A stretch of 64,000 nucleotides of DNA from Pseudomonadota bacterium (GCA_018668255.1 JABISZ010000035.1:62001-126000); one strand, 5' to 3'. Positions 1-64,000 are shown, numbered from the stretch's first letter. Numbers and translations are program-made. Notes: generated by a model from the letters alone, not told the origin.

Positions 1-1139
1 TCTTCCTTACCTAGCTTCAAGTAAGATATGATTTTTTCCATTTGCTCGTTTGAAGTTTGAGCGCCAATCATTGTTTCCAGTTGTAAAGGGTTACCTTGTT
101 TAATTGCCTCCACTCGAGGTAAAGCTTTTTCCATAAACCTTTCATAAATTGATTCTTGAATTAAAGCGCGACTAGGGCAAGTACAGACCTCTCCCGCATT
201 TAGGGCGAACATAGTAAAACCTTCGAGTGCTTTATCTGGAAAAGCGTCATCTTCCGACATAACACTTTCAAAAAAGATATTAGGCGACTTTCCACCTAAT
301 TCTAATGTTACCGGTATCAGGTTGTTCGCCGCATATTGCATGATCAAACGACCCGTAGTGGTTTCGCCTGTGAATGCAACTTTTGAAATGCGACTCGAGG
401 ATGCTAGAGGTTTCCCAGCTTCTAAACCAAAACCATTTACGACATTTAGTACACCAGCTGGAATGACATCGGCAAGCAATTCCATTAACACCATTATTGA
501 TGCTGGTGTTTGCTCCGCCGCTTTCAGCACCACGCAGTTGCCCGCCGCTAGTGCGGGCGCTATCTTCCAGATACCCATTAGTATAGGAAAATTCCAGGGA
601 ATTATTTGTCCGACTACGCCAAGAGGTTCTTTATAATGATATGCATAGGTATCTGCATTCAATTCAGAAACGCTCCCCTCTTCAGCCCTGATACAACCAG
701 CAAAGTACCTAAAGTGGTCAATCGCTAGAGGGATATCAGCTGCAACGGCCTCTCTTACTGCCTTTCCATTATCCAATGATTCTGCCGCTGCCAGTAAATG
801 TAGATTCTCCTCCATCACATCTGCGATTTTATTCAAAACTTTGGCGCGATCTGTAGCAGAACTCTTACCCCATGACGGGAATGCGGCGTGCGCCGCTTCT
901 AGAGCAGATTCGATATCGCTAGAATCAGAACGAGCAACTTCACATAGGAACTCTCCGGTTATGGGAGTGTGATTATCGAAGTAGCGACCTGCTTTAGGAG
1001 CTTGGAATTTCCCATTAATAAAATTGCCGTATCTAGATTTAAACGGAAAATCTATGCCCAAATGTTCTACGTTAAGCTCTTTACTGCGTTCTGAACCCGA
1101 AAAAGCTTTAGCCATTTTTCTTTTGGTTTTCTCAAGCAT
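1..1139 (-). CDS. NAD(P)-dependent aldehyde dehydrogenase, ExaC/AldB-like (3' end cut by window)
   Basis: Oxidises an aldehyde to its carboxylic acid with NAD(P)+ in the cytoplasm. About 379 residues are visible and the C-terminus lies outside the window. The translation contains the substrate/cofactor motif IIPWNFP, the glycine-rich [10 protein letters not shown] turn, the general-base Glu in [11 protein letters not shown] and the catalytic Cys region [11 protein letters not shown]; the last form is typical of acetaldehyde dehydrogenases of the ExaC/AldB group. I chose the ATG at 1139 because AAAGG sits 8 bases upstream; a second ATG at 1115 lacks a good ribosome site. It lies downstream of the tungsten aldehyde oxidoreductase genes on the same strand, after a 440-base gap, so it probably has its own promoter. 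In organisms with PQQ-dependent ethanol dehydrogenase, ExaC removes the aldehyde product; the pqqA gene nearby supports that role here (inference). The family call is certain, the substrate is not. Confidence 0.93.
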
Positions 1140-1579
1140 AATTGGAACCTTTACTGATAATGTGTTTTCCTAATGAGGTATCTTCTACAAATCCACCTAG
1201 GGTAATTTTCTTGTTATTCAATCAGATTAGCACACAGGTCTAGGGATTAAAATATAATTAGTAATAATATTAATTATCATTGCTATTTAGATTTAATTAA
1301 AATAATGAGATTTTGGCGCCTTTTTACAAACAGTGAGATGACCAGAACCTCTGATAGAGCATCCAAAAGACAGCATTAATTAAGTTAAGAAGCGTCAACC
1401 ACTTAGGGCTCCGTTTGGAGCAGGAGACATCGTGAGCATTTAGGGATAATCGCCCTTAAACGAGCCATTAAGAACTTGGTAGCTGGTAGACGCAGTAAGT
1501 TTACGTTCAGTCAGACACAACTGTTGCCTTTAGGCCAAGGACACCTAGGTTTTACTCTGCACATCAAATGTCCGTGGCC
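1140..1579. other. 440-base intergenic region, AT-rich, before the aldehyde dehydrogenase
   Basis: I see no convincing gene here on either strand. The part nearest the aldehyde dehydrogenase (about 1225-1310) is very AT-rich and contains runs resembling an iron-box or other symmetric operator (AATGATAATTAATATTATT on the minus strand), so it may hold the promoter and a regulator site. A short inverted repeat, GCTCC-GTTT-GGAGC, lies near 1409-1422. The part next to aorD contains short GC-rich complementary segments but no classic terminator with a T-run. Confidence 0.5.
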
Positions 1580-1843
1580 TTACCCTCCCGCGACGGGAGG
1601 CCACACTGCTAAAACATCCTTATCACTTAGAAAGCTGGTTTTTCTTTTTTCGGGCGGGATGAAAAAGCCATTTACTAGCACTAAATGGGCTGACTCCAGT
1701 GGAACACTCTGTTGCTCGAGCACGCCGATTATTGAACGGTCGCCAGGAATAATGATATCAATTTTATTTTCTACAGCTTCTTTCGGAAGATATTGCGCCA
1801 GTGATGCGTATAGTTTAAATGTAATTGTTATCTTCAAAGGCAT
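1580..1843 (-). CDS. aorD: MoaD/ThiS-like sulfur carrier, AorD-type
   Basis: Small 87-residue ubiquitin-fold sulfur carrier. The protein ends in PPVAGG; the C-terminal Gly-Gly is the hallmark of MoaD/ThiS proteins, which are activated as a thiocarboxylate and donate the dithiolene sulfurs of molybdopterin or tungstopterin. It is the last gene of the aldehyde oxidoreductase operon, 62 bases after aorC, and the same gene order occurs in the aorABCDE cluster of Aromatoleum aromaticum, where AorD is MoaD-like. A dedicated carrier for the tungsten cofactor is therefore the best reading. The matching adenylylating enzyme (MoeB/ThiF-like AorE) does not follow in this window, so it would have to be supplied from elsewhere. 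No strong ribosome site is seen, but the ATG is the only start giving the full fold. Confidence 0.82.
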   Translation of the reverse strand: MPLKITITFKLYASLAQYLPKEAVENKIDIIIPGDRSIIGVLEQQSVPLESAHLVLVNGFFIPPEKRKTSFLSDKDVLAVWPPVAGG

Positions 1844-1905
1844 GAGTTTTTCGGACCATAAATCGTGAAAAAGCGAAACATATCACACTTTGCGGCTCCA
1901 GTTAG

Positions 1906-3174
1906 CTATTTCATCACATCCGCATTAAAGCCAATAGCTTGGGTTGCTCCTAAATATGCTTCCATGATTCGAGTCGGATCTTTCATGAGCCTCTCTTTCC
2001 AAACCCCAAGTTTTATCTTACTTTGAATAAGGCCGCGGAGCACGCCAACATGTTGGGTCAAACCCAGACTGGTAGCACCTACCAAAATGTCATCTTGAAA
2101 CTGTAGATTTATATATTTGAATCGCTCTTTATTGAGTAACTCGGCTGAATCTCCTCCCGTCACACCCATCCATAAGCCGAAGGAACTCGAAATGAGTCCT
2201 AAGGTATCGAGCACATTCATATTTACCGAGCCTCGATGGGTGGCTTGAGTTTGTCCTGCCATATTTTTTGCAGCAAGCGCTCCGTGCTCTACCGCAGTCG
2301 GCTGGATCGCTTGAACAGACATCTCTCCAGTAGAAAAATCATAGGCCTGTGCGACATCCCCTGCGGCAAAAATGTTCTCATCACTGGTTCTCATCGCTTT
2401 ATCTACTAAAACGCCTTCTTCGACCTTCACGTCAGTCGTGTCAAGCGCGCTCGTGTTGGGTTTCACGCCTGTGGCAGAAACCACCATATCAGCAATTAAT
2501 TTATGACCCGTGCTCAATTCGACTAACAACGAACTATCATCTTGGGAAATAGAATTAACTTTCGTGGAAGTGTACACATTGACACCGTTATGTTGACACC
2601 AATCTTTTATCATAGTGCCAGCGATATCGTTCATCATTCTGGGCACCATCCGGTCTTCCATTTCGACTACCGTTAAGTCCGCGCCACTTTTTGCAAGGGC
2701 TTCAAGAATAATACACCCTATGAATCCTGCACCCATCAACACCACTTTCGACCCTGGTTTTGCAACCCTTGCGATATGTCTTGCATCTTCCAAAGTCCAA
2801 CAGCTCGTCACCCCCGGTAAATCGATCCCTGGTATGGGCGGCGCTAAAGGAGTAGATCCGGTGGCAATAAGCAACTTGTCGTAATCGATTTTTGTCCCGC
2901 CCTGCAGGCTTACGTTTTTCCCCATTTGATTAACTGACACAACCTTACCTTGTACGATAGCGATTCCGCTTCTTTTGTAATGTTCACCGTCTTTACGTAA
3001 AAAAGTACCATGCTCATCGATTTGATTCACAAGTAAGTACGGTATGGCCATTCTAGAGTAAGGCATTTCAGGCTCATCACCTACCACAGTTATGACGCCG
3101 TCAGGGTCTATTTTACGAAGGTTCTCAGCAGCAGTGACTCCAGCTGGTCCCGCTCCAATGATTACATATTGCAC
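1906..3174 (-). CDS. aorC: FAD/NAD-dependent oxidoreductase subunit of tungsten aldehyde oxidoreductase, AorC-type
   Basis: A 422-residue pyridine nucleotide-disulfide oxidoreductase-family flavoprotein. The FAD-binding Rossmann motif GAGPAG is at residues 7-12, a second dinucleotide motif GAGFIG at about 148-153 should bind NAD(H), and IFAAGD near residue 270 is the second FAD contact. No redox-active CxxC or CxxxxC pair is seen, so it is likely a reductase rather than a disulfide enzyme. It lies 36 bases downstream of the catalytic subunit gene. In Aromatoleum the AorC subunit passes electrons between the iron-sulfur subunits and NAD+; the context here matches that. Expected location is cytoplasmic. 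A generic NADH:ferredoxin/rubredoxin reductase is the alternative name, but the neighbours favour AorC. Confidence 0.88.
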   Translation of the reverse strand: MQYVIIGAGPAGVTAAENLRKIDPDGVITVVGDEPEMPYSRMAIPYLLVNQIDEHGTFLRKDGEHYKRSGIAIVQGKVVSVNQMGKNVSLQGGTKIDYDKLLIATGSTPLAPPIPGIDLPGVTSCWTLEDARHIARVAKPGSKVVLMGAGFIGCIILEALAKSGADLTVVEMEDRMVPRMMNDIAGTMIKDWCQHNGVNVYTSTKVNSISQDDSSLLVELSTGHKLIADMVVSATGVKPNTSALDTTDVKVEEGVLVDKAMRTSDENIFAAGDVAQAYDFSTGEMSVQAIQPTAVEHGALAAKNMAGQTQATHRGSVNMNVLDTLGLISSSFGLWMGVTGGDSAELLNKERFKYINLQFQDDILVGATSLGLTQHVGVLRGLIQSKIKLGVWKERLMKDPTRIMEAYLGATQAIGFNADVMK

Positions 3175-3210
3175 TTTCGTCTAGCTCCCGTCATGTAATG
3201 TTTTATAAAC

Positions 3211-5061
3211 TTAAAGGCCTAAACGACCCATGGTTTCATTGGTTGGCACACCTTCTTCAGACCAACCACGCAGCGCATAATACTGGGGAAGCATCTCGTG
3301 CAACCGATTTACGGAACCTTTAGCTGGCCCCGTCTTTGCAGCATCTTTAAGAAGCCTCCCTGGGAGCGTATCGTCTGCTTTTGTAAGACCAGCATCAAGG
3401 TTAAACTGTCTTTCCAAATTCCAGATTCTTTCACCGGCTTCCAGCATTGAAGCGGCGCTCCATCCACCTTCGCAAGCGGCATCAACTTGCGGGGCAATAT
3501 CTTCCAAGGTCCAGGCAAACGTGGTAAACGTGCATAGCCCCGTACTATCGACCGCCGCCGTCGCATCTTGAAAAGCTTTTACAAGTTCTGGTTTCCCATC
3601 AGTCGTCAGTGGATCAGTCTTCACCGGAACCCCCATGACCTCAGATGATACTGTATAGCCTCTCAAGTGACATGCTCCCCGATTTGACGTGGCATAACCG
3701 AGACCCATTCCCTGTATCGCTCTTGGGTCATAGGCTGGAAACTCTTGCCCTTTTACAGTCATTGAAATCTCAGGGTGCCCATACTTCTCACACAACCTTT
3801 TCGAGCCCATAGCCAAGTCTTTACCAAACCCTTCGCCTGTAGCGACTAGCTCTGCCGCTTTCGTAAGCGCCTCAGCCGACCCAAAAGACAGGTCAAGACC
3901 TTCTGTCGTTTCTAGAGTAATCGCTCCCATTTCAAATAATTCCATAGCCGCTGAAACGGTAGCCCCAAAGGAAATAGGATCGTACCCATCTTCATTACAT
4001 AGAAAATTAGCGTAAGTTAGAGCATCTAGATCATCAATTCCTACATTCGAACCTAATGCCCAAGCTGATTCGTACTCGAGGCCACCAGACGCTCCGATGT
4101 ATTCCGGTTTGTTCTCAATACTATAGTGTTGTGGATCAATTGTAGAAATCCGACCGCAGGCTATTGTGCAACCAAAACAGGCTGCGTTGGTAACCAAATT
4201 AGGTTTACCATCACTTTCTCGCGGTTCAGCCATAGCCTCACCAGAAATTTTATGAGCTCCTTCAAATTGAACTTCCTTCATATTCCTAGTAGGCATAGCC
4301 CCAACTTCATTGATGACGTTCATCAATACTTGAGTACCCATCGCTGGCAAACCTTCTCCTGTTACCGCATTGTCAGCAAGTGTCTTTTTTCCTTCGCTAG
4401 TGGCTTTAAAAAATGCCTTAGGATCTCTTACGTTCCCTACTCCGACTGTTCCTCTTATAACGACTGCTTTCAAGTGCTTCGAAGCCATAACTGTGCCGAC
4501 TCCTGAGCGCCCGGCAGCTCTATGGCGATCGTTTACAATTGAGGCATACAGACAACCGTTTTCGGCAGACCTCCCTACGCAAGCGATCTTAACTAACGGA
4601 TCTTGGAACTTCTCGTGAAGCAACTCATCAGTCGCCCACACTGATTTTCCCCATAAATCATCCGCGGGCATCAGTTGTGCTTTTTCATTTTCTAAATAAA
4701 GAAAAACTGGAGCTTTAGATTTTCCTTCAAAAATAATCATGTCCCAACCAGCTTGCTTCATTTCTGCCCCGATAAAGCCTCCAGAATTCGAGCACGCGAT
4801 CGCTCCGGTCAAAGGACTTTTTGTAATAACAGAATAGCGTCCGCCTGTTGAAGCCATGGTCCCAGTCAAGGGACCAGTAGCCATGATCAACTTATTTTCG
4901 GGGGACAATGCATCCGCTTTAGGGTCGATTTCTTCCGCAAGGTATTTAGTGGCTAATCCTCTTTGCCCTAAAAAAAGATGAGCCCATTCCATATTCAGAG
5001 GCTCTGGCTCACAAGTACCTTTAGTTAAGTTCACTCTCAGAATTTTTCGTTGCCAAGACAT
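3211..5061 (-). CDS. aorB: Tungsten-dependent aldehyde ferredoxin oxidoreductase catalytic subunit, AorB-type
   Basis: Oxidises aldehydes to acids at a tungsten bis-pterin site and feeds electrons to a 4Fe-4S cluster. The 616-residue product is of normal family length. The cluster ligands are visible as Cys295-x2-Cys298-x3-Cys302 plus Cys510 (in DSTGLC), the same spacing pattern as in Pyrococcus AOR; the N-terminal domain includes the pterin-region segment GGRYSVITKSPLTG. I place the start at the ATG at 5061 (MSWQRKILRVNL), which has GGGAG 9 bases upstream and aligns with the family; a longer reading frame upstream overlaps aorA and is not needed. Neighbours are a polyferredoxin, a flavoprotein and a MoaD-like protein, the Aromatoleum aorABCD order. 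W-AORs are best known from anaerobes, so presence beside PQQ and cytochrome genes is noteworthy. Confidence 0.95.
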   Translation of the reverse strand: MSWQRKILRVNLTKGTCEPEPLNMEWAHLFLGQRGLATKYLAEEIDPKADALSPENKLIMATGPLTGTMASTGGRYSVITKSPLTGAIACSNSGGFIGAEMKQAGWDMIIFEGKSKAPVFLYLENEKAQLMPADDLWGKSVWATDELLHEKFQDPLVKIACVGRSAENGCLYASIVNDRHRAAGRSGVGTVMASKHLKAVVIRGTVGVGNVRDPKAFFKATSEGKKTLADNAVTGEGLPAMGTQVLMNVINEVGAMPTRNMKEVQFEGAHKISGEAMAEPRESDGKPNLVTNAACFGCTIACGRISTIDPQHYSIENKPEYIGASGGLEYESAWALGSNVGIDDLDALTYANFLCNEDGYDPISFGATVSAAMELFEMGAITLETTEGLDLSFGSAEALTKAAELVATGEGFGKDLAMGSKRLCEKYGHPEISMTVKGQEFPAYDPRAIQGMGLGYATSNRGACHLRGYTVSSEVMGVPVKTDPLTTDGKPELVKAFQDATAAVDSTGLCTFTTFAWTLEDIAPQVDAACEGGWSAASMLEAGERIWNLERQFNLDAGLTKADDTLPGRLLKDAAKTGPAKGSVNRLHEMLPQYYALRGWSEEGVPTNETMGRLGL

Positions 5062-5086
5062 TGTTGTTAACTCCCGGTTTCGTGGA

Positions 5087-5554
5087 TTAGTTTTGTGGTA
5101 TAGATTGAGCAGCATGAGAGCGCATTCTCTCAAGGCCCGTATGTTCTGAATCTACGTAAGTTATGGCTTCAGTCGGGCAAGCGGTGACACATGCTGGGTC
5201 TCCCCCGCACAAGTCGCACTTCATCACTTTACCGCTATCAGCGTTGTAATTTACGGTCCCAAAAGGACAGGCTATAGTGCAAACCTTACAACCCACACAA
5301 ACGTCTTCGATCACTTCTTTGGCACCCGTCGCTTCGTTCACAACTATGGCCTCAACAGGACAGGCATGAAGGCACCAAGCTTCAGAGCACTGGGTGCAGG
5401 TGTAGGGAGCGAACCTGCCTTCATGATGAAAATTAAAAACTTTGATACGAGATTTAGAAGGGTTGAAAACCCCTTCATTTTCATAAGAACAGGCCATTTC
5501 GCACTGTAAACAGCCAGTACACTTCTCAGGCTCTAGTTGGAGCGCTTTTAACAT
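5087..5554 (-). CDS. aorA: Four-cluster ferredoxin-like electron transfer subunit, AorA-type
   Basis: A 155-residue polyferredoxin of the HycB/DmsB/NrfC kind. Four cysteine groups are visible in order: CTGCLQCEMAC, CTQCSEAWCLHACP, CVGCKVCTIACP and CDLCGGDPACVTACP, which should bind four 4Fe-4S clusters. There is no signal peptide, so it acts in the cytoplasm. It is the first gene of the operon, with a strong GGGGGAAG ribosome site, and ends 25 bases before aorB. In Aromatoleum the AorA and AorB subunits stack into an electron-conducting filament that ends on AorC (known of the family; not visible here). Assignment as the electron-transfer partner of the tungsten enzyme is well supported by position. 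Confidence 0.92.
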   Translation of the reverse strand: MLKALQLEPEKCTGCLQCEMACSYENEGVFNPSKSRIKVFNFHHEGRFAPYTCTQCSEAWCLHACPVEAIVVNEATGAKEVIEDVCVGCKVCTIACPFGTVNYNADSGKVMKCDLCGGDPACVTACPTEAITYVDSEHTGLERMRSHAAQSIPQN

Positions 5555-5655
5555 ATCTAGTCTTCCCCCATTAAATGCGCTGCGTCAGAGTTCATATTCT
5601 TATGCAATCTGCACCGCATCGTTCACTAAAAATTATCAACAGGTTCCATCAGTTT

Positions 5656-5683
5656 TATATAACTTATGTCTGCTGAGATTGAA
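5656..5683 (-). promoter_or_regulatory. Possible sigma70-type promoter of the aor operon
   Basis: On the minus strand TTCAAT (5683-5678) and TATATA (5661-5656) are separated by 16 bases, about 100 bases before the aorA start. Only the -10 box is good, so this is tentative. Confidence 0.28.
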
Positions 5684-5734
5684 CCGAGATTAACTGGAAT
5701 TTGCATGAAATGCTACAGGCAAGAACCTGATTGT

Positions 5735-5772
5735 AAATAGAAATCATTATTATAGAAGAATGATTTCTATTT
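5735..5772. repeat. Perfect 14-base inverted repeat, candidate operator
   Basis: The arms AAATAGAAATCATT (5735-5748) and AATGATTTCTATTT (5759-5772) are perfectly complementary around a 10-base spacer. It sits midway between two divergent operons and has no T-run, so a dimeric regulator binding site is more likely than a terminator. The core AATGATT is echoed at about 5783. Confidence 0.6.
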
Positions 5773-5879
5773 AGGTATATAAATGATTCTTATTAACTTA
5801 AAGAGCGTGTAATTTAAGTTCCGCAGGACTACAATAAAGCGTTAACTATCATAGACCGGCCCGCACGAAAAAATGAAAA

Positions 5880-6686
5880 ATGAAAAATGAAAAAAGCATA
5901 CTGCGTCATTATTTTACTATTCTTAAAACCTCATCATTCGTAATTCTCTGCTTATTGAGCACTCTCGCCTATTCCAAAGACTTACCTTTATATTTCTATG
6001 GGGACATGTCCTCGAACGAGTGGTACGGAGCTATACAGGGCTTGCAAGAAGCTAATGCTCAAGGTAAATTTCTACAGCTAAACTATAAGCTCATACACAA
6101 AACGAAGCTGGACGACGTAAAGGCTGACAAACCGTATGCTGTCATATCATCGCTCTCTCCAGCAAAACTCAGACAGGCACTTTTAGCAAATCCTCAGATA
6201 CCCTTTCTAAATATAAGCTCAATTGCCGAACCTTTTTCACGTTTATGTACCCCTAACTTGTTTTATATCAGACCCCATCCTTCCTCCCTAGTCGCCGCCG
6301 AAGCCGCCTGGAAAGCCGAAGGCAGGATCGAAGCCAAAGCGGTCTTATGGCACCACAGTTTTAAAAAATATGCCGCGGCGCAGCTAAACAAACGGTATAA
6401 AAAAAATACCGACCGTCGTATGAACTCGGAATCGTGGTCTGGCTGGGCTTCAGTTAAACTTTTCTCCGATACCTTAGCCCGAAATGGTCCCGAATCAGAA
6501 ATAAGCATAGTAAATTTTCTGAAGAAGAGCCTCGCTTTTGATGGACAGAAAGGCAGAGATCTGTTTTTTAATAGTTATAACTATTTAGAGCAACCTTTAT
6601 TGGTGATCCACGATGACAAAATTGTTGCAGAAATAAGCACAAGTCAGCTACTGTCTGCTGAAAGTGGAGCGTTCTCTTGTAAATGA
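5880..6686 (+). CDS. Compact type-1 periplasmic binding protein, PQQ-pathway-associated type
   Basis: A 268-residue exported protein: positively charged start, hydrophobic stretch to about residue 31 and a cleavage-like LAYS-KD junction. The rest looks like a shortened type-1 periplasmic binding fold as in branched-chain amino acid or urea binding proteins. Evidence is the segment IPFLNISSIAEPFSRLC-to-FYIRP in the middle and a C-terminal helix-then-strand pattern (SWSGWASVKLFSDTL, LKKSLAFDGQKGRDLFF, LLVIHDDKIV). Members of this kind occur with PQQ-dependent alcohol dehydrogenase operons, together with a beta-propeller protein and ABC genes. The beta-propeller is next door, the ABC permease and ATPase are not. 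At 268 residues it is shorter than the usual 340 or so. Of three closely spaced ATGs (5873, 5880, 5887) only 5880 stays open. Ligand unknown. Confidence 0.66.
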   Translation: MKNEKSILRHYFTILKTSSFVILCLLSTLAYSKDLPLYFYGDMSSNEWYGAIQGLQEANAQGKFLQLNYKLIHKTKLDDVKADKPYAVISSLSPAKLRQALLANPQIPFLNISSIAEPFSRLCTPNLFYIRPHPSSLVAAEAAWKAEGRIEAKAVLWHHSFKKYAAAQLNKRYKKNTDRRMNSESWSGWASVKLFSDTLARNGPESEISIVNFLKKSLAFDGQKGRDLFFNSYNYLEQPLLVIHDDKIVAEISTSQLLSAESGAFSCK

Positions 6687-6748
6687 GCAGAAAGCCAAAA
6701 AGTCATTTAAAATATAGAGACATTTATCAGAGCTATAGAGGAAAAACT

Positions 6749-7693
6749 ATGAAGTTGATACTCGCTATAACTGCCATAATTGTTGCGACAAACACTATGG
6801 CAGCGACAAATCGGGCGTTCGTATCCAATGAGAGAAGCGACAGCGTTTCTGTAATCGATATTTTAACCAACAAAGTTATAAAAACGGTACAAGTTGGAAA
6901 ACGACCTCGAGGAGTAGGTATCTCTCCGGATGGGAATGAAGTCTATGTAGCAATCAGTGCCGATAACGCCATCGCAGTCCTAGATCCGGTCAAAATGGAG
7001 GTTATTAGGACATTTGCAAGTGGTGACGATCCGGAAGCGTTTGCCATACATTCCAATGGCAACCTGTACATATCAAATGAAGAAGATGCAATGGCTTCGG
7101 TCTACGATCCGAGAACGGGCGCTCTATTAGCCACCATAGACGTGGGTATTGAACCTGAAGGGGTGGCAGTTGCGCCTGATGGTACTAGAGTAGCCGTGAC
7201 AAGCGAGTCGACTAATCTCGTCCATATAATTGATGTTCCTGAACATACGATACAAAATAATGTCCTTGTAGGTGCTAGACCACGCTCAGTAGTATTCAGT
7301 AATGACAGTCAAATTATCTATGTAACCGCCGAAATTGGCGGAGAAGTAAAAAAGATAGCGGCAGATACGGGCAACCTAATAAAGAAAACGACACTTCCCG
7401 ATCAGAACGCAAAACCGAAAGATGTACTTCTCAGCCGAGATGGCAAAAATCTATACGTCGCGGGTGGTCGTGCTAATAAGATTTTCATTCTTGACGCCGA
7501 AAGCCTAGACCATAAAAACAGTATCCCAGTAGGGAAAAGAGTCTGGGGTCTAGCTCTGAGTCGGGATGGATCTAGATTATACACAACCGATGGTTTGGAC
7601 CATCAAGTCACCGTAATCGATACCAAATCAGAAAAAGTTAAAGCCGTCATCAAAGTAGGGAAATTTCCTTGGGGCATAGCACTTGACGACTAG
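6749..7693 (+). CDS. YVTN-family beta-propeller protein, PQQ-dependent catabolism type
   Basis: A 314-residue periplasmic beta-propeller. A signal peptide (MKLILAITAIIVATNTMA) is followed by about seven repeats of roughly 42 residues, each with a pattern like VSVIDILTNKVIKTVQVGKRPRGVGISPDGNEVYV. The length and repeat layout match the family found invariably near PQQ-dependent alcohol oxidation genes. I chose the ATG at 6749 because it directly starts the signal peptide and has GAGG 7 bases upstream; an in-frame start at 6683 would add 22 polar residues. It follows the binding-protein gene by 62 bases, probably in one transcript. No catalytic residues can be assigned; a scaffold or redox-partner role is guessed for the family, not shown. 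Confidence 0.88.
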   Translation: MKLILAITAIIVATNTMAATNRAFVSNERSDSVSVIDILTNKVIKTVQVGKRPRGVGISPDGNEVYVAISADNAIAVLDPVKMEVIRTFASGDDPEAFAIHSNGNLYISNEEDAMASVYDPRTGALLATIDVGIEPEGVAVAPDGTRVAVTSESTNLVHIIDVPEHTIQNNVLVGARPRSVVFSNDSQIIYVTAEIGGEVKKIAADTGNLIKKTTLPDQNAKPKDVLLSRDGKNLYVAGGRANKIFILDAESLDHKNSIPVGKRVWGLALSRDGSRLYTTDGLDHQVTVIDTKSEKVKAVIKVGKFPWGIALDD

Positions 7694-7726
7694 TTAGATT
7701 GAAAGGAACAGGCAAGAATTTATTTC

Positions 7727-8020
7727 TTACTTTCTTTCCCCTTCAGCAAACTTTTTGTTTTGCTCTTCTGTAGCTGGTGATTGGTGAAGCTTTTTCCATT
7801 CGGCATATGGCATGCCGTAAATTTCCTCACGAGCCGCATCATAATCCATGTCTATCGAGCGTTTCTCTGCCTCAGATCGGTACCACTTGGACAGGCAGTT
7901 TCGACAAAACCCGGCTAGATTCATCAAGTCAATATTTTGCACATCTGTATGCTCACGTAGATAATCTCTTAAGTAACGAAAAGTAGCCGCTTCTATTTCG
8001 GTTTTTTTCTGTTTATTCAT
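7727..8020 (-). CDS. DUF1244 family protein
   Basis: Small cytoplasmic protein of 97 residues with the family's signature FCRNCLSKWY near the middle (two cysteines spaced CRNC) and an acidic, helical C-terminal half containing YGMPYAEWK. The function of the family is not known; the conserved Cys pair suggests metal or redox binding. I placed the start at the ATG at 8020 (MNKQKKTEIE) because AGGAG lies 9 bases before it; the ATG at 8026 would be only 3 bases from the same site, and longer upstream starts lack one. It is convergent with the beta-propeller gene and divergent from pqqA, so its link to PQQ metabolism may be only positional. Confidence 0.88.
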   Translation of the reverse strand: MNKQKKTEIEAATFRYLRDYLREHTDVQNIDLMNLAGFCRNCLSKWYRSEAEKRSIDMDYDAAREEIYGMPYAEWKKLHQSPATEEQNKKFAEGERK

Positions 8021-8159
8021 CGACATCAGCTCCTGTAATTTTAGATCTTTGATAAGTTTTTTGTATGACTTGTAAATTCGTTCCATACCTTACGGTAACC
8101 GCAGATATCACTGTTTCAGCAGGCTTGATAGCTACTTGGCACTCTATGCTCATAAGTTA

Positions 8160-8188
8160 TTGATCTTATGCCAATTCAGTGCTTAAAT
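8160..8188 (+). promoter_or_regulatory. Possible sigma70 promoter of pqqA
   Basis: TTGATC (8160-8165) and TTAAAT (8183-8188) are 17 bases apart and end 67 bases before the pqqA start codon. Both boxes are moderate matches and no other strong candidate is seen in this gap. Confidence 0.33.
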
Positions 8189-8255
8189 ACTACCACGTTT
8201 ACCGATAAGCTATTTGGGCTCATCGAACGATTCTAATTTTAGGTGGAGAAGTAAC

Positions 8256-8330
8256 ATGGCGTGGGAAGCACCAACATATCAAGATATACGTTTAGGATTT
8301 GAAGTAACGATGTATATAAATAATCGTTAA
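8256..8330 (+). CDS. pqqA: PqqA, coenzyme PQQ precursor peptide
   Basis: A 24-residue peptide whose Glu16 and Tyr20 are cross-linked by the radical SAM enzyme PqqE to form pyrroloquinoline quinone. The conserved core G-F-E-V-T-M-Y is present at residues 14-20 with the exact E-x3-Y spacing, followed by a short INNR tail. A GGAGA ribosome site is 7 bases before the ATG. The gene stands alone: pqqB, pqqC, pqqD and pqqE do not follow, and a strong hairpin terminator begins 6 bases after the stop. Orphan pqqA genes with the other pqq genes elsewhere are known in methylotrophs. The peptide is too short for most gene finders. The sequence match is decisive despite the length. Confidence 0.95.
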   Translation: MAWEAPTYQDIRLGFEVTMYINNR

Positions 8331-8335
8331 CTCTG

Positions 8336-8379
8336 CCACACAATACAAAAGGGGCTCAGGTCCCTTTTTTATTGTGTGG
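8336..8379. terminator. Strong (probably bidirectional) terminator between pqqA and cytochrome b561
   Basis: Two 18-base arms (8336-8353 and 8362-8379) are complementary with one mismatch around an 8-base loop. The right arm carries a T6 run and the left arm an A4 run. It lies between the convergent pqqA and cytochrome b561 genes, 6 bases from each, and can stop transcripts from both sides. Confidence 0.88.
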
Positions 8380-8384
8380 GATTC

Positions 8385-8921
8385 CTACCACGGTCTTATT
8401 CGGCGCAAAGTCGCCATACCGTCTCGAGCGACATGACTGACAGCCCCTCCGATATGCAAAAAAATCAGCAGCAACAGTAAGCAAGAGCTAAATTGATGAA
8501 CGCTTGTAAAAAAATCATTAAAGACGACATTCTTGCTCGCCCAAGAAGGCAGCATCAGACCAAATAGCTTTGTGCTATATCCGCTAAAAGATGAAGACAG
8601 ATAGCCCGTCATTGGCTGAATAAAAAGTAACACATAAAACCCGAAATGAACCCTCCTAGCAAACCACTGCTGCCATGGCATTACCGTTTCAGGAAAAGGC
8701 GGCGGAGCATGTCTGTATCTCCACCAAAGTCTTACCACCATAAGAAAAAAAAGGCTGAGGCCTAAAGATTTATGTAAAGCAAAAAAATATCCTCGCTCAG
8801 CACCTCTTGGCAAATCAGTCATAAACCAACCAACACAAAAAAGCGCAGCGACTAAGGCTACTATCAACCAGTGTAATAGCCCTGCTGTCTTTGTATAATT
8901 GTGTAATTTGTCTACGGTCAT
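8385..8921 (-). CDS. Cytochrome b561 (CybB-like)
   Basis: A 178-residue inner-membrane di-heme cytochrome b. Four hydrophobic segments are seen near residues 14-34, 47-66, 90-108 and 140-160. Histidines at 17, 50, 142 and 156 sit at the positions expected for two b-type hemes. The family moves electrons between quinol and periplasmic or membrane partners. Its place beside pqqA, the beta-propeller and the binding protein suggests it may carry electrons from a PQQ enzyme to the quinone pool (inference), although unlinked cytochromes b561 are common. It is transcribed toward pqqA and separated from it by the shared terminator. Length is normal for the family. Confidence 0.92.
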   Translation of the reverse strand: MTVDKLHNYTKTAGLLHWLIVALVAALFCVGWFMTDLPRGAERGYFFALHKSLGLSLFFLMVVRLWWRYRHAPPPFPETVMPWQQWFARRVHFGFYVLLFIQPMTGYLSSSFSGYSTKLFGLMLPSWASKNVVFNDFFTSVHQFSSCLLLLLIFLHIGGAVSHVARDGMATLRRIRPW

Positions 8922-9016
8922 AGTATTGTTCCATCATCCATTAATGCTTATTGAGTAGACACGAAAGACAGGAGACTCGCATATCAATCGTTCACTACAA
9001 TTATATTATTATACTG

Positions 9017-9610
9017 ATGAAATATATCCCATCTATTAAAGTGTCTTTTGTCGTCGTGATTCTGACTTCGATGACATTGTTTTTAACTGTCTTTCCAGAA
9101 AGAGCATACAACGCCGATCAGTATCACGTCGAAGTCGATAAAACGCGTCGCACTCTGACATTGTCGAACGCGGCCGGCAGGGTTCTCAAAGAATTTAAAG
9201 TTGCTTTAGGCCGCGGAGGATTGGGCCATAAGAAAGCCCGAGGAGACGGCATTACCCCTTTAGGCTCTTACATAGTGGTAGGCTTTAACGAAAAAAGCGA
9301 TTTCCATTATTTCATCAGATTAAATTATCCTAATAGTAACGATGCTCTTGCAGCATATCGAAACAACTCTATTACTTTTGAACAATTACAAAAAATACTG
9401 TCCGCCAATGTCTCAGGCGAGACCCCGCTTCAGACTACACTTCTGGGAGGGGCTATTGGACTTCATGGAATAGGTAATGAGACTGACGCAAAGCTTCTAA
9501 TGCACAGTAAATTAGACTGGACTCAAGGTTGCATAGCCTTAAAGAACCATGAGATTGAAGAACTGAGGCCTTTTCTTACCTTGGGGGTACATGTTGTAAT
9601 AAAAGAATAA
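9017..9610 (+). CDS. L,D-transpeptidase (YkuD family)
   Basis: Periplasmic peptidoglycan enzyme that makes 3-3 cross-links or attaches lipoproteins. The 197-residue form begins with a membrane anchor or signal peptide (about residues 8-27). The catalytic region is present: His150 in IGLHGIG, then His163 and the nucleophile Cys172 in WTQGCIAL. Asp80-region and G-I-T-P-L-G-S motif at 78-84 also match YkuD. The start is uncertain: the ATG at 9017 has no good ribosome site, while a TTG at 8951 opens an in-frame extension and AGGAG lies at about 8971 before non-ATG codons. The gene is 30 bases upstream of a MotA/ExbB-like gene on the same strand and heads a four-gene cassette. An ordinary housekeeping Ldt is the alternative. 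Confidence 0.88.
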   Translation: MKYIPSIKVSFVVVILTSMTLFLTVFPERAYNADQYHVEVDKTRRTLTLSNAAGRVLKEFKVALGRGGLGHKKARGDGITPLGSYIVVGFNEKSDFHYFIRLNYPNSNDALAAYRNNSITFEQLQKILSANVSGETPLQTTLLGGAIGLHGIGNETDAKLLMHSKLDWTQGCIALKNHEIEELRPFLTLGVHVVIKE

Positions 9611-9640
9611 TCAGACCGTCACTAGCGCAAGGAGTCATTT

Positions 9641-10351
9641 ATGGTCGAGAGTTACCGCAACAGCCATCAATTTTTTTTGATGTGGTTAATCGCGATAGGG
9701 GTAATGCAGTTCCTTATTTTTCTCGGTTTCGATAACGGTTATCTTGCTGTCGTATTCAAGAACGATCAAAGTCATATTACAAAAATTATAGCCAGCATAT
9801 TTTTATTTGGTTCTATGCACTGCGGGCTACGATTAAAACAACTGTGCTTAGAGTTAAATCCAGTTATTTCTTTAGAAGAAAAATTACTTGGCCTAGATCT
9901 TTATGTACGTAAAGATCTTTATGATTTTAGCGCCACCACAAAAGGTATTAGCTCTGATTACCTAAAAAAACTGTCTATTGATGACACCAGTCAAAGTCAT
10001 TCAAGTAGTATCAACTCCGCAACTGAAGTATTAATCGCTCAGGCTAAAAAAGGCCATGAGTCGGCCTGGTTTTTGGTAGATCTTCTCATCAAGCTTGGTT
10101 TGTTGGGAACTATTATTGGCTTTATTTTAATGCTTAGTTCGGTTAGTCAGGCTGACACGCTCGACATTCAGGCGATGCAGATAGTACTCAAGGACATGAG
10201 CGGTGGTATGGGCACGGCCTTGTATACTACATTGCTCGGACTATCAACCAGTCTTCTACTCTCTGGGCAGTACCTTTTAATGGATAAATGCGCAGACGAT
10301 CTAATAGAACGGTTACTTAATATTGCTAGTCTAGTCTCCAATAAGGAATAG
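9641..10351 (+). CDS. MotA/TolQ/ExbB-like proton channel subunit
   Basis: A 236-residue inner-membrane protein. Four hydrophobic segments lie near residues 11-30, 48-64, 146-167 and 189-213, with a cytoplasmic stretch between the second and third. The last two carry the MotA_ExbB signature: GLLGTIIGF followed by GMGTALYTTLLGL. Such proteins form pentameric stators that convert proton flow into motion of a partner anchored in the cell wall. AGGAG precedes the ATG. The next gene, 11 bases on, encodes the expected single-TM partner. It does not resemble true MotA, TolQ or ExbB closely enough by eye to name it; it is not beside flagellar, tol or TonB genes. Zorya defence (ZorA) is excluded for lack of the long ZorA tail and of zorCD/E. 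Confidence 0.78.
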   Translation: MVESYRNSHQFFLMWLIAIGVMQFLIFLGFDNGYLAVVFKNDQSHITKIIASIFLFGSMHCGLRLKQLCLELNPVISLEEKLLGLDLYVRKDLYDFSATTKGISSDYLKKLSIDDTSQSHSSSINSATEVLIAQAKKGHESAWFLVDLLIKLGLLGTIIGFILMLSSVSQADTLDIQAMQIVLKDMSGGMGTALYTTLLGLSTSLLLSGQYLLMDKCADDLIERLLNIASLVSNKE

Positions 10352-10362
10352 GCTGAGAAGCA

Positions 10363-10968
10363 ATGGCATTCAATAACGCATGGAAAAAAAAGCGCGGCAA
10401 TACCGATCCCTTCACTGATTTATTATTCAATGCTCTACTTGGATTTACTTACTTATTTCTTATAGCAGTGATGTTTATGAACCCTGTAGCTGAGACGGGA
10501 ATCATAGAGGCCAAAGCCGAATATATCATAGCGTTAAATTGGCCTGATAATGACCCCAATGACATTGATATTTGGGTAGAAGACCCAGTCGGAAATATTA
10601 TATGGTTTAAAAACAGAGAGGCCGGCTTAGTACACTTAGATCGAGATGACCGAGGAAATATCAATGACCTCATAAAATTTAATGAGCAACAAGTTAGCAA
10701 CCCTTTAAACCAAGAACTAGTCACTATAAGAGGGATAGTTCCAGGTGAGTATGTCGTGAATATTCACTATTATGAGACCGTTACCAACACGCCAGTTGAT
10801 GTGTCGGTAAAGATTTCCCGCGTCAACCCTACTCTTGAAGTAGCTTATTATGGGAAAATGACCCTTGAGAAAAAAGGTGTTGAAAAAACCGCTGTGAGAT
10901 TCTATATCTCAAAACAAGGAAATATTGAACGCATTAATAAAATAGAAAAAAGCATTCTGCTTTTATGA
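10363..10968 (+). CDS. MotB/ExbD-like single-TM partner with periplasmic beta-sandwich-like domain
   Basis: A 201-residue membrane protein. A charged N-terminus (WKKKRGNTD) leads into one TM helix at about 19-41 that starts DPFTDLLFNALLGF; Asp15 and Asp19 are placed like the proton-carrying Asp of MotB, TolR and ExbD. The periplasmic part (about 50-201) is not OmpA-like. It contains WPDNDPNDIDIWVEDPVGN and GLVHLDRDDRGN, a pattern resembling the YfaP/DUF2135 beta-sandwich family with acidic loops that could bind calcium. It is 11 bases after the channel gene and 20 bases before the next gene. The pair is a plausible stator complex whose load is not peptidoglycan in the usual way. Function unknown. 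Confidence 0.7.
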   Translation: MAFNNAWKKKRGNTDPFTDLLFNALLGFTYLFLIAVMFMNPVAETGIIEAKAEYIIALNWPDNDPNDIDIWVEDPVGNIIWFKNREAGLVHLDRDDRGNINDLIKFNEQQVSNPLNQELVTIRGIVPGEYVVNIHYYETVTNTPVDVSVKISRVNPTLEVAYYGKMTLEKKGVEKTAVRFYISKQGNIERINKIEKSILLL

Positions 10969-10988
10969 GAAAATTTAGGAGCTGAATA

Positions 10989-11498
10989 GTGACTTTAAGT
11001 ATTCTTGGCCTCACTCTGTCATACGTTGCAATGGCGATTCTTTTGCTTGTTTTTTTACAGTATACGACTCTTCGCTGGGGGCAAAAATCAGCGGCAATCG
11101 TAACTATTTCCGCCTTATACTTTGTGGTTTACACTTCATATTCTGAGCTTTTAGGCTGGCCAGCTGATAGTCCTTTACCTGCACACTTTAGGTACCATTA
11201 TTCTGTAGTAGAGGAACCATCAAAAAGCGGCCCCGCCAGAGCTGGTTCTATTTATATTTGGATTACCGAACTAGTCACAGAAGAAGGTTTCCAAAAACCT
11301 CGCGCTTATAAGGTGGCCTACTCTCAAAAAACTCACGAAAAACTAGACCTCGCCCAAAAAAAGACACAGAAAGGTATTAAGCAACTCGGAGAAGTCGTAA
11401 AGAAGAAAAAGTCTGGTGGGGTAGGTGATGTACTTAAAAAAGGCAGTGTTACATTAAATTTTTATGATGTGGTAGGCATGAAAATCGATCATAAATAA
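10989..11498 (+). CDS. Small two-TM protein of the stator cassette, unknown function
   Basis: A 169-residue protein I do not recognise. Two hydrophobic segments at about 5-27 and 34-52 are followed by a soluble part with a beta-like stretch (GSIYIWITELV) and a Lys-rich helix (about 113-145, with KKTQKGIKQLGEVVKKKK). The start is a GTG at 10989, supported by AGGAG 7 bases before it. It follows the MotB-like gene by 20 bases and ends 2 bases before the convergent tilS stop, so it closes the cassette. Constant spacing and strand suggest it is a third subunit of the channel complex. No domain can be named. Confidence 0.62.
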   Translation: MTLSILGLTLSYVAMAILLLVFLQYTTLRWGQKSAAIVTISALYFVVYTSYSELLGWPADSPLPAHFRYHYSVVEEPSKSGPARAGSIYIWITELVTEEGFQKPRAYKVAYSQKTHEKLDLAQKKTQKGIKQLGEVVKKKKSGGVGDVLKKGSVTLNFYDVVGMKIDHK

Positions 11499-11500
11499 AG

Positions 11501-12859
11501 TTAAGAAACTTTAATACCCCGTTCATAGATAGACAATTTCAAAATAAAAGAAAAGCCAACCTTCCCCTTTTCTGCTAAATATTTTTTGCTTATTCCATAG
11601 CCGCAGACAGCGACAATCTCGTCACCATTTTTCATGATCGGGACAAAAGCTCTCTCCCATGGAGGAACATTCCATTGTTGAAAAAGTTTCTTTAAATCAT
11701 GGTGGAAGCCGCTCCCGGCAGGCTGAAATTTTTCCCCTCCTTTACGGAAGCATATTTTAATGTTTTCGGGGGAGAACTTGCTGGGATCCAAAACTTCGTA
11801 GCCAGCACTTTTCTCAACCTCCAATTTTCCCCAAGGCATAGACACGGATAACCCAGTCCAATCAAGAGAAGGGCACGTATATGTTGGCAACTCATGCATT
11901 AAATACATCTGGTTACGATACAACCTAACCTCCACTCCTCCCCACTTAACAACGGGACTTCGCTTACGAGTAGAATTCAAGATTCCTAAAATGGCAAGTA
12001 CATGACTTTCTCTGGGCACTGGAAAATCAATCCGTTCCAGTAACCTTTTTACCAGAAAACCATGAAGAGAATCTGGGAAAAATTTAAAAATTCCTACGGA
12101 ATAAACACCCTCAGAAATAACACAAGCGTCAATTTTATGATCAAAAATTTGGTTTAACCCGTCAACAATTTCCCGCTGTCTGAGCCCGACACGATATATT
12201 CCATCGAGAGCCGAAGGATAAATTTTCTCTAACGCTGGCAGCCCCGTTTTTCTAATATTATTTCGCAGGTACTTATCAGAAAAATTACTAGAGTCTTCTA
12301 CCCATTTTAATTTTTCTTCTCGAGCATAATCTTTTATACACGCTGCCGAAACATTCAATAAAGGACGCACCAAAGAACCTTGACCAAAGCTGCGGACCTC
12401 TCTCATGCCTTTCAGACCATGAGGTCCAGCACCTGACATTGCATGATGAATAATTGTTTCAACTTGATCGTTCTTATGGTGAGCCGTGAGCAATGTGCTA
12501 TTGGCATCAACATATCTTTCCAGAATTCCATAGCGTGCAGTTCTAGCCCATGCCTCTTCACTCTGGTTGACCTTACGAAGAGTAGCAACTCGAACAACAG
12601 AGCACTCTAGATTATAGAGGCTGGCTATTTCCTTACAGTGAGCGCCCCATTCTAAGCTTGAAGGACTCAAGCCATGATCAACGTGGATTAAAGACACCGA
12701 AATACTTTTATACTCTCTAACGAAAGACACAACCAAATCGAGCAGCACGGAGCTATCGAGACCACCGCTATAGGCCACCACAAGTCGGGAGCTACCTAAA
12801 TTTTTGATCTTCGCTGAAAGATTAGCCCGAAAAGTTTCAAACGTTAAATGAGTCTTCAC
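11501..12859 (-). CDS. tilS: tRNA(Ile)-lysidine synthetase
   Basis: Adds lysine to C34 of the CAU-anticodon tRNA(Ile) so that it reads AUA. The N-terminal PP-loop ATPase motif SGGLDSS is at residues 31-37, followed by HVDHGLSPSS and ARTARYGIL, typical of TilS; the 452-residue length fits the long, multi-domain gammaproteobacterial form with C-terminal substrate-binding domains (KGGEKFQPAG region near 375). It is the last gene after accA on the minus strand, the usual gamma order accA-tilS, and meets the plus-strand membrane-protein gene head to head with a 2-base gap. Start ATG at 12859 gives the normal N-terminus. Confidence 0.95.
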   Translation of the reverse strand: MKTHLTFETFRANLSAKIKNLGSSRLVVAYSGGLDSSVLLDLVVSFVREYKSISVSLIHVDHGLSPSSLEWGAHCKEIASLYNLECSVVRVATLRKVNQSEEAWARTARYGILERYVDANSTLLTAHHKNDQVETIIHHAMSGAGPHGLKGMREVRSFGQGSLVRPLLNVSAACIKDYAREEKLKWVEDSSNFSDKYLRNNIRKTGLPALEKIYPSALDGIYRVGLRQREIVDGLNQIFDHKIDACVISEGVYSVGIFKFFPDSLHGFLVKRLLERIDFPVPRESHVLAILGILNSTRKRSPVVKWGGVEVRLYRNQMYLMHELPTYTCPSLDWTGLSVSMPWGKLEVEKSAGYEVLDPSKFSPENIKICFRKGGEKFQPAGSGFHHDLKKLFQQWNVPPWERAFVPIMKNGDEIVAVCGYGISKKYLAEKGKVGFSFILKLSIYERGIKVS

Positions 12860-12886
12860 TACATTTTGATTAAAACCAGCTTGTTA

Positions 12887-13882
12887 CTAGCTGTTTTTTT
12901 CCTTGTATTTACCAATTGAAGCGATACGCGCTCGGCGCGATAGCACCAACTCATCAGATGGCATTGGCAAGAGAGTTTTCAACTCTTGGGCTATAACAGA
13001 CCGAAGGCTGGCAATCGCAGAATCTGGTTCACGGTGCGCACCCCCTAAAGGTTCGTCGATAACTCTGTCTATTAAGCCTAATTGCAGCAAAATAGGAGCG
13101 GTTATACCCATTGCTGCAGCCGCGTCAGGGGCCTTATCAGCACTTTTCCACAAAATAGAAGCGCATCCCTCGGGCGAAATGACAGCATAGGTTGAATACT
13201 GCATCATTAACACACGGTCTGCTACGCCTATTGCTAAAGCACCTCCGGAACCGCCTTCCCCTATGACACTCGCTATAATAGGCGTTTTCAAACCAGACAT
13301 CACCAACAAATTCCGAGCAATTGCCTCGCTTTGACTCCGTTCTTCGGCTTCAACACCAGGGAAAGCTCCTGGTGTATCGATAAACGTCAAGATAGGCAAA
13401 CCATGTCTTTCTGCGAGCTCCATAATTCTCAAGGCCTTTCTATATCCCTCTGGTTTTGGCATTCCAAAGTTTCTTCTTAAATTCTCTTTGGTTCCGCGAC
13501 CCTTCTGATGTCCTATAAAAGCTACTCCTAAACCATCAAATTTTCCAAGGCCGCTCACGATAGCGGCGTCGTCAGAAAAAGTCCTATCTCCATGCAACTC
13601 ATGAACTTCGTCAAATAATTTTTCAACATAATCAAGGGTAAAAGGTCGCTTCGGATGCCGGGATAGTTTCGAAATTTGCGAGGCACTTAGTTTTGAGAAA
13701 ATTTGGGCTGTAAGTTCCGCTGAGCGTTCGCTTAACCTTTCAATTTCTTCGGAGATGTTTAAAAGAGGGTCGTGGCCAATTAGCCGCAGCTCATCTATCT
13801 TAGCCTCTAGCTCGGCAATAGGTTGTTCAAAATCTAAAAAATTCAAATTGACCTGCGAAGATCCGGTGCTTGTGTTACTCAT
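12887..13882 (-). CDS. accA: Acetyl-CoA carboxylase carboxyltransferase subunit alpha
   Basis: With AccD it transfers CO2 from biotin to acetyl-CoA, giving malonyl-CoA for fatty acid synthesis. The 331-residue protein begins [18 protein letters not shown] and carries the crotonase-fold motifs [17 protein letters not shown]-like (as [16 protein letters not shown]), [10 protein letters not shown] and [15 protein letters not shown], all diagnostic for AccA. Slightly longer than the E. coli form (319). It lies 35 bases after dnaE in the standard dnaE-accA order. Confidence 0.97.
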
Positions 13883-13917
13883 CGCATCATTTTAGCTGTA
13901 AAAACACAAAGATAGAA

Positions 13918-16900
13918 CTAATACTCGACATTTACATCACATACCCCGACGGTTGAGTTCAATTTGTCGAGCAGTTCATCGTTTAGACAAACACTCCATT
14001 TTTCTGGAAGGTTCAAACGAGTCTTAGCTTCATCACTTGTATACTCAAAAAACACTGGAATCAGACCACTCTCATTAGTCAAAATATCTCCTAGCTCCTC
14101 AAGCAGTTCTTTGTCGATCATTTCGTTAGTGACTGACAAGACCAAACCAGTTGCTAATTTATTTCTAGTTTCGTCAATACTACGGATCCCAACTGCTTCT
14201 ATTCGAAACTCTCCAGAATACTTGTCTTCTCCGCAGGAGGCATCAACAACGACAATACGATCAACCGAAAGTTTATTAATGTTTTCTTCGTAAATTTCGT
14301 TATAGACAACGACCTCTACTCGAGCACTTCCGTCATCAAGTAAAACAATAGCCATTCTACCGCGCCGAGTTTTTATTAATCTCACTGAATTTATCAGACC
14401 GGCAATCATTTTATTTCCAGACGAAAGTAAAGCTAGCTCACAAACTGGAAAGCGATCAAATTCTTCTCTATACCGGTTGATAGGATGTCCGCTTAGATAA
14501 AGTCCAAGAGTCTCTTTCTCATATTTCAAAATCGTCTCTTTTGACCACTCTAGGGACTCTGTTTTAGCTATGATTCCGCTTAGGCTAGCATCATTTTTTT
14601 CGGTGGAGAGATGAGCGACTCCAAACAAGTCGTTTTGACCTGAGCTTGTATCTCTCGCCGCCTGATCCGTAGCTTTCAAAACCCGGTCAATATCCTCCAT
14701 GAGCAAGTGTCGTGGCACATCAAAACCGTCAAGCGCCCCCGATTTAATCAGAACTTCCAATGCCTTACGGTTAATCCGGTTGGAATAATTCCGTCGACAG
14801 AGACTCATCAAATCCCTGTAAGGGCCTTGATTAGCTCGCTCTAAGACGATACTCGAAATAATGCTTTCTCCTAAACCTTTGATTGCACCCAAACCATAAA
14901 GAATAGTCTTTGTATCTTTAACGGTGAATCGAAAAATACAGCAATTAACATCGGGAGAAATCACTTCGAGATCCATTTTTCGACATTCTTCAATAATGCG
15001 CACCACTTTATCTGTAGTATCCATGTCAGCAGACAAAACTGCCGCCATAAATGCCGCTGCATGGTGCGTTTTCAGCCATGCTGTTTGATAGGCTAGGAGC
15101 GCGTAAGCGGCTGAATGGGATTTATTAAATCCATATCCTGCAAATTTTTCCATCAAATCAAAAATTGCCGTGGAATCTTTTTTATCAACCTCGTTGTGAG
15201 CAGAGCCTGCTAGAAAGCTTTCTCTTTGGAAAGCCATTTCTTCAACTTTCTTTTTACCCATCGCTCTACGTAGCAAGTCCGCAGCGCCTAAAGTGTAGCC
15301 TGCCAAGACTTGGGCTATTTCCATAACCTGCTCTTGGTAAAGAATCACCCCATTAGTGACATTCAATATTGGCTCTAAGGCTGGATGAAGATATTTCACA
15401 GCGGCACGGCCGTGCTTTCTTTCAATAAAATCATCAACCATTCCTGACTGCAATGGCCCAGGCCTAAAGAGTGCTACCAATGCTATTAAATCATCAAATT
15501 TATCAGGCTGTAATCGCCTTATCAAATCTTGCATTCCTTTAGACTCTAGCTGAAAAACAGCAGTAGTTTCACCACTTTGAACCATCTCAAAGGTCTCTTT
15601 GTCATCAAGTGGTATGCGCAGAATAACTATTTTCTCCTGCTTGTTTTTCTCCAGAACTGCATTTATATCCTTTAAGGCCCAATCAATGATGGTTAAAGTT
15701 CTAAGACCGAGAAAATCAAACTTAACCAGGCCAATTGCTTCAATATCGTTCATGTCAAATTGGCTGACAACGCTCTCACTACCTTCTTCACAATATAACG
15801 GCATGAAATCGGTTAAGTCTGTAGGTGCTATAACAACCCCTCCAGCATGCTTGCCGGCATTTCTTGCCAACCCCTCTAGCTTTTGCGCCAGGTCGAATAC
15901 GCTTCTTACATCGTCCTCGCTTGCATATCGGGTCGATAACACTGGCTCTTCGATAAGCGCCTTTTCTAAGGTCATTTCTAATTCAAAAGGAATCAACTTT
16001 GCTAGCTGATCTATAAATCCGTAAGGGAAACCCAAGATACGACCGACATCACGAAGTACCCCTTTTGCTGCCATTTTCCCGTATGTGATGATTTGGGAGA
16101 CTTTCTCTCGGCCATATTTTTGAGAGACGTAGTCAATCACTTCGTCTCTTCTTTCCATGCAAAAGTCAATATCGAAATCAGGCATAGATACACGCTCAGG
16201 GTTAAGAAAGCGCTCAAAGAGTAAGTCATACTCGATAGGGTCCAATTCTGTAATACCCAGAGCAAATGCTGCCAACGAGCCAGCACCAGAACCTCGCCCA
16301 GGGCCAACTGGAATATCATTTAACTTTGCCCATTCGATAAAATCAGACACAATCAGAAAATAGCCAGAAAATCCCATTTCACCAATGACGGAAAGCTCTC
16401 TGTCCAAGCGATGAGAATATTGAGTAACAATCGACGAATCAGACGCGTCAGCTTTAACAGCTTTAGTATCAAATCGACTACTCAATCCCTCGTGAGTTTT
16501 ATGCTTCAACAGGTCGTCGACATTTCCGCCTTCAGGGATTGGATATTCAGGCAAGTGATAAGTCTTGAAATCAAATTCTAAATTACATTGCAACGCTATA
16601 TTTACGGTATTCGATACTGCGGAAGGCACGTCTTCAAATAACATGATCATTTCCTCCTCAGTTCTCAAGTATTGCTCTGCACTATAGAGCTTTGGACGAC
16701 GAGGGTCAGATAGCATTCGTCCTTGCTGAATACAAACTCGTGCCTCATGCACTTCATAATCGTCCGCATTTCTAAATCTGACATCGTTAGTAGCAACCAA
16801 AGGTATCGCTAGATGCTCAGCAACTGACGCCACTTCTTGCAAGTAAGCTTCTTCCTGCAACCTCCCTGTACGAAAAACCTCTAAATAGTACCTCTCTCCG

Positions 16901-17385
16901 ATTAGAGCTTGCCACTTTGCCGCGGATCGCAGCATTGTTTCCTTACTTCCTGTGAGAAAAGCTAAACCAATATCACCACTTATACCTCCCGAAAGACAAA
17001 TAATTCCGGTAAGCTGAGAGATGGTTAGCCAATTTTCATGCACCATAGGAATCCCCCTATGCTGACCTTCTCGATATGCTCTCGTTAATAAAATACTTAA
17101 GTTTTTATAACCCAAATTATTTTGGCACAGGAAAACAATTTTATATGGCTTACCCGTGTTCTCAGAATCAACCACCCATAGATCAGCACCTATTATAGGT
17201 TTAATGCCCGCTGACATCGCAGATCTAAAAAACTTGGAACTACCAAATACATTCGATTGATCAGTTAGCGCAATCGCAGCCGTTCCATTTTGCGTGCAAT
17301 GAGAAATGAGCTCTGGAATCCTTACTAACCCATCGACTAAAGAATATTCGCTATGGAGATGGAGGTGGACAAATTTGGGTGACAT
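13918..17385 (-). CDS. dnaE: DNA polymerase III alpha subunit
   Basis: Catalytic subunit of the replicative polymerase, 1155 residues (E. coli 1160). Domain order is an N-terminal PHP domain (HLHSEYSLVDG), the palm with catalytic aspartates in MPDFDIDFC near residue 400, fingers including the GPGRGSGAGSLAAF loop, the helix-hairpin-helix region and a C-terminal OB fold (IAGLINSVRLIKTRRGRMAIVLLDD) with a tau-binding tail. It follows rnhB with only a 1-base gap and precedes accA, as in E. coli. Nothing unusual. Confidence 0.98.
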   Translation of the reverse strand: MSPKFVHLHLHSEYSLVDGLVRIPELISHCTQNGTAAIALTDQSNVFGSSKFFRSAMSAGIKPIIGADLWVVDSENTGKPYKIVFLCQNNLGYKNLSILLTRAYREGQHRGIPMVHENWLTISQLTGIICLSGGISGDIGLAFLTGSKETMLRSAAKWQALIGERYYLEVFRTGRLQEEAYLQEVASVAEHLAIPLVATNDVRFRNADDYEVHEARVCIQQGRMLSDPRRPKLYSAEQYLRTEEEMIMLFEDVPSAVSNTVNIALQCNLEFDFKTYHLPEYPIPEGGNVDDLLKHKTHEGLSSRFDTKAVKADASDSSIVTQYSHRLDRELSVIGEMGFSGYFLIVSDFIEWAKLNDIPVGPGRGSGAGSLAAFALGITELDPIEYDLLFERFLNPERVSMPDFDIDFCMERRDEVIDYVSQKYGREKVSQIITYGKMAAKGVLRDVGRILGFPYGFIDQLAKLIPFELEMTLEKALIEEPVLSTRYASEDDVRSVFDLAQKLEGLARNAGKHAGGVVIAPTDLTDFMPLYCEEGSESVVSQFDMNDIEAIGLVKFDFLGLRTLTIIDWALKDINAVLEKNKQEKIVILRIPLDDKETFEMVQSGETTAVFQLESKGMQDLIRRLQPDKFDDLIALVALFRPGPLQSGMVDDFIERKHGRAAVKYLHPALEPILNVTNGVILYQEQVMEIAQVLAGYTLGAADLLRRAMGKKKVEEMAFQRESFLAGSAHNEVDKKDSTAIFDLMEKFAGYGFNKSHSAAYALLAYQTAWLKTHHAAAFMAAVLSADMDTTDKVVRIIEECRKMDLEVISPDVNCCIFRFTVKDTKTILYGLGAIKGLGESIISSIVLERANQGPYRDLMSLCRRNYSNRINRKALEVLIKSGALDGFDVPRHLLMEDIDRVLKATDQAARDTSSGQNDLFGVAHLSTEKNDASLSGIIAKTESLEWSKETILKYEKETLGLYLSGHPINRYREEFDRFPVCELALLSSGNKMIAGLINSVRLIKTRRGRMAIVLLDDGSARVEVVVYNEIYEENINKLSVDRIVVVDASCGEDKYSGEFRIEAVGIRSIDETRNKLATGLVLSVTNEMIDKELLEELGDILTNESGLIPVFFEYTSDEAKTRLNLPEKWSVCLNDELLDKLNSTVGVCDVNVEY

Positions 17386-17386
17386 T

Positions 17387-17986
17387 TTAATTGTCCTCTA
17401 AACATGCAAACTTATGCAGCGGTTTAAAAGACATTCGATGTTCTGAGGATGGACCGTAAGTCTCGATAGCTAACTTATGAGCAACAGTTGGATAGCCCTT
17501 GTGTTGCGCAAACCCATAGCGTGGATACTTTGCATCTAATTCTCGCATGATTCGATCGCGCGTTACTTTAGCAATAATGGAGGCTGCGCCAATTGCGTCT
17601 ATCAAGGAGTCGCCTTTTATAATGCTTTGCGACAAAAAAGGCGTTTTAGGACAAAATTTTCCATCTACAAGTATTTGGGATGGGTCAAAACCCATATTAA
17701 CTACAGCTCGTTGCATGGCCAAAAGCGTTGCCACATGTATGTTGAGAGCGTCAACCTCCTTCACTGAAGCCATACCAATACCCACAGCTTTGGCAGAGGC
17801 CCGTATCTTTACATATAAGCGTTCCCTCTCCGATTCACTTATTGTCTTTGAATCGCCTATACCTTTAATTGAATTAGGTCCCAACACTACGCTAGCAGCT
17901 ACCACCGGCCCTGCCAGGGGTCCTCTACCTGCTTCATCGACTCCTGCAGTGTCATCATCCACTTGCCATGGGAGTTCAGCAACCAT
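17387..17986 (-). CDS. rnhB: Ribonuclease HII
   Basis: Removes RNA from RNA/DNA hybrids and starts repair of misincorporated ribonucleotides. The 199-residue protein shows the active-site motif GVDEAGRGPLAGPV with Asp17 and Glu18, a third acidic residue in ILVDGKF near 105-108 and DAIGAASIIAKVTRD near 130-144, plus the family's HKGYPT. Its start overlaps the end of lpxB by 11 bases and it is followed directly by dnaE, the standard order. Confidence 0.97.
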   Translation of the reverse strand: MVAELPWQVDDDTAGVDEAGRGPLAGPVVAASVVLGPNSIKGIGDSKTISESERERLYVKIRASAKAVGIGMASVKEVDALNIHVATLLAMQRAVVNMGFDPSQILVDGKFCPKTPFLSQSIIKGDSLIDAIGAASIIAKVTRDRIMRELDAKYPRYGFAQHKGYPTVAHKLAIETYGPSSEHRMSFKPLHKFACLEDN

Positions 17987-19115
17987 TTTTTATAAGCTGA
18001 GAAACGATCTCTGCAGCATTCTCAGAATTGTTAATTAGTGAACGGTGAATAATTTCTGCAGAACGGGAGAAAGCTTCTATATTTTTATTATCTTCAAGGT
18101 AATACAAAACAGTTCGAGAAAGGTTTTCAGTCGTCATCTCGGATTGAATATACTCAGGAACCAGATCACTATCCGAAAGGATGTTAGGCAAAGCAATTTT
18201 CTCGACGGTGATCATTTTTTTTAAAAAATAATAGCTAACTGGTGACGTCCGATACCCTACAACCATGGGGGTACGGCATAGCAAGGCTTCAAGCGTCACA
18301 GTTCCAGATGCGACAATCGCAGCGTCAGCAGCAGTCAACAATTCACGGGAGTTCCTTACATAGACGCCAAAGCCCTGCCCTCGGCAAGCTACCTCTACGA
18401 GTTTTCTGTGATCATCATTAACAACGCCTATAACAACCTGCACCGACTCCTTAGCCCTCGCCACGATTCTAGCTGCATCAATAAAGACGGGTAAATGTCT
18501 AGCAATCTCTTGCGACCGACTTCCTGGCATTATAGCTAACACCGACTTACTTTCGTCTAGTCCCAATACTTGCTTAGACACCAGCTTTCGAGGGTGGAGC
18601 GGCAGCTGTTTTGCCAATGGATGTCCAACAAAATTAGTGTTTATTCCATGCTTAAGAAAAAATGCTCGTTCAAAGGGGAAAACAGCTAACAATCTATCAA
18701 TTGATTTCTTTAATTTTCGAGTACGATATTCTCTCCATGCCCATATCTGAGGGCAGACGTAATGAACTACAGGGACACCTTTAGTTTTTAATTTCTTTTC
18801 GATGTAGAAATTAAAATCAGGGACATCTATCCCGATAAAAACGTCTGGTGGATTATCAACAAAGGAAGTTACCAGTCTATCCCTCAATTTAGACAACCGC
18901 GGCCAGTTACGTACCACTTCGACTAATCCCATGACAGATAGCTCGGAAATATTTGCTTCCGCTACGCATCCATTTCTCAACATTTCCGGACCCGCCATCC
19001 CTCGAAAAGTTGCGTGTGGATAAATGGACTTAATATCAGCTATCAACGCAGCTCCTAGTCGATCTCCCGACTCCTCACCGGCTACGATTCCAATTGAAAG
19101 GATTTGCGTGTTCAT
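17976..19115 (-). CDS. lpxB: Lipid-A-disaccharide synthase
   Basis: Joins lipid X and UDP-diacyl-glucosamine to form the lipid A disaccharide at the inner membrane. The 379-residue protein has the N-terminal GEESGDRLGA motif, FIGIDVPDFNFYIEKKLK, the YVCPQIWAWR segment and the C-terminal glycosyltransferase stretch with VASGTVTLEALL and PMVVGYR. Length and motifs are normal. It sits between lpxA (52 bases upstream) and rnhB (overlapping). Confidence 0.97.
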   Translation of the reverse strand: MNTQILSIGIVAGEESGDRLGAALIADIKSIYPHATFRGMAGPEMLRNGCVAEANISELSVMGLVEVVRNWPRLSKLRDRLVTSFVDNPPDVFIGIDVPDFNFYIEKKLKTKGVPVVHYVCPQIWAWREYRTRKLKKSIDRLLAVFPFERAFFLKHGINTNFVGHPLAKQLPLHPRKLVSKQVLGLDESKSVLAIMPGSRSQEIARHLPVFIDAARIVARAKESVQVVIGVVNDDHRKLVEVACRGQGFGVYVRNSRELLTAADAAIVASGTVTLEALLCRTPMVVGYRTSPVSYYFLKKMITVEKIALPNILSDSDLVPEYIQSEMTTENLSRTVLYYLEDNKNIEAFSRSAEIIHRSLINNSENAAEIVSQLIKNGC

Positions 19116-19167
19116 TCCTCTCAGTCTCTGGCTCTAACGGATTAACTAAGACAAACGTGGTTATGTT

Positions 19168-19941
19168 TCAACGAACGATTCCTCGAGTCGACTCCAACAC
19201 GAACCTGTGGATTTTTGCAATTACTGGACTTGCTACCTCTTTCTCTAATTCGACCAACGCGCTGCTAGTAGTCAGACTGCGACGATACATAATCCGATAG
19301 CATCTTTTTACGGATTCGATATCCACTTGCTCAAAACCTCTTCTCTTCATACCAACTTTGTTTATCCCACGTGCACGCGCGGTATTCCCCGAAACCATAA
19401 CAAACGGAGGTATGTCCTTTACAATAATAGTGGAAATTGCAGAAAAACTACTTTCGCCCAACCTACAGAATTGGTGAACACCAGTAAAGCCGCCGAGAAT
19501 AGCGTAATCATTTATTTCTACGTGTCCAGCAAGCGTAGAATTGTTCGCCATAATACAGTGGCTACCTATGAAACAGTCATGAGCAATATGACAGTAACCC
19601 ATTATCCAGTTATCTGATCCTACTTTAGTAACGCCACCTCCAAGTGCGGTGCCACGGTTAATACTGCAGTATTCGCGGATAGTGTTTCCATCGCCGATCT
19701 CTAATCGCGACTCCTGACCGTCTTCGTTATATTTCTTGTCTTGCGGGTCATCACCCACGCTACAGAACGAGTGGATAGTATTATTAGACCCGATAACGGT
19801 CGGGCCTTTTATATTACAATGCGAATGAATTTTCGTACCTTCTCCAACAATTACTCCCGGTCCAATATATGTCCAAGGGCCTATTTCGGCACCAGGTGCA
19901 ATAGACGCACTCGGATCAACTGACGCAAGCTTACTTATCAA
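19168..19941 (-). CDS. lpxA: UDP-N-acetylglucosamine acyltransferase
   Basis: First step of lipid A synthesis: moves a 3-hydroxyacyl chain from ACP to UDP-GlcNAc. The 257-residue protein is a left-handed parallel beta-helix built of hexapeptide repeats across residues 1-190 (for example [20 protein letters not shown]), contains the catalytic-His segment [10 protein letters not shown] and ends with a helical domain. Its start overlaps the fabZ stop by 4 bases (ATGA type), giving translational coupling. Order fabZ-lpxA-lpxB is conserved. Confidence 0.97.
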
Positions 19942-20387
19942 CTGTCGGCTACTCTTTCCGTGGTCATCAGCTTAGCGGTGGCAACAAGATTACCGTCTAC
20001 CTTAGCAGTAACGTCGAACTTGTATACTCCCCGTAGCTGTTTTGTCAGCGTCGCCTCTAGAATTAACTGGTCTCCAGCCGTAACCGGCTTCTTAAACCGC
20101 GCTTTATCGATACCCACTAAATAGTAGACATTCCCCGTCTCACTTATCGCTTTATTGGAGTAAAAAGCCAACATGCCGGTAGCTTGAGCCATAGATTCCA
20201 ATATGAGCACACCGGGCATAATCGGATGGTCAGGAAAATGACCCTGAAAAAAGGGCTCGTTAATAGTGACGTTTTTAATTGCCTTAATTGACTCAAAAGG
20301 CTTGCACTCCAAAACTCTATCTATGAGTAGCATCGGATAACGATGAGGCAACGTTTTTAAAATTGACGTTATATCTAAATTTTCCAT
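19938..20387 (-). CDS. fabZ: 3-hydroxyacyl-ACP dehydratase
   Basis: Dehydrates 3-hydroxyacyl-ACP in fatty acid elongation and competes with LpxA for its substrate. The 149-residue hotdog-fold protein contains [13 protein letters not shown] and the active-site stretch [20 protein letters not shown] with the catalytic His and Glu. I prefer the ATG at 20387 ([14 protein letters not shown]) because family members begin there; a TTG at 20408 would add seven residues. Directly upstream, lpxD, which normally lies between skp and fabZ, is missing. Confidence 0.96.
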
Positions 20388-20532
20388 CAAGCACCTATTA
20401 ATAAGCAATCACGTTTCCAGCCTAACGGACAGCCCACCGACCTTGGCAGTGTCACGCGACAACTTTTCCCCTATAGCCATTGAAACCATTGACTGTCACG
20501 CAAGCTGGCGCCAGTCACGTGCAACAACTAAA
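20388..20532. other. Short gap at the expected position of lpxD
   Basis: Only 145 bases separate the skp stop from the fabZ start, where most gammaproteobacteria carry lpxD of about 1 kb. I found no recognisable lpxD remnant in any frame. A TGGCGCCA palindrome and repeated GTCACG/CGTGAC words lie at 20444-20520, perhaps a promoter or operator for fabZ. Confidence 0.6.
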
Positions 20533-21036
20533 TTATTTTTTTAAGAGCTCAATTACTAAGTTGGAGATATCTGCTTTCGAACTAGCATACGGTACATTCG
20601 CTAAAACAAGGTCGTAGCCATTTTCTTCAGCCACCGTAACTAGAGCTTCTCCTATGAGCTTTTGAACTTTCCCCATTTCTTCATTACGTCGGAAATTAAT
20701 ATCCTCTTGGAAAGTTGTCATGTCACGTTTTAACTCGCGAGTCTTGTTAGCAATGTCTCTGTTAATTCTTTCGCTTTCGCTTTCGCTCATAATAGCGCCA
20801 TCTTTAGCTAAGCGGTCTTGGAGTTCTTTTAAAGCTTGCTGTGCTGCTACTAAATCTCTATCTCGGGTGGCAAACTCTTTTTCGAGTATTTTCCTGGCCG
20901 CATCGGCTTGAGGAGCAGACTGAAGTATTTCATCCGGCTTGACGACCCCAATTTTTAGTTCCACTGCATAAACAGATTGTACTGCTAAGGATAATGCAAA
21001 TGCGGATATCAAAGACAACATAAATTTATTTTTCAC
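20533..21036 (-). CDS. skp: Periplasmic chaperone Skp/OmpH
   Basis: Holds unfolded outer-membrane proteins on their way to the BAM complex. The 167-residue protein has a signal peptide (to about residue 24, AVQSVYA), followed by KIGVVKPDEILQSAPQ and a long coiled coil (about 45-125) typical of the Skp tentacles, then the C-terminal beta segment YDLVLANVPYASSKADIS. The start is a GTG with GGAG 7 bases upstream. It lies 122 bases after bamA, as usual. Confidence 0.93.
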   Translation of the reverse strand: MKNKFMLSLISAFALSLAVQSVYAVELKIGVVKPDEILQSAPQADAARKILEKEFATRDRDLVAAQQALKELQDRLAKDGAIMSESESERINRDIANKTRELKRDMTTFQEDINFRRNEEMGKVQKLIGEALVTVAEENGYDLVLANVPYASSKADISNLVIELLKK

Positions 21037-21158
21037 CTGAACACTCCAAATAAGAATAGATAGCTAACAAAAAAGACGGTAGAGAACACTTTTCTCTGCA
21101 TGCACGTAATTGTGTCATATCTCGCCACGAAAGTGGAACCTCTAGCCCATTAATATAA

Positions 21159-23519
21159 TTAATACTGTGCACCAAAATTAAACTGAAACTTCTGAACTTC
21201 ATCGTACCACTTGTCTCTCAATGGGAATGCATAGCTTACAGCTAACATCCCAAATGGAGACATCCAGGAGGCAGAAACTCCAGTTGACATCCTCATGTCT
21301 GAGAACGAAAAGTTGTTGCTCATAGCCAATGGCTTCCCATCCGCACCTCGCACAAAATCACCTGTGTTTTCAACGAAACTATAACCACTGTCACTCCAGA
21401 CATTACCTGCATCAAGAAATCCAGAAAATCTTACAGACTTGAATTCTGCTAATGCCGGCACTGGAATCAAGACCTCAGCATTAAAGACTACGGTGGTATG
21501 TCCCCCCAACGCGCGGCCATATAAGTCCTGAGGCCCCAAGGAGTGCTCATCAAACCCACGCACGGTTCTAGGACCCCCAGCGTAAAAATTCTCAAAGAAA
21601 GGCAGCTGACTCGTCCCTCCATAGGCTTCACCATAACCAACATGCGCCTTAAGAAGGCCGGTAAAACCTTTTCCTAAAGGACTGTATATCCTTCCATCAT
21701 ATTCCATTTTCCAATATTTAAGATCCCCTCCTGGTAAAGCGGCAATCGCCTGTATACGTTGCAACACGCCTCTATCCGGAAAGATACCATCATTACGAGT
21801 ATCGTAAGAATAAGACGTATTAAATTTTATACTGTTGTACTTATTCCCTTCTTGTCTCATGAAAGTAGCGATTATTGGATCGAGTAAGTTAGGAGCCGTA
21901 TTAATTTCCGTTTGTTCAAAAGAAAGGCCAGTCATTATGTGATTATGTTCCGTGATCGGTAGCCCAAGCTTCACTCCCAATGAAATGCTTTCAGTTTCAT
22001 ACCTTGAAACTCGACGACGACCAGCATCGCTCTTGCTGTACATGACATCGAATCCTCTAGCAACTCCATCTTCAGTCCAGAAAGGATCCATGTACCCTAG
22101 TCGGAATGTCTTTTGAATATCACTGTTATTAAAGGCGAAATTAACGCTCTTTCCGCTTCCTAGAAAATTGTTCTGATTGACATTGGTATTCACAATAAAC
22201 CCAGCCGACTGGGAAAATCCAAAGCCCAGCATTAGATTGCCCGAAGGCCTCTCTACTACTGTAAAGTTAACATCTACTTGGTCAGGAGTGCCCTCGACTG
22301 CAGGCGTTTCAACCGCGACATCCTCAAAATAACCGAGTCTTCTGAGACGGGTCTTACTCCGTTCAATTTTTTTCGTCGAGATCCAGCCACCTTCTAACTG
22401 TCTCATCTCCCTTCTCATAACTTCGTCACGTGTCTTTACATTTCCAAAAAAGTTCACACGTCTCACGTAGGTGCGCTGACCGGGATCCACAAAGTAAGTA
22501 ATGTCGACTGTACCCGTGTCTTCGTTAATTTGAGGTATTGCGTTACAGTTCGCAAAAGCATAGCCTTCATTCCCAAGCCTATCAGTCACATTCTTACTGG
22601 TAGCCGTCAACGCCTTGCGAGAAAAAACCATTCCTTTACGGGTAAATACCCATCTAAACAACTGTTCGGGGGCTACAATCAAGGTTCCCGAAAGTTTCAC
22701 ATCACCTATTAAATATCTTTCTCCTTCATCGACATTAATAGTGATATATACATCTGATTTATCTGGCGTTATGGATACTTGCGTTGAGTCTATTGAAAAA
22801 TTGATGAACCCAGTATCCAAATACAATGAACGTAAAGTCTCGAGATCCCCTGAAAGTTTCGACTTAGAATACTGATCGTCTTTTCTAAACCAACTAAGCA
22901 TATTTGTAGTATTTAGCTTGAACAGCTCCTTGAGCTGCTCCGTTTCAAATGATTTGTTTCCGATTATGTTGATTTGTTTGATTTTAGCTGATGGGCCCTC
23001 AGAAATATTGAAGTGAATAGCGACGGCTTCGTCTCCTGTAGGTATTACTTCTGTATCTAGTTTTACAGCATATTTCCCATTCGCGAAATACTGTCGCTTA
23101 AGCTCTTGTATAACTTTATCTAATTTGGCGTCATTAAAGACCTCCCCTTCGGCAAACCCTGCCTCTTTGAGACCTTTTTCGAGATCTTCAGTCTTAATCG
23201 CGCTGTTACCCTCAAAAACCAGCGCAGCTATCGTTTCACGTTCTATAATCGTTACTACCAAGACATCTCCGTCTCTATCTAACCTGACATCTTTGAACAG
23301 TCCTGTCTTATAGAGTGCACGTATAGCATCCCGCGCTCGTCGCTCATCAACGGTATCACCTATAGCAATTGGTAATTTATTGAAGATCGCACCTGCTGAT
23401 ATTCGATCGAGCCCCTCCACGCGAATATCATCAACCACAAATGTCTCAACCGCTAATGCGCTTGCCATACTGAGTGTTAACAGAAGCCCTAAAATGTTTC
23501 GGGATATTCTAAATCGCAT
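21159..23519 (-). CDS. bamA: Outer membrane protein assembly factor BamA
   Basis: Core of the machine that folds beta-barrels into the outer membrane. The 786-residue protein has a signal peptide (about 1-23), five POTRA domains to about residue 420 (first: FVVDDIRVEGLDRISAGAIF) and a 16-strand barrel ending in the aromatic QFNFGAQY, with the VRGF motif (GPRTVRGFDEHSLGP) of the lid-lock region. Length is usual. It lies between rseP and skp in the conserved order. Confidence 0.97.
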   Translation of the reverse strand: MRFRISRNILGLLLTLSMASALAVETFVVDDIRVEGLDRISAGAIFNKLPIAIGDTVDERRARDAIRALYKTGLFKDVRLDRDGDVLVVTIIERETIAALVFEGNSAIKTEDLEKGLKEAGFAEGEVFNDAKLDKVIQELKRQYFANGKYAVKLDTEVIPTGDEAVAIHFNISEGPSAKIKQINIIGNKSFETEQLKELFKLNTTNMLSWFRKDDQYSKSKLSGDLETLRSLYLDTGFINFSIDSTQVSITPDKSDVYITINVDEGERYLIGDVKLSGTLIVAPEQLFRWVFTRKGMVFSRKALTATSKNVTDRLGNEGYAFANCNAIPQINEDTGTVDITYFVDPGQRTYVRRVNFFGNVKTRDEVMRREMRQLEGGWISTKKIERSKTRLRRLGYFEDVAVETPAVEGTPDQVDVNFTVVERPSGNLMLGFGFSQSAGFIVNTNVNQNNFLGSGKSVNFAFNNSDIQKTFRLGYMDPFWTEDGVARGFDVMYSKSDAGRRRVSRYETESISLGVKLGLPITEHNHIMTGLSFEQTEINTAPNLLDPIIATFMRQEGNKYNSIKFNTSYSYDTRNDGIFPDRGVLQRIQAIAALPGGDLKYWKMEYDGRIYSPLGKGFTGLLKAHVGYGEAYGGTSQLPFFENFYAGGPRTVRGFDEHSLGPQDLYGRALGGHTTVVFNAEVLIPVPALAEFKSVRFSGFLDAGNVWSDSGYSFVENTGDFVRGADGKPLAMSNNFSFSDMRMSTGVSASWMSPFGMLAVSYAFPLRDKWYDEVQKFQFNFGAQY

Positions 23520-23558
23520 AATATTTTTTCTTACTTTTTATCTTGTACCCATCAACAA

Positions 23559-24917
23559 TTATTGAAGCCGCACGAGATCGTTATAAAATGCAGTCCCCAT
23601 CAGTGCGATTAGTAAAACAAAACCAATCTGCTGCCCTATTCCCTGAACACGCACCGATACAGGTCGCCTACTTACAAATTCTATCAGGTAGTAGAGCAAG
23701 TGTCCCCCATCAAGCATCGGTATTGGCAAAAGATTTAAAATTCCTAAACTAATGCTTATCAATGCCAAAAACTCTAAAAAGCGGGCGAGCCCCATCCCCG
23801 CTGATTGGCCGGCATATTGTGCGATTGAAACAGGGCCACTTAGGTTTTTTGGCGAGATCTCTCCTGAAAGCATTTTGCCTATGAAACTGAGAGTCATTGT
23901 CGACATTGTCCAAGTACGTTCAATAGCTTGAGGAAATGCAGCTAAAATACTGAAATGCTCTTTCGACATAGGCGCATACTCAAAATTTTCAGGAATTCTA
24001 GCTTGTGCACCGATTTTACCGACCATCACTCCGCCTTCTTCAACGGCATGCGGCCTAAGGATAAGTGTTCGGGTGCTTTCACCTCGCCCAATATTAATGC
24101 GCAAATCCATATCTGCTCCCGAACGCACAATATCGACCCACTGCGTCCACGACTTCACAGGAACATCGTTCGAATCCAAGATTTCATCGCCTGGACGCAA
24201 TCCTGCTACTTCCGCAGCGCCTCCCACGATTACTTTATCAATCACGGGAGGTAGTACAGAATGTTTTATCGTCACTCCCATTGTAGTAAGTAGGTTTTTT
24301 TCCGCCAGGTCATCAAAAATTACCGATGAAAAGTCAAAGGACGAAGAACGCTTCAACCCATTTTCATTGGTATATGTAAAAGGAACATTTCTTTTGTCAA
24401 CAATTCCAGTAATTGATCTTTTAAGGACACCATCCCAAGTGTTCACTTTATGGCCATCAATCGAATCTATAACGTCGTTTGATTCCAATCCAGCCCTAAA
24501 AGCGATTGAGTTCGCGTCTACAGAGCCAACAATAGAACTTATCCCTGACGCTCCGACAACTAACATAGCCCAGTAAGCTATAACCGCAAATACGATATTA
24601 ATGAATGGCCCTGCTCCCACGATAATTGTCCTTTGCAGTAGAGATTTCCGATTGAAGGCTCGCTCTTTCTCACAATCCTCCACAACACCCTCTGCTTCGT
24701 CTAGCATGCGAACAAAGCCACCAAGTGGAACTAAAGCTATGGAAAAAATAGTCTCCCCGACTTTTTTCTCCAGCACTACAGGACCAAAACCAAAAGAAAA
24801 TCTGAGGACCTTAACACCTGCCCAACGAGCGGCACCGTAGTGCCCGAGTTCATGGACACCAACTAGTAATCCTAGAGCAAGAAGAAAAAACATCCCTGAA
24901 AACAGAATTTCGTTCAT
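23559..24917 (-). CDS. rseP: Site-2 zinc metalloprotease RseP
   Basis: Intramembrane protease that cuts the anti-sigma factor RseA and leftover signal peptides. The 452-residue protein has the zinc motif HELGH at residues 22-26 in the first TM segment, two PDZ domains in the middle (for example around AGLRPGDEILDSNDVPVKSW) and the second active-site motif PIPMLDGGHL in a late TM helix near residue 400. Its ATG overlaps the dxr stop by 4 bases. rseA and rpoE are not in the window. Confidence 0.96.
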   Translation of the reverse strand: MNEILFSGMFFLLALGLLVGVHELGHYGAARWAGVKVLRFSFGFGPVVLEKKVGETIFSIALVPLGGFVRMLDEAEGVVEDCEKERAFNRKSLLQRTIIVGAGPFINIVFAVIAYWAMLVVGASGISSIVGSVDANSIAFRAGLESNDVIDSIDGHKVNTWDGVLKRSITGIVDKRNVPFTYTNENGLKRSSSFDFSSVIFDDLAEKNLLTTMGVTIKHSVLPPVIDKVIVGGAAEVAGLRPGDEILDSNDVPVKSWTQWVDIVRSGADMDLRINIGRGESTRTLILRPHAVEEGGVMVGKIGAQARIPENFEYAPMSKEHFSILAAFPQAIERTWTMSTMTLSFIGKMLSGEISPKNLSGPVSIAQYAGQSAGMGLARFLEFLALISISLGILNLLPIPMLDGGHLLYYLIEFVSRRPVSVRVQGIGQQIGFVLLIALMGTAFYNDLVRLQ

Positions 24918-26095
24918 GTTGCTCCATCCATAATTGAACCGACAAGCATCTGACGGGTCAGCTGGTCTGCATCCAAAATTTTCTCTAAAGAATCAGCTTC
25001 CACTATTGAGGCATTTGATAGTGCTTTTTCAATGAACGAAGGAATATCAACAAATGATATTTTATTGTCTAAGAATGCAGCCACCGCCACTTCATTTGCC
25101 GCATTCATCACTGCCGGAGCAGTCCCTCCTCTCAAAAATGCATCTCGCGCAAGATTTAAGCAAGGGAAATTAACATTATCAGGTTTCTGAAAATCGAGTT
25201 GACTCACCGCAAATAAATCGAGATTTCCAACTCCCGATCGCACTCGTTCAGGCCAACCTAAGCTATATGCTATTGGTGTCCTCATGTCTGGCTGCCCCAT
25301 CTGAGCGATTACCGAGCCGTCAATGTACTGGACCATAGAATGAATTACGCTCTGAGGATGTACAACCACATTCACATTCTCCGGAGAAACTCCGAAAAGC
25401 CAGCACGCTTCAATTACTTCTAACCCTTTATTCATCATAGTGGCAGAGTCAACTGAGATCTTTTTGCCCATATCCCAATTTGGATGAGCACATGCTTCGT
25501 CTGGCGTTACTAGACTTAGCTTCTCTTTGCTATAACCTCTAAACGGTCCTCCAGAGGCCGTGAGTAACAAGGACTCCACCCCGTGTCTAACAACCTGTCC
25601 AGCATCATTTTTTGGAAGACATTGAAAGATTGCATTATGTTCACTATCTATCGGAAGTAAATCGGCACCTGAAGCCGCCACTGCATCCATAAAGAGCTGT
25701 CCAGACATAACTAATGCTTCTTTATTGGCGAGAAGCACACGCTTTCCAGTTTTTGCCGCTGCTAAGGACGAGAGGAGTCCGGCAGCTCCAACAATCCCAG
25801 CCATCACATAGTCAGTCCGGCTATCTGCTGAAACAAACTCAAGAGCTTCAGGACCGGCCAGCACCAAGGTATCTGGCCGCTCATTTTTGAGACGTTTGCG
25901 CAGTGAGTCAGCAGCTTCTTCATCGGCCATAACAGCGTAGTCTGGCTGCCAAGTGAGACATTGAGAGTACATCAGGTCAACATTGAAGTTAGCCGTTAGC
26001 GCAAAGATGTGAAATTTGTCTGCCATTCGAGTAACGACATCCAGCGTATTAGCACCGATTGTCCCCGTTGACCCTAGGATTGTTAAGTTAATCAT
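24914..26095 (-). CDS. dxr: 1-deoxy-D-xylulose 5-phosphate reductoisomerase
   Basis: First committed step of the MEP isoprenoid pathway. The protein has the NADPH-binding GSTGTIGANTLDV at its N-terminus, LLANKEALVMSG, the metal/substrate stretch LPIDSEHNAIFQ and TASGGPFRGY, MNKGLEVIEACWLFG. I choose the ATG at 26095 (393 residues): GGAG lies 8 bases upstream, the reading frame matches the family and the start overlaps the cdsA stop by 4 bases. A longer frame to 26125 adds ten unneeded residues. Confidence 0.97.
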   Translation of the reverse strand: MINLTILGSTGTIGANTLDVVTRMADKFHIFALTANFNVDLMYSQCLTWQPDYAVMADEEAADSLRKRLKNERPDTLVLAGPEALEFVSADSRTDYVMAGIVGAAGLLSSLAAAKTGKRVLLANKEALVMSGQLFMDAVAASGADLLPIDSEHNAIFQCLPKNDAGQVVRHGVESLLLTASGGPFRGYSKEKLSLVTPDEACAHPNWDMGKKISVDSATMMNKGLEVIEACWLFGVSPENVNVVVHPQSVIHSMVQYIDGSVIAQMGQPDMRTPIAYSLGWPERVRSGVGNLDLFAVSQLDFQKPDNVNFPCLNLARDAFLRGGTAPAVMNAANEVAVAAFLDNKISFVDIPSFIEKALSNASIVEADSLEKILDADQLTRQMLVGSIMDGAT

Positions 26096-26913
26096 GCAAT
26101 GTACTCCAAGTGGAGTAATGCGCAAAGGTAGACCGGAGCAGCTGCACAGGCGCTATCCAACCGATCGAGGACTCCACCATGACCGGGTAATACAGTCCCG
26201 CTATTTTTAACCTTACGAAAACGCTTTATCATACTTTCAAACAAATCTCCTACCACTGCCGCCAAAGTGGTAATGGCGACAACAGCATTCCATATATATA
26301 AATTAAGAACTGGGTTGACCAGATAAAGTAGATTCCCTATAAACATAGCCCCAAAAATACCAAATATTAGTCCCTCCCACGTCTTTCCAGGGCTAACGTT
26401 AGCTATTAATTTGTAACGGCCGAATAATTTTCCACCAACGAAAGCGAATATATCGGCGCAGCTTACCACAAGAATTAATGACAAAAGAAAATATAAATTA
26501 GAATTTTTAATCGTCATGACTGAGACGAACATAGACACAAGGATTAATGCGCCAACGGCCCCCAATATCATCTTATTGATGATTACTCCCTTACCAGTTT
26601 TCTGGTACAAGGCAAGCCAGAAAAGAGCCGCAAGCCAAAAAACTAATATCAAGTATGCACCTAGCTGCCGATTTTCCTCAGCAACCGCACTCAAGTCTAA
26701 AATTACAACTGAAAGAATACAGATCGCCGACGAATAAAGAGTCTTCCCGTAGATTGATTGCAGACCGGAAAGTCCGCCCCACTCAATTCCTGCGAGAAAC
26801 AACACTATTAAAAAAAATATCAAAGCAACTAGATCTTGTGCCATTAGGCCAAAAAAAACGAATGCTCCGAAAGCACAAACCCCAGTTAATAAACGACTAC
26901 TTAACAATCTCAT
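26092..26913 (-). CDS. cdsA: Phosphatidate cytidylyltransferase
   Basis: Makes CDP-diacylglycerol for phospholipid synthesis at the inner membrane. The 273-residue protein has about eight hydrophobic segments and the C-terminal family signature, seen as LFESMIKRFRKVKNSGTVLPGHGGVLDRLDS, with the metal-binding Asp. VSPGKTWEGLIFG is also diagnostic. It lies between uppS (57-base gap) and dxr (overlap). Confidence 0.96.
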   Translation of the reverse strand: MRLLSSRLLTGVCAFGAFVFFGLMAQDLVALIFFLIVLFLAGIEWGGLSGLQSIYGKTLYSSAICILSVVILDLSAVAEENRQLGAYLILVFWLAALFWLALYQKTGKGVIINKMILGAVGALILVSMFVSVMTIKNSNLYFLLSLILVVSCADIFAFVGGKLFGRYKLIANVSPGKTWEGLIFGIFGAMFIGNLLYLVNPVLNLYIWNAVVAITTLAAVVGDLFESMIKRFRKVKNSGTVLPGHGGVLDRLDSACAAAPVYLCALLHLEYIA

Positions 26914-26969
26914 CTATTACCCGCGTCGGTCGCACCATTTGATCAAGAAGTATCTCTTTATAACTCTTC

Positions 26970-27704
26970 TCAATCAGGATCACCATCATCACCCAACAAG
27001 CCGCCAAAACGTCGCTGCCGGTTACTGTAACTAATGATGGCATCAGTTAGGTGATTTTCATGAAAATCTGGCCACAAGCAATCTACAAAATACAACTCTG
27101 TATAAGCCATTTGCCACAAATAGTAATTACTCAAGCGATGCTCGCCCCCGGCTCGGATAAACAAATCCGGTAACGAATCCCCAGGTAGCTTCATAAACTC
27201 GTCAAAAAGTCCCTCATTGATTTCCTCTGGGAGTAGGGAACCATCAACCACTTGTTCCGCGATTAATTTCGCAGCCCGAGATATTTCCCATTTACCGCCG
27301 TAATTAACAGCTATCACCAAATGCATGCGATCGCATTCTAGAGTCGTGTTTTCTATATTTCTAATTGCTTTTTTAAGGTCGAGAGAGAATGGTTCTCGGT
27401 CACCTATCACGCTTACTCTCACACCGTTTTCAAACAAAGATGCTCTTTCAGAATTGATCGAAGTTACCAAAAGCGTCATCAGAAATTGTACTTCAGATGG
27501 AGGCCTCCGCCAATTTTCACTACTAAATGCAAAGAGGGATAGCGTTTCAATTCCGTTTTTTATGCAGGCCTCAACCACCCGTCTCGTCGCATGAACGCCT
27601 TCTTTGTGGCCATTTACTCGATTTAGCCCGCGCTTCTCGGCCCATCGCCCGTTTCCATCCATAACGATTGCTATATGTTTAGGCGTGTCGAGAATCGTCA
27701 TCAT
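26970..27704 (-). CDS. uppS: Undecaprenyl diphosphate synthase
   Basis: Builds the C55 lipid carrier for peptidoglycan and LPS by cis-prenyl transfer. The 244-residue protein opens with HIAIVMDGNGRWA (catalytic Asp), followed by LFAFSSENWRRP and the C-terminal DLFIRAGGEHRLSNYYLWQ and ELYFVDCLWPDF motifs. Its substrate comes from the pathway started by dxr three genes away. E. coli form is 253 residues. Confidence 0.97.
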   Translation of the reverse strand: MMTILDTPKHIAIVMDGNGRWAEKRGLNRVNGHKEGVHATRRVVEACIKNGIETLSLFAFSSENWRRPPSEVQFLMTLLVTSINSERASLFENGVRVSVIGDREPFSLDLKKAIRNIENTTLECDRMHLVIAVNYGGKWEISRAAKLIAEQVVDGSLLPEEINEGLFDEFMKLPGDSLPDLFIRAGGEHRLSNYYLWQMAYTELYFVDCLWPDFHENHLTDAIISYSNRQRRFGGLLGDDGDPD

Positions 27705-27780
27705 GACTTCTCCGGAATGGAATAAAAGTTGGTATGAAAACTCATTAGGCCCACTGAGACTCCTTAAATCTAATAAATTC

Positions 27781-28335
27781 CTAGATCTCGACGATTTCTT
27801 TCTCTTTCTGGACTACAATCCCATCAATCAACTTCACATGTTCATCGGTAATTTTTTGTGTCTCAACGTCTCCCGACCGCTCATCATCCTCAGAAATTTC
27901 TTTATTCTTCTTAAGGTCTTTGAGCTTGCTTAAGTTGTCACGTCGGATATTTCTCACGGCTACTTTTGCTTGCTCCGCTTCATTTTTTAAAATTTTAACC
28001 AATGCCTGTCGTCGCTCTTCTGTCAACGGAGGGACCGGGACACGAATAACTGTACCGGCGGTGTTAGGATTAAGCCCTAAATCCGAATTCAGTATAGATT
28101 TCTCAATTAGCTTTACTGCACCAGCATCCCAGACCGTGATTAGCAGGGTTCTAGAGTCCTCCAAACTTACGCTCGCTGTCTGCGTAATTGGCGTACTAGT
28201 TCCATAATAATCCACCATTAAATGTTCTAATAAACTGGGATGCGCTCTACCCGTCCTCACTCGTGAAATATCTGATTTGAATGATTCCACGCTTTTGCCC
28301 ATTCGTCTTTTAGTATCTTCAAAAATTTTATTCAT
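27781..28335 (-). CDS. frr: Ribosome recycling factor
   Basis: Splits post-termination ribosomes with EF-G. The 184-residue protein begins [12 protein letters not shown], contains [20 protein letters not shown] and [13 protein letters not shown] and ends in the long helical arm [18 protein letters not shown] chose the ATG at 28335, which has GGGGGA directly upstream, over a GTG five codons earlier. The start overlaps the pyrH stop by 8 bases, so the two are likely coupled. Confidence 0.97.
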
Positions 28336-29074
28336 TTTTTCCCCCTTCACTAGTGACTAGTGTTCCAACTTGTTCCCCAAGAGCTGCAGCCAGGAATGAG
28401 CCAGGTTTCGTCATGTCTACGACCCTAAGCGGCATAGAGTTTTCCCTACACAGAACTATTGCAGTGGCATCCATAACTTGCAATTTTTGATCCAACACTT
28501 GGTCATAATGAAGCACGTCATAACGCTTAGCCGACGGGTCTAGCTTTGGATCTGCTGAGTATATCCCATCTACTTTCGTTGCCTTGATGAGAAGGTCGGC
28601 GTTTATTTCTATAGCGCGAAGACTCGCAGCTGAATCAGTGGTGAAAAAGGGATTCCCTGTCCCGGCAGCCATTACAACTACCCTCTCTTTCTCCAAATGT
28701 CTCACTGCACGACGTCTGATGTAGTCTTCACATACTTCATTTATTTTGATTGCTGACATAACTCTAGCCGACATGCCTGTTCGCTCTAGTGAATCTTGAA
28801 TAGCTAAAGCGTTAACTACTGTAGCAAGCATTCCCATTTGGTCTGCGGTTACCCGATCTATACCTCCAGCCGCTAATCCTGCCCCTCTAAAAATATTACC
28901 TCCGCCAATGACGATGGCCACTTGAATTTTTTGGGAGACCAGCGCGCCTATCTCTTCACTAACTTGGCCAATAACCACTGGATCTATACCATACGGTTCA
29001 TTTCCAAGTAGGGCTTCTCCACTAAGCTTCACCAAGACTCTTTTATACTGCAAATCTTCACTAGATTGTCCCAT
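28328..29074 (-). CDS. pyrH: UMP kinase
   Basis: Phosphorylates UMP to UDP; allosterically controlled by GTP and UTP in gammaproteobacteria. The 248-residue protein shows [37 protein letters not shown] and [17 protein letters not shown], all typical of the hexameric amino acid kinase-fold enzyme. Order tsf-pyrH-frr is standard. Confidence 0.97.
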
Positions 29075-29105
29075 CTATTGAGTTCTCCAAATCCGGTTGC
29101 CTAAC

Positions 29106-29993
29106 CTAAGTTTCTCCCGCAGTCTTTGCTTGTGCCATAACTTCTTCGGCAAAATTTTCCTCTTTTTTCTCAATCCCCTCACCTAACTCATAACGCGTAA
29201 ATTTTCTCACGCGAGCAGATTTAGATGCAAGCAATTCTCCCACAGTCTGGTCAGGACTACGAACATAAGATTGTCCCATCAGCGTTATTTCAGCTTTATA
29301 TTTTCTAATTCGCCCCTCTACCATTTTTTCAATTATATTTTGAGGTTTTCCTGACTCTTCGGCTTGAGCTTGAAAGATCGCCGTCTCATTGTCTATCACC
29401 GAAGTAGGAATCTGGTCATCATCAATACAAACCGGACTACTAGCCGCTATATGCATAGCTATTCCCTTTGACAGCTCGGGCTCTCCGCCCTCCATAGTCA
29501 CTAACACTCCAATACGATCGCCATGAAGATATGAATCTAGAACGGCCGACCCAACAGTCTGTTCAATTACGAACCTTCTAACACCAATATTTTCACCAAC
29601 GACACTAATCAATTCTAATCTCTTATCCTCAATTGTCTTACCATCACTGCAAGTACAAGCCTGCAGATACTCGGCACTATCAGGAGCTTGTTCCACAATG
29701 GTTTTTGCCACAAGCTCGCAAAACTCAAGAAAATTAGAGTCTTTAGCCACAAAATCTGTTTCAGAATTTATTTCTACCATAACAGTCAAATCTTTAACTG
29801 AAACAACAATGATTTTTCCTTCTGCCGCAATTCTTCCAGCTTTTTTTGCAGCTTTAGCGGCACCTATCTTTCTTAGATGCTCTATTGCTTTTTCAATATT
29901 TCCATCTGTCTCTACAAGTGCTCTCTTACATTCCATCATTCCAGCTCCGGATCTATCCCTGAGCTCTTTAACCATGCTTGCATTAATCGTCAT
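29106..29993 (-). CDS. tsf: Elongation factor Ts
   Basis: Nucleotide exchange factor for EF-Tu. The 295-residue protein begins with a UBA-like domain (VKELRDRSGAGMMECKRAL) and includes the conserved INSETDFVAKDSNF loop; the C-terminal coiled-coil dimerisation region follows. Slightly longer than E. coli (283), ending QAKTAGET. It follows rpsB by 71 bases. Confidence 0.97.
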   Translation of the reverse strand: MTINASMVKELRDRSGAGMMECKRALVETDGNIEKAIEHLRKIGAAKAAKKAGRIAAEGKIIVVSVKDLTVMVEINSETDFVAKDSNFLEFCELVAKTIVEQAPDSAEYLQACTCSDGKTIEDKRLELISVVGENIGVRRFVIEQTVGSAVLDSYLHGDRIGVLVTMEGGEPELSKGIAMHIAASSPVCIDDDQIPTSVIDNETAIFQAQAEESGKPQNIIEKMVEGRIRKYKAEITLMGQSYVRSPDQTVGELLASKSARVRKFTRYELGEGIEKKEENFAEEVMAQAKTAGET

Positions 29994-30064
29994 TATTAAT
30001 AGCCTTTATTTGTTTTGCTACCTTCTATCGAAGGTGTTGCTTCGAGGTCACCTATCTTAATAGG

Positions 30065-30925
30065 TCACTCTGATGGCGCTGGCGCTTTATCAGCACTTGC
30101 TTCAATGGCGCTGGCTTCACTAGCACCAGCAATCGCTTCACTGGTACTCGCTTCACTCTTTGAAACAGGGGGAGCTTCTGCACTCGGTTCTATGGCTTCA
30201 ACCTCAACAAAATCATTTACGTCAACTTCTCCCTCTGGAGAGGAAGGCATGCCAGACAAAACCGCATCAGCAACTGCATTGGCATATAGTGAAACGGCTC
30301 GCGAAGCATCGTCGTTTCCAGGAATTACGTAATCAATGCCGTCAGGCGAATTGTTTGTGTCTACTATGCCAATTATTGGAATACCAAGCTTATTAGCCTC
30401 AGCAACAGCTATTTTTTCATGACCCACGTCTACGATAAACAGAGCGTCAGGCAAACCGTTCATTTCTTTAATCCCACCGAGACTCTGACCGAGCTTTGCA
30501 GCTTCACGCCGGATAGTCAGTCCTTCTTTTTTCGTTAACACATCTAAAGCGCCCGACTCTATCTGAGCCTCCAGATCTTTTAGCCTTTTAACTGATTGTT
30601 TTACAGTTTTAAAATTAGTCAACATCCCGCCTAACCAACGATTACTAACAAACGGCATGCCGCATCGCTTTGCATTGGTTTCAATGGGATCCTGAGCCGA
30701 GCGCTTCGTGCCCACAAACAGGATGTTATGGCCCGGCTTGGAAGCCAGCCGCTCTACAAATTTGATACCCGTCTCGAACATCGGAACAGTTTTATCGAGG
30801 TTGATAATATGGATTTTATTTTTTGCGCCAAAGATATATGGAGCCATTTTTGGGTGCCAAAATCTTGCTTGATGCCCGAAATGGACCCCAGATTCCAGCA
30901 TGTCACGCATACTTACTTTACTCAT
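30065..30925 (-). CDS. rpsB: 30S ribosomal protein S2 with an Ala/Glu/Ser-rich C-terminal tail
   Basis: S2 joins the small subunit late and bridges head and body. The core (about residues 1-235) is standard: [50 protein letters not shown] and [20 protein letters not shown]. It then carries a low-complexity tail of about 50 residues rich in Ala, Glu and Ser. The ATG at 30925 is preceded by AGGAG; a longer frame to 30976 runs through the leader RNA and is not real. Divergent from map, as in many gammaproteobacteria. Confidence 0.96.
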
Positions 30926-30937
30926 GGTTGCTCTCCT

Positions 30938-31003
30938 TAGGGTTTTGCCTCCACGCTCCCCGGTCACCAATCCCACTGCGTATTCTTGCAGAAGGACACC
31001 CTA
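30938..31003 (-). promoter_or_regulatory. Candidate rpsB leader structure (S2 autoregulation)
   Basis: In the rpsB 5' leader TAGGGT (31003-30998) can pair with ACCCTA (30943-30938) next to the ribosome site, and an inner hairpin CTGC/GCAG (30991-30988 with 30979-30976) lies within. Gammaproteobacterial rpsB leaders are known to fold and bind S2. The pairing was found by eye only. Confidence 0.4.
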
Positions 31004-31065
31004 GCACCAGTTTAGGCTCGTGTGAGAATTAATTTAAAGTTATAATTTGCCCAATGGGCTGCGGC

Positions 31066-31092
31066 TTTATACCATAGAATGCAACCCCTCAA
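31066..31092 (-). promoter_or_regulatory. Possible rpsB promoter with extended -10
   Basis: On the minus strand TGGTATAAA gives an extended -10 (TATAAA at 31071-31066); TTGAGG (31092-31087) lies 15 bases upstream as a weak -35. It would give a leader of about 135 bases. Confidence 0.38.
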
Positions 31093-31126
31093 CAATGTGC
31101 AATGACATAGGATCCGGATATAACAG

Positions 31127-31894
31127 ATGATAAAGACAGCCGAAGAGATTCAAAAAATGCGTGTTGCTGGGAAACTGGCCGCTGAGGTTCTTGAAATGAT
31201 CGAAGAGCATGTAGTCCCAGGCATAACCACCCTAGAACTCGATACTATTTGTCATGCATATATAGTGGACACGCAAAAGGCTATTCCCGCGCCTCTAAAT
31301 TACAAAGGTTTCCCGAAATCTATTTGTACTTCTGTGAATCATGTCGTCTGCCATGGAATTCCTAGCGAAAAAATCTTGAAAGAGGGTGACATAGTTAATA
31401 TCGATATCACCGTCATTAAAGATGGCTACCATGGTGATACTAGCAAAATGTTCCACTTGGGAAAAGTTTCCATCAAAGCTAACCGCCTTTCACTAGCCGC
31501 CTACGAGGGTATGAGAATAGGAATCAACTGTGTGAAGCCAGGAGCTCAGCTGGGGGATATTGGCTATGCCATTCAAAAACATGCCGAAGGCCTGAAATAC
31601 GGTATTGTCAGGGACTATTGCGGCCACGGAATTGGAAAAGAATTTCACGAAGAACCGCAGGTTTTGCATTACGGGAAGGAAAAAACAGGATTAGTGTTAC
31701 AGGCTGGGATGATCTTCACCATTGAACCGATGCTAAACCTTGGGAAGCATCAAGTTAAGCTTCTACCTGACAAATGGACAGTTATCACTAAAGACAGGAG
31801 CCTGTCAGCTCAATGGGAGCACACAATATTGGTAACGGATGATGGACATGAGATCCTAACGTTGAGATCAGAAGAAAAATTAACCCCTAATTAA
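31127..31894 (+). CDS. map: Methionine aminopeptidase type I
   Basis: Removes the N-terminal Met from nascent proteins. The 255-residue protein has the pita-bread metal ligands in VNIDITVIKDGYHGDTSKMF (two Asp), CGHGIGKEFHEEP (His), FTIEPM and QWEHTILVT (Glu residues). The N-terminus IKTAEEIQKMRVAGKLAA is typical. Divergent from rpsB as in E. coli; mutH follows after 17 bases. Confidence 0.97.
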   Translation: MIKTAEEIQKMRVAGKLAAEVLEMIEEHVVPGITTLELDTICHAYIVDTQKAIPAPLNYKGFPKSICTSVNHVVCHGIPSEKILKEGDIVNIDITVIKDGYHGDTSKMFHLGKVSIKANRLSLAAYEGMRIGINCVKPGAQLGDIGYAIQKHAEGLKYGIVRDYCGHGIGKEFHEEPQVLHYGKEKTGLVLQAGMIFTIEPMLNLGKHQVKLLPDKWTVITKDRSLSAQWEHTILVTDDGHEILTLRSEEKLTPN

Positions 31895-31911
31895 CGGATA
31901 TTAAAGATCAA

Positions 31912-32580
31912 TTGTTTCCTACTGCCCCGCTTTCAGAAAACGACTTAGCTGCCAGAGCAACCACGTTGGCAGGGGCCCGTCTCAACGACATAGCTTCAGC
32001 CATAGGGCAACCGCTGCCAAAAAATCTCCTGCGACATAAAGGCGCTATCGGGCAACTTATTGAGATGTATTTGGGCGCTACGGCCAGGGCACGGCCCGAG
32101 CCAGATTTCCCAGAAATAGGAGTCGAGCTAAAGACCCTGCCAATCAAGTTGAGCGGTAAGCCAGCAGAATCAACGCACATTTGTAGTATTACATTGAGTT
32201 CTCTAGTGGGTTCATCATGGCCCACATCATTAGTTTATCGAAAACTAAAACGAGTTTTGTGGGTGCCTTTTGAAGCTGATAAAAATATTGATATCTCTGA
32301 TAGACGAGTAGGCACTCCTTTTTTCTGGACCCCATCCGATCGCGATGCAATCTTTCTGCAAAGAGATTGGGAGGAACACATGGAATTACTGTCTACAGGA
32401 AATTTCAGTTTACTATCGGCGCATCAAGGCAAATACCTTCAAGTACGCCCTAAAGCGGCTAACAGCCAAGCACTAGCGCCCTCCGTAAACTGTCGCGGCA
32501 ACCCGAGCCGAAACCTGCCTAGAGGCTTCTATTTAAGGTCCACGTTTACCGCAAAAATTTTAGAATCAGCGTTCGGATGA
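31912..32580 (+). CDS. mutH: DNA mismatch repair endonuclease MutH
   Basis: Nicks the unmethylated strand at hemimethylated GATC sites after MutS/MutL activation. The 222-residue protein keeps the catalytic set Glu51, Asp65, Glu72 and Lys74 (PDFPEIGVELKTLP), each offset by five from the E. coli residues 56, 70, 77 and 79; the N-terminal LLRHKGAIGQLIEMYLG also matches. No ATG is available; the most likely start is TTG at 31912, with an ATT codon four triplets earlier as an unlikely alternative, and the ribosome site is poor. It overlaps dusA by 4 bases. Its presence implies Dam-directed repair in this organism. Confidence 0.93.
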   Translation: MFPTAPLSENDLAARATTLAGARLNDIASAIGQPLPKNLLRHKGAIGQLIEMYLGATARARPEPDFPEIGVELKTLPIKLSGKPAESTHICSITLSSLVGSSWPTSLVYRKLKRVLWVPFEADKNIDISDRRVGTPFFWTPSDRDAIFLQRDWEEHMELLSTGNFSLLSAHQGKYLQVRPKAANSQALAPSVNCRGNPSRNLPRGFYLRSTFTAKILESAFG

Positions 32581-33581
32581 ACTCGAAAACTACCCTAGTT
32601 GAGAGCCCTAATGAATGGAAGTTCTGCTTAGCTCCAATGATGAAAAAAACGGATCGGCATTTTCGCTATCTCATCAGTATAATTGCTCCGAGAATGCGCC
32701 TATATACAGAAATGATTACTCCAAATGCAATAATTTATGGGAACCGCGCACGCTTCTTAGGCCATTCAAAGAAAGAGCTACCTCTCGCTCTACAGCTCGG
32801 TGGTGCAGATCCTGAGAACATTGTAGAAAGTGCCCTATTAGCGGTGGAGGCGGGACTTAAGGAGATCAACCTCAATTGCGGCTGTCCTAGCGATAGAGTG
32901 CAATCAGGGGCCTTTGGCGCCGCAATGATGAAGCGGCCAAAGCTTGTTGGTGATTGTGTAGCTGCCTTATCCCGCGCACTGCCGCCAGACATTAGGATAA
33001 GCGTGAAAACACGATTGGGCGTGGACGATTTATATAGTTATACCTATTTTCACTCGTTCGTAGCACAAGCGGTCGAAAGCGGCTGCCGTGTTTTCCATAT
33101 ACATGCGAGAAAGGCTCTTCTAGGGGGTTTAAGCCCGAAAGAAAACAGGGAAATACCGCCTTTGAATTATGACTGGGTCTATCGTCTCAAGAAGGACTTT
33201 CCGATGTGTACCGTGGTCATCAACGGTGGAGTAAATTCAGTTACTCATCTCCCAGATCATTTGCGCCGCGTTGACGGAGTAATGATTGGCAGACATGCCT
33301 ATAACAATCCTTTTGACCTTGCTCACTTTGAAAACATAATCTTTGACCAGGATGCTAATACTCCTACTCTGACACGTAAAGATGTTGTCTTGCAATACCT
33401 AGATTATGTGGATCATCGATTGTCGGAAGGTTTTCAATTTAAAACAATGATTAATCATTTGATCAACCTCTATCAAGGTCAACCAAATGCCAAAGCATGG
33501 AGACGCTATTTAAGTACCAACTCCGGCCAGGAGTCGGCAAGCCTTGACACGGTCTTCTCGGCCTTATCGCTAGTAGATTAA
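32577..33581 (+). CDS. dusA: tRNA-dihydrouridine synthase A
   Basis: FMN enzyme that reduces U20/U20a of tRNAs. The 334-residue protein has CLAPMMKKTDRHFR, the catalytic loop INLNCGCPSDRVQSGAFGA (Cys103 as acid), VKTRLGVDD, FHIHARKALLGGLSPKENR and INGGV; the ARKA-LxGLSPKxNR motif separates DusA from DusB and DusC. Start ATG overlaps the mutH stop. Confidence 0.96.
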   Translation: MNSKTTLVESPNEWKFCLAPMMKKTDRHFRYLISIIAPRMRLYTEMITPNAIIYGNRARFLGHSKKELPLALQLGGADPENIVESALLAVEAGLKEINLNCGCPSDRVQSGAFGAAMMKRPKLVGDCVAALSRALPPDIRISVKTRLGVDDLYSYTYFHSFVAQAVESGCRVFHIHARKALLGGLSPKENREIPPLNYDWVYRLKKDFPMCTVVINGGVNSVTHLPDHLRRVDGVMIGRHAYNNPFDLAHFENIIFDQDANTPTLTRKDVVLQYLDYVDHRLSEGFQFKTMINHLINLYQGQPNAKAWRRYLSTNSGQESASLDTVFSALSLVD

Positions 33582-33675
33582 ATCCCCATGTAGCAGACTT
33601 GGTCTAGGTCGCGTTATACTAACACCAAGTTTACTATAGAATTGTTAAACATACGGATTGAGACAAAAGTTACTT

Positions 33676-34329
33676 ATGAGTATTGAGCGCGCTAGATTCA
33701 ACATGGTTGAGCAACAAATCAGAACTTGGGATGTATTAGACCCGACTGTTTTAGACGTTTGCACGAGAATAAACAGAGAAAACTACGTCCCTCAAAACCT
33801 CCAAAGCCTAGCATTTGCTGATACTGAAATTGAAATCGGTTTTGGTCAGCACATGATGTCCCCAAAAATTGAAGCTCGTGCGCTACAGGCTTTGAAAGTC
33901 GCGTCTGGGGATATCGTGCTCGAAATCGGGACAGGTAGCGGCTATATGGCAGCCTTACTCAGTTCTCTTGCCTATAAAGTTGACTCGCTTGAGATTAATG
34001 CTGAGTTAGCCGCAAGCGCCGCAAGGAGGCTTGCGAGTGATGGTTTCGACAACTGCACTGTCCGTGCCTGCGACGGTATTGATGGTTTCATCGCCAGTGC
34101 TCCCTACGATGCAATTATGATTTCAGGTTCCTGTGCTCAGCGCAGACCAAAAATCGAAAAATTACTTGCCATTGGAGGCAGACTATTCCTTGTGTTGGGA
34201 GTTGCACCCGTAATGCAAGCTACCTTGATAACTCGTTACGATCAAGAAACCTGGATTTCAGAAGATTTGTTTGAAACGACGGTAACTCCACTTATTGGAG
34301 CAGAGAAAAAAAGAGAATTTCAGTTTTAA
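33676..34329 (+). CDS. Protein-L-isoaspartate O-methyltransferase-like protein
   Basis: A 217-residue SAM-dependent methyltransferase of the Pcm group: RFNMVEQQIRTWDVLD at the start, the SAM motif I LEIGTGSGYMAALLS and a post-motif I acidic SLEIN. This paralogue type commonly sits upstream of tolC, as here (99 bases), and its true substrate is not established. A second, canonical pcm is at 60924-61595. The start at ATG 33676 is chosen over TTG 33658 by family N-terminus; ribosome site is weak. Confidence 0.9.
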   Translation: MSIERARFNMVEQQIRTWDVLDPTVLDVCTRINRENYVPQNLQSLAFADTEIEIGFGQHMMSPKIEARALQALKVASGDIVLEIGTGSGYMAALLSSLAYKVDSLEINAELAASAARRLASDGFDNCTVRACDGIDGFIASAPYDAIMISGSCAQRRPKIEKLLAIGGRLFLVLGVAPVMQATLITRYDQETWISEDLFETTVTPLIGAEKKREFQF

Positions 34330-34428
34330 TTTTACAGACCGAATGCAGATTCGTTGAGGTTTCCCCCGCCCCCCGGGCGTTTCATACCAATCTCATTGAT
34401 TAACCAAAAATACCAAAAGAGTACAGCT

Positions 34429-35763
34429 ATGGCAAAGTCTATAATGCGCGCGATTAATGCTCTTATATTACTAACATTGCTACAGGCACCTAGTATTCAA
34501 GCATCTGATAGTGATTTAAGGTCACTATTAGCGCTCGCCGAGTTAGAAGATCCTTTATATAAGGAAGCCCAATCGCTTGCCTTAGCTAAAGCAGAAGGCG
34601 TGCCCCAAGCCAAATCGCAAATATTTTTCCCTACAATAAAGTTTAGTGCGGGGACTAACCGAGTGCGTGACGATATCTCAACGACTGGATTCGGGGCGAA
34701 TGGGGTTACTAAGTATAATTCAAGAAATTATAGTATTTCTTTTACACAACCAATTTACCACCAAGATAGATTTCTAGCTCTTTCTCAAGCTGATAAAAGG
34801 GTGCAACAGGCTCAACTCGAAGTTGTGATCGCCCACCAAGAATTAATTCTAAGGCTTTCAGAGGCATATTTTGAAGTCCTTGCATCCCAAGATAATTTAG
34901 TTTTCCAACAAGCCCAAAACAAATCTTTGCTTGGACAACTTCGACAAGCTCAGAAAAGATTCACAGTAGGTCTAATTCCCAGAACTGATGTTGAAGAAGC
35001 AAAAGCTGGGTACGACAGGTCAATAGCCACTCTAATCAAAGCGAAGCAGTCGATTGACAATGCTGGAGAGATGCTCAGAGAAATTACGAAGAGTTATCCT
35101 AATAAACTTCCTGTGTTAACAGAAGAAATACCCTTAAATCTTCCAAACCCGCCAGCCATAGAACAGTGGACTGCGGCGGCATTAGAAAAAAGTCTAGAAA
35201 TAAAAGCAGCTAATCTCGACGCACAGATAGCCCAAAAAGAGATCTATAAGCAAGCGTCACGCAGCTTACCTACGATAGATCTCGTCGGTGGTCATGGATA
35301 CGGCCGCCAAGGTGGACGTTTCGGAGCAAGTAAAATACACAAAAGTGATGTCGGCATTGAAGTAAATGTCCCTCTCTTTGAAGGTGGGATGACGATGTCT
35401 TTGGCCAAAGAAGCACGTCATAGGCATGCGGCCAAACTTGCCATTTTAGAGTCTACACACAGAGCAGTTAATAGGGAAACACGACAAGCTTATTTAGGTA
35501 TTGTCTCTCAGATTGGAGCCGTCCAAGCTTTGAAACAAGCCGTGGTGTCATCGGATGCTGCACTAAAATCGACGACGGGTGGCTTCAACGTTGGGACCCG
35601 AACCGCAGTAGATGTTGTTGCCGCCGAGCGCGTTCTCTCGCAGTCAAAAAAAGATTACGCTCGAGCACGCTATGACTATCTGTTAGAAACGTTAAAATTA
35701 AAAAAAGCTGTGGGAGTTTTATCTCCTGAAGATCTGATTTCAATAGAAGCTTGGCTAAAATAG
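34429..35763 (+). CDS. tolC: TolC-family outer membrane channel
   Basis: Outer-membrane exit duct for type I secretion and drug efflux. The 444-residue form has a signal peptide (to QA at about 25), two repeats of the outer membrane efflux domain with long helices, and the motifs FTQPIYHQDRFLALSQAD, FTVGLIPRTDVEEAKAGYD and NVGTRTAVDVVAAERVL, the last typical of TolC proper. I choose ATG 34429 at the signal peptide; a frame from 34354 adds 25 proline-rich residues. It ends 14 bases from the convergent waaA stop. Confidence 0.94.
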   Translation: MAKSIMRAINALILLTLLQAPSIQASDSDLRSLLALAELEDPLYKEAQSLALAKAEGVPQAKSQIFFPTIKFSAGTNRVRDDISTTGFGANGVTKYNSRNYSISFTQPIYHQDRFLALSQADKRVQQAQLEVVIAHQELILRLSEAYFEVLASQDNLVFQQAQNKSLLGQLRQAQKRFTVGLIPRTDVEEAKAGYDRSIATLIKAKQSIDNAGEMLREITKSYPNKLPVLTEEIPLNLPNPPAIEQWTAAALEKSLEIKAANLDAQIAQKEIYKQASRSLPTIDLVGGHGYGRQGGRFGASKIHKSDVGIEVNVPLFEGGMTMSLAKEARHRHAAKLAILESTHRAVNRETRQAYLGIVSQIGAVQALKQAVVSSDAALKSTTGGFNVGTRTAVDVVAAERVLSQSKKDYARARYDYLLETLKLKKAVGVLSPEDLISIEAWLK

Positions 35764-35777
35764 CAACTGAGTGGGTC

Positions 35778-37043
35778 TCACACGAGATACGGCTTAAGAG
35801 CTGCTAAAGTCAATTTTGTTGCTCCTTGCTGGTTCTCCATCACCTGAGTCGCCCTTATGGTTTGCTCTAGAGCTAATTCGTAGTTAGCTAACAAAATTTC
35901 CGCAGATTTTATTAGTTCAGAAGGGTTGGAAACTTTTACCAAACCATTATTCGCCAGAAGTTTTTCACAAATATCACTAAAATTAAAGGTAGAAGTTCCC
36001 GTGATCACAGGAACTCCTAGCGCTATTGGCTCCAACACGTTCTGTCCTCCGTACGACAGTATGCTTCCACCAACAAAAGCCACATCGGAAACCGCATAAA
36101 AAGACAACAAATGTCCAAGTGTATCAACTAAAAGAATGTCAAAGTTTTCTGCAGGCTTAACTGTAGTTTGATAACTCACTGAAAAACCTGATGACCTAAT
36201 AAGCTTGCTGATGACAGGAATTCGATCTGGATGTCTCGGCGCCAAAATAAAGACTAGCTCTGGAAATGCCTTTCTAAGCTGCAGCATGCTTTCTATGATG
36301 AATGGTTCTTCCCCATCTCGAAAACTCCCAAAACACATAACTTTTTTTGATGCCAAGCCTAGGCGTTCTCTTAATTCTGTAGCTTGAGAAGTGATCTGTT
36401 CTTCTATGACTAGATCGCACTTCAAATTTCCAACAACACTAATGCTCCTGAGCTTCACACCTAGTTTTTCATACCACTGAGCATATTCTTCTGTTTGAGC
36501 CAATACCATCGACAATGATTCAAAAGCGGGTGCAGTAATAGCTTTTGCTTTCCGATAATTCCTGTAAGAATTTGGAGACATTCGACCATTTAGGATTACA
36601 GTAGGGATTTTTTTATCACGGCAGAGCTTTAATAGATTAGGCCACAGTTCTGTCTCTACCAAGATTAATGCTTTCGGGTTTACGCGGCTTACGAAACGCG
36701 ACAATACTGAGGGCAAATCAATTGGAAAATACAAATGTGAAACACGCGCGCCAAACTCCAAGTAAGCAATTTCTGCACCTGTAACTGTTGTAGTCGTGAC
36801 AAGAATAGGTCTCAGCGGATACTCTTTGAGGATTCTTTTTACTAAGGTCGATACAGCTTTCACTTCACCAACTGACACGGCATGAACCCAGATAGGGCTG
36901 GGGTTACTAAGACAGAACGGGAGGAAACCTAATTTTTGTTTACAGCCTTCCCATAAACCTTGCTTTGATTTATTACGCCACAGCCACCTCAGCAACAACA
37001 GCGGAGCAAGCGCACCGGTCACAACCGTGTACAAAAATCTCAA
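35778..37043 (-). CDS. waaA: 3-deoxy-D-manno-octulosonic acid transferase
   Basis: Adds Kdo to lipid A precursor at the inner membrane. The 421-residue GT-B protein has an N-terminal membrane anchor, IWVHAVSVGEVKAV, ALILVETELWPNL, ILNGRMSPNSYRNY, CFGSFRDGEE, APRHPDR and GGSILSYGGQNVLEP with the donor-binding residues. It overlaps hldD by 4 bases. Confidence 0.97.
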   Translation of the reverse strand: MRFLYTVVTGALAPLLLLRWLWRNKSKQGLWEGCKQKLGFLPFCLSNPSPIWVHAVSVGEVKAVSTLVKRILKEYPLRPILVTTTTVTGAEIAYLEFGARVSHLYFPIDLPSVLSRFVSRVNPKALILVETELWPNLLKLCRDKKIPTVILNGRMSPNSYRNYRKAKAITAPAFESLSMVLAQTEEYAQWYEKLGVKLRSISVVGNLKCDLVIEEQITSQATELRERLGLASKKVMCFGSFRDGEEPFIIESMLQLRKAFPELVFILAPRHPDRIPVISKLIRSSGFSVSYQTTVKPAENFDILLVDTLGHLLSFYAVSDVAFVGGSILSYGGQNVLEPIALGVPVITGTSTFNFSDICEKLLANNGLVKVSNPSELIKSAEILLANYELALEQTIRATQVMENQQGATKLTLAALKPYLV

Positions 37044-38020
37044 AGACTTAGCCAGGTTAAATACTCCTTAACCCCGCTTTTAATTCCCTTAAAATCCTTA
37101 CTATAGCCAATATTGCGGAGGCTCGCGATATTCGCTTTTGTATTCGCTTGATAAGCGGACAGTAACTCAGAAGGGAACGGAATATACTCGATTTGGCCTC
37201 TTCCGTAAAATTCAAGAACCGCATTGGCAACCGTATTAAAAGTCTCTGCGACACCCGTACCACAGTTGTAAATACCTGACGCCAAATGCGACTGTTCTCC
37301 AGCCCAAATAGTTACGTCCACCGCGTCATCAACATGCACAAAATCTCGACACTGCTCCCCGGCCGCATAGCCGTGAGAGCCAGAAAACAACTTGATTTTA
37401 TCGCTAACAGAAAGCTGCTGGTTTAAGTGGTAAATAACACTAGCCATAGTATTTTTATGACTCTCATTGGGTCCATACACGTTGAAATACCTTAGTCCGA
37501 TTACGGTTGAAGATTTTTCTATTGTTCGCATTTTTCTTTGTCGCACGTGCTGATCAAAAGCTAGTTTTGAATACCCATAAACATTTAAGGGGTTCTCATT
37601 GTCAGCGATGTTCACATCGCTGCCGGAGCCAGAACCGTAAACTGATGCGCTAGAAGCATAAACCAATGGGATTTGAATTTTTTCGCAGAATTCCAAGAGC
37701 AACCGCGATGCTCGGAAATTAGTATCCATCATGTACTTTCCGTCCCACTCCGTGGTGCGAGAACAGGCGCCCAGATGAAATACTTGAGAGATATGGTCTA
37801 ACTTGCCGTGATAACTCGTTTTGGGACTCATAAAGTTTTCAATCTCGCTAAAAAACCTGTCTTTATCCTCATAGTCGGCTATACAACATTTAGCCAAGTT
37901 CAAAGCTTTCCGACCATCTGTAAGATTGTCGACCACTAGTATGTCAAACAAGCCCCTTCGATTTAGTTCGGCAACGAGATTACTACCGATAAAGCCTGCC
38001 CCACCAGTCACTAAAATCAT
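37040..38020 (-). CDS. hldD: ADP-L-glycero-D-manno-heptose 6-epimerase
   Basis: Inverts C6 of ADP-heptose, the last step of inner-core heptose precursor synthesis. The 326-residue SDR protein has the NADP motif GGAGFIGSN at 6-14, HLGACSRTTEWDGKYMMDTN, YASSASVYG and the YxxxK active site (YGYSKLAFDQHVR), plus GQCRDF-like GEQCRDFVHVDD. It overlaps hldE and waaA by 4 bases each. Confidence 0.97.
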   Translation of the reverse strand: MILVTGGAGFIGSNLVAELNRRGLFDILVVDNLTDGRKALNLAKCCIADYEDKDRFFSEIENFMSPKTSYHGKLDHISQVFHLGACSRTTEWDGKYMMDTNFRASRLLLEFCEKIQIPLVYASSASVYGSGSGSDVNIADNENPLNVYGYSKLAFDQHVRQRKMRTIEKSSTVIGLRYFNVYGPNESHKNTMASVIYHLNQQLSVSDKIKLFSGSHGYAAGEQCRDFVHVDDAVDVTIWAGEQSHLASGIYNCGTGVAETFNTVANAVLEFYGRGQIEYIPFPSELLSAYQANTKANIASLRNIGYSKDFKGIKSGVKEYLTWLSL

Positions 38021-39453
38021 TCGTCTTCACCTAACTTATTTAAGATATCAGTAGAAGAGAAACCTTCATGAAAACCTAACACTTCTACTTTCCCACCCGC
38101 GGCAATCACGTGCTCCGAACCAGCAATTTCTGTGGCAACATAATCTCCACCTTTAACAAGCACATCAGGTAGAATTTCCGCGATTAATGCTTCTGGAGTA
38201 TCTTCAGAAAAAGACACCACCCAATCAACTGATTTAAGAGCGGCAAGGACTTCCATTCTGGCTTCAAGATCATTTATAGGCCGATGGGGGCCTTTTAATC
38301 GAGACACCGACAAATTACTATTTACGGCCACAATTAGTCGATCGCCTAATTTTTTTGCATCTGAAAGATATCCGATATGGCCTCTATGCAAAATATCGAA
38401 ACAGCCGTTGGTCATCACTATCGTGTCACTCTTGGCTTTCGAGTCGTCTACAATGTTTTTCAATTCAGCTACCTCCAATATCCCAGTTTTTGCTTCTGAT
38501 AGGATATCGAATTTCCGAATTTCCTCTAATGTTAACGTAGCTGCACCAAAACGACCCACAACAATACCGGCAGCCTTGTTAGCGTAGGCAACAGCATTTC
38601 TAATATTTGAACCTGCACTTATAAAAGCAGCTAGCACCCCACAGACAGTGTCCCCTGCACCGGTGACATCGAATACTTCTTTGGCTTCGGCAGCTACTGT
38701 TAGGTGGCTATTCTCTTCAACAAGCACCATGCCTAAAGGGCCTTTCGTAACTAAAATCGCGCCAATAGCCAACTTGCTCAACATACCCTTAGCTTTGGCT
38801 ATAAGTACCTCATCGGAGCTACAATCGCCAACCACAGCTTCGAACTCTTTCAAGTTCGGAGTCAACAAATTAACGCCTCGGTATTTCGAAAACTCGACAC
38901 CTTTAGGATCCACGATGATGAATCGGCCTAAGGCTCTAGCCTCATTAATGAGTTTTTCAACTTCACCAACACTGCCTTTTCCATAGTCTGATATCACCAC
39001 CACGTCGCAGTTTTGCAAATGGCCAGAAAACTCAGCATGAACTTTGTTACTTTCACCTCTGCCGGGCGATTGTTCGAAATCAATCCGCAGCATCTGTTGG
39101 CCTTGACTCACTACTCGTGTCTTAACTATTGTCGAATAACCAGCGCTTTTAACAAGCCCGCACTCAATTCCAAGGCCGCGGGAAATTTTTTCTACTTGCG
39201 CCCCGTCAGCATCGTCGCCGACTTGTCCTACCAGACTTACTGAAGCTCCCAACGTAGAGGCATTAGCAGCTACGTTTCCGGCTCCTCCAATACGCTCAAT
39301 CGTGTTGTCAACTCTAACGATGGGGACAGGAGCCTCAGGAGAGATTCGCGACGTTGTTCCAGACAAGTAACGATCTAAAAGCAAGTCTCCTATTACAAGA
39401 ATTCTCCCGTTACAGATTTTCTCGACAACCGCCCTCATCGAAATCATATCCAT
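38017..39453 (-). CDS. hldE: Bifunctional heptose 7-phosphate kinase / heptose 1-phosphate adenylyltransferase
   Basis: Two-domain enzyme of ADP-heptose synthesis. The N-terminal ribokinase-like domain (to about residue 310) shows VIGDLLLDRYLSG, RIGGAGNVAAN and the anion-hole DVTGAGDTV; the C-terminal cytidylyltransferase-like domain has TNGCFDILHRGHIGYL and LKGPHRPIN. Both are intact. The frame opens at a GTG (39468), but AAGGTGG lies 11 bases before the ATG at 39453 (MDMISMRAVV), which I take as the start; further ATGs at 39447 and 39438 are possible. First gene of hldE-hldD-waaA. Confidence 0.94.
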   Translation of the reverse strand: MDMISMRAVVEKICNGRILVIGDLLLDRYLSGTTSRISPEAPVPIVRVDNTIERIGGAGNVAANASTLGASVSLVGQVGDDADGAQVEKISRGLGIECGLVKSAGYSTIVKTRVVSQGQQMLRIDFEQSPGRGESNKVHAEFSGHLQNCDVVVISDYGKGSVGEVEKLINEARALGRFIIVDPKGVEFSKYRGVNLLTPNLKEFEAVVGDCSSDEVLIAKAKGMLSKLAIGAILVTKGPLGMVLVEENSHLTVAAEAKEVFDVTGAGDTVCGVLAAFISAGSNIRNAVAYANKAAGIVVGRFGAATLTLEEIRKFDILSEAKTGILEVAELKNIVDDSKAKSDTIVMTNGCFDILHRGHIGYLSDAKKLGDRLIVAVNSNLSVSRLKGPHRPINDLEARMEVLAALKSVDWVVSFSEDTPEALIAEILPDVLVKGGDYVATEIAGSEHVIAAGGKVEVLGFHEGFSSTDILNKLGEDE

Positions 39454-39517
39454 ATACCAATTAACCACCTTAGAAATAACTCTATCATCAAACCACTTAT
39501 AATCTTATCATAGACCC

Positions 39518-40222
39518 ATGCTGAATTTACGTAGATTAACAGCCGCAATCATGTTGCTTACCAGTTTACCAAGTTATGCGCTTATCAATTCATACAACGC
39601 CACCTACCAAATCATAAAACATGAGATCAGAGTCGGAACGATAGAGCAAGTCTTCATACGTAAAGCCGATAGCTCTTACGTCTTCACATCCACCACCAAG
39701 CCCTATGGGATAGGAAAATTTTTTACGCGCCAACAAAAGATTGAATCGAGCGTTGGGGAAATTAATGGGACTCGAGTAATTCCCTTTCGCTATGAGAACA
39801 AACAAAAAAGTACGCCAAAGTCCTATAGCCTAAACTTCCAAACCGACCGACAGAAGATCATGCAAAAACAGTCTGATGGAATATCCGAGGGTCATTTCGA
39901 TGATTTACATGATTCTTTGTCTTACCAACTACAACTATGTCTAGACATGCACAATCCCTCAATGGATAGATTTAATTATAAAATATTAAAAAAGAAAAAG
40001 ATAAAAACGCTCGATTTTAGATCTCTTTCAATAGGAGAGCTATCGACGGGACTAGGTAACTTGGATGTTAAGATCCTGTTAAGACAAATGAACGATAATA
40101 GAAAAAAAACCAAGATATGGGCTGCTTCGAAGTTTAGTTATCTCCCTGTTAAAATTTTAAACGTCGGGAAAAATGGTAAAGAAATCTCTATTCAACTCCT
40201 TCGAGTGAGCTTTCATGAATAG
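39518..40222 (+). CDS. DUF3108 family exported protein
   Basis: A 234-residue periplasmic or outer-membrane-associated protein. The signal peptide (AAIMLLTSLPSYA) is followed by the family's NSYNATYQIIKHEIRVGTIEQ and KPYGIGKFFTRQQKIESS. It is rich in Lys and beta-strand pattern; members are thought to be lipocalin-like, with no proven function. Divergent from hldE (49-base gap) and convergent with dsbC (3 bases). Confidence 0.85.
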   Translation: MLNLRRLTAAIMLLTSLPSYALINSYNATYQIIKHEIRVGTIEQVFIRKADSSYVFTSTTKPYGIGKFFTRQQKIESSVGEINGTRVIPFRYENKQKSTPKSYSLNFQTDRQKIMQKQSDGISEGHFDDLHDSLSYQLQLCLDMHNPSMDRFNYKILKKKKIKTLDFRSLSIGELSTGLGNLDVKILLRQMNDNRKKTKIWAASKFSYLPVKILNVGKNGKEISIQLLRVSFHE

Positions 40223-40225
40223 GCT

Positions 40226-40951
40226 TTAGTCCTTTTCTAAGCTAGAAATTGCAGCTATCAGTTGCTCAGCCGGAGCATAAGCTCCTAGGTAAGTTCCATC
40301 CGATGAATATACCGCCGGAGTTCCTGCCAATTTCATACTTTGCCCGAGAGCAAAGTGATCTGCGACTGGGTTAACGCATTTATGTGTGACGATTTCCCCC
40401 CCTGTCTTTGCTTTAGTCAGGGCTTTTTTCTTGTTTGCGGCGCACCAAACATTCACTGCCTTATCATAAGAGTCGCTCTTAAGCCCTGCTCGAGGATATG
40501 CTAGATAATGGACGGTGACCCCAGCGTCATTCAACGCCGGCACCTCTAGGTGAAACTTGCGACAATATCCACAATCAATGTCAGTGTAAACATAGATATC
40601 ACCTCTATCATTAATATTTTTTCGTCCGAACGAGATAAGTAAATTTTCATCTAACTTCTGGAACTCTTCCTTCCGTGTTTGAGCTCTAGCGGTCTGAGTG
40701 AGATTGGTTTTTTTGACTAAATCAAGCAATTCACCCTGAAACAAATAGCGCCCATCTTTAGATACGTAGACAAACTCTCCACTTAATTTAACTTCAAAAA
40801 AGTCGCCCATTGGGACCGGCTTAACTGACTCTACACTCTCTGATGGAAAAATTTTTTCGAGCACCTCTTTTACATTCAGATTTGAATCTGCAGCTTCTAC
40901 GAGACCGACAGCGGCAATCGCTATAACTAGACAGTACGTTTTTATTCTCAC
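40226..40951 (-). CDS. dsbC: Thiol:disulfide isomerase DsbC
   Basis: Periplasmic disulfide isomerase. The 241-residue protein has a signal peptide (to about residue 20), an N-terminal dimerisation domain and a thioredoxin fold with the CGYC active site at 127-130 (DIDCGYCRKFH) and a cis-Pro loop (AGTPAVY). A second Cys pair (Cys173 region and Cys near 196, KCVNPV) matches the structural disulfide of DsbC. It follows xerD by 46 bases; the usual recJ does not follow. Confidence 0.95.
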   Translation of the reverse strand: MRIKTYCLVIAIAAVGLVEAADSNLNVKEVLEKIFPSESVESVKPVPMGDFFEVKLSGEFVYVSKDGRYLFQGELLDLVKKTNLTQTARAQTRKEEFQKLDENLLISFGRKNINDRGDIYVYTDIDCGYCRKFHLEVPALNDAGVTVHYLAYPRAGLKSDSYDKAVNVWCAANKKKALTKAKTGGEIVTHKCVNPVADHFALGQSMKLAGTPAVYSSDGTYLGAYAPAEQLIAAISSLEKD

Positions 40952-40997
40952 TTTTTTTTCCTTTATGATTCTTGTATTAAAGACTATTGGCTCAACT

Positions 40998-41885
40998 TTA
41001 CCCTCGAGGATGGTGTAAGCTATGTAGCTTTTTCAAACGTTCCGCTGCAACATAAGTATAAATCTGTGTTGTAGAAATATTGCTGTGGCCCAACAGCATT
41101 TGGACTACTCTTAAATCCGCACCATGGTTCAATAAATGTGTTGCAAATGCGTGCCGCAATGTATGCGGAGAAATTTGTCCGTCTATATGAGCCGTCACAG
41201 CATATTTTTTAATCCTGTACCAAAATGTTTGCCTAGTCATTGGTTTGCCACGACTGCTTGGAAACAAGGCTCTGGTCATATGCTCCCCCACCAGAGCTAT
41301 TCGACCTTCGCTCAAATACTTCGTCAACCAATAAATAGCATTCTCTCCTAGAGGAACCAGTCGCTCCTTATTTCCTTTCCCCACAACTCGAACGACCCCT
41401 TGTCGTAAATTAACTTGAGTAGATTCCAGCCCCACCAACTCGCTAACCCTTAAGCCGCTAGCATAAAGGACTTCTAGCATCGTTCTATCACGCAGACCTA
41501 GTCGTTCTTCTGTATTAGGAGCGAGCAAGAGCGCTTCAACATCTCCTTCGCTAACAGACTTTGGCAAAGATCGTCCTATGCGAGGAGCCACAAGTTCGGT
41601 ACTTGGGTCAATGGAAATTAAGGTTTCTCTGAAAAGATAGCGGTAATATCTTTTTATGCTCGCCAGTCGACGAGATAAAGTTTTTGAAGATAATTTCTTT
41701 GGTTGCCCCATAAATTGCATCAATTGAACTGAATTCGCACTCAAAAGAGTAGCATTAAGGGTAGTAAGGTAAATACGCAGTATTTTAAGATCACTCTGAT
41801 AGGCTGACACGCTCAGAGGACTTAATCCATACTCACTCCATAAATGCTCAAGGAATCGTTCAAGATGATTCGTGTCTGAATTCAA
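40998..41885 (-). CDS. xerD: Tyrosine recombinase XerD
   Basis: With XerC resolves chromosome dimers at dif. The 295-residue protein has the SAM-like N-terminal domain and the full catalytic set: Arg146 (ASGLRVSELVGL), Lys170, His241 and Arg244 (HTLRHAFATHLL), His267 (LGHSNISTTQIY) and Tyr276. The xerD-dsbC order, as in E. coli, supports XerD rather than XerC or a phage integrase. Confidence 0.95.
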   Translation of the reverse strand: MNSDTNHLERFLEHLWSEYGLSPLSVSAYQSDLKILRIYLTTLNATLLSANSVQLMQFMGQPKKLSSKTLSRRLASIKRYYRYLFRETLISIDPSTELVAPRIGRSLPKSVSEGDVEALLLAPNTEERLGLRDRTMLEVLYASGLRVSELVGLESTQVNLRQGVVRVVGKGNKERLVPLGENAIYWLTKYLSEGRIALVGEHMTRALFPSSRGKPMTRQTFWYRIKKYAVTAHIDGQISPHTLRHAFATHLLNHGADLRVVQMLLGHSNISTTQIYTYVAAERLKKLHSLHHPRG

Positions 41886-41966
41886 TTTACTGCTACTGAC
41901 TTAAAAAAGTTAATATGGAATACTAGACGTTATTAGTAACAAAAATCTATAGGGAAGTACTAGGTT

Positions 41967-42308
41967 ATGTTTGACGATTGGTTTAACGACAAACAGGCGG
42001 GTTTCGAAGAAATCCTTAGAACGGACTCTGAGCAAAAATCTGCTGACAAAGCTGCTGCGAAATTTTCATTATATTACTCTGAAAGTTGTGTTTTCTGCGC
42101 TCGTGTTCGCAAAACCATTCGTGCGTTAAATGTTACGATTGAACTCCGTGATGTTATGAACGATAGAGCTCATCTAGGCGCCCTAGCTACTCTAGGCGGG
42201 AAGACCACTGTTCCGTGCCTGCGGATAGCAGGAGAAGCACTAGGTGAAGAAAAATGGCTTTATGAGTCTAGCGATATCTCAGAATACCTGATTAAGGAAC
42301 TTAAATAG
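41967..42308 (+). CDS. Glutaredoxin-family protein
   Basis: A 113-residue thioredoxin-fold protein with the redox motif CVFC (Cys41-Cys44, [15 protein letters not shown]) and the TTVPCLRI cis-Pro region. A polar extension of about 30 residues precedes the core. It resembles the N-terminal glutaredoxin/GST domain of small monothiol-to-dithiol proteins in gammaproteobacteria. It stands alone on the plus strand and its end overlaps the convergent rplS end by 8 bases. Confidence 0.87.
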
Positions 42309-42663
42309 TACTCTTAACCAATATTTTTTCCTTTATTCTCGCAGCTCTGCCTCTCAAATCGCGCATGTGATAAAGCTTAGCACGTCTTACATCAGCCTGA
42401 CGTTTAACCTCGATGCTTTCGATAATAGGGCTGTGCATCTGAAAGACACGCTCTACTCCCTCTCCATGAGAAATTTTTCGAACGGTAAAAGAAGAGTTTA
42501 AACCACGACTTCTTGTGGCAATAACAAAACCTTCGAATGCTTGCAGTCTCTCTCTAGTTCCTTCCTTGACCTTTACTTGCACGACAACCGTGTCGCCAGG
42601 ACTAAAGCTAGGTATATTAGTTTGAAGCTGCTCAGCTTCGATTTTCGCTATTAGCTCACTCAT
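42301..42663 (-). CDS. rplS: 50S ribosomal protein L19
   Basis: Sits at the 30S-50S interface. The 120-residue protein contains [43 protein letters not shown] and [17 protein letters not shown] choose the ATG at 42663, with AAGG 8 bases upstream, over a GTG one codon before. Last gene of rpsP-rimM-trmD-rplS, 97 bases after trmD. Confidence 0.97.
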
Positions 42664-42760
42664 CACTCATGCCTTAAAATTTGATTTTCGAATTCTACAC
42701 CAAACGGCGTATAAATTTTACTATTATTTTCAATCATCGGGTTAAAGATTGAATAACTTT

Positions 42761-43501
42761 TCAATTATCCTCTAGGAACATTTCTAACAACATTATATCT
42801 TCGTCACTCAAGGACATCGTTTCGAGAAATTCTGGTCGTCTCAAATAGGTTCGACCCAAACTCTGTTGCCTTCGCCATAAGGCAATTTTGCCATGATCTC
42901 CACTCATTAGAACTTCAGGGACAGCGTGCCCTTCAAATTCAGCAGGCCTAGTATAGTGAGGATAATCTAGCAATCCAGAATGAAAGGAGTCTTCAATAGA
43001 AGATAATTCACTGCCCAACACTTTTGGCAAGGTACGCGCTAGAGCATCAATCATAACTAAAGCAGGAAGTTCTCCCCCAGTAATGACATAGTCTCCAATC
43101 GACCATTCACTATCGACACTATTCAAAACAATTCTTTCATCAACTCCCTCATATCGTCCACATAGGAATATCAAATGGTCGTAATGATTCAGGCCATTGA
43201 TGTCGCTATGATTGAACGTCTTCCCCTGAGGACTAAGATAGATCACATGGCGTGTCTGCGCTTTGTCTGTTTTCAATCCCGCCAATGCCCGATGCACAGG
43301 CCCTGCCGTCATCACCATACCCGGACCGCCTCCATAGGGCGCATCATCTACTCTGTCGTGAGTGCTTTGGGTATAATCTCTTGGGTTTATAGCTTCAATT
43401 TCTATTAAGTCAGACTCGCAAGCTTTTCGTATCACGCCGACATCGCGGTAAGCATTAATCAATTCTGGAAACAACGTGAGGACAGTAAATCTTTTGCTCA
43501 A
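42761..43501 (-). CDS. trmD: tRNA (guanine-N1)-methyltransferase
   Basis: Methylates G37 of tRNAs to prevent frameshifts. The 246-residue SPOUT-fold protein has FTVLTLFPELINAYRD, the DDAPYGGGPGMVM loop, LCGRYEGVDERI and the knot SIGDYVITGGELPALVMIDA. It begins directly after the rimM stop. Operon order is the standard one. Confidence 0.98.
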   Translation of the reverse strand: MSKRFTVLTLFPELINAYRDVGVIRKACESDLIEIEAINPRDYTQSTHDRVDDAPYGGGPGMVMTAGPVHRALAGLKTDKAQTRHVIYLSPQGKTFNHSDINGLNHYDHLIFLCGRYEGVDERIVLNSVDSEWSIGDYVITGGELPALVMIDALARTLPKVLGSELSSIEDSFHSGLLDYPHYTRPAEFEGHAVPEVLMSGDHGKIALWRRQQSLGRTYLRRPEFLETMSLSDEDIMLLEMFLEDN

Positions 43502-44008
43502 TTAAGTATCATCCTCATCCCAATCAACAATCATTTTTTGATTCGTCAAGTCGACACTCTTAACGTAAACGTCCGGCACATAAGGTATCAGTGAGACTTT
43601 ATCGCCTCTTACTTCCAATACATCATTTGCACCAGTTTCATGAAGAGTGCCAATTACCCCTAAATCTTCTCCACTTGTGTTGAACACCTTTAGCCCAATC
43701 AAATCTAACCAGTAGTATTCGCCTTTCTGAACGTTTTTTAGAGATTTTCTTTCAACAGCTATTTTTTTACCCACCAGCTGCTCAGCACCGTCACGAGAAA
43801 GAATACTATCCAGCGATATCCTTAGAGCTTTATTTGAGCCAGAAATCTCGCTTACCTTAAAAGACGACCACTCATTTGCATTTCCAACAAGTATCTCCCG
43901 ATAAGCTAATAGTTGATCCTCCGGCCGGGTATACGACCGGATTTTGATCCAGCCTTTCACACCAAAAACGCCACTAATTTCTCCTAACACCACAACACCA
44001 GTTGTCAT
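43502..44008 (-). CDS. rimM: Ribosome maturation factor RimM
   Basis: Assists 30S head maturation and binds S19. The 168-residue protein has the N-terminal VLGEISGVFGVKGWIKIRSYT, a beta-barrel PRC domain beginning YYWLDLIGLKVFN and the IPYVPDVYVKSVDL end. Length normal. It is 27 bases after rpsP. Confidence 0.96.
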   Translation of the reverse strand: MTTGVVVLGEISGVFGVKGWIKIRSYTRPEDQLLAYREILVGNANEWSSFKVSEISGSNKALRISLDSILSRDGAEQLVGKKIAVERKSLKNVQKGEYYWLDLIGLKVFNTSGEDLGVIGTLHETGANDVLEVRGDKVSLIPYVPDVYVKSVDLTNQKMIVDWDEDDT

Positions 44009-44035
44009 GTTAAGAAAGCTTCGATTTTCAAACTA

Positions 44036-44284
44036 TCATTCTGGATTGGCTGTTTTTTTCATTAATTTCGCAACACGTTCAGATGGCTGAGCGCCTACTG
44101 AAAGCCAATAAGCATATCGTTCTGAGTCTACACGCAAGCTTTCTTCACTTTCTTTCCCTAAAGGATTGAAAAATCCCAACCGCTCCAGATGCCGCCCATC
44201 TCTTTTATTCCGTTGATCTGCGACTATAATGTGATAATACGGACGCTTATTGGAACCGCCACGAGATAATCTAATTTTTACCAT
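44036..44284 (-). CDS. rpsP: 30S ribosomal protein S16
   Basis: Early-assembling 30S protein. The 82-residue protein begins [19 protein letters not shown] and contains [20 protein letters not shown] and [13 protein letters not shown] choose the ATG at 44284, preceded by AAGGA, over an upstream frame start at 44323 that adds 13 residues. First gene of the rpsP operon; ffh is not upstream, as the opposite strand carries the cyclo-ligase gene there. Confidence 0.97.
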
Positions 44285-44412
44285 AAAAAATATCCTTCGA
44301 AGAGCACTAAAAAAAGCGCTCAATTACTAAAAATGACCAAAAGTCTTTCACTTATGTTGGCGCATTCTAAGAGGTAGATGACTTAAAATAAAGGGTTTAT
44401 CGAGGTTATCTA

Positions 44413-45006
44413 ATGGAAATGCCAAGAAATGTAGAAATATCGACAAAAAAACAGGCCCGAGAGTATGTTCGAAAAGCTTTTTTGAAGATAACACCGGAAA
44501 GGGTTGCTGCAGCAAATAGGCAAATTTATACCTCTTGCTACTCAGTTTTAAGACAAAAAAATATTAACTCCCTGTTCATTTATGTGTCTCGTGAAAACGA
44601 AGCAGACACTCATATGCTGATTAAGCATTTTCTAAAAGACAAAATAAAAATCTATGTTCCGAAAGTAATTGGAAATAATGAGATGGTAGCAGCTAGATTA
44701 ATGACCTGGGACAGCCTCATCACAGGTCGATATGGACTACGTGAACCCAAGAACTTTAAAGAAGTTGCGGTGGAAATCGACATGGTTATTGCGCCTGGGC
44801 TTGCCTTCACCATCGAGGGTGCACGCCTCGGCCAGGGTCTAGGTTACTATGATCGCTGGCTTACAGAAAATTCATATGCAGACACCATAGCTCTCGCTTA
44901 TGAGCACCAGATACTGAGTGCGGTGCCAACGTCTAGACATGATGTAAACATAGCTGAGATAATTACAGAAAAGCGCCGGATAATGTGCGCCAGCGCCAAT
45001 CTTTGA
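44413..45006 (+). CDS. 5-formyltetrahydrofolate cyclo-ligase
   Basis: Converts 5-formyl-THF to methenyl-THF with ATP. The 197-residue protein has IVPxAGLAF-like VIAPGLAFTIEGARLGQGLGYYDRWL, the family's binding motif, and FIYVSRENEADTH. The ATG at 44413 has GAGG 7 bases upstream. In E. coli the gene follows the 6S RNA; here the upstream gap of 128 bases to rpsP is too short for both 6S RNA and promoters. Ends 39 bases from the convergent pnp. Confidence 0.94.
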   Translation: MEMPRNVEISTKKQAREYVRKAFLKITPERVAAANRQIYTSCYSVLRQKNINSLFIYVSRENEADTHMLIKHFLKDKIKIYVPKVIGNNEMVAARLMTWDSLITGRYGLREPKNFKEVAVEIDMVIAPGLAFTIEGARLGQGLGYYDRWLTENSYADTIALAYEHQILSAVPTSRHDVNIAEIITEKRRIMCASANL

Positions 45007-45045
45007 TCACGTTCTGACTTCTATAGGCGGCAATAAATTTAAAGC

Positions 45046-47124
45046 CTACTCATCAACGGCTTTCATACTCAGCCGTATTCTGCCTTGCTTATCTACTTCT
45101 AGAACTTTGACTTTAACTAGATCACCTTCGCTCAATTTATCACTCACATTCTCAACCCGTTCCTCAGAGATTTGGGAAATGTGCACAAGTCCATCTTTCC
45201 CCGGCAGGATATTAACAAAGGCTCCAAAATCCATTAACTTAGCTACTTTCCCTTCATAAACAGTTCCAACTTCAACATCGGCTGTAATAGACTCTACTCT
45301 AGACCTTGCAGCCATTCCTGCAGCGTTATCTACTGACGCTATTTTCACAGTGCCGTCATCATCTATGTCTATAGTGACGCCAGTCTCCTCAGTGATTTGC
45401 CGGATAGTCGCGCCACCTTTTCCAATTACATCACGAATTTTATCCGGTGGAATTTTGAACGTTACGATTCTAGGGGCATGCTCTGACATCTCTTCCCTAG
45501 GACTCGAGATGACTTTATTCATTTCACCTAATATATGAATTCGTCCACCCTTGGCTTGTTCCAGGGCGGCCGCCATGATTTCATGAGTAATACCATTTAT
45601 TTTTATATCCATCTGCAAAGCGGTGATGCCTTCTGCAGTCCCGGTAACTTTAAAGTCCATATCTCCAAGATGATCTTCATCACCCAAAATATCGGACAGC
45701 ACAACGAATCGATCACCTTCTTTGATGAGACCCATCGCAATCCCAGCTACAGGCGCTTTCGTTGGAACTCCCGCATTCATTAAAGCGAGGCTTGTTCCGC
45801 ATACAGAGGCCATAGAGCTAGAACCATTGGACTCTGTTATCTCAGATACTATTCGTAAGACATATGGAAATTCTTCGAGCGAAGGAAGTATCGCCTGGAT
45901 ACCTCTTTTAGCTAAACGACCATGTCCTATTTCTCTTCGTTTTGGAGTGCCTACCCGTCCAGTTTCTCCTACAGAGAAAGGAGGGAAATTATAATGAAGC
46001 ATGAACGGATCTCGTCTTTCCCCTTCAATAGCATCTATCACCTGAGCATCTCGACCTGTCCCTAGCGTAGCAACCACAATAGCTTGGGTTTCTCCTCTAG
46101 TAAACAAGGCTGACCCATGCGCTCTAGGTAACACATCAACTTCTATTGAGATATCTCTAATCTCATCTTTCCTTCGACCATCTATTCTCGGGTTTCCGTC
46201 TAGCACACCGTGTCTAACCACGTCGTGCTCTAGCTTATAGAAAACAGCTTCAACCTCAGATCCATCATAATCTTCGGAATCTGAATGGCTGGCCAGAACT
46301 TCGCTTTTGAGCACACTTAACTTATCCCGTCTCTCTATCTTATCGACTACGCTATACGCTTCAGTGATAGCAGCTTTGTATTTCTCGCTAATAGAAGAGA
46401 TGAGAGCAGAATTCAATTCAGGAGTAGACCATTCCCATTTTTCAGGATTGACCATCTCCACTAATTCATTGATAGCAGATATCGCTGCTTGCATTTTTTG
46501 GTGTCCAAAGGTGACAGCCCCAAGCATAACTTCTTCGCTTAAGCCTTTCGCTTCAGATTCAACCATTAGGACTGAGGATGCAGTACCAGCCACAACCAAC
46601 TCAAGATCCGAATCATCCAGCGCTGCAAAGCTAGGATTAAGAATATAATCGCCATCTTTATAACCTACTCTTGCCGCGCCAATTGGGCCATCGAAAGGCA
46701 TTCCTGATATAGCAAGTGCAGCCGAGGCTCCTAAGAGCGCAGGAATATCTGGATCCACGGCGGGATCTAGTGAGAGCACTTGGCATATCACTTGGACTTC
46801 ATTCGTAAATCCTTTGGGGAAGAGAGGCCGGATTGGTCTGTCTATGAGCCGACAAGTTAGAGTCTCTTTCTCAGTCGGCCTTCCTTCTCTTTTAAAGAAA
46901 CCTCCGGGTATTTTCCCGGCTGCATAAGTCTTTTCCTGATAGTCGACAGTTAGCGGAAAAAAATCCTGCCCTGGCTTAGCTAATTTACGACCCACCGCCG
47001 TAACAAGGACTACCGTGTCACCCATGCATGCCATGATAGATCCTGACGCTTGTCGCGCTATTTTTCCAGTTTCAAGCGTTACCGTCGCGCTTCCATATTC
47101 GAATGAAACAGCCTTTGCCGTCAT
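45046..47124 (-). CDS. pnp: Polyribonucleotide nucleotidyltransferase
   Basis: 3'-5' phosphorolytic RNase of the degradosome. The 692-residue protein has two RNase PH-like domains (second with [12 protein letters not shown] and IMGLIKEG-like [11 protein letters not shown]), then a KH domain ([20 protein letters not shown]) and a C-terminal S1 domain ([30 protein letters not shown]). Shorter at the C-terminus than E. coli (711). It follows rpsO by 84 bases, the standard order. Confidence 0.98.
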
Positions 47125-47208
47125 ATGATTAATACCTGTGTAAATTATTGTACTTTGTTAATGCCGGCACACTGAAATATTACGTGATGCCAACCCGATT
47201 AATTTTTT

Positions 47209-47478
47209 TTATTTCCGCAAACCTAAACGACCGATGAGCTCGAGATATCGACCACCATCTTTGTTTCTTAAGTAAGTAAGCATCTTGCGACGGCTATTCA
47301 CCATTTTAATCAAACCACGCCGTGAATGATTATCGTGTGTATGCGTTTTAAAATGGGACGTTAAACTTTGTATTTGAGCTGATAGGAGAGCAACCTGTAC
47401 TTCGGGTGAACCTGTGTCGCTACCTTCTCTCTGATAATCACTAATAATTGCGCTTTTGCGCTCGCTAGACAATGCCAT
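47209..47478 (-). CDS. rpsO: 30S ribosomal protein S15
   Basis: Binds 16S rRNA early and represses its own translation in E. coli. The 89-residue protein contains [45 protein letters not shown] and ends LIGRLGLRK, a textbook match. It lies between truB and pnp. Confidence 0.98.
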
Positions 47479-47594
47479 TTAATATTTTCCTAAGCACTTT
47501 TTATGAATAGACCATAGAACCGGCGCTAATTCTAACCGCCATGGTATTCTACGACAACAAATTTCTTGACTAAGACGCAGACATTAACCATATT

Positions 47595-48503
47595 TTAGAC
47601 ATTAAAGCCTCTTTTAGGCACAATTCCACCGTTTGCATCAACCTCACCAATGCCTAAAAATTTGCTTTTAGAATAAACGCGAAGTATTTCACCCTCGGGA
47701 AAGCCTGACGGTGTAGTCGAAATCAAGCCATTCACGAACGTCTTACTTATCTCGGGTAACAAAGTTATCTTATTTAAATGAGTAAGCGCGTGATCTAAAG
47801 GTAACAGTAGACTATCCAAAAATTCGACACCATCTTTTTCAGCCAAGAGCTCCAGAGCATTGATCGTATAGGCATTTTTCACATGGAATACGCCACTCTG
47901 AGTTCGTCGCAAAGACGCGACATGCCCTACCGTGCCAAGCGCTGTAGACAGATCTTCAGCTAGTACCCTTATATAAGTCCCTTTTGAACAAGTTACATCG
48001 ATGCTACAGATAGGCGCCTGGTAGGACAGCAAATCGAACTTGCGGATATTGATTTGTCTCGCTTCGCGCTGGATAGTCAGGCCTTTTCTAGCCAAATCGT
48101 ATAGTCGCTTCCCACCAGACTTGATTGCTGAATACATGGGTGGAATTTGGTGGAACTCCCCTGTCATATCGGACATGCGTCTCACAATATCCGCTTCATC
48201 TATGCTAGACCAGCATTTATTTTCTAAAATTTCTCCTTCAGCATCCCCTGTTGTGGTTGACGATCCAAAAATAAATTCTGAAAGATATCGTTTGTCCGAA
48301 TCTAAAAGATATTGAGCAACTTTAGTAGCCTCACCAAAACACACAGGTAAAAGACCTGAAGCCAAGGGGTCGAGAGTACCTGTGTGTCCGGCTTTTTTTG
48401 CGTTAAAAAGTCGTTTGATTTTTTGCAAGGCATGGTTGGAACTATCACCTTTAGGTTTATCTAGAAGTAATATTCCATTCACCTTTCTTTGTAGCGATTT
48501 CAC
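47595..48503 (-). CDS. truB: tRNA pseudouridine(55) synthase
   Basis: Makes pseudouridine 55 in the T loop of all tRNAs. The 302-residue protein has NGILLLDKPKGDSSN, the catalytic-Asp loop KAGHTGTLDPLASGLLPVCFG and CSKGTYIRVLAEDL, followed by a C-terminal PUA-like domain. Between rbfA and rpsO in the standard order; 35 bases after rbfA. Confidence 0.97.
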   Translation of the reverse strand: MKSLQRKVNGILLLDKPKGDSSNHALQKIKRLFNAKKAGHTGTLDPLASGLLPVCFGEATKVAQYLLDSDKRYLSEFIFGSSTTTGDAEGEILENKCWSSIDEADIVRRMSDMTGEFHQIPPMYSAIKSGGKRLYDLARKGLTIQREARQINIRKFDLLSYQAPICSIDVTCSKGTYIRVLAEDLSTALGTVGHVASLRRTQSGVFHVKNAYTINALELLAEKDGVEFLDSLLLPLDHALTHLNKITLLPEISKTFVNGLISTTPSGFPEGEILRVYSKSKFLGIGEVDANGGIVPKRGFNV

Positions 48504-48538
48504 ACGCTCAACAACTTTTTTTCAGTTTTGTCACAACT

Positions 48539-48895
48539 TTAATTGATGATTTCATCATCAGACAATAAACGGCCGATTCTATCAATAGCTTCAGCTTGCT
48601 CATCAATTTCGAAACCGATCACGGGAGTTCTTTTAGATTTTAAATGTCTAGCTAATTGTTTTTGAAGTAGGTAGCCCTGTTGTTCAAGGTGCTCTTTAAA
48701 CGTGGCTTTGGCATCATCATCGGCATATAAGCTAATAGTAATAGTAGCTCTTCGGAGATCAGGGCTCACAACAACTCTGTTTATTGTAGCCATGCCAGCT
48801 CCAGATTCTCGCGCCATATCACTGATAGGGACAGCCAGGATTTTCACGATTGCCGCGCTGACCCGATCTATACGACTGTAGCCTTTCTCGTTCAA
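48539..48895 (-). CDS. rbfA: Ribosome-binding factor A
   Basis: Late 30S assembly factor important in the cold. The 118-residue KH-fold protein has SRIDRVSAAIVKILA, VVSPDLRRATITISLYADD and the LKSKRTPVIGFEIDEQAEAIDRI end. 15 bases after infB. Confidence 0.96.
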   Translation of the reverse strand: MNEKGYSRIDRVSAAIVKILAVPISDMARESGAGMATINRVVVSPDLRRATITISLYADDDAKATFKEHLEQQGYLLQKQLARHLKSKRTPVIGFEIDEQAEAIDRIGRLLSDDEIIN

Positions 48896-48910
48896 TGTTT
48901 TATCTTGATT

Positions 48911-51490
48911 TTAAACAGTTCTGACCACTTCTGTTCGCTCAAAGACTTCAATCTGATCGCCTGTTTTAACATCATTATAATCCTTCACTCCGATGCCGCA
49001 TTCGCTACCAGAACGAACTTCCTTAACGTCTTCTTTAAATCGCCGCAAGGATTCAAGTTGCCCTTCGTAAATAACAACGCTTTCTCTCAGAACTCTTATA
49101 GGACTGCTCTTTTTAACAGTACCTTCCTCTACCAGGCAACCTGCAATAGCGCCTAGTTTCGAAGAACGAAAGACATCCTGAACTCTAGCGACACCTAGTA
49201 TGGTCTCTCTGATTTCGGGAGACAATAAACCAGATATCGCAGCTTTAACATCGTCAATTAATTCGTAAATAATACTATAATAACGAAGCTCTATACCTTC
49301 ATCCTCTATCAGTCTTTTAGCTGCATTATCAGCACGCACGTTGAACCCAAAAATAGTCGCACCAGACGCCAACGCCAGATTCACATCTGACTCGCTTATC
49401 GCACCTACGCCACTTGCTACGACATCAACCTCTACTTCTTCATGACTCAAGCCTTTCAAGGTATCGACCAACGCTTGAGTAGAGCCGTGAACATCGGCTT
49501 TTAGTACAACTCGCACAAATGCCTTTCCGCCACCACCCATTTCAGCCTCTATGTTTTCTAGTTTCGAAGCTTGCTGCCTAGCCAATTTGAGTTCTCGATC
49601 TCTATCTTCCCGAAACGAGGCGATCTCGCGAGCTTTGCGCTCATCCATCACTACCATTGCTTCGTCACCGGCGTTAGGTGTTCCAGACAACCCTAAGACT
49701 TCTATAGCTTCACTGGGGCCAGCGGACTCAAGTTGTTCACCATTGGCATCATACATGCCTCTGACTCTTCCGTACTCGCTACCAGCAAGTAATATATTTC
49801 CGCGCTCCAACTTTCCACGTTGGATGAGGACCGTTGCCACTGTGCCCCTGCCTTTATCAAGTCTTGACTCTATAACCAAGCCGCGAGCGACCCCTTTTCT
49901 AGAGGCTGCTAATTCTAGAATCTCCGCTTGTAAGGAGATAGCTTCAAGCAAATCGTCCACACCATCACCAGTCAGCGCGGAGATTGGAACAAACTGCGTT
50001 TCTCCACCCCAATCATCCGGAATAACTTCTAAGTTTGCCAACTCTTGTTTTACTTTGTCCGGCTGAAACTCGGGCTTATCGCTTTTATTCACCGCAACTA
50101 TTATTGGAACATCAGCTGCCTTGGCATGCTTAACAGCCTCTGCTGTTTGAGGTTTCACGCCGTCATCACCTGCCACAACTAGCACTATAATATCTGTCGC
50201 CTTCGCTCCCCGAGCTCTCATAGAAGTAAAAGCTGCATGACCGGGAGTATCCAAAAATGTAATAGATCCACGACTGGTCTCAACTCCATACGCACCTATG
50301 TGCTGAGTGATACCTCCCGCTTCTTCAGATGCAATTTTAGAACTGCGAATGAAATCTAAAAGAGAGGTTTTACCATGGTCAACGTGACCCATTATGGTTA
50401 CCACAGGTGCTCTTTTCTCCAGATCCTGCTCATCGTCATTTTGGTCAAACAAATCACGACCGACATCTATACTTTCCGTCGAAAGCTTCGCCTCGTGTCC
50501 CATTTCTTCAATCACTAGTTGTGCGGTGGTTTGATCCAAGGCTTGATTAATGGTGACCATGCTACCCAAACTCATCATTACTTGAATCACTTCACCAGCT
50601 TTAACCGACATCTGTTGCGCCAAAGCACCTACAGTGATCGTCTCGGGAATAATTATTTCTCTAACAACTGCCTCAGTTGGCATCTCAAATCCATGCTTCC
50701 CGTTAGTGGGTGCAACTACACGTCGCGAGGTCGGCTTCTTCTTCCTTCTCCGTCCTGATTTATCACTTGCCACATGCAATTCTTTTCGACCTGAATCACT
50801 TTTCCCCTGCTTCCCTCCGTCATTGAATTTTTTATCTTTATCTCGGTTTTTACCTTTAGTGGAAGCTTTTTTTACATCAGGAGAAATGGGGCTTTCTACA
50901 GGTGCAGGGGTCGCTTTCTGCACCTCAGCGACAGTTTTCTCAACAGCTAATCTTTCCGCTAAAAGACGCTGTTCTTCTTCCTCCGCCAATTTCTTTTCTT
51001 TTTCTAGCCTAGCTTCCGCTTCAGCGGCCCGCAATCGTGCTTCAGCTTCGGCAATAACCACAGCGTCTTTTTTCTTTTGGTCTTCCAGTAACTGAGCTTC
51101 CGTTACTTGCTCCTTATCCCCCTCATTCAACGTTGCTACTGCTTCTGGCGCAGCAGCTCTTTTCACATAAGTTCTTTTCTTACGAACCTCGACACTAACG
51201 GTTTTAGTACTTCCAGGTGTTGCTCCTCGGGCTCTCAGCTTGCTTCGCTCGGGCGCAACCTTGAGTTCACTAACAGTTTTTCTGTTCAACGTAATCTTGC
51301 TAGGTTCACTGCCGCTTTTATCTTTGCCGTGCATTTTTCGCAAATACGTGAGTAGCAAACTTTTTTCGTCATCCGAGATACTATCGTCTGCAGCTTTCGA
51401 AGCGAGTCCTGCTTGTTCAAGTTGAAGCACTAGCTTGTCAACTGAAATCCCTACCACATCAGCAAATTGACGGACTGTAACATCAGGCAT
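48911..51490 (-). CDS. infB: Translation initiation factor IF-2
   Basis: GTPase that brings initiator tRNA to the ribosome. The 859-residue protein has an N-terminal IF2-N domain ([21 protein letters not shown]), a long charged linker with a Lys/Glu/Ala-rich helix and coiled coil (about 110-240), then the G domain ([26 protein letters not shown]) and C-terminal domains ending [14 protein letters not shown] use the ATG at 51490 with GAGGTGG upstream; it overlaps the nusA stop by 8 bases. A longer frame to 51523 is inside nusA. Shorter internal starts may give IF2-beta forms as in E. coli. Confidence 0.97.
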
Positions 51491-53078
51491 CAGTAACCAC
51501 CTCAACTCCACTAGTTTCCTCACCTGCGAACCACGGCTCTCTGGCTTTCATTATCAAGGCTGCCGCCTTATCTTCAGGCATCGGTTCTATTTCTAACAAC
51601 TCATCGACGGCCATCTCAGCTAAGTCATCCATACTAGTGATCCCAACTCCAGCCAAACGAAAGGCTAAATCTTCATCCATACCCTCCATTTCCAATAGTT
51701 CTACTGCAGGTCTCGCGTCACCGATAGCTTCTTCATTCACTATCGCTCGTGTCAAAAGTAGATCTTTTGCTCGCTGCCTAAGCTCAGCAACCAAAGATTC
51801 GTCAAACTCTTCTATATCGTGCATTTCTTGCTCAGGAACGTATGCCACCTCTTCTACAGAGGTAAAACCTTCTTGCACTAAAATAACAGCTACTTCTTCA
51901 TCAACGTCCAAATAATCCATAAATAGTTTTTGATGTTTGACAACTTCTTCCTCGCTTTTCTGTTCCGCTTCCGTTTCAGTCATAACGTTAAGCTCCCAGC
52001 CAGTAAGCTGGCTAGCCAACCTCACGTTCTGCCCATTTCGCCCAATAGCCTGAGATAATTGATCCTCCACTACAGCAACGTTCATAGTCTGAGAGTCTTC
52101 ATCAACTAGAATCGACACTACTTCAGCTGGGGCCATAGCATTCATCACAAACTGCGCAGGGTTTTCATCCCATAAGATTATGTCTACTCTTTCTCCTCCA
52201 ATTTCGTTGGATACCGCTTGAACTCTAGAACCTCTCATACCGACACATGCACCAACAGGGTCAATTCTTTTGTCTTTACTACGGACTGCAATCTTTGCGC
52301 GCATACCAGGGTCTCTTGCCGCTCCCAAAAGATCTATCACTCCTTCACTAATCTCAGGAACTTCCAGCTTAAACAACTCCATTAGTAAGTTTTTATCTGT
52401 TCGACTAACAAATAATTGTGGTCCGCGTTTTTCTGATTTCACTTCAGCAAGATAGCCTCTAATACGGTCTCCTGCTCGAACAAGCTCACGAGGGATTAAG
52501 TTTTCTCTAGTAATAATAGCCTCAGCACTCCCTCCCAAGTCCAAAAACACATTCCCTCTTTCAATCCGCTTCACTACGCCCATAACTAGTTCGCCAACTC
52601 TATCCTTGTAAGCCTCGAAGACTTGGACGCGTTCAGCTTCCCGAACTTTTTGAATGATCACTTGTTTCGCGGTTTGAGCTGCTATACGCCCAAACTTTGC
52701 CGGTTCAAGTGGTTCTTCATAAAAAGAACCATCTTCCAAGCTAGAGCTTTTTTGCAAAGCATCCCCAAGCCAAATCTGTTTATCAGGAAATAATAATTCT
52801 CCATCCCGCAAGCTTTCAGCAAGCGAAAGGTCATGTTGAAAATCCTCAGAGTCTGGGTTTGGAACTACAAGCCTCTCAGGATCAACAACCTCCCAAATGC
52901 GGAACGCTTCGTGGTCACCCGTTTGCCGATCTATAGCAACCCTACAAGAAACGTCTTCAGAGAAGCGCTTAGCTGAAGCCATCGCAAGCGCGGCTTCTAG
53001 TGCCTCAAATATCGTCTCTTTGGGCACTCCCTTCTCGTTGGATACCACTTCGACAACTGTAAGAATTTCTTTGTTCAT
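51483..53078 (-). CDS. nusA: Transcription termination/antitermination protein NusA
   Basis: Binds RNA polymerase and modulates pausing. The 531-residue protein has an N-terminal RNAP-binding domain, an S1 domain ([26 protein letters not shown]), two KH domains ([21 protein letters not shown] and [18 protein letters not shown]) and two C-terminal acidic helix-hairpin-helix repeats (about 375-440 and 455-515), the latter typical of proteobacterial NusA with an alpha-CTD-binding AR2. Between rimP and infB. Confidence 0.98.
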
Positions 53079-53133
53079 ATTTAATTAACCTGCATCGATT
53101 AGGACATGAAAGCCCATTTAATCGTCACTACTT

Positions 53134-53583
53134 CTAATAATTCACTAAATTTGACCGCTCTATTTCCTCGAAAGGAATTTCCAGAGTCTCGCCATCCACA
53201 GTGACTGAAATTGCATTGTCAGACACTAAAGATAGTGTGCCTTTTACTCGCCGTCTACCGTCTACTAAAGTTCTCATCCTAACTTTAACGGATTCTCCAA
53301 CATATCTTGAATGTTGCTCCAATGTAAATAGTGGGCGATTTATCCCAGGCGATGACATTTCGAGGGTATACCCTCCTCGAACAGCATCCTCGACGTCTAA
53401 CACATCACTGACATGCCTGCTCACAAGTTCGCAATCTTTCGCGGAAATGCCGTTATCGTGATCTATGTACACTCGTATTAACAACCCTTCCCCTCCTCTA
53501 AGTCTCTCAATGCCTAGTAATTCATAGTCAAGCCCTGCGACAATGGGCTGTAACAACTCGAGCAACTTATCAGACAATATCAT
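53134..53583 (-). CDS. rimP: Ribosome maturation factor RimP
   Basis: Needed for 30S maturation. The protein has LQPIVAGLDYELLGIERLRGGEGLLIRVYID, CELVSRHVSDVLDVEDAV and the LEMSSPGINRPLF motif, typical for the family. The ATG at 53583 gives 149 residues but sits only 2 bases after GGAG; the TTG two codons later is 8 bases away and could be the true start (MSDKLLELL). Longer starts run into the terminator at 53600-53623 and are unlikely. Gene order tRNA-fMet, rimP, nusA is as in E. coli. Confidence 0.95.
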   Translation of the reverse strand: MILSDKLLELLQPIVAGLDYELLGIERLRGGEGLLIRVYIDHDNGISAKDCELVSRHVSDVLDVEDAVRGGYTLEMSSPGINRPLFTLEQHSRYVGESVKVRMRTLVDGRRRVKGTLSLVSDNAISVTVDGETLEIPFEEIERSNLVNY

Positions 53584-53599
53584 CACTCCATTCTGAAAC

Positions 53600-53623
53600 A
53601 AAAAAGCCCCGATCACCCGGGGC
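53600..53623 (-). terminator. Intrinsic terminator between tRNA-fMet and rimP
   Basis: On the minus strand GCCCCG (53623-53618) pairs with CGGGGC (53611-53606) around a 6-base loop, followed by a T6 run (53605-53600). It follows the tRNA by 12 bases and precedes rimP by 17, so it should release the tRNA transcript and lower read-through into rimP-nusA-infB. Confidence 0.85.
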
Positions 53624-53635
53624 CTTTAAAAAACG

Positions 53636-53712
<77 letters not shown>

Positions 53713-53726
53713 ACTGATCTGGCAGA

Positions 53727-53755
53727 ATTTTAATGATACTGAGCCAATTGTTCAA
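53727..53755 (-). promoter_or_regulatory. Sigma70 promoter of the initiator tRNA gene
   Basis: On the minus strand TTGAAC (53755-53750) and TAAAAT (53732-53727) are 17 bases apart, about 15 bases before the tRNA 5' end. Both boxes are good. Confidence 0.72.
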
Positions 53756-53833
53756 GGACTATCTGTAAATCGCTAAAACTCCCCGACAAAATCAGCAACA
53801 CGACTGACCTTTCTAAAACTTTTTAAAACGTCC

Positions 53834-54643
53834 TTATAACAGGCCATGCTTTCGGCAAAAGTCACCTGTGATCTTAGCTACAAGTTGGGGATCTTCAAAC
53901 ATTGGGTAGTGCCCAACATTTGGGAGATGGATTGCTTCCCCATTAGGCAATCTATTGACTGACTCTTCAACCAATTCTTTAGGAACCCAAAAGTCATCAT
54001 CACCCCGAATCACAAGCATTGGACGCTCTACCTTATCAAGGTCAGCCAAAACATCATGTTGCGACCAAGCTTCTAGATCACCTACGGCACTCACTTGAGC
54101 ATTTTTATGCTGCCACCTAAGCTCGTTCTGTTTCTCTTCGGATACGTTGCGGCCAAGAGACTCGACCGCCGCCCGCTCGATCATATCCTGCCAGCCAGGC
54201 GCCCACGCAGGATGCACCATCGAATCCGGGCAAGGGAATGTTGGCGACCTCCCCAATCCTTCCATTGGAATGCCTGCGGCCATATCTCGCCAATGGTTCA
54301 CAGCATAGTCAAAGGTTATGTCGCCCCCAATAGAGCAACCTGTAATTACTGGATCGTCCAGTCCAAGAGCCAGTACAAACTCATGGACGAACTCTGCGTG
54401 CTGATGAATGCTGCGATGCTGCGTCCAATTGACAGGATAACTTCGAGAGTGCCCAGGCAAATCTAAAGCAAACACGTGAAACCCTTGGGATGCATATAAG
54501 GGCAATGCCAAATGGTATTCTAGTGAACTGGCGCCTGCTGTGTGGACGCATACTAATGGTTTCCCATCGCCAATTTCGTCGTAAAAAGTGCGCGTGCCTT
54601 TCACATCGATGTAATGACCTGTAATAGCTTCGGGTGTACTCAT
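53834..54643 (-). CDS. Alpha/beta hydrolase
   Basis: A 269-residue alpha/beta hydrolase-fold enzyme. The nucleophile elbow is GCSIGG with Ser104, the acid is in RGDDDFWVP (about Asp215-217) and the base is His245 in NVGHYPMFE; VCVHTAGASS near residue 35 forms the oxyanion region. No signal peptide, so cytoplasmic. It resembles carboxylesterase or meta-cleavage hydrolase relatives; substrate unknown. The SCP2-like gene lies 34 bases upstream on the same strand and likely forms a two-gene operon with it, which hints at a lipid- or acyl-type substrate (inference). Confidence 0.87.
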   Translation of the reverse strand: MSTPEAITGHYIDVKGTRTFYDEIGDGKPLVCVHTAGASSLEYHLALPLYASQGFHVFALDLPGHSRSYPVNWTQHRSIHQHAEFVHEFVLALGLDDPVITGCSIGGDITFDYAVNHWRDMAAGIPMEGLGRSPTFPCPDSMVHPAWAPGWQDMIERAAVESLGRNVSEEKQNELRWQHKNAQVSAVGDLEAWSQHDVLADLDKVERPMLVIRGDDDFWVPKELVEESVNRLPNGEAIHLPNVGHYPMFEDPQLVAKITGDFCRKHGLL

Positions 54644-54677
54644 AACTTATATCTCCGTAGATTTGTTCTTTCCAAGG

Positions 54678-55100
54678 TTACCTAGCAAGCGCTTTCAACG
54701 TGTAAGCCAACTCGAACATCGCTTCTGTCAGACGCCCTGCTTCAACAAGGTTTCCTTCCGTGGCAATCTCAACTGACATTTCCCCCGCTCTCTTTAAATC
54801 GGGGTCATCAGAAAAATGTCTTTTCCCTGGATAAGTCAAATCAGCCCAAAGCCTTTCTCCGGACAGCAGATAGCTCCAGGCTTCCTCTGATCCCTTAAAT
54901 TTAAATGTATAGCCGAATACGGAAGGATACGGGGAATAGTCAATTACGGTACCTTTATAGATCTTAAGCCAAAGGCAATCAGAGCCAATTTCCAGCTGGA
55001 TAGAACCATCAAAAACTTGAGTTTGCATCACAAAATCAGCATTGTTATTTAATGCAGCGATGAATTTTTTTTGAACAGTGGGATCAGATAAAAGAGACAT
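54678..55100 (-). CDS. SCP2-like sterol/lipid-binding domain protein
   Basis: A 140-residue cytoplasmic protein with no signal peptide. The pattern FDGSIQLEIGSDCLWLKIYKGTV, then KFKGSEEAWSYLLSGE and the helical end LTEAMFELAYTLKALAR, fits a small SCP2-type lipid-binding fold. No catalytic residues seen. It precedes the alpha/beta hydrolase gene and may deliver or shield its substrate. The domain call is by eye and moderate. Confidence 0.6.
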   Translation of the reverse strand: MSLLSDPTVQKKFIAALNNNADFVMQTQVFDGSIQLEIGSDCLWLKIYKGTVIDYSPYPSVFGYTFKFKGSEEAWSYLLSGERLWADLTYPGKRHFSDDPDLKRAGEMSVEIATEGNLVEAGRLTEAMFELAYTLKALAR

Positions 55101-55191
55101 GGGTTAATCCTATTTATTTATGACCACATTTTATCTAACTGCCGAAGTTACGCAAGATCTAAGAACATAAAAATGAACGGCTTGATTCTTC

Positions 55192-55761
55192 TTAGTTGTC
55201 CGCAATTCTTTTTAAAATCTTATCCAACAATCCAGCACTCATTTGACGTTCGCTATCATTAGATAGAAGAACAGACCGTTGAGCGTGGGCCAATGCTTGC
55301 TCGTAATTGCCTGCTCGCATATGCGTGTATGATAACTGACGCCAAAGAGCTCCGTCGCTCGGCTCAATTTTTATTGCGCGCTCTAGCGTTGACTCGGCGA
55401 GGTCCCAGTTACCGTGACTAAAAGCTTGCGAGGCAATTCGACTCAAACTTTGAATAGCCGGATTTACTTTGCGCTTTTCATCTTCTTCACTTGCCACAGT
55501 CTCCTCATCAAAGGTCGTTTGAGCATGCGAGCCCTTCTCCGCTTTTAGGAATAAAGCGGCTTCCCACTCTTCATCAGACTTGGGTATTGTGCGTTTAGTA
55601 TCTTCCACTGTTTCTTCAGTTTTTTCTGATACAAGCGCCACTTCCTTCTCCAGAAACGGTAACCTCAAACTGGGCCCTGCTAAAGAACAGCCAGTCAAGA
55701 AAATGATACTCGTCAAGAAAAGAGGCTTTAGCGTGTTTTGCGTGAAATTAAAGAAATTCAT
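55192..55761 (-). CDS. TPR-repeat lipoprotein
   Basis: A 189-residue lipoprotein. The signal peptide ends in the lipobox LTGC with the acylated Cys at 25; an acidic linker follows (about 35-90), then two TPR units (AFSHGNWDLAESTLERAIKIEPSD and LWRQLSYTHMRAGNYEQALAHA). Such proteins act as scaffolds in the periplasm. It follows the PBP1b gene (mrcB) by 41 bases on the same strand, which suggests a partner or regulator of peptidoglycan synthesis (inference); its small size and TPRs recall the LpoA type but it is much shorter. Confidence 0.85.
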   Translation of the reverse strand: MNFFNFTQNTLKPLFLTSIIFLTGCSLAGPSLRLPFLEKEVALVSEKTEETVEDTKRTIPKSDEEWEAALFLKAEKGSHAQTTFDEETVASEEDEKRKVNPAIQSLSRIASQAFSHGNWDLAESTLERAIKIEPSDGALWRQLSYTHMRAGNYEQALAHAQRSVLLSNDSERQMSAGLLDKILKRIADN

Positions 55762-55802
55762 TATAGGAATATACTAGCTTACAGCTACAACAATACATAA
55801 TA

Positions 55803-58136
55803 TTAATCAAAATAGTTTTTGAATCGTTCCAAGAAACCTTCCCTAGGGATAGGGACAAAGGCACCGTTACTTTTACTCATGCAATCACTGGTTCTGCGTA
55901 TCCACGATTTTCTATGTAACGGCACCAACTCACCGCCAGCACAAGAATCAGGAATCAATGCTCCAGTCACTAGGTCTATATTGGCCCAAACTAATTTATC
56001 AGATAGTTGCTCTGTAATTGGTTGTACTTTCGTCCCAACCATAATCGCAGTCCATAATGGGAGAGCTCCGCTGCCCCCAGTCAGCCCAGTAGATGAGTTG
56101 TCATCTCTCCCGACCCACACGACTCCCAGTAAATTCTGACCAAACCCCACAAACCAACTATCTCTGTTCTTATTTGAAGTACCCGTCTTACCAGCCAGTG
56201 GCTGGAAGGCTGGCAGTGCCTTAGTGAGACTTTTTGCCGTCCCAGTAGAGACAACCCTCATTAAACCATGCCTGATCAAGATAGCTGTCTCCGCCTCCAT
56301 CACTTTAGTCATTTTTAATCCGTAACGTGCCAACTTCTTCCCATCATTTGTCGTAACATTTTTGATAGCTTGAAGTGGTGTACGAAAACCTTGATTGGCC
56401 AGAGGTGTGTACATTTCCGTCAATGATAAAGGAGACATTTCTACAGCGCCAAGTAGTATAGAAGGAACAGAATTCAAATTATCTGGTGCGCCGAGAGTTA
56501 CCAAATAATTTTTAACTTCGTTCAATCCTAATTCGAAGCCTAACGAAATTGCCGCCAGATTTAATGATCGAGTTAACGCGTCAAGCAAAGTCACTTCTCC
56601 ATACTCTTCACTGTCATAATTTTTAGGCGTCCAAGTCACATCATGAACATCGGTCCATCGAATACTTTCATCTCTCAATATGCTTGCTAATGAATATCTA
56701 GTCGGCTTAGACAAGGCATAACTGTAAACAAAAGGTTTCACTACTGAACCGATTGGTCTCAATGCATCAACAGCTCGATTAAATCCATTTCGGTTAGGGT
56801 AGCGATCTCCGACAAGCGCTAGTATTTCACCGCTACGCGGGTCGGCGATAACTACGCCGGCTTGTAAGTCTTTCTTGCTTCGATCTTTTTCGATCTTATC
56901 CAAAGATAGTGGGATAACGGTCTCCGCATGACTTTGCAATTGGATATCTAAAGTTGTGAAGATATTTAAGCCTGATTCATTTAGATCTTGATATGAGTAA
57001 TCTCTTAACAGTTGCTGTTGAAGCAAGTTCATAAAAGATGAATGTTTTCTTTTTGCTGTCTTTTCTGTTACGGATAGGGATAAAGTCGAGTTTTTAAGCT
57101 TGACTACTTCTTGCTCGTCGAGCAAATTCGCGGAAAACATGACATCTAAGACAATGTTTCGTCTTTTCAAAGCTGCAGCCGGATGTCTCCTTGGATTATA
57201 GACTGACGGCCCCTTGACCAAACCAACAAGAGTGGCTATTTCAAGAGTATCAAGTTCGTCAAGCGGTTTGGTAAAGTAGAATAAAGATGCCAATCCAAAG
57301 CCATGAATGGCCCGGTTTCCTTCTTGACCTAAAAAAACTTCATTGATGTACGCTTCTAGGATCTCTTCCTTAGAATGTCTAAGTTCCAAAGATATGGACA
57401 TCATAATTTCTGTGACTTTGCGTTTCAACGTTCGGTCAGGACTAAGGTAAAAATTTTTCACTAGCTGCTGAGTTAAAGTACTAGCGCCTTGCTTATATCC
57501 TTTAGCTTGCAAATTATTGACGGCTGCGCGAGCGATTGCAGACAGATCTATTCCGTTATGCATAAAGAACTTCTGATCTTCCACTGCAATTAAGGCATTA
57601 ACAAAAGCTTCAGGAAGCTGATCATACCTAAGCAGCTCTCTATCTTCAAAACGTCTGGGGTGAATTTTTCCGATAAGAACAGGATCCATCCGCATCACTG
57701 GAATCATTTCGTTACTTTCAATCGAGCTGATCGAACTAAGTTCATTCCAGGAGAACTTCAGTTCTATTTTTTGCGATGGCTCTGGAATATCCCAGAAAGA
57801 AAAACCTCTGTGCCACAATTTTATTGAGGTCCCATCAATCACATATTGTCCAGTCCCGTGGAGTGATTGACTTTCAACGTAGCCCAAACTGTCAAGTTCC
57901 TTCACAAACTTCAGTAAATTAATCTCAGCCCCTTTGTATAACTCCATGGGACGCGCATAAACTTTAGCTGGGATCGACCACCGACTGGTCTGGAAAGTAT
58001 CGACAATTTTTCGATCCAATAGAGTCCAGTACACGGCAACACTGAGAATTCCTAAGATCATCAGAACCGAGAACACAAGAGTAAAGATTAAACGATAATT
58101 AATGCGTCCTTTCAAATGATGCGATCTCAATTTCAA
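55803..58136 (-). CDS. mrcB: Penicillin-binding protein 1B
   Basis: Bifunctional peptidoglycan glycosyltransferase and DD-transpeptidase of the inner membrane. The 777-residue protein has a TM helix at about 15-38, a UB2H-like domain (SRWSIPAKVYARPMELYKG and on), the GT51 active site with Glu186 (ALIAVEDQKFF) and GASTLTQQLVKNFYL, and the transpeptidase motifs RPIGSVVKPF (SxxK), a SLN in TRSLNLA and KTGTSNKNRD. PBP1b rather than 1a because of the UB2H region. Confidence 0.95.
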   Translation of the reverse strand: MKLRSHHLKGRINYRLIFTLVFSVLMILGILSVAVYWTLLDRKIVDTFQTSRWSIPAKVYARPMELYKGAEINLLKFVKELDSLGYVESQSLHGTGQYVIDGTSIKLWHRGFSFWDIPEPSQKIELKFSWNELSSISSIESNEMIPVMRMDPVLIGKIHPRRFEDRELLRYDQLPEAFVNALIAVEDQKFFMHNGIDLSAIARAAVNNLQAKGYKQGASTLTQQLVKNFYLSPDRTLKRKVTEIMMSISLELRHSKEEILEAYINEVFLGQEGNRAIHGFGLASLFYFTKPLDELDTLEIATLVGLVKGPSVYNPRRHPAAALKRRNIVLDVMFSANLLDEQEVVKLKNSTLSLSVTEKTAKRKHSSFMNLLQQQLLRDYSYQDLNESGLNIFTTLDIQLQSHAETVIPLSLDKIEKDRSKKDLQAGVVIADPRSGEILALVGDRYPNRNGFNRAVDALRPIGSVVKPFVYSYALSKPTRYSLASILRDESIRWTDVHDVTWTPKNYDSEEYGEVTLLDALTRSLNLAAISLGFELGLNEVKNYLVTLGAPDNLNSVPSILLGAVEMSPLSLTEMYTPLANQGFRTPLQAIKNVTTNDGKKLARYGLKMTKVMEAETAILIRHGLMRVVSTGTAKSLTKALPAFQPLAGKTGTSNKNRDSWFVGFGQNLLGVVWVGRDDNSSTGLTGGSGALPLWTAIMVGTKVQPITEQLSDKLVWANIDLVTGALIPDSCAGGELVPLHRKSWIRRTSDCMSKSNGAFVPIPREGFLERFKNYFD

Positions 58137-58417
58137 ACGTTTTCACCTAATTCTAATTGTTTGCAAACAACTTCTAGAATGTCATTTTAATTAATTAAGT
58201 TATATCTTCCAGTTACAGGAATGTAACCAAATCACCGGAGTTAAATAGGCATCTGCAGGATTATTATCTTGGTGAATTACCTAGAGTGAGATGAAGCCAA
58301 AACTTAAAAAAAATAGCGCCTCGGTTTGGGAGGCGCTATTAGTGCGAAGGAAACGCAGCTTTTTTGTTTAATAACCCAAATTGAACAGGCCACTAAAGAT
58401 TCTTTTCTGCAAGCGGG
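58137..58417. other. Gap between mrcB and the Lys/Ala-repeat gene
   Basis: About 280 bases with no gene. It holds the terminator at 58306-58340 for the Lys/Ala-repeat gene and AT-rich sequence next to mrcB that should contain the mrcB promoter. Confidence 0.6.
58306..58340 (-). terminator. Intrinsic terminator downstream of the Lys/Ala-repeat gene
   Basis: Eleven-base perfect arms (58312-58322 and 58330-58340) around a 7-base loop. On the minus strand they are followed by a T8 run (58313-58306), so the hairpin ends the transcript of the upstream histone-like gene. Confidence 0.9.
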
Positions 58418-58783
58418 TTAGCGCCTTCTAGCAGGGGCTTTCTTCTTGGCTACTGCTTTTTTCTTGGCAGGGGCTTTCTTCTTAGCTACTGCTTTTTTCT
58501 TGGCAGGGGCTTTCTTCTTAGCTACTGCTTTTTTCTTGGCAGGGGCTTTCTTCTTAGCTACTGCTTTTTTCTTCGCGGGTGCTTTCTTCTTAGCCACTAC
58601 TTTTTTCTTCGCGGGCGCTTTCTTCTTAGCCACTACTTTTTTCTTCGCAGGCGTCTTCTTAGCAACTACTTTTTTTGCAGATACTTTCTTAGCAACTACT
58701 TTTTTTGCAGGTGCTTTTTTAGCAACTACTTTTTTCTTAGCAACTGCTTTTTTTGCAGCGCCTTTTTTCTTGGCTGTGACCAT
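58418..58783 (-). CDS. Lys/Ala-repeat histone H1-like protein
   Basis: A 121-residue, extremely basic protein made almost only of Lys, Ala, Pro and Val. After MVTAKKKGAAKKAV it runs through imperfect copies of KKVVAKKAPA and then regular 12-residue units of the type KKKAVAKKKAPA, ending ARRR. Such proteins resemble eukaryotic histone H1 tails and bacterial AlgP/HctA-like nucleoid proteins that bind DNA nonspecifically. I choose the ATG at 58783 with GGGAG 8 bases upstream; an upstream in-frame start adds 27 residues unlike the family. The DNA encodes 36-base tandem repeats, prone to length change. The opposite strand has a spurious open frame. Confidence 0.85.
   Translation of the reverse strand: MVTAKKKGAAKKAVAKKKVVAKKAPAKKVVAKKVSAKKVVAKKTPAKKKVVAKKKAPAKKKVVAKKKAPAKKKAVAKKKAPAKKKAVAKKKAPAKKKAVAKKKAPAKKKAVAKKKAPARRR
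58425..58590. repeat. 36-base tandem repeats within the histone-like gene
   Basis: Near-identical units of 36 bases, each encoding 12 residues with the word ttcttggcaggggctttctt, are repeated about four times, grading into diverged copies farther toward the gene start. Replication slippage here would change the repeat number in 12-residue steps. Confidence 0.8.
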
Positions 58784-58938
58784 ACTATTAACTCCCAAAA
58801 AGGTTATTGTTTTTTTTTTGCATCCCGTAACGCCCTGTATACAGCACATCAAATAAATCTGCAAACAAAAGATTGATTAATAAGCGTCCCTAATATTACT
58901 TATAAAGTTCATGTTCTCTATCATACGGAGCAAAGAGA

Positions 58939-59583
58939 CTACAAATTAAGGAAAATTTTTCGGCGTATTTCTTCTACCGAGCCGACTCCATCGACTGTTA
59001 TATAATCCAAAGATGAGTCCACTATAGCGATGTCCGAATAATATTTGATCAGAGGCTTAGTTTGCTCATGGTAAACCCTAAGTCGATTCCTAATGGTGTC
59101 CTCCTTATCGTCATCTCGTTGAATAAGTTTCTCGCCAGTTAGATCGTCTAAGCCAGGACTCTGGGGGGCGTTAAATTTCACATGATAAGTTCTCCCAGAC
59201 GCCGTGTGTAACCTTCTACCAGACAAACGGTTAACTATTTCCTCGTCATTTACTGAAATTTCGATCACCTTATTTATTGCGAGCTGTACTTTCTCAAGGC
59301 CTCGCGCTTGAGGTATCGTCCTAGGAAATCCATCAAATAAAAATCCCCTCCTACAATCGCTCTCCGAGGTTCTTTCTTTAATCAGGTCAAGTATTAAGTC
59401 ATCCGATACCAAGCCACCTTCATCCATGATGGTCTTCGCTGTCCTACCTAATGCCGAATCAGCAGCTACGGCCGAACGCAGCATGTCACCGGTAGAAATC
59501 TTTGGTATGCCATACTTTGCGCAAATAAAATCACCTTGAGTCCCTTTTCCGGCGCCTGGTCCTCCTAATAAGATAATTTTCAT
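58939..59583 (-). CDS. adk: Adenylate kinase
   Basis: Interconverts 2 ADP and ATP plus AMP. The 214-residue protein has the P-loop [10 protein letters not shown] at 7-16, [21 protein letters not shown] and a LID domain without zinc cysteines ([19 protein letters not shown]). Same length as E. coli. Upstream of the Lys/Ala-repeat gene on the same strand. Confidence 0.98.
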
Positions 59584-59777
59584 ATGCCTTTCGCCCCTTC
59601 AATTCATAGCTGTTAATAACACGCTGGCCTGAACAGATGAACACTGTCAGGAAATGTAAAACAATATTGTACCGCCCAATAATACACTTTTACTGATACT
59701 ATTTTCAGCGTAAAGGATTAATTAAATTCACAACTTCTAGAGAAAAGCTCTAGTTCTTGCTAATTATAGGGGAAAAC

Positions 59778-60149
59778 ATGCGTCCAATTCTCGAAAATAC
59801 CACTGACGCTTATAGCGTAACTGCATATGGAAAAGGGCAGATTGAACTGGGCGCTCGTCGAGTAAATGAGCCTTGTCTAGTTTTCCCCGACGCAATACAT
59901 TTCCCTGCGCTTCCTTCAGAACCAAATGACCTTGGCATAGAACATTTCTCGATACTCCTAGATAAGAGACCAGAAGTAATCATAGTCGGCACGGGAGCCA
60001 CTCAACTTTTTGTTTCAGGAAAAACTATTACCGAATGTAATAAACAAATGATAGGTGTCGAATGCATGGATACCGCAGCCGCATGCAGATGTTTTAATAT
60101 TTTACTCGCAGAAGGTCGTTATGTGGTGGCACTGCTCTACATGATTTAG
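59778..60149 (+). CDS. Mth938/NDUFAF3-like domain protein (DUF498)
   Basis: A 123-residue single-domain protein. The pattern YGKGQIELGARRVNEPCLVFPDAIHFP, then PEVIIVGTGATQLF and CMDTAAACRCFNILLAEGRYVVALLYMI, is the Mth938 fold, widespread in proteobacteria and related to the mitochondrial complex I assembly factor. Biochemical role not established. ATG 59778 has AGGGGA upstream; a frame from 59757 would add seven residues. It occupies the position next to nlpD where rpoS is usually found, but points the opposite way. Confidence 0.88.
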   Translation: MRPILENTTDAYSVTAYGKGQIELGARRVNEPCLVFPDAIHFPALPSEPNDLGIEHFSILLDKRPEVIIVGTGATQLFVSGKTITECNKQMIGVECMDTAAACRCFNILLAEGRYVVALLYMI

Positions 60150-60165
60150 TACAACGGAAATAAAG

Positions 60166-60927
60166 TTATCTTTCTGGCAAATAATTGAATGCGTCGACGG
60201 GCTTTCCCTTCTGTCTAATTTCGAAATATAAATTAACCTCTTTGCTCTCTGTGCTCCCCATGGTTGCGATTTTCTCGCCCAAAGCTACAAAATCGCCTTC
60301 CGAAACGAAAAGCTTCTGATTATGCCCATAAGCACTCAAGAAATTTCTTGAGTGCTGGATGATTAGCAATTTGCCGTACCCCCGCAAACTACTCCCGCTA
60401 TAAACCACAATTCCCGAAGCGGCAGCTTTTACAGTCTCTCCTAGCACCCCTTTAAAAGAGAGACCTCTCCCACTACCTAATCGAGAGCGCACGAATCTTC
60501 GGTGCTGACACGGCCAGCCCCATGTCAACCCTTTCAAAGAATTCGTAGTTACATAGCTGCCTGCGTTTGCCTTCACCTCGGCACTCGATTTACTTCGGCC
60601 GACCGCAGAAGTCAGACGCAAGACACTCCCGATAACTATCAGGTCAGGGCTATCAATCTTGTTCCATGCCACTAAATCTTCATATTGTATAGCGTGCCTC
60701 CAAGCTATGCCATGCAAGGTGTCTCCTTTTCTGACGACATAACGGATTGAGCGCTGCGTAGGATCGGACAGGATCTTTCCATTTGAAAAAATCTGCAGCG
60801 GTTCTGGTAACGTGTCTCTTGATACCAACGGCGCCAAACTAGATTTTTGGCAACTTACTATAAAAACAATTCCTGCCAGAACGATAGAACGGCATCGCCT
60901 CGCGTTAAAAGACTCCAAGAATTTCAC
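60166..60927 (-). CDS. nlpD: NlpD-like LysM/M23 lipoprotein
   Basis: Envelope protein that activates amidase AmiC in daughter-cell separation. The 253-residue protein has a signal with lipobox (IVSC, Cys26), a LysM domain (about 62-105, YVVRKGDTLHGIAWRH) and a C-terminal M23 fold without a full zinc site: the expected HxH is LYFEIR (first His replaced by Tyr). That is normal for NlpD, which is not itself an enzyme. Overlaps pcm by 4 bases. rpoS does not follow. Confidence 0.9.
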   Translation of the reverse strand: MKFLESFNARRCRSIVLAGIVFIVSCQKSSLAPLVSRDTLPEPLQIFSNGKILSDPTQRSIRYVVRKGDTLHGIAWRHAIQYEDLVAWNKIDSPDLIVIGSVLRLTSAVGRSKSSAEVKANAGSYVTTNSLKGLTWGWPCQHRRFVRSRLGSGRGLSFKGVLGETVKAAASGIVVYSGSSLRGYGKLLIIQHSRNFLSAYGHNQKLFVSEGDFVALGEKIATMGSTESKEVNLYFEIRQKGKPVDAFNYLPER

Positions 60928-61595
60928 TGCACCCCATCAAGTAGAGGAACAAAGCTCACATCATCAATTAATTGCTCAGACACCCCGCTTTCACTGCGCG
61001 TAAACAAACGTAGCTTTTGGGACCCCGCGATACCTATCGGGATCACTAAACGGCCTCCAATTGCTAATTGGCACAAAAGTTGTTCCGGGACATCAACAGG
61101 CGCAGCCGCAACTAAAATTGCATCATACTCTGCATTTGCCGCCCAGCCAGAGAAACCATTCCCATACTTCATTCGAATGTTGGTATATTTTAATTGATTT
61201 AACCTGTTCTCAGTCTTTACAAACAAACCTTTTATTCGCTCTACAGAAAAAACTCTTGCGGAGAAATGGCTAAGGACTGCTGCCTGATAGCCACAGCCTG
61301 AACCAATATCGAGGACCTTTTTCATAGGGCCTGAATCAAGCAACAACTCTGTCATGAGAGCCACCGTATAAGGCTGTGAAATCGTCTGTCCATAACCGAT
61401 AGGTAGCGCGGTGTTCTCGTAAGCCCGCGAGCCGAGGGCCTCATCAACAAATAGATGACGAGGAATAGTTCTTATGACCTCAAGGACTTGCTCAGAACCA
61501 ATGCCCATCTCTCTCAGAAGTTCAACTAACCTATTCCGAGCACGTTGCGAAGTCATCCCTATACCTGCTGAAGAATTCACAAGCTCAACACTCAA
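60924..61595 (-). CDS. pcm: Protein-L-isoaspartate O-methyltransferase
   Basis: Repairs isoaspartyl residues in aged proteins using SAM. The 223-residue protein has RHLFVDEALGSRAYENTALPIGYGQTISQP and motif I VLDIGSGCGYQAAVLSH, the canonical form; a divergent paralogue is at 33676. It overlaps argF and nlpD by 4 bases each, so argD-argF-pcm-nlpD are translationally coupled. In E. coli pcm follows surE instead. Confidence 0.95.
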   Translation of the reverse strand: MSVELVNSSAGIGMTSQRARNRLVELLREMGIGSEQVLEVIRTIPRHLFVDEALGSRAYENTALPIGYGQTISQPYTVALMTELLLDSGPMKKVLDIGSGCGYQAAVLSHFSARVFSVERIKGLFVKTENRLNQLKYTNIRMKYGNGFSGWAANAEYDAILVAAAPVDVPEQLLCQLAIGGRLVIPIGIAGSQKLRLFTRSESGVSEQLIDDVSFVPLLDGVQ

Positions 61596-62503
61596 ACAGA
61601 ATTTTTGGAGTTTTGCGCTATCAAAAATTCCAATAATGCTTTCTGCATGTGTAGCCTATTTCCTGCCTCTTGCCAAACTAAGGAGTTAGGGTGATCTATG
61701 ATATCAGCAGCCACCTCTTGCCCACGATGGGCAGGCAAGCAATGCATAAAGAGTGCATCGGACGCCGCTAGCCCCATGATTTTGGAATCTACTTGGTAGG
61801 GCAAGAATGCTTTTTCACGCTGAATCTTTTCGCTCTCTTGACCCATGCTGACCCAGGAGTCGGTCACCACAAGATCGGCACCGTCCGCAGCAGAACGCGG
61901 ATCATCGATTAAAGTTATATTCCGACCTAAAGGAACCGTTGGTTCATAACCAATGGGACTCGCCACCCTAAGATTAAAGCCCATCAGTTCTGCCGCGTTT
62001 ATATAAGAATTACACATGTTGTTTCCATCACCTATCCACGCCACAGTAGCTCCTCGAATATCGCCTCTCACCTCAAAGAAGGTTAATATATCGGTTAATA
62101 CTTGGCATGGATGGTATTGATTCGTAAGGCCGTTGATTACGGGTACCGTAGCATACTCAGCGTAGCAATCTACAACGTCTTGCTCGTATGTTCGCACCAT
62201 AATCACGTCGACCATTTCCGATAAGACTCGTGCTGTATCCTCCGGCGGCTCTCCTCTGCCTAGTTGGGAATCAGACGACGACAGAAAAATAGCACTACCA
62301 CCACCATCAGCCATAGCTGTCTCGAACGAAACTCGCGTACGAGTCGAGGACTTTTCAAAGATCATAGCCAATGTCTTATGACGTAAAATTGGTGGCCTTA
62401 CTCCTTGCCTTTTAAGAGTTTTCAGTTCTAGCGCTCTTTCAAGCATAGTTGCAACTTCATCTCTGCCAAGATCGGCAATGGTCAAAAAATGTCGAGTTTT
62501 CAT
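61592..62503 (-). CDS. argF: Ornithine carbamoyltransferase
   Basis: Forms citrulline from ornithine and carbamoyl phosphate in arginine synthesis. The 303-residue protein has the carbamoyl phosphate motif FEKSSTRTRVSFETAM, the ornithine site NGLTNQYHPCQVLTDILT and the catalytic-Cys MHCLPAHRGQEV. Overlaps argD by 4 bases; the pair supplies two steps of one pathway. Confidence 0.97.
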   Translation of the reverse strand: MKTRHFLTIADLGRDEVATMLERALELKTLKRQGVRPPILRHKTLAMIFEKSSTRTRVSFETAMADGGGSAIFLSSSDSQLGRGEPPEDTARVLSEMVDVIMVRTYEQDVVDCYAEYATVPVINGLTNQYHPCQVLTDILTFFEVRGDIRGATVAWIGDGNNMCNSYINAAELMGFNLRVASPIGYEPTVPLGRNITLIDDPRSAADGADLVVTDSWVSMGQESEKIQREKAFLPYQVDSKIMGLAASDALFMHCLPAHRGQEVAADIIDHPNSLVWQEAGNRLHMQKALLEFLIAQNSKNSV

Positions 62504-63708
62504 AACTTTCCTATTTGCTTTTCGTTTTTACTTAAGAAAAAAACGACTGCTTCCGCAACACCAGCAGCAATAGTTTCAGCAGTTTCATCCGATAAAATTA
62601 ATGGTGGTAGCAATCTGACAACATTCCCAGCTGTTACATTGATTAATAGGCCACGCTCAAAGCAAATATTCACTATTTCAGCGCACGGTCGATCGATAGT
62701 GATTCCAAGCATGAGACCTTTACCCCGAACCTCAACAACACCGTCCACATCAGAAAGCACATCATTAAGTCGTGTTACCATGAGACGCCCCAGCTTTGCT
62801 GCGCGGTCTAGGAGTGAATCCCGTTGAATTATTTCCAAAACTTTCAACGCTGCGCTACAAGCTAACGGATTTCCCCCAAAAGTTGAGCCATGGGTGCCGG
62901 GGGATAAGACTTCACTAGCGGCGCCTTTCGCTAAACATGCCCCTATAGGGACTCCGTTTCCAAGAGCTTTGGCGACCGTCAACACATCAGGCAGTAGTTT
63001 CTCATGTTGGAAAGCAAACCATTTCCCCGTTCGCCCTATACCACTTTGCACCTCATCCAGTATTAAAAGTGCATTATTTTCGTCACAAAGTTCTCGTAAT
63101 CTCGTGAGGTAACCTCGTGAAGGGATGACAACGCCTCCCTCCCCTTGGATAGGTTCTACCATCAATGCAACACAGTTAGCTTTTTCTAAAGCGGATTTGG
63201 CCTCATTAATGTTGCCATACTCTATGTGCTCGAATCCTCCCAACAAAGGGCTAAAGTTTTCATGCACTTTAGCATTTCCCGTCGCGCTAAGGGCACCCAT
63301 TGTACGCCCGTGGAAACTACCATACATGCAGACTATAGTAGGGTCGCTAATACCCCTTTGATGCCCATATTTACGCGCAATTTTTATTGCTGCTTCATTT
63401 GCTTCTGCGCCTGAATTACAGAAAAAAGCATTGTGCATGCCAGATAATTTAGTCAGATTGTCAGCTAATTCTTCTTGCACCCCAATTCCGTATAAATTTG
63501 ATGTATGAACAAGTTTGCCCGCCTGCGTACAAAGCGTCTCCCGAATTTCAGGATGTGCATGACCGAGGCCACATACTGCAATTCCTGACAATGCATCGAT
63601 GAATTCGCGGCCATCAATACTATATAATCTAGAGCCCTCTCCTCGTTCAAATGTGATAGTTGGACGGCCATAATTAGACATTAATGAAGAAGTTGTACTT
63701 GTATGCAT
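62500..63708 (-). CDS. argD: Acetylornithine aminotransferase
   Basis: PLP enzyme that converts acetylglutamate semialdehyde to acetylornithine; may also serve lysine synthesis. The 402-residue class-III aminotransferase has the cofactor motifs FCNSGAEANEAAIK and LLILDEVQSGIGRTGK, the lysine in LTVAKALGNGVPIGA, and HGSTFGGNPLACSAAL. First gene of the argD-argF-pcm-nlpD operon. Confidence 0.96.
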   Translation of the reverse strand: MHTSTTSSLMSNYGRPTITFERGEGSRLYSIDGREFIDALSGIAVCGLGHAHPEIRETLCTQAGKLVHTSNLYGIGVQEELADNLTKLSGMHNAFFCNSGAEANEAAIKIARKYGHQRGISDPTIVCMYGSFHGRTMGALSATGNAKVHENFSPLLGGFEHIEYGNINEAKSALEKANCVALMVEPIQGEGGVVIPSRGYLTRLRELCDENNALLILDEVQSGIGRTGKWFAFQHEKLLPDVLTVAKALGNGVPIGACLAKGAASEVLSPGTHGSTFGGNPLACSAALKVLEIIQRDSLLDRAAKLGRLMVTRLNDVLSDVDGVVEVRGKGLMLGITIDRPCAEIVNICFERGLLINVTAGNVVRLLPPLILSDETAETIAAGVAEAVVFFLSKNEKQIGKL

Positions 63709-63837
63709 GTAAACATTCCTGCAGCATGTAATTGGTTAAATACAAGAGCCGTTAGCAACGACCTATATCGTTTTAATAAAAAATTCACGCGTATCCTGTG
63801 CCAGTAGCGCAAACATATTACTTTGGCCATTCCTCGC

Positions 63838-63843
63838 TATAAT
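63838..63843 (+). promoter_or_regulatory. Consensus -10 box before the right-edge gene
   Basis: A TATAAT hexamer lies 44 bases before the TTG start of the hydantoinase B-like gene. The -35 region (about 63815) matches poorly. Confidence 0.35.
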
Positions 63844-63886
63844 AATATGTAACGCTAGAATTTTCAGCATATTAGCGGAGAACAGT

Positions 63887-64000
63887 TTGGAAACTTTAGA
63901 ACTGAGTTTGTTTGTTAGCAGAACTAATGCTATTTGTAAAAATATGGGAGCTGCTCTTAGACGAAGCGCTCTGTCTCCAAATATAACGGATAGACTAGAT
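63887..64000 (+). CDS. Hydantoinase B/oxoprolinase family protein, 5' end only
   Basis: Only 38 residues are visible, and the gene leaves the window. They read LSLFVSRTNAICKNMG then ALRRSALSPNITDRLD, which matches the conserved N-terminus of HyuB/N-methylhydantoinase B proteins (AICxxMG..LRR.AxSPNIxDRLD). Start is a TTG at 63887 with GGAG 6 bases before it. HyuB works with HyuA in ATP-dependent opening of hydantoin or oxoproline rings; the partner and substrate are outside the window. Confidence 0.78.
   Translation, partial: METLELSLFVSRTNAICKNMGAALRRSALSPNITDRLD

Follow-up and report, generated by a model that had tools for sequence, protein, structure and literature searches.

A MotA/TolQ/ExbB-type channel gene, its partner and a third membrane gene recur together in bacterial chromosomes and phages

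Our bioinformatics analyses reveal a set of three genes, A, B and C, encoding a channel subunit, a single-TM partner with a periplasmic domain and a two-TM protein, which tens of bacterial genomes and more than 100 virus contigs share in this order, far above chance. It is this A-B-C triad, and not the four genes that include a neighbouring L,D-transpeptidase-family gene (Ldt), that forms the core unit. The A-B pair belongs to an already known superfamily, but neither the domain of B nor subunit C nor the phage distribution has, within the reach of our checks, been recorded for it before. Bacteria are known to use ion-driven 5:2 motors to move, to maintain the outer membrane, to import nutrients and to defend themselves, and we lean towards the reading that A-B-C is a PMF-driven, Tol/Ton-like inner-membrane complex with a new third subunit. 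If this is true, viruses bring their own energy-transducing envelope machine, carried on hundreds of contigs and unnamed in the cultured phages that were inspected. The triad offers a minimal A for structural work, a new periplasmic domain in B and an uncharacterised third subunit, and Rhizobium phages such as 16-3 provide cultured models for direct tests of function. An earlier note on this DNA had proposed an apparently undescribed conserved set built on a MotA/ExbB-type channel, and the co-occurrence of A-B-C in genomes and virus contigs bears this out.

The stretch of DNA that was analysed as a whole (the window) comprises 64,000 nt of a Pseudomonadota bacterium (GCA_018668255.1 JABISZ010000035.1:62001-126000), and all positions are counted along it. 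The ORFs lie on the plus strand in the order Ldt, A, B, C with intervals of 30, 11 and 20 bases (Table 1), and their coordinates confirm the earlier description of four same-strand genes with these gaps, as the Pfam matches do for the MotA_ExbB signature in A and the YkuD domain in Ldt. The start of Ldt is placed at the ATG at 9017, with an in-frame TTG at 8951. A genome-wide domain search showed A to be the sole MotA_ExbB gene in the window and placed none of this genome's ExbD/TolR or OmpA-domain genes inside it; the TolQ/ExbB-type genes and the four ExbD matches all lie on other contigs, and the sole OmpA-domain match is on contig C102. The neighbourhood was also said to be free of Tol, Ton and Zorya genes, and none is found near A-B-C. 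A promoter scan returned fewer sites than were found in shuffles. Elsewhere in the window, positions 5880-7693 are partly matched by the PQQ-dependent alcohol dehydrogenase ABC substrate-binding family, and the gene after them encodes a PQQ-catabolism-associated beta-propeller protein with a score above its cut-off.

Table 1. Coordinates of the genes and features discussed, along the window unless a locus is named
Feature	Position	Strand	Basis
Ldt, YkuD L,D-transpeptidase-family	9017..9610	+	Pfam YkuD E=4.8e-16; N-terminal hydrophobic signal-like segment
A, MotA/TolQ/ExbB-type channel subunit, 236 aa	9641..10351	+	Pfam MotA_ExbB E=4e-9
TM3-TM4 core of A, with the Gly and Thr typical of the superfamily	10064..10279	+	Conserved residues in alignment
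B, partner with one TM helix and a periplasmic beta-sandwich, 201 aa	10363..10968	+	AF2 mean pLDDT 88
Codon of Asp15 in B, a carboxylate that may carry the ion in some members of the bacterial clade	10405..10407	+	Asp census
Codon of Asp19 in B, a carboxylate that may carry the ion in phage members and in the majority of the family	10417..10419	+	Asp census
Beta-sandwich of B, residues 54-192, DUF2135/YfaP-related, not OmpA	10522..10938	+	AF2 and sequence
C, two-TM with alpha/beta domain, 169 aa, GTG start	10989..11498	+	AF2 mean pLDDT 88
Soluble domain of C, motif IYxW ... PRAYxLPYS	11166..11468	+	Alignment of 80 C proteins
Cytochrome b561 gene, divergent, bounding the set	8385-8921	-	
tilS-like gene, convergent, bounding the set	11501-12859	-	
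Proteases near triads	L081:3244-4143, L084:7528-8220, L075:8989-9633, L147:1950-2828, L131:7106-8095		

On bacterial chromosomes, A, B and C stand in that order at nearly all of the 37 loci that were compared by tblastn with the four window proteins, a set that spans the window's own family, another family of the same class and one family of another class in the same phylum with genomes of 6-9 Mb. Within the window's family, B is present in 26 of 36 genomes, and the operon often lies in conserved synteny with tilS, accA and dnaE. A profile search of 398 Pseudomonadota genomes found full-length B in 16, the remaining matches covering only short segments within large proteins, and a C gene follows full-length B in 16/16; a C profile search of whole genomes recovered it in 15 of these, and in the sixteenth (L075) C fell below the whole-genome threshold but scored E=1e-10 on the locus. 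The membrane genes were not found widely apart from one another, either in these genome searches or in IMG/VR. The exception is one genus (two genomes, L064 and L079) in which A-B is kept with no C detected nearby; C is therefore not indispensable there. In both genomes A-B adjoins 460-aa proteins that are weakly similar to A and of another MotA_ExbB type. Two-component systems are further recurrent neighbours of the bacterial triads. At six bacterial loci (L033, L034, L052, L054, L056 and L078) a VWA-FHA protein is encoded directly after C; that the window lacks it suggests an optional partner.

The L,D-transpeptidase gene shows a narrower distribution. It lies on the same strand just upstream of the triad at 15 distinct linked loci, its HG...TxGC motif with the catalytic Cys is kept in all linked homologues, and its similarity to the LdtF/DpaA/YafK model is weak, far below the cut-off. 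The Ldt-A spacing is 30-55 bases in the closest relatives and about 480-860 in others, an interval that often holds a DUF302 gene. A device in which the motor supplies or switches on Ldt, or detects what Ldt produces, would draw on this position just upstream and on the short spacing in the closest relatives, but searches of the triads in the other class, of those in other gammas and of phage neighbours detected no Ldt homologue, and in many relatives a DUF302 gene or some 500 bases separate Ldt from A; we regard such a wall device as very doubtful. As a core member Ldt was rejected, since its linkage does not reach beyond loci close to the lineage of the window, and it is better described as a lineage-specific neighbour, possibly on the same transcript as A-B-C. 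The four-gene neighbourhood of the earlier note is thus conserved in its A-B-C part and restricted in its Ldt part; and because Ldt is linked only near this lineage, the suggested stator, driving or sensing the wall by way of Ldt, would be a lineage-specific link at most.

It is among phages that the triad is carried bare. B was found by tblastn in 27 of 50,697 named phage records, all from Rhizobium or Sinorhizobium phages with genomes of several sizes, from 59 to 171 kb. In the four that were inspected (RHph_I1_9, 16-3, RHph_I1_18 and RHph_N3_13) a short MotA_ExbB-related gene is followed by B and then by a C-like gene, all annotated without function, and all three genes are present in 20/21 loci related to 16-3. 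A B profile scan of 2.9 million IMG/VR contigs gave 360 relatives; at the best 80 of these loci A was present in 79 and C in all 80, ordered and on one strand, the one locus without A beginning at a contig end. The A scan gave 380 relatives, the best 80 of which had all three genes in 78 cases and A-B only in 2, and the C scan, for which a closer subset of C sequences was used, found A and B partners wherever the contig extends far enough. These scans share contigs and are independent in query, not in sample. The median triad spacing was -3 bases in the A-scan loci and -1.5 to -3 in the C-scan loci, stops and starts mostly overlapping, and same-strand gaps of about -3 bases suggest that A-B-C is translationally coupled. 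Triad contigs reach 527 kb, and of 18 large contigs 10, among them the ones of 527, 328, 242 and 202 kb, match a terminase large-subunit model; the viral status of contigs with no such match is IMG/VR's classing, and these may be fragments or use another terminase family. Neighbouring genes on triad contigs include terminase, head protease, endolysin, primase and PhoH, and no category dominates when the two genes on each side of the virus triads are assigned to PHROGs. Genes for trypsin-like or subtilase proteases lie close to phage or prophage-like triads, a few genes away, in groups not related to each other (Table 1), and the rIIA and rIIB lysis-inhibitor families occur near virus triads in single cases only.

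The triad is a phage module. Since it occurs as a bare A-B-C in very different gene neighbourhoods, it can probably function without other partners, and the simplest reading of what it does there is an effect on the envelope of the infected cell. A different reading is that of a regulated ion leak with no motor, through which the phage triad would alter the membrane potential and so time lysis or exclude other phages. Phage A is a minimal channel with a median of 170 aa and little cytoplasmic part, an endolysin gene lies a few genes upstream in one contig group, the rII families are among the neighbours and no mechanical target has been identified for A-B-C, all of which would suit a leak. On the other hand, the conserved soluble domains of B and C would be superfluous for it, lysis genes adjoin a minority of triads only and the bacterial chromosomal copies do not lie in lysis cassettes, so that we consider a mere leak quite unlikely and keep to that of an envelope complex driven through A and B.

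By its profile matches and conserved residues, A is a member of the MotA/TolQ/ExbB superfamily. The window protein scores 36.7 bits against PF01618 (cut-off 22.9; E=4e-9), and 2/4 Rhizobium-phage A proteins exceed the Pfam MotA_ExbB cut-off. Among cell and phage A proteins, G153, G156 and T197 are invariant and T157 is present in 26/30, the invariant residues being located in TM3 and TM4. Hydropathy judged with the homologues gives about four TM helices, the window copy alone scoring two strong ones. Bacterial A proteins are mostly 226-265 aa long and those of phages are shorter mainly through a reduced cytoplasmic loop. In a profile search of the PDB the top match was a 696-aa chain with a MotA/TolQ/ExbB domain, followed by MotA, TolQ, ZorA and ExbB; in NCBIfam, the TolQ, ExbB and MotA models gave no match to A and the weak matches were led by two ZorA models with 18 bits (cut-offs 500 and 100). 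In a tree with TolQ, ExbB, MotA and ZorA-like proteins as outgroups, most cell and phage A proteins form a clade of their own outside TolQ, ExbB and MotA (support 0.75 with three Rhizobium phages, 0.95 without them), and the grouping within one of these three that the earlier note had named as a counter-indication was not seen. The very short or divergent A proteins of L074, L075 and L081 are placed with ZorA-like proteins and other outgroups on branches for which support is not established. The five ZorA-like outgroups were drawn from a ZorA family search over 200 genomes, which itself gave no match above the cut-off.

These affinities bear on whether the triad is a minimal Zorya-like device or a phage-borne rival of one, A being a cut-down ZorA and the output defence in bacteria or, in phages, counter-defence or the exclusion of rivals. 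ZorA models and a PDB chain of ZorA size are the top matches of A outside its own family, A lies on the ZorA-like side of the tree rather than the TolQ/ExbB side, and phage carriage would fit competition between phages or counter-defence. The ZorA matches are, however, far below the curated cut-offs, and the ZorA affinity in the tree is without established support. Membership of Zorya was rejected on two structural grounds, since A has no ZorA tail (236 aa in the window, a median of 170 in phages) and B has no ZorB peptidoglycan-binding domain, both of which are needed for Zorya defence (PMC11890865). In the window's family, moreover, the bacterial copy lies in housekeeping synteny (tilS, accA, dnaE), unlike a defence island. 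A Zorya-type function therefore appears unlikely to us, although ZorAB remains the system to which A has its closest profile similarity and with which the triad shares a phage connection.

The B subunit carries the feature expected of an ion-driven partner, an aspartate at the start of its TM helix. The AlphaFold2 model (mean pLDDT 88) has a helix at residues 16-38 and a beta-sandwich at 54-192, and hydropathy, models and the positive-inside rule agree on a predicted N-in orientation with the domain in the periplasm. The structure modelling left out five alignment rows from annotated records and used virus-contig rows. Asp15 and Asp19 both stand at the helix start of the window protein, as had been claimed, and 14 columns are invariant in an alignment of 31 cell and phage B proteins. 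Asp is found at position 15 or 19 in 73/73 aligned B proteins. Asp19 is present in 54/54 virus proteins, so that its conservation holds for these, but the 19 bacterial or prophage-like proteins have both residues in 12 cases, Asp15 only in 5 and Asp19 only in 2. Because the two positions lie one helical turn apart, the functional Asp may have shifted along one helix face in some members of the bacterial clade. The helix opens with PFxD, similar to ExbD.

The periplasmic domain of B has no direct match in the family collections: Pfam gave nothing at E<=1, including PF02472 (ExbD/TolR), PF00691 (OmpA) and PF09906 (DUF2135), and PHROGs gave no family beyond weak phrog_1735 matches. The absence of PF00691 agrees with the earlier note, which had B lacking an OmpA peptidoglycan-binding domain. 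The relation to YfaP/DUF2135 that it proposed finds support in a VIT protein, a segment of which aligns with B at 39% over about 82 residues and overlaps a DUF2135 match (E=3.8e-9), and in the pattern DxDxWVxDPxG ... PGxYxVxxHYY common to both proteins; membership of the family is unproven, since PF09906 is not matched directly. Unlike YfaP/DUF2135 proteins, B falls below the Pfam DUF2135 model and has its domain fused to a TM helix. A fold search of the PDB returned nothing for B at E<=0.001 and likewise nothing for C, and the leukocidins and ribosomal proteins that headed the lists were rejected as carrying no meaning (TM-scores of about 0.15-0.3, large rmsd). A search of BFVD beside these gave seven partial matches at E<0.001, mostly to uncharacterised phage proteins.

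For C, no significant family was found in Pfam, NCBIfam or PHROG. Its model (AlphaFold2, mean pLDDT 88) shows helices at 3-25 and 30-54 followed by a small alpha/beta domain, which hydropathy, model and the positive-inside rule together place, as predicted, in the periplasm. In 80 cell and virus C proteins, P77, W91, P104 and R105 are nearly invariant, and the full alignment has no stretch conserved enough for a profile scan. A fixed C-terminal LPxxxPxK motif was tried and rejected, being present in 39/80 only. The two-TM protein with a Lys-rich tail of the earlier note is recognisable in the two helices of the model, but the tail is a trait of the window's genus and not of the family. In six genomes of the window's family (L057, L059, L060, L061, L062 and L063) C is doubled in tandem and the copies have diverged, which suggests a heteromeric C in these species.

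Several lines of evidence are in favour of A, B and C acting as one complex: their co-inheritance as a set, with scans recovering the partners, overlapping genes and correlated trees (see below), the domain of A with its Gly and Thr residues, the Asp at 15 or 19 in every aligned B and a predicted topology that fits. The sequences themselves show the gene set, its co-inheritance, the superfamily to which A belongs, the conserved carboxylate and the lack of an OmpA domain. Against it, the position of the Asp varies across the B family, A-B occurs without C in the two genomes of one genus, and phage neighbours are too varied for a consistent clue to the output. MotAB, ExbBD and ZorAB are 5:2 complexes (PMC9389320, PMC11890865), and it is by analogy with such systems that we infer complex formation, a 5:2 stoichiometry, ion flow and a role for C. 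Several A subunits would ring single helices of B, and protons, or another ion, would pass via the B carboxylate (Asp19 or Asp15) and the conserved Thr of A, a passage that would move the periplasmic beta-sandwich of B. C, as a membrane hairpin with a periplasmic domain, could couple this movement to a target in the periplasm or cell wall, standing in the place of TolA or TonB, though unrelated to either, as a coupling or regulatory partner. Phages would presumably express the bare A-B-C in the infected cell, whose envelope would be changed or protected, and some bacteria keep the triad on the chromosome, where the cytoplasmic domain of A is larger and the adjoining genes, for wall, sensor or VWA-FHA proteins, vary with the lineage. 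The fuller proposition that tailed phages, some on contigs of more than 200 kb, have all the genes for a rotary-type envelope motor that is driven by protons and whose third subunit belongs to a new family, and that the bacterial chromosomal form is a descendant or sister of it, is in our judgement evenly balanced.

Compared with known systems, the triad resembles TolQ-TolR-TolA and ExbB-ExbD-TonB in combining a MotA_ExbB channel, a partner with one TM helix and an Asp within the membrane, and a further envelope protein as third member, but differs from them in that B has a DUF2135-like beta-sandwich and no ExbD/TolR model match, C is a two-TM hairpin unrelated to TolA or TonB and A lies outside both clades. 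With MotAB and PomAB it shares the roughly four TM helices of A and an N-in, single-TM B with a helix-start Asp; unlike in these stators, B has no OmpA domain, A does not group with MotA and phage A proteins, mostly below 200 aa, are too short for the torque-generating interface. A survey of MotAB homologues has described a broad generic ion transporter (GIT) group with diverse domains of undefined role (PMC12505986), which is likewise made up of non-flagellar A-B pairs with variable periplasmic parts; that survey covers bacterial genomes, DUF2135/YfaP is not mentioned in it and no phage triad or subunit C was found there. A literature search, with preprints and most subscription papers outside it, found no description of phage-borne MotA/ExbB triads.

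Separate trees of A, B and C each unite the bacterial chromosomal copies in one clade, with support of 0.86, 0.99 and 0.996, and because this holds in each tree the chromosomal form separated once from the phage forms. Pairwise distances in the three trees correlate with r=0.72-0.93, a correlation to which shared ancestry contributes. The virus set in the trees was picked by similarity and the root is weak, so that the trees give no direction of transfer. Azospirillum megaplasmids (L082, NZ_CP059450) also carry an A-B-C set, with two B places per record, and in the A tree the Azospirillum protein branches between the phage and chromosomal forms.
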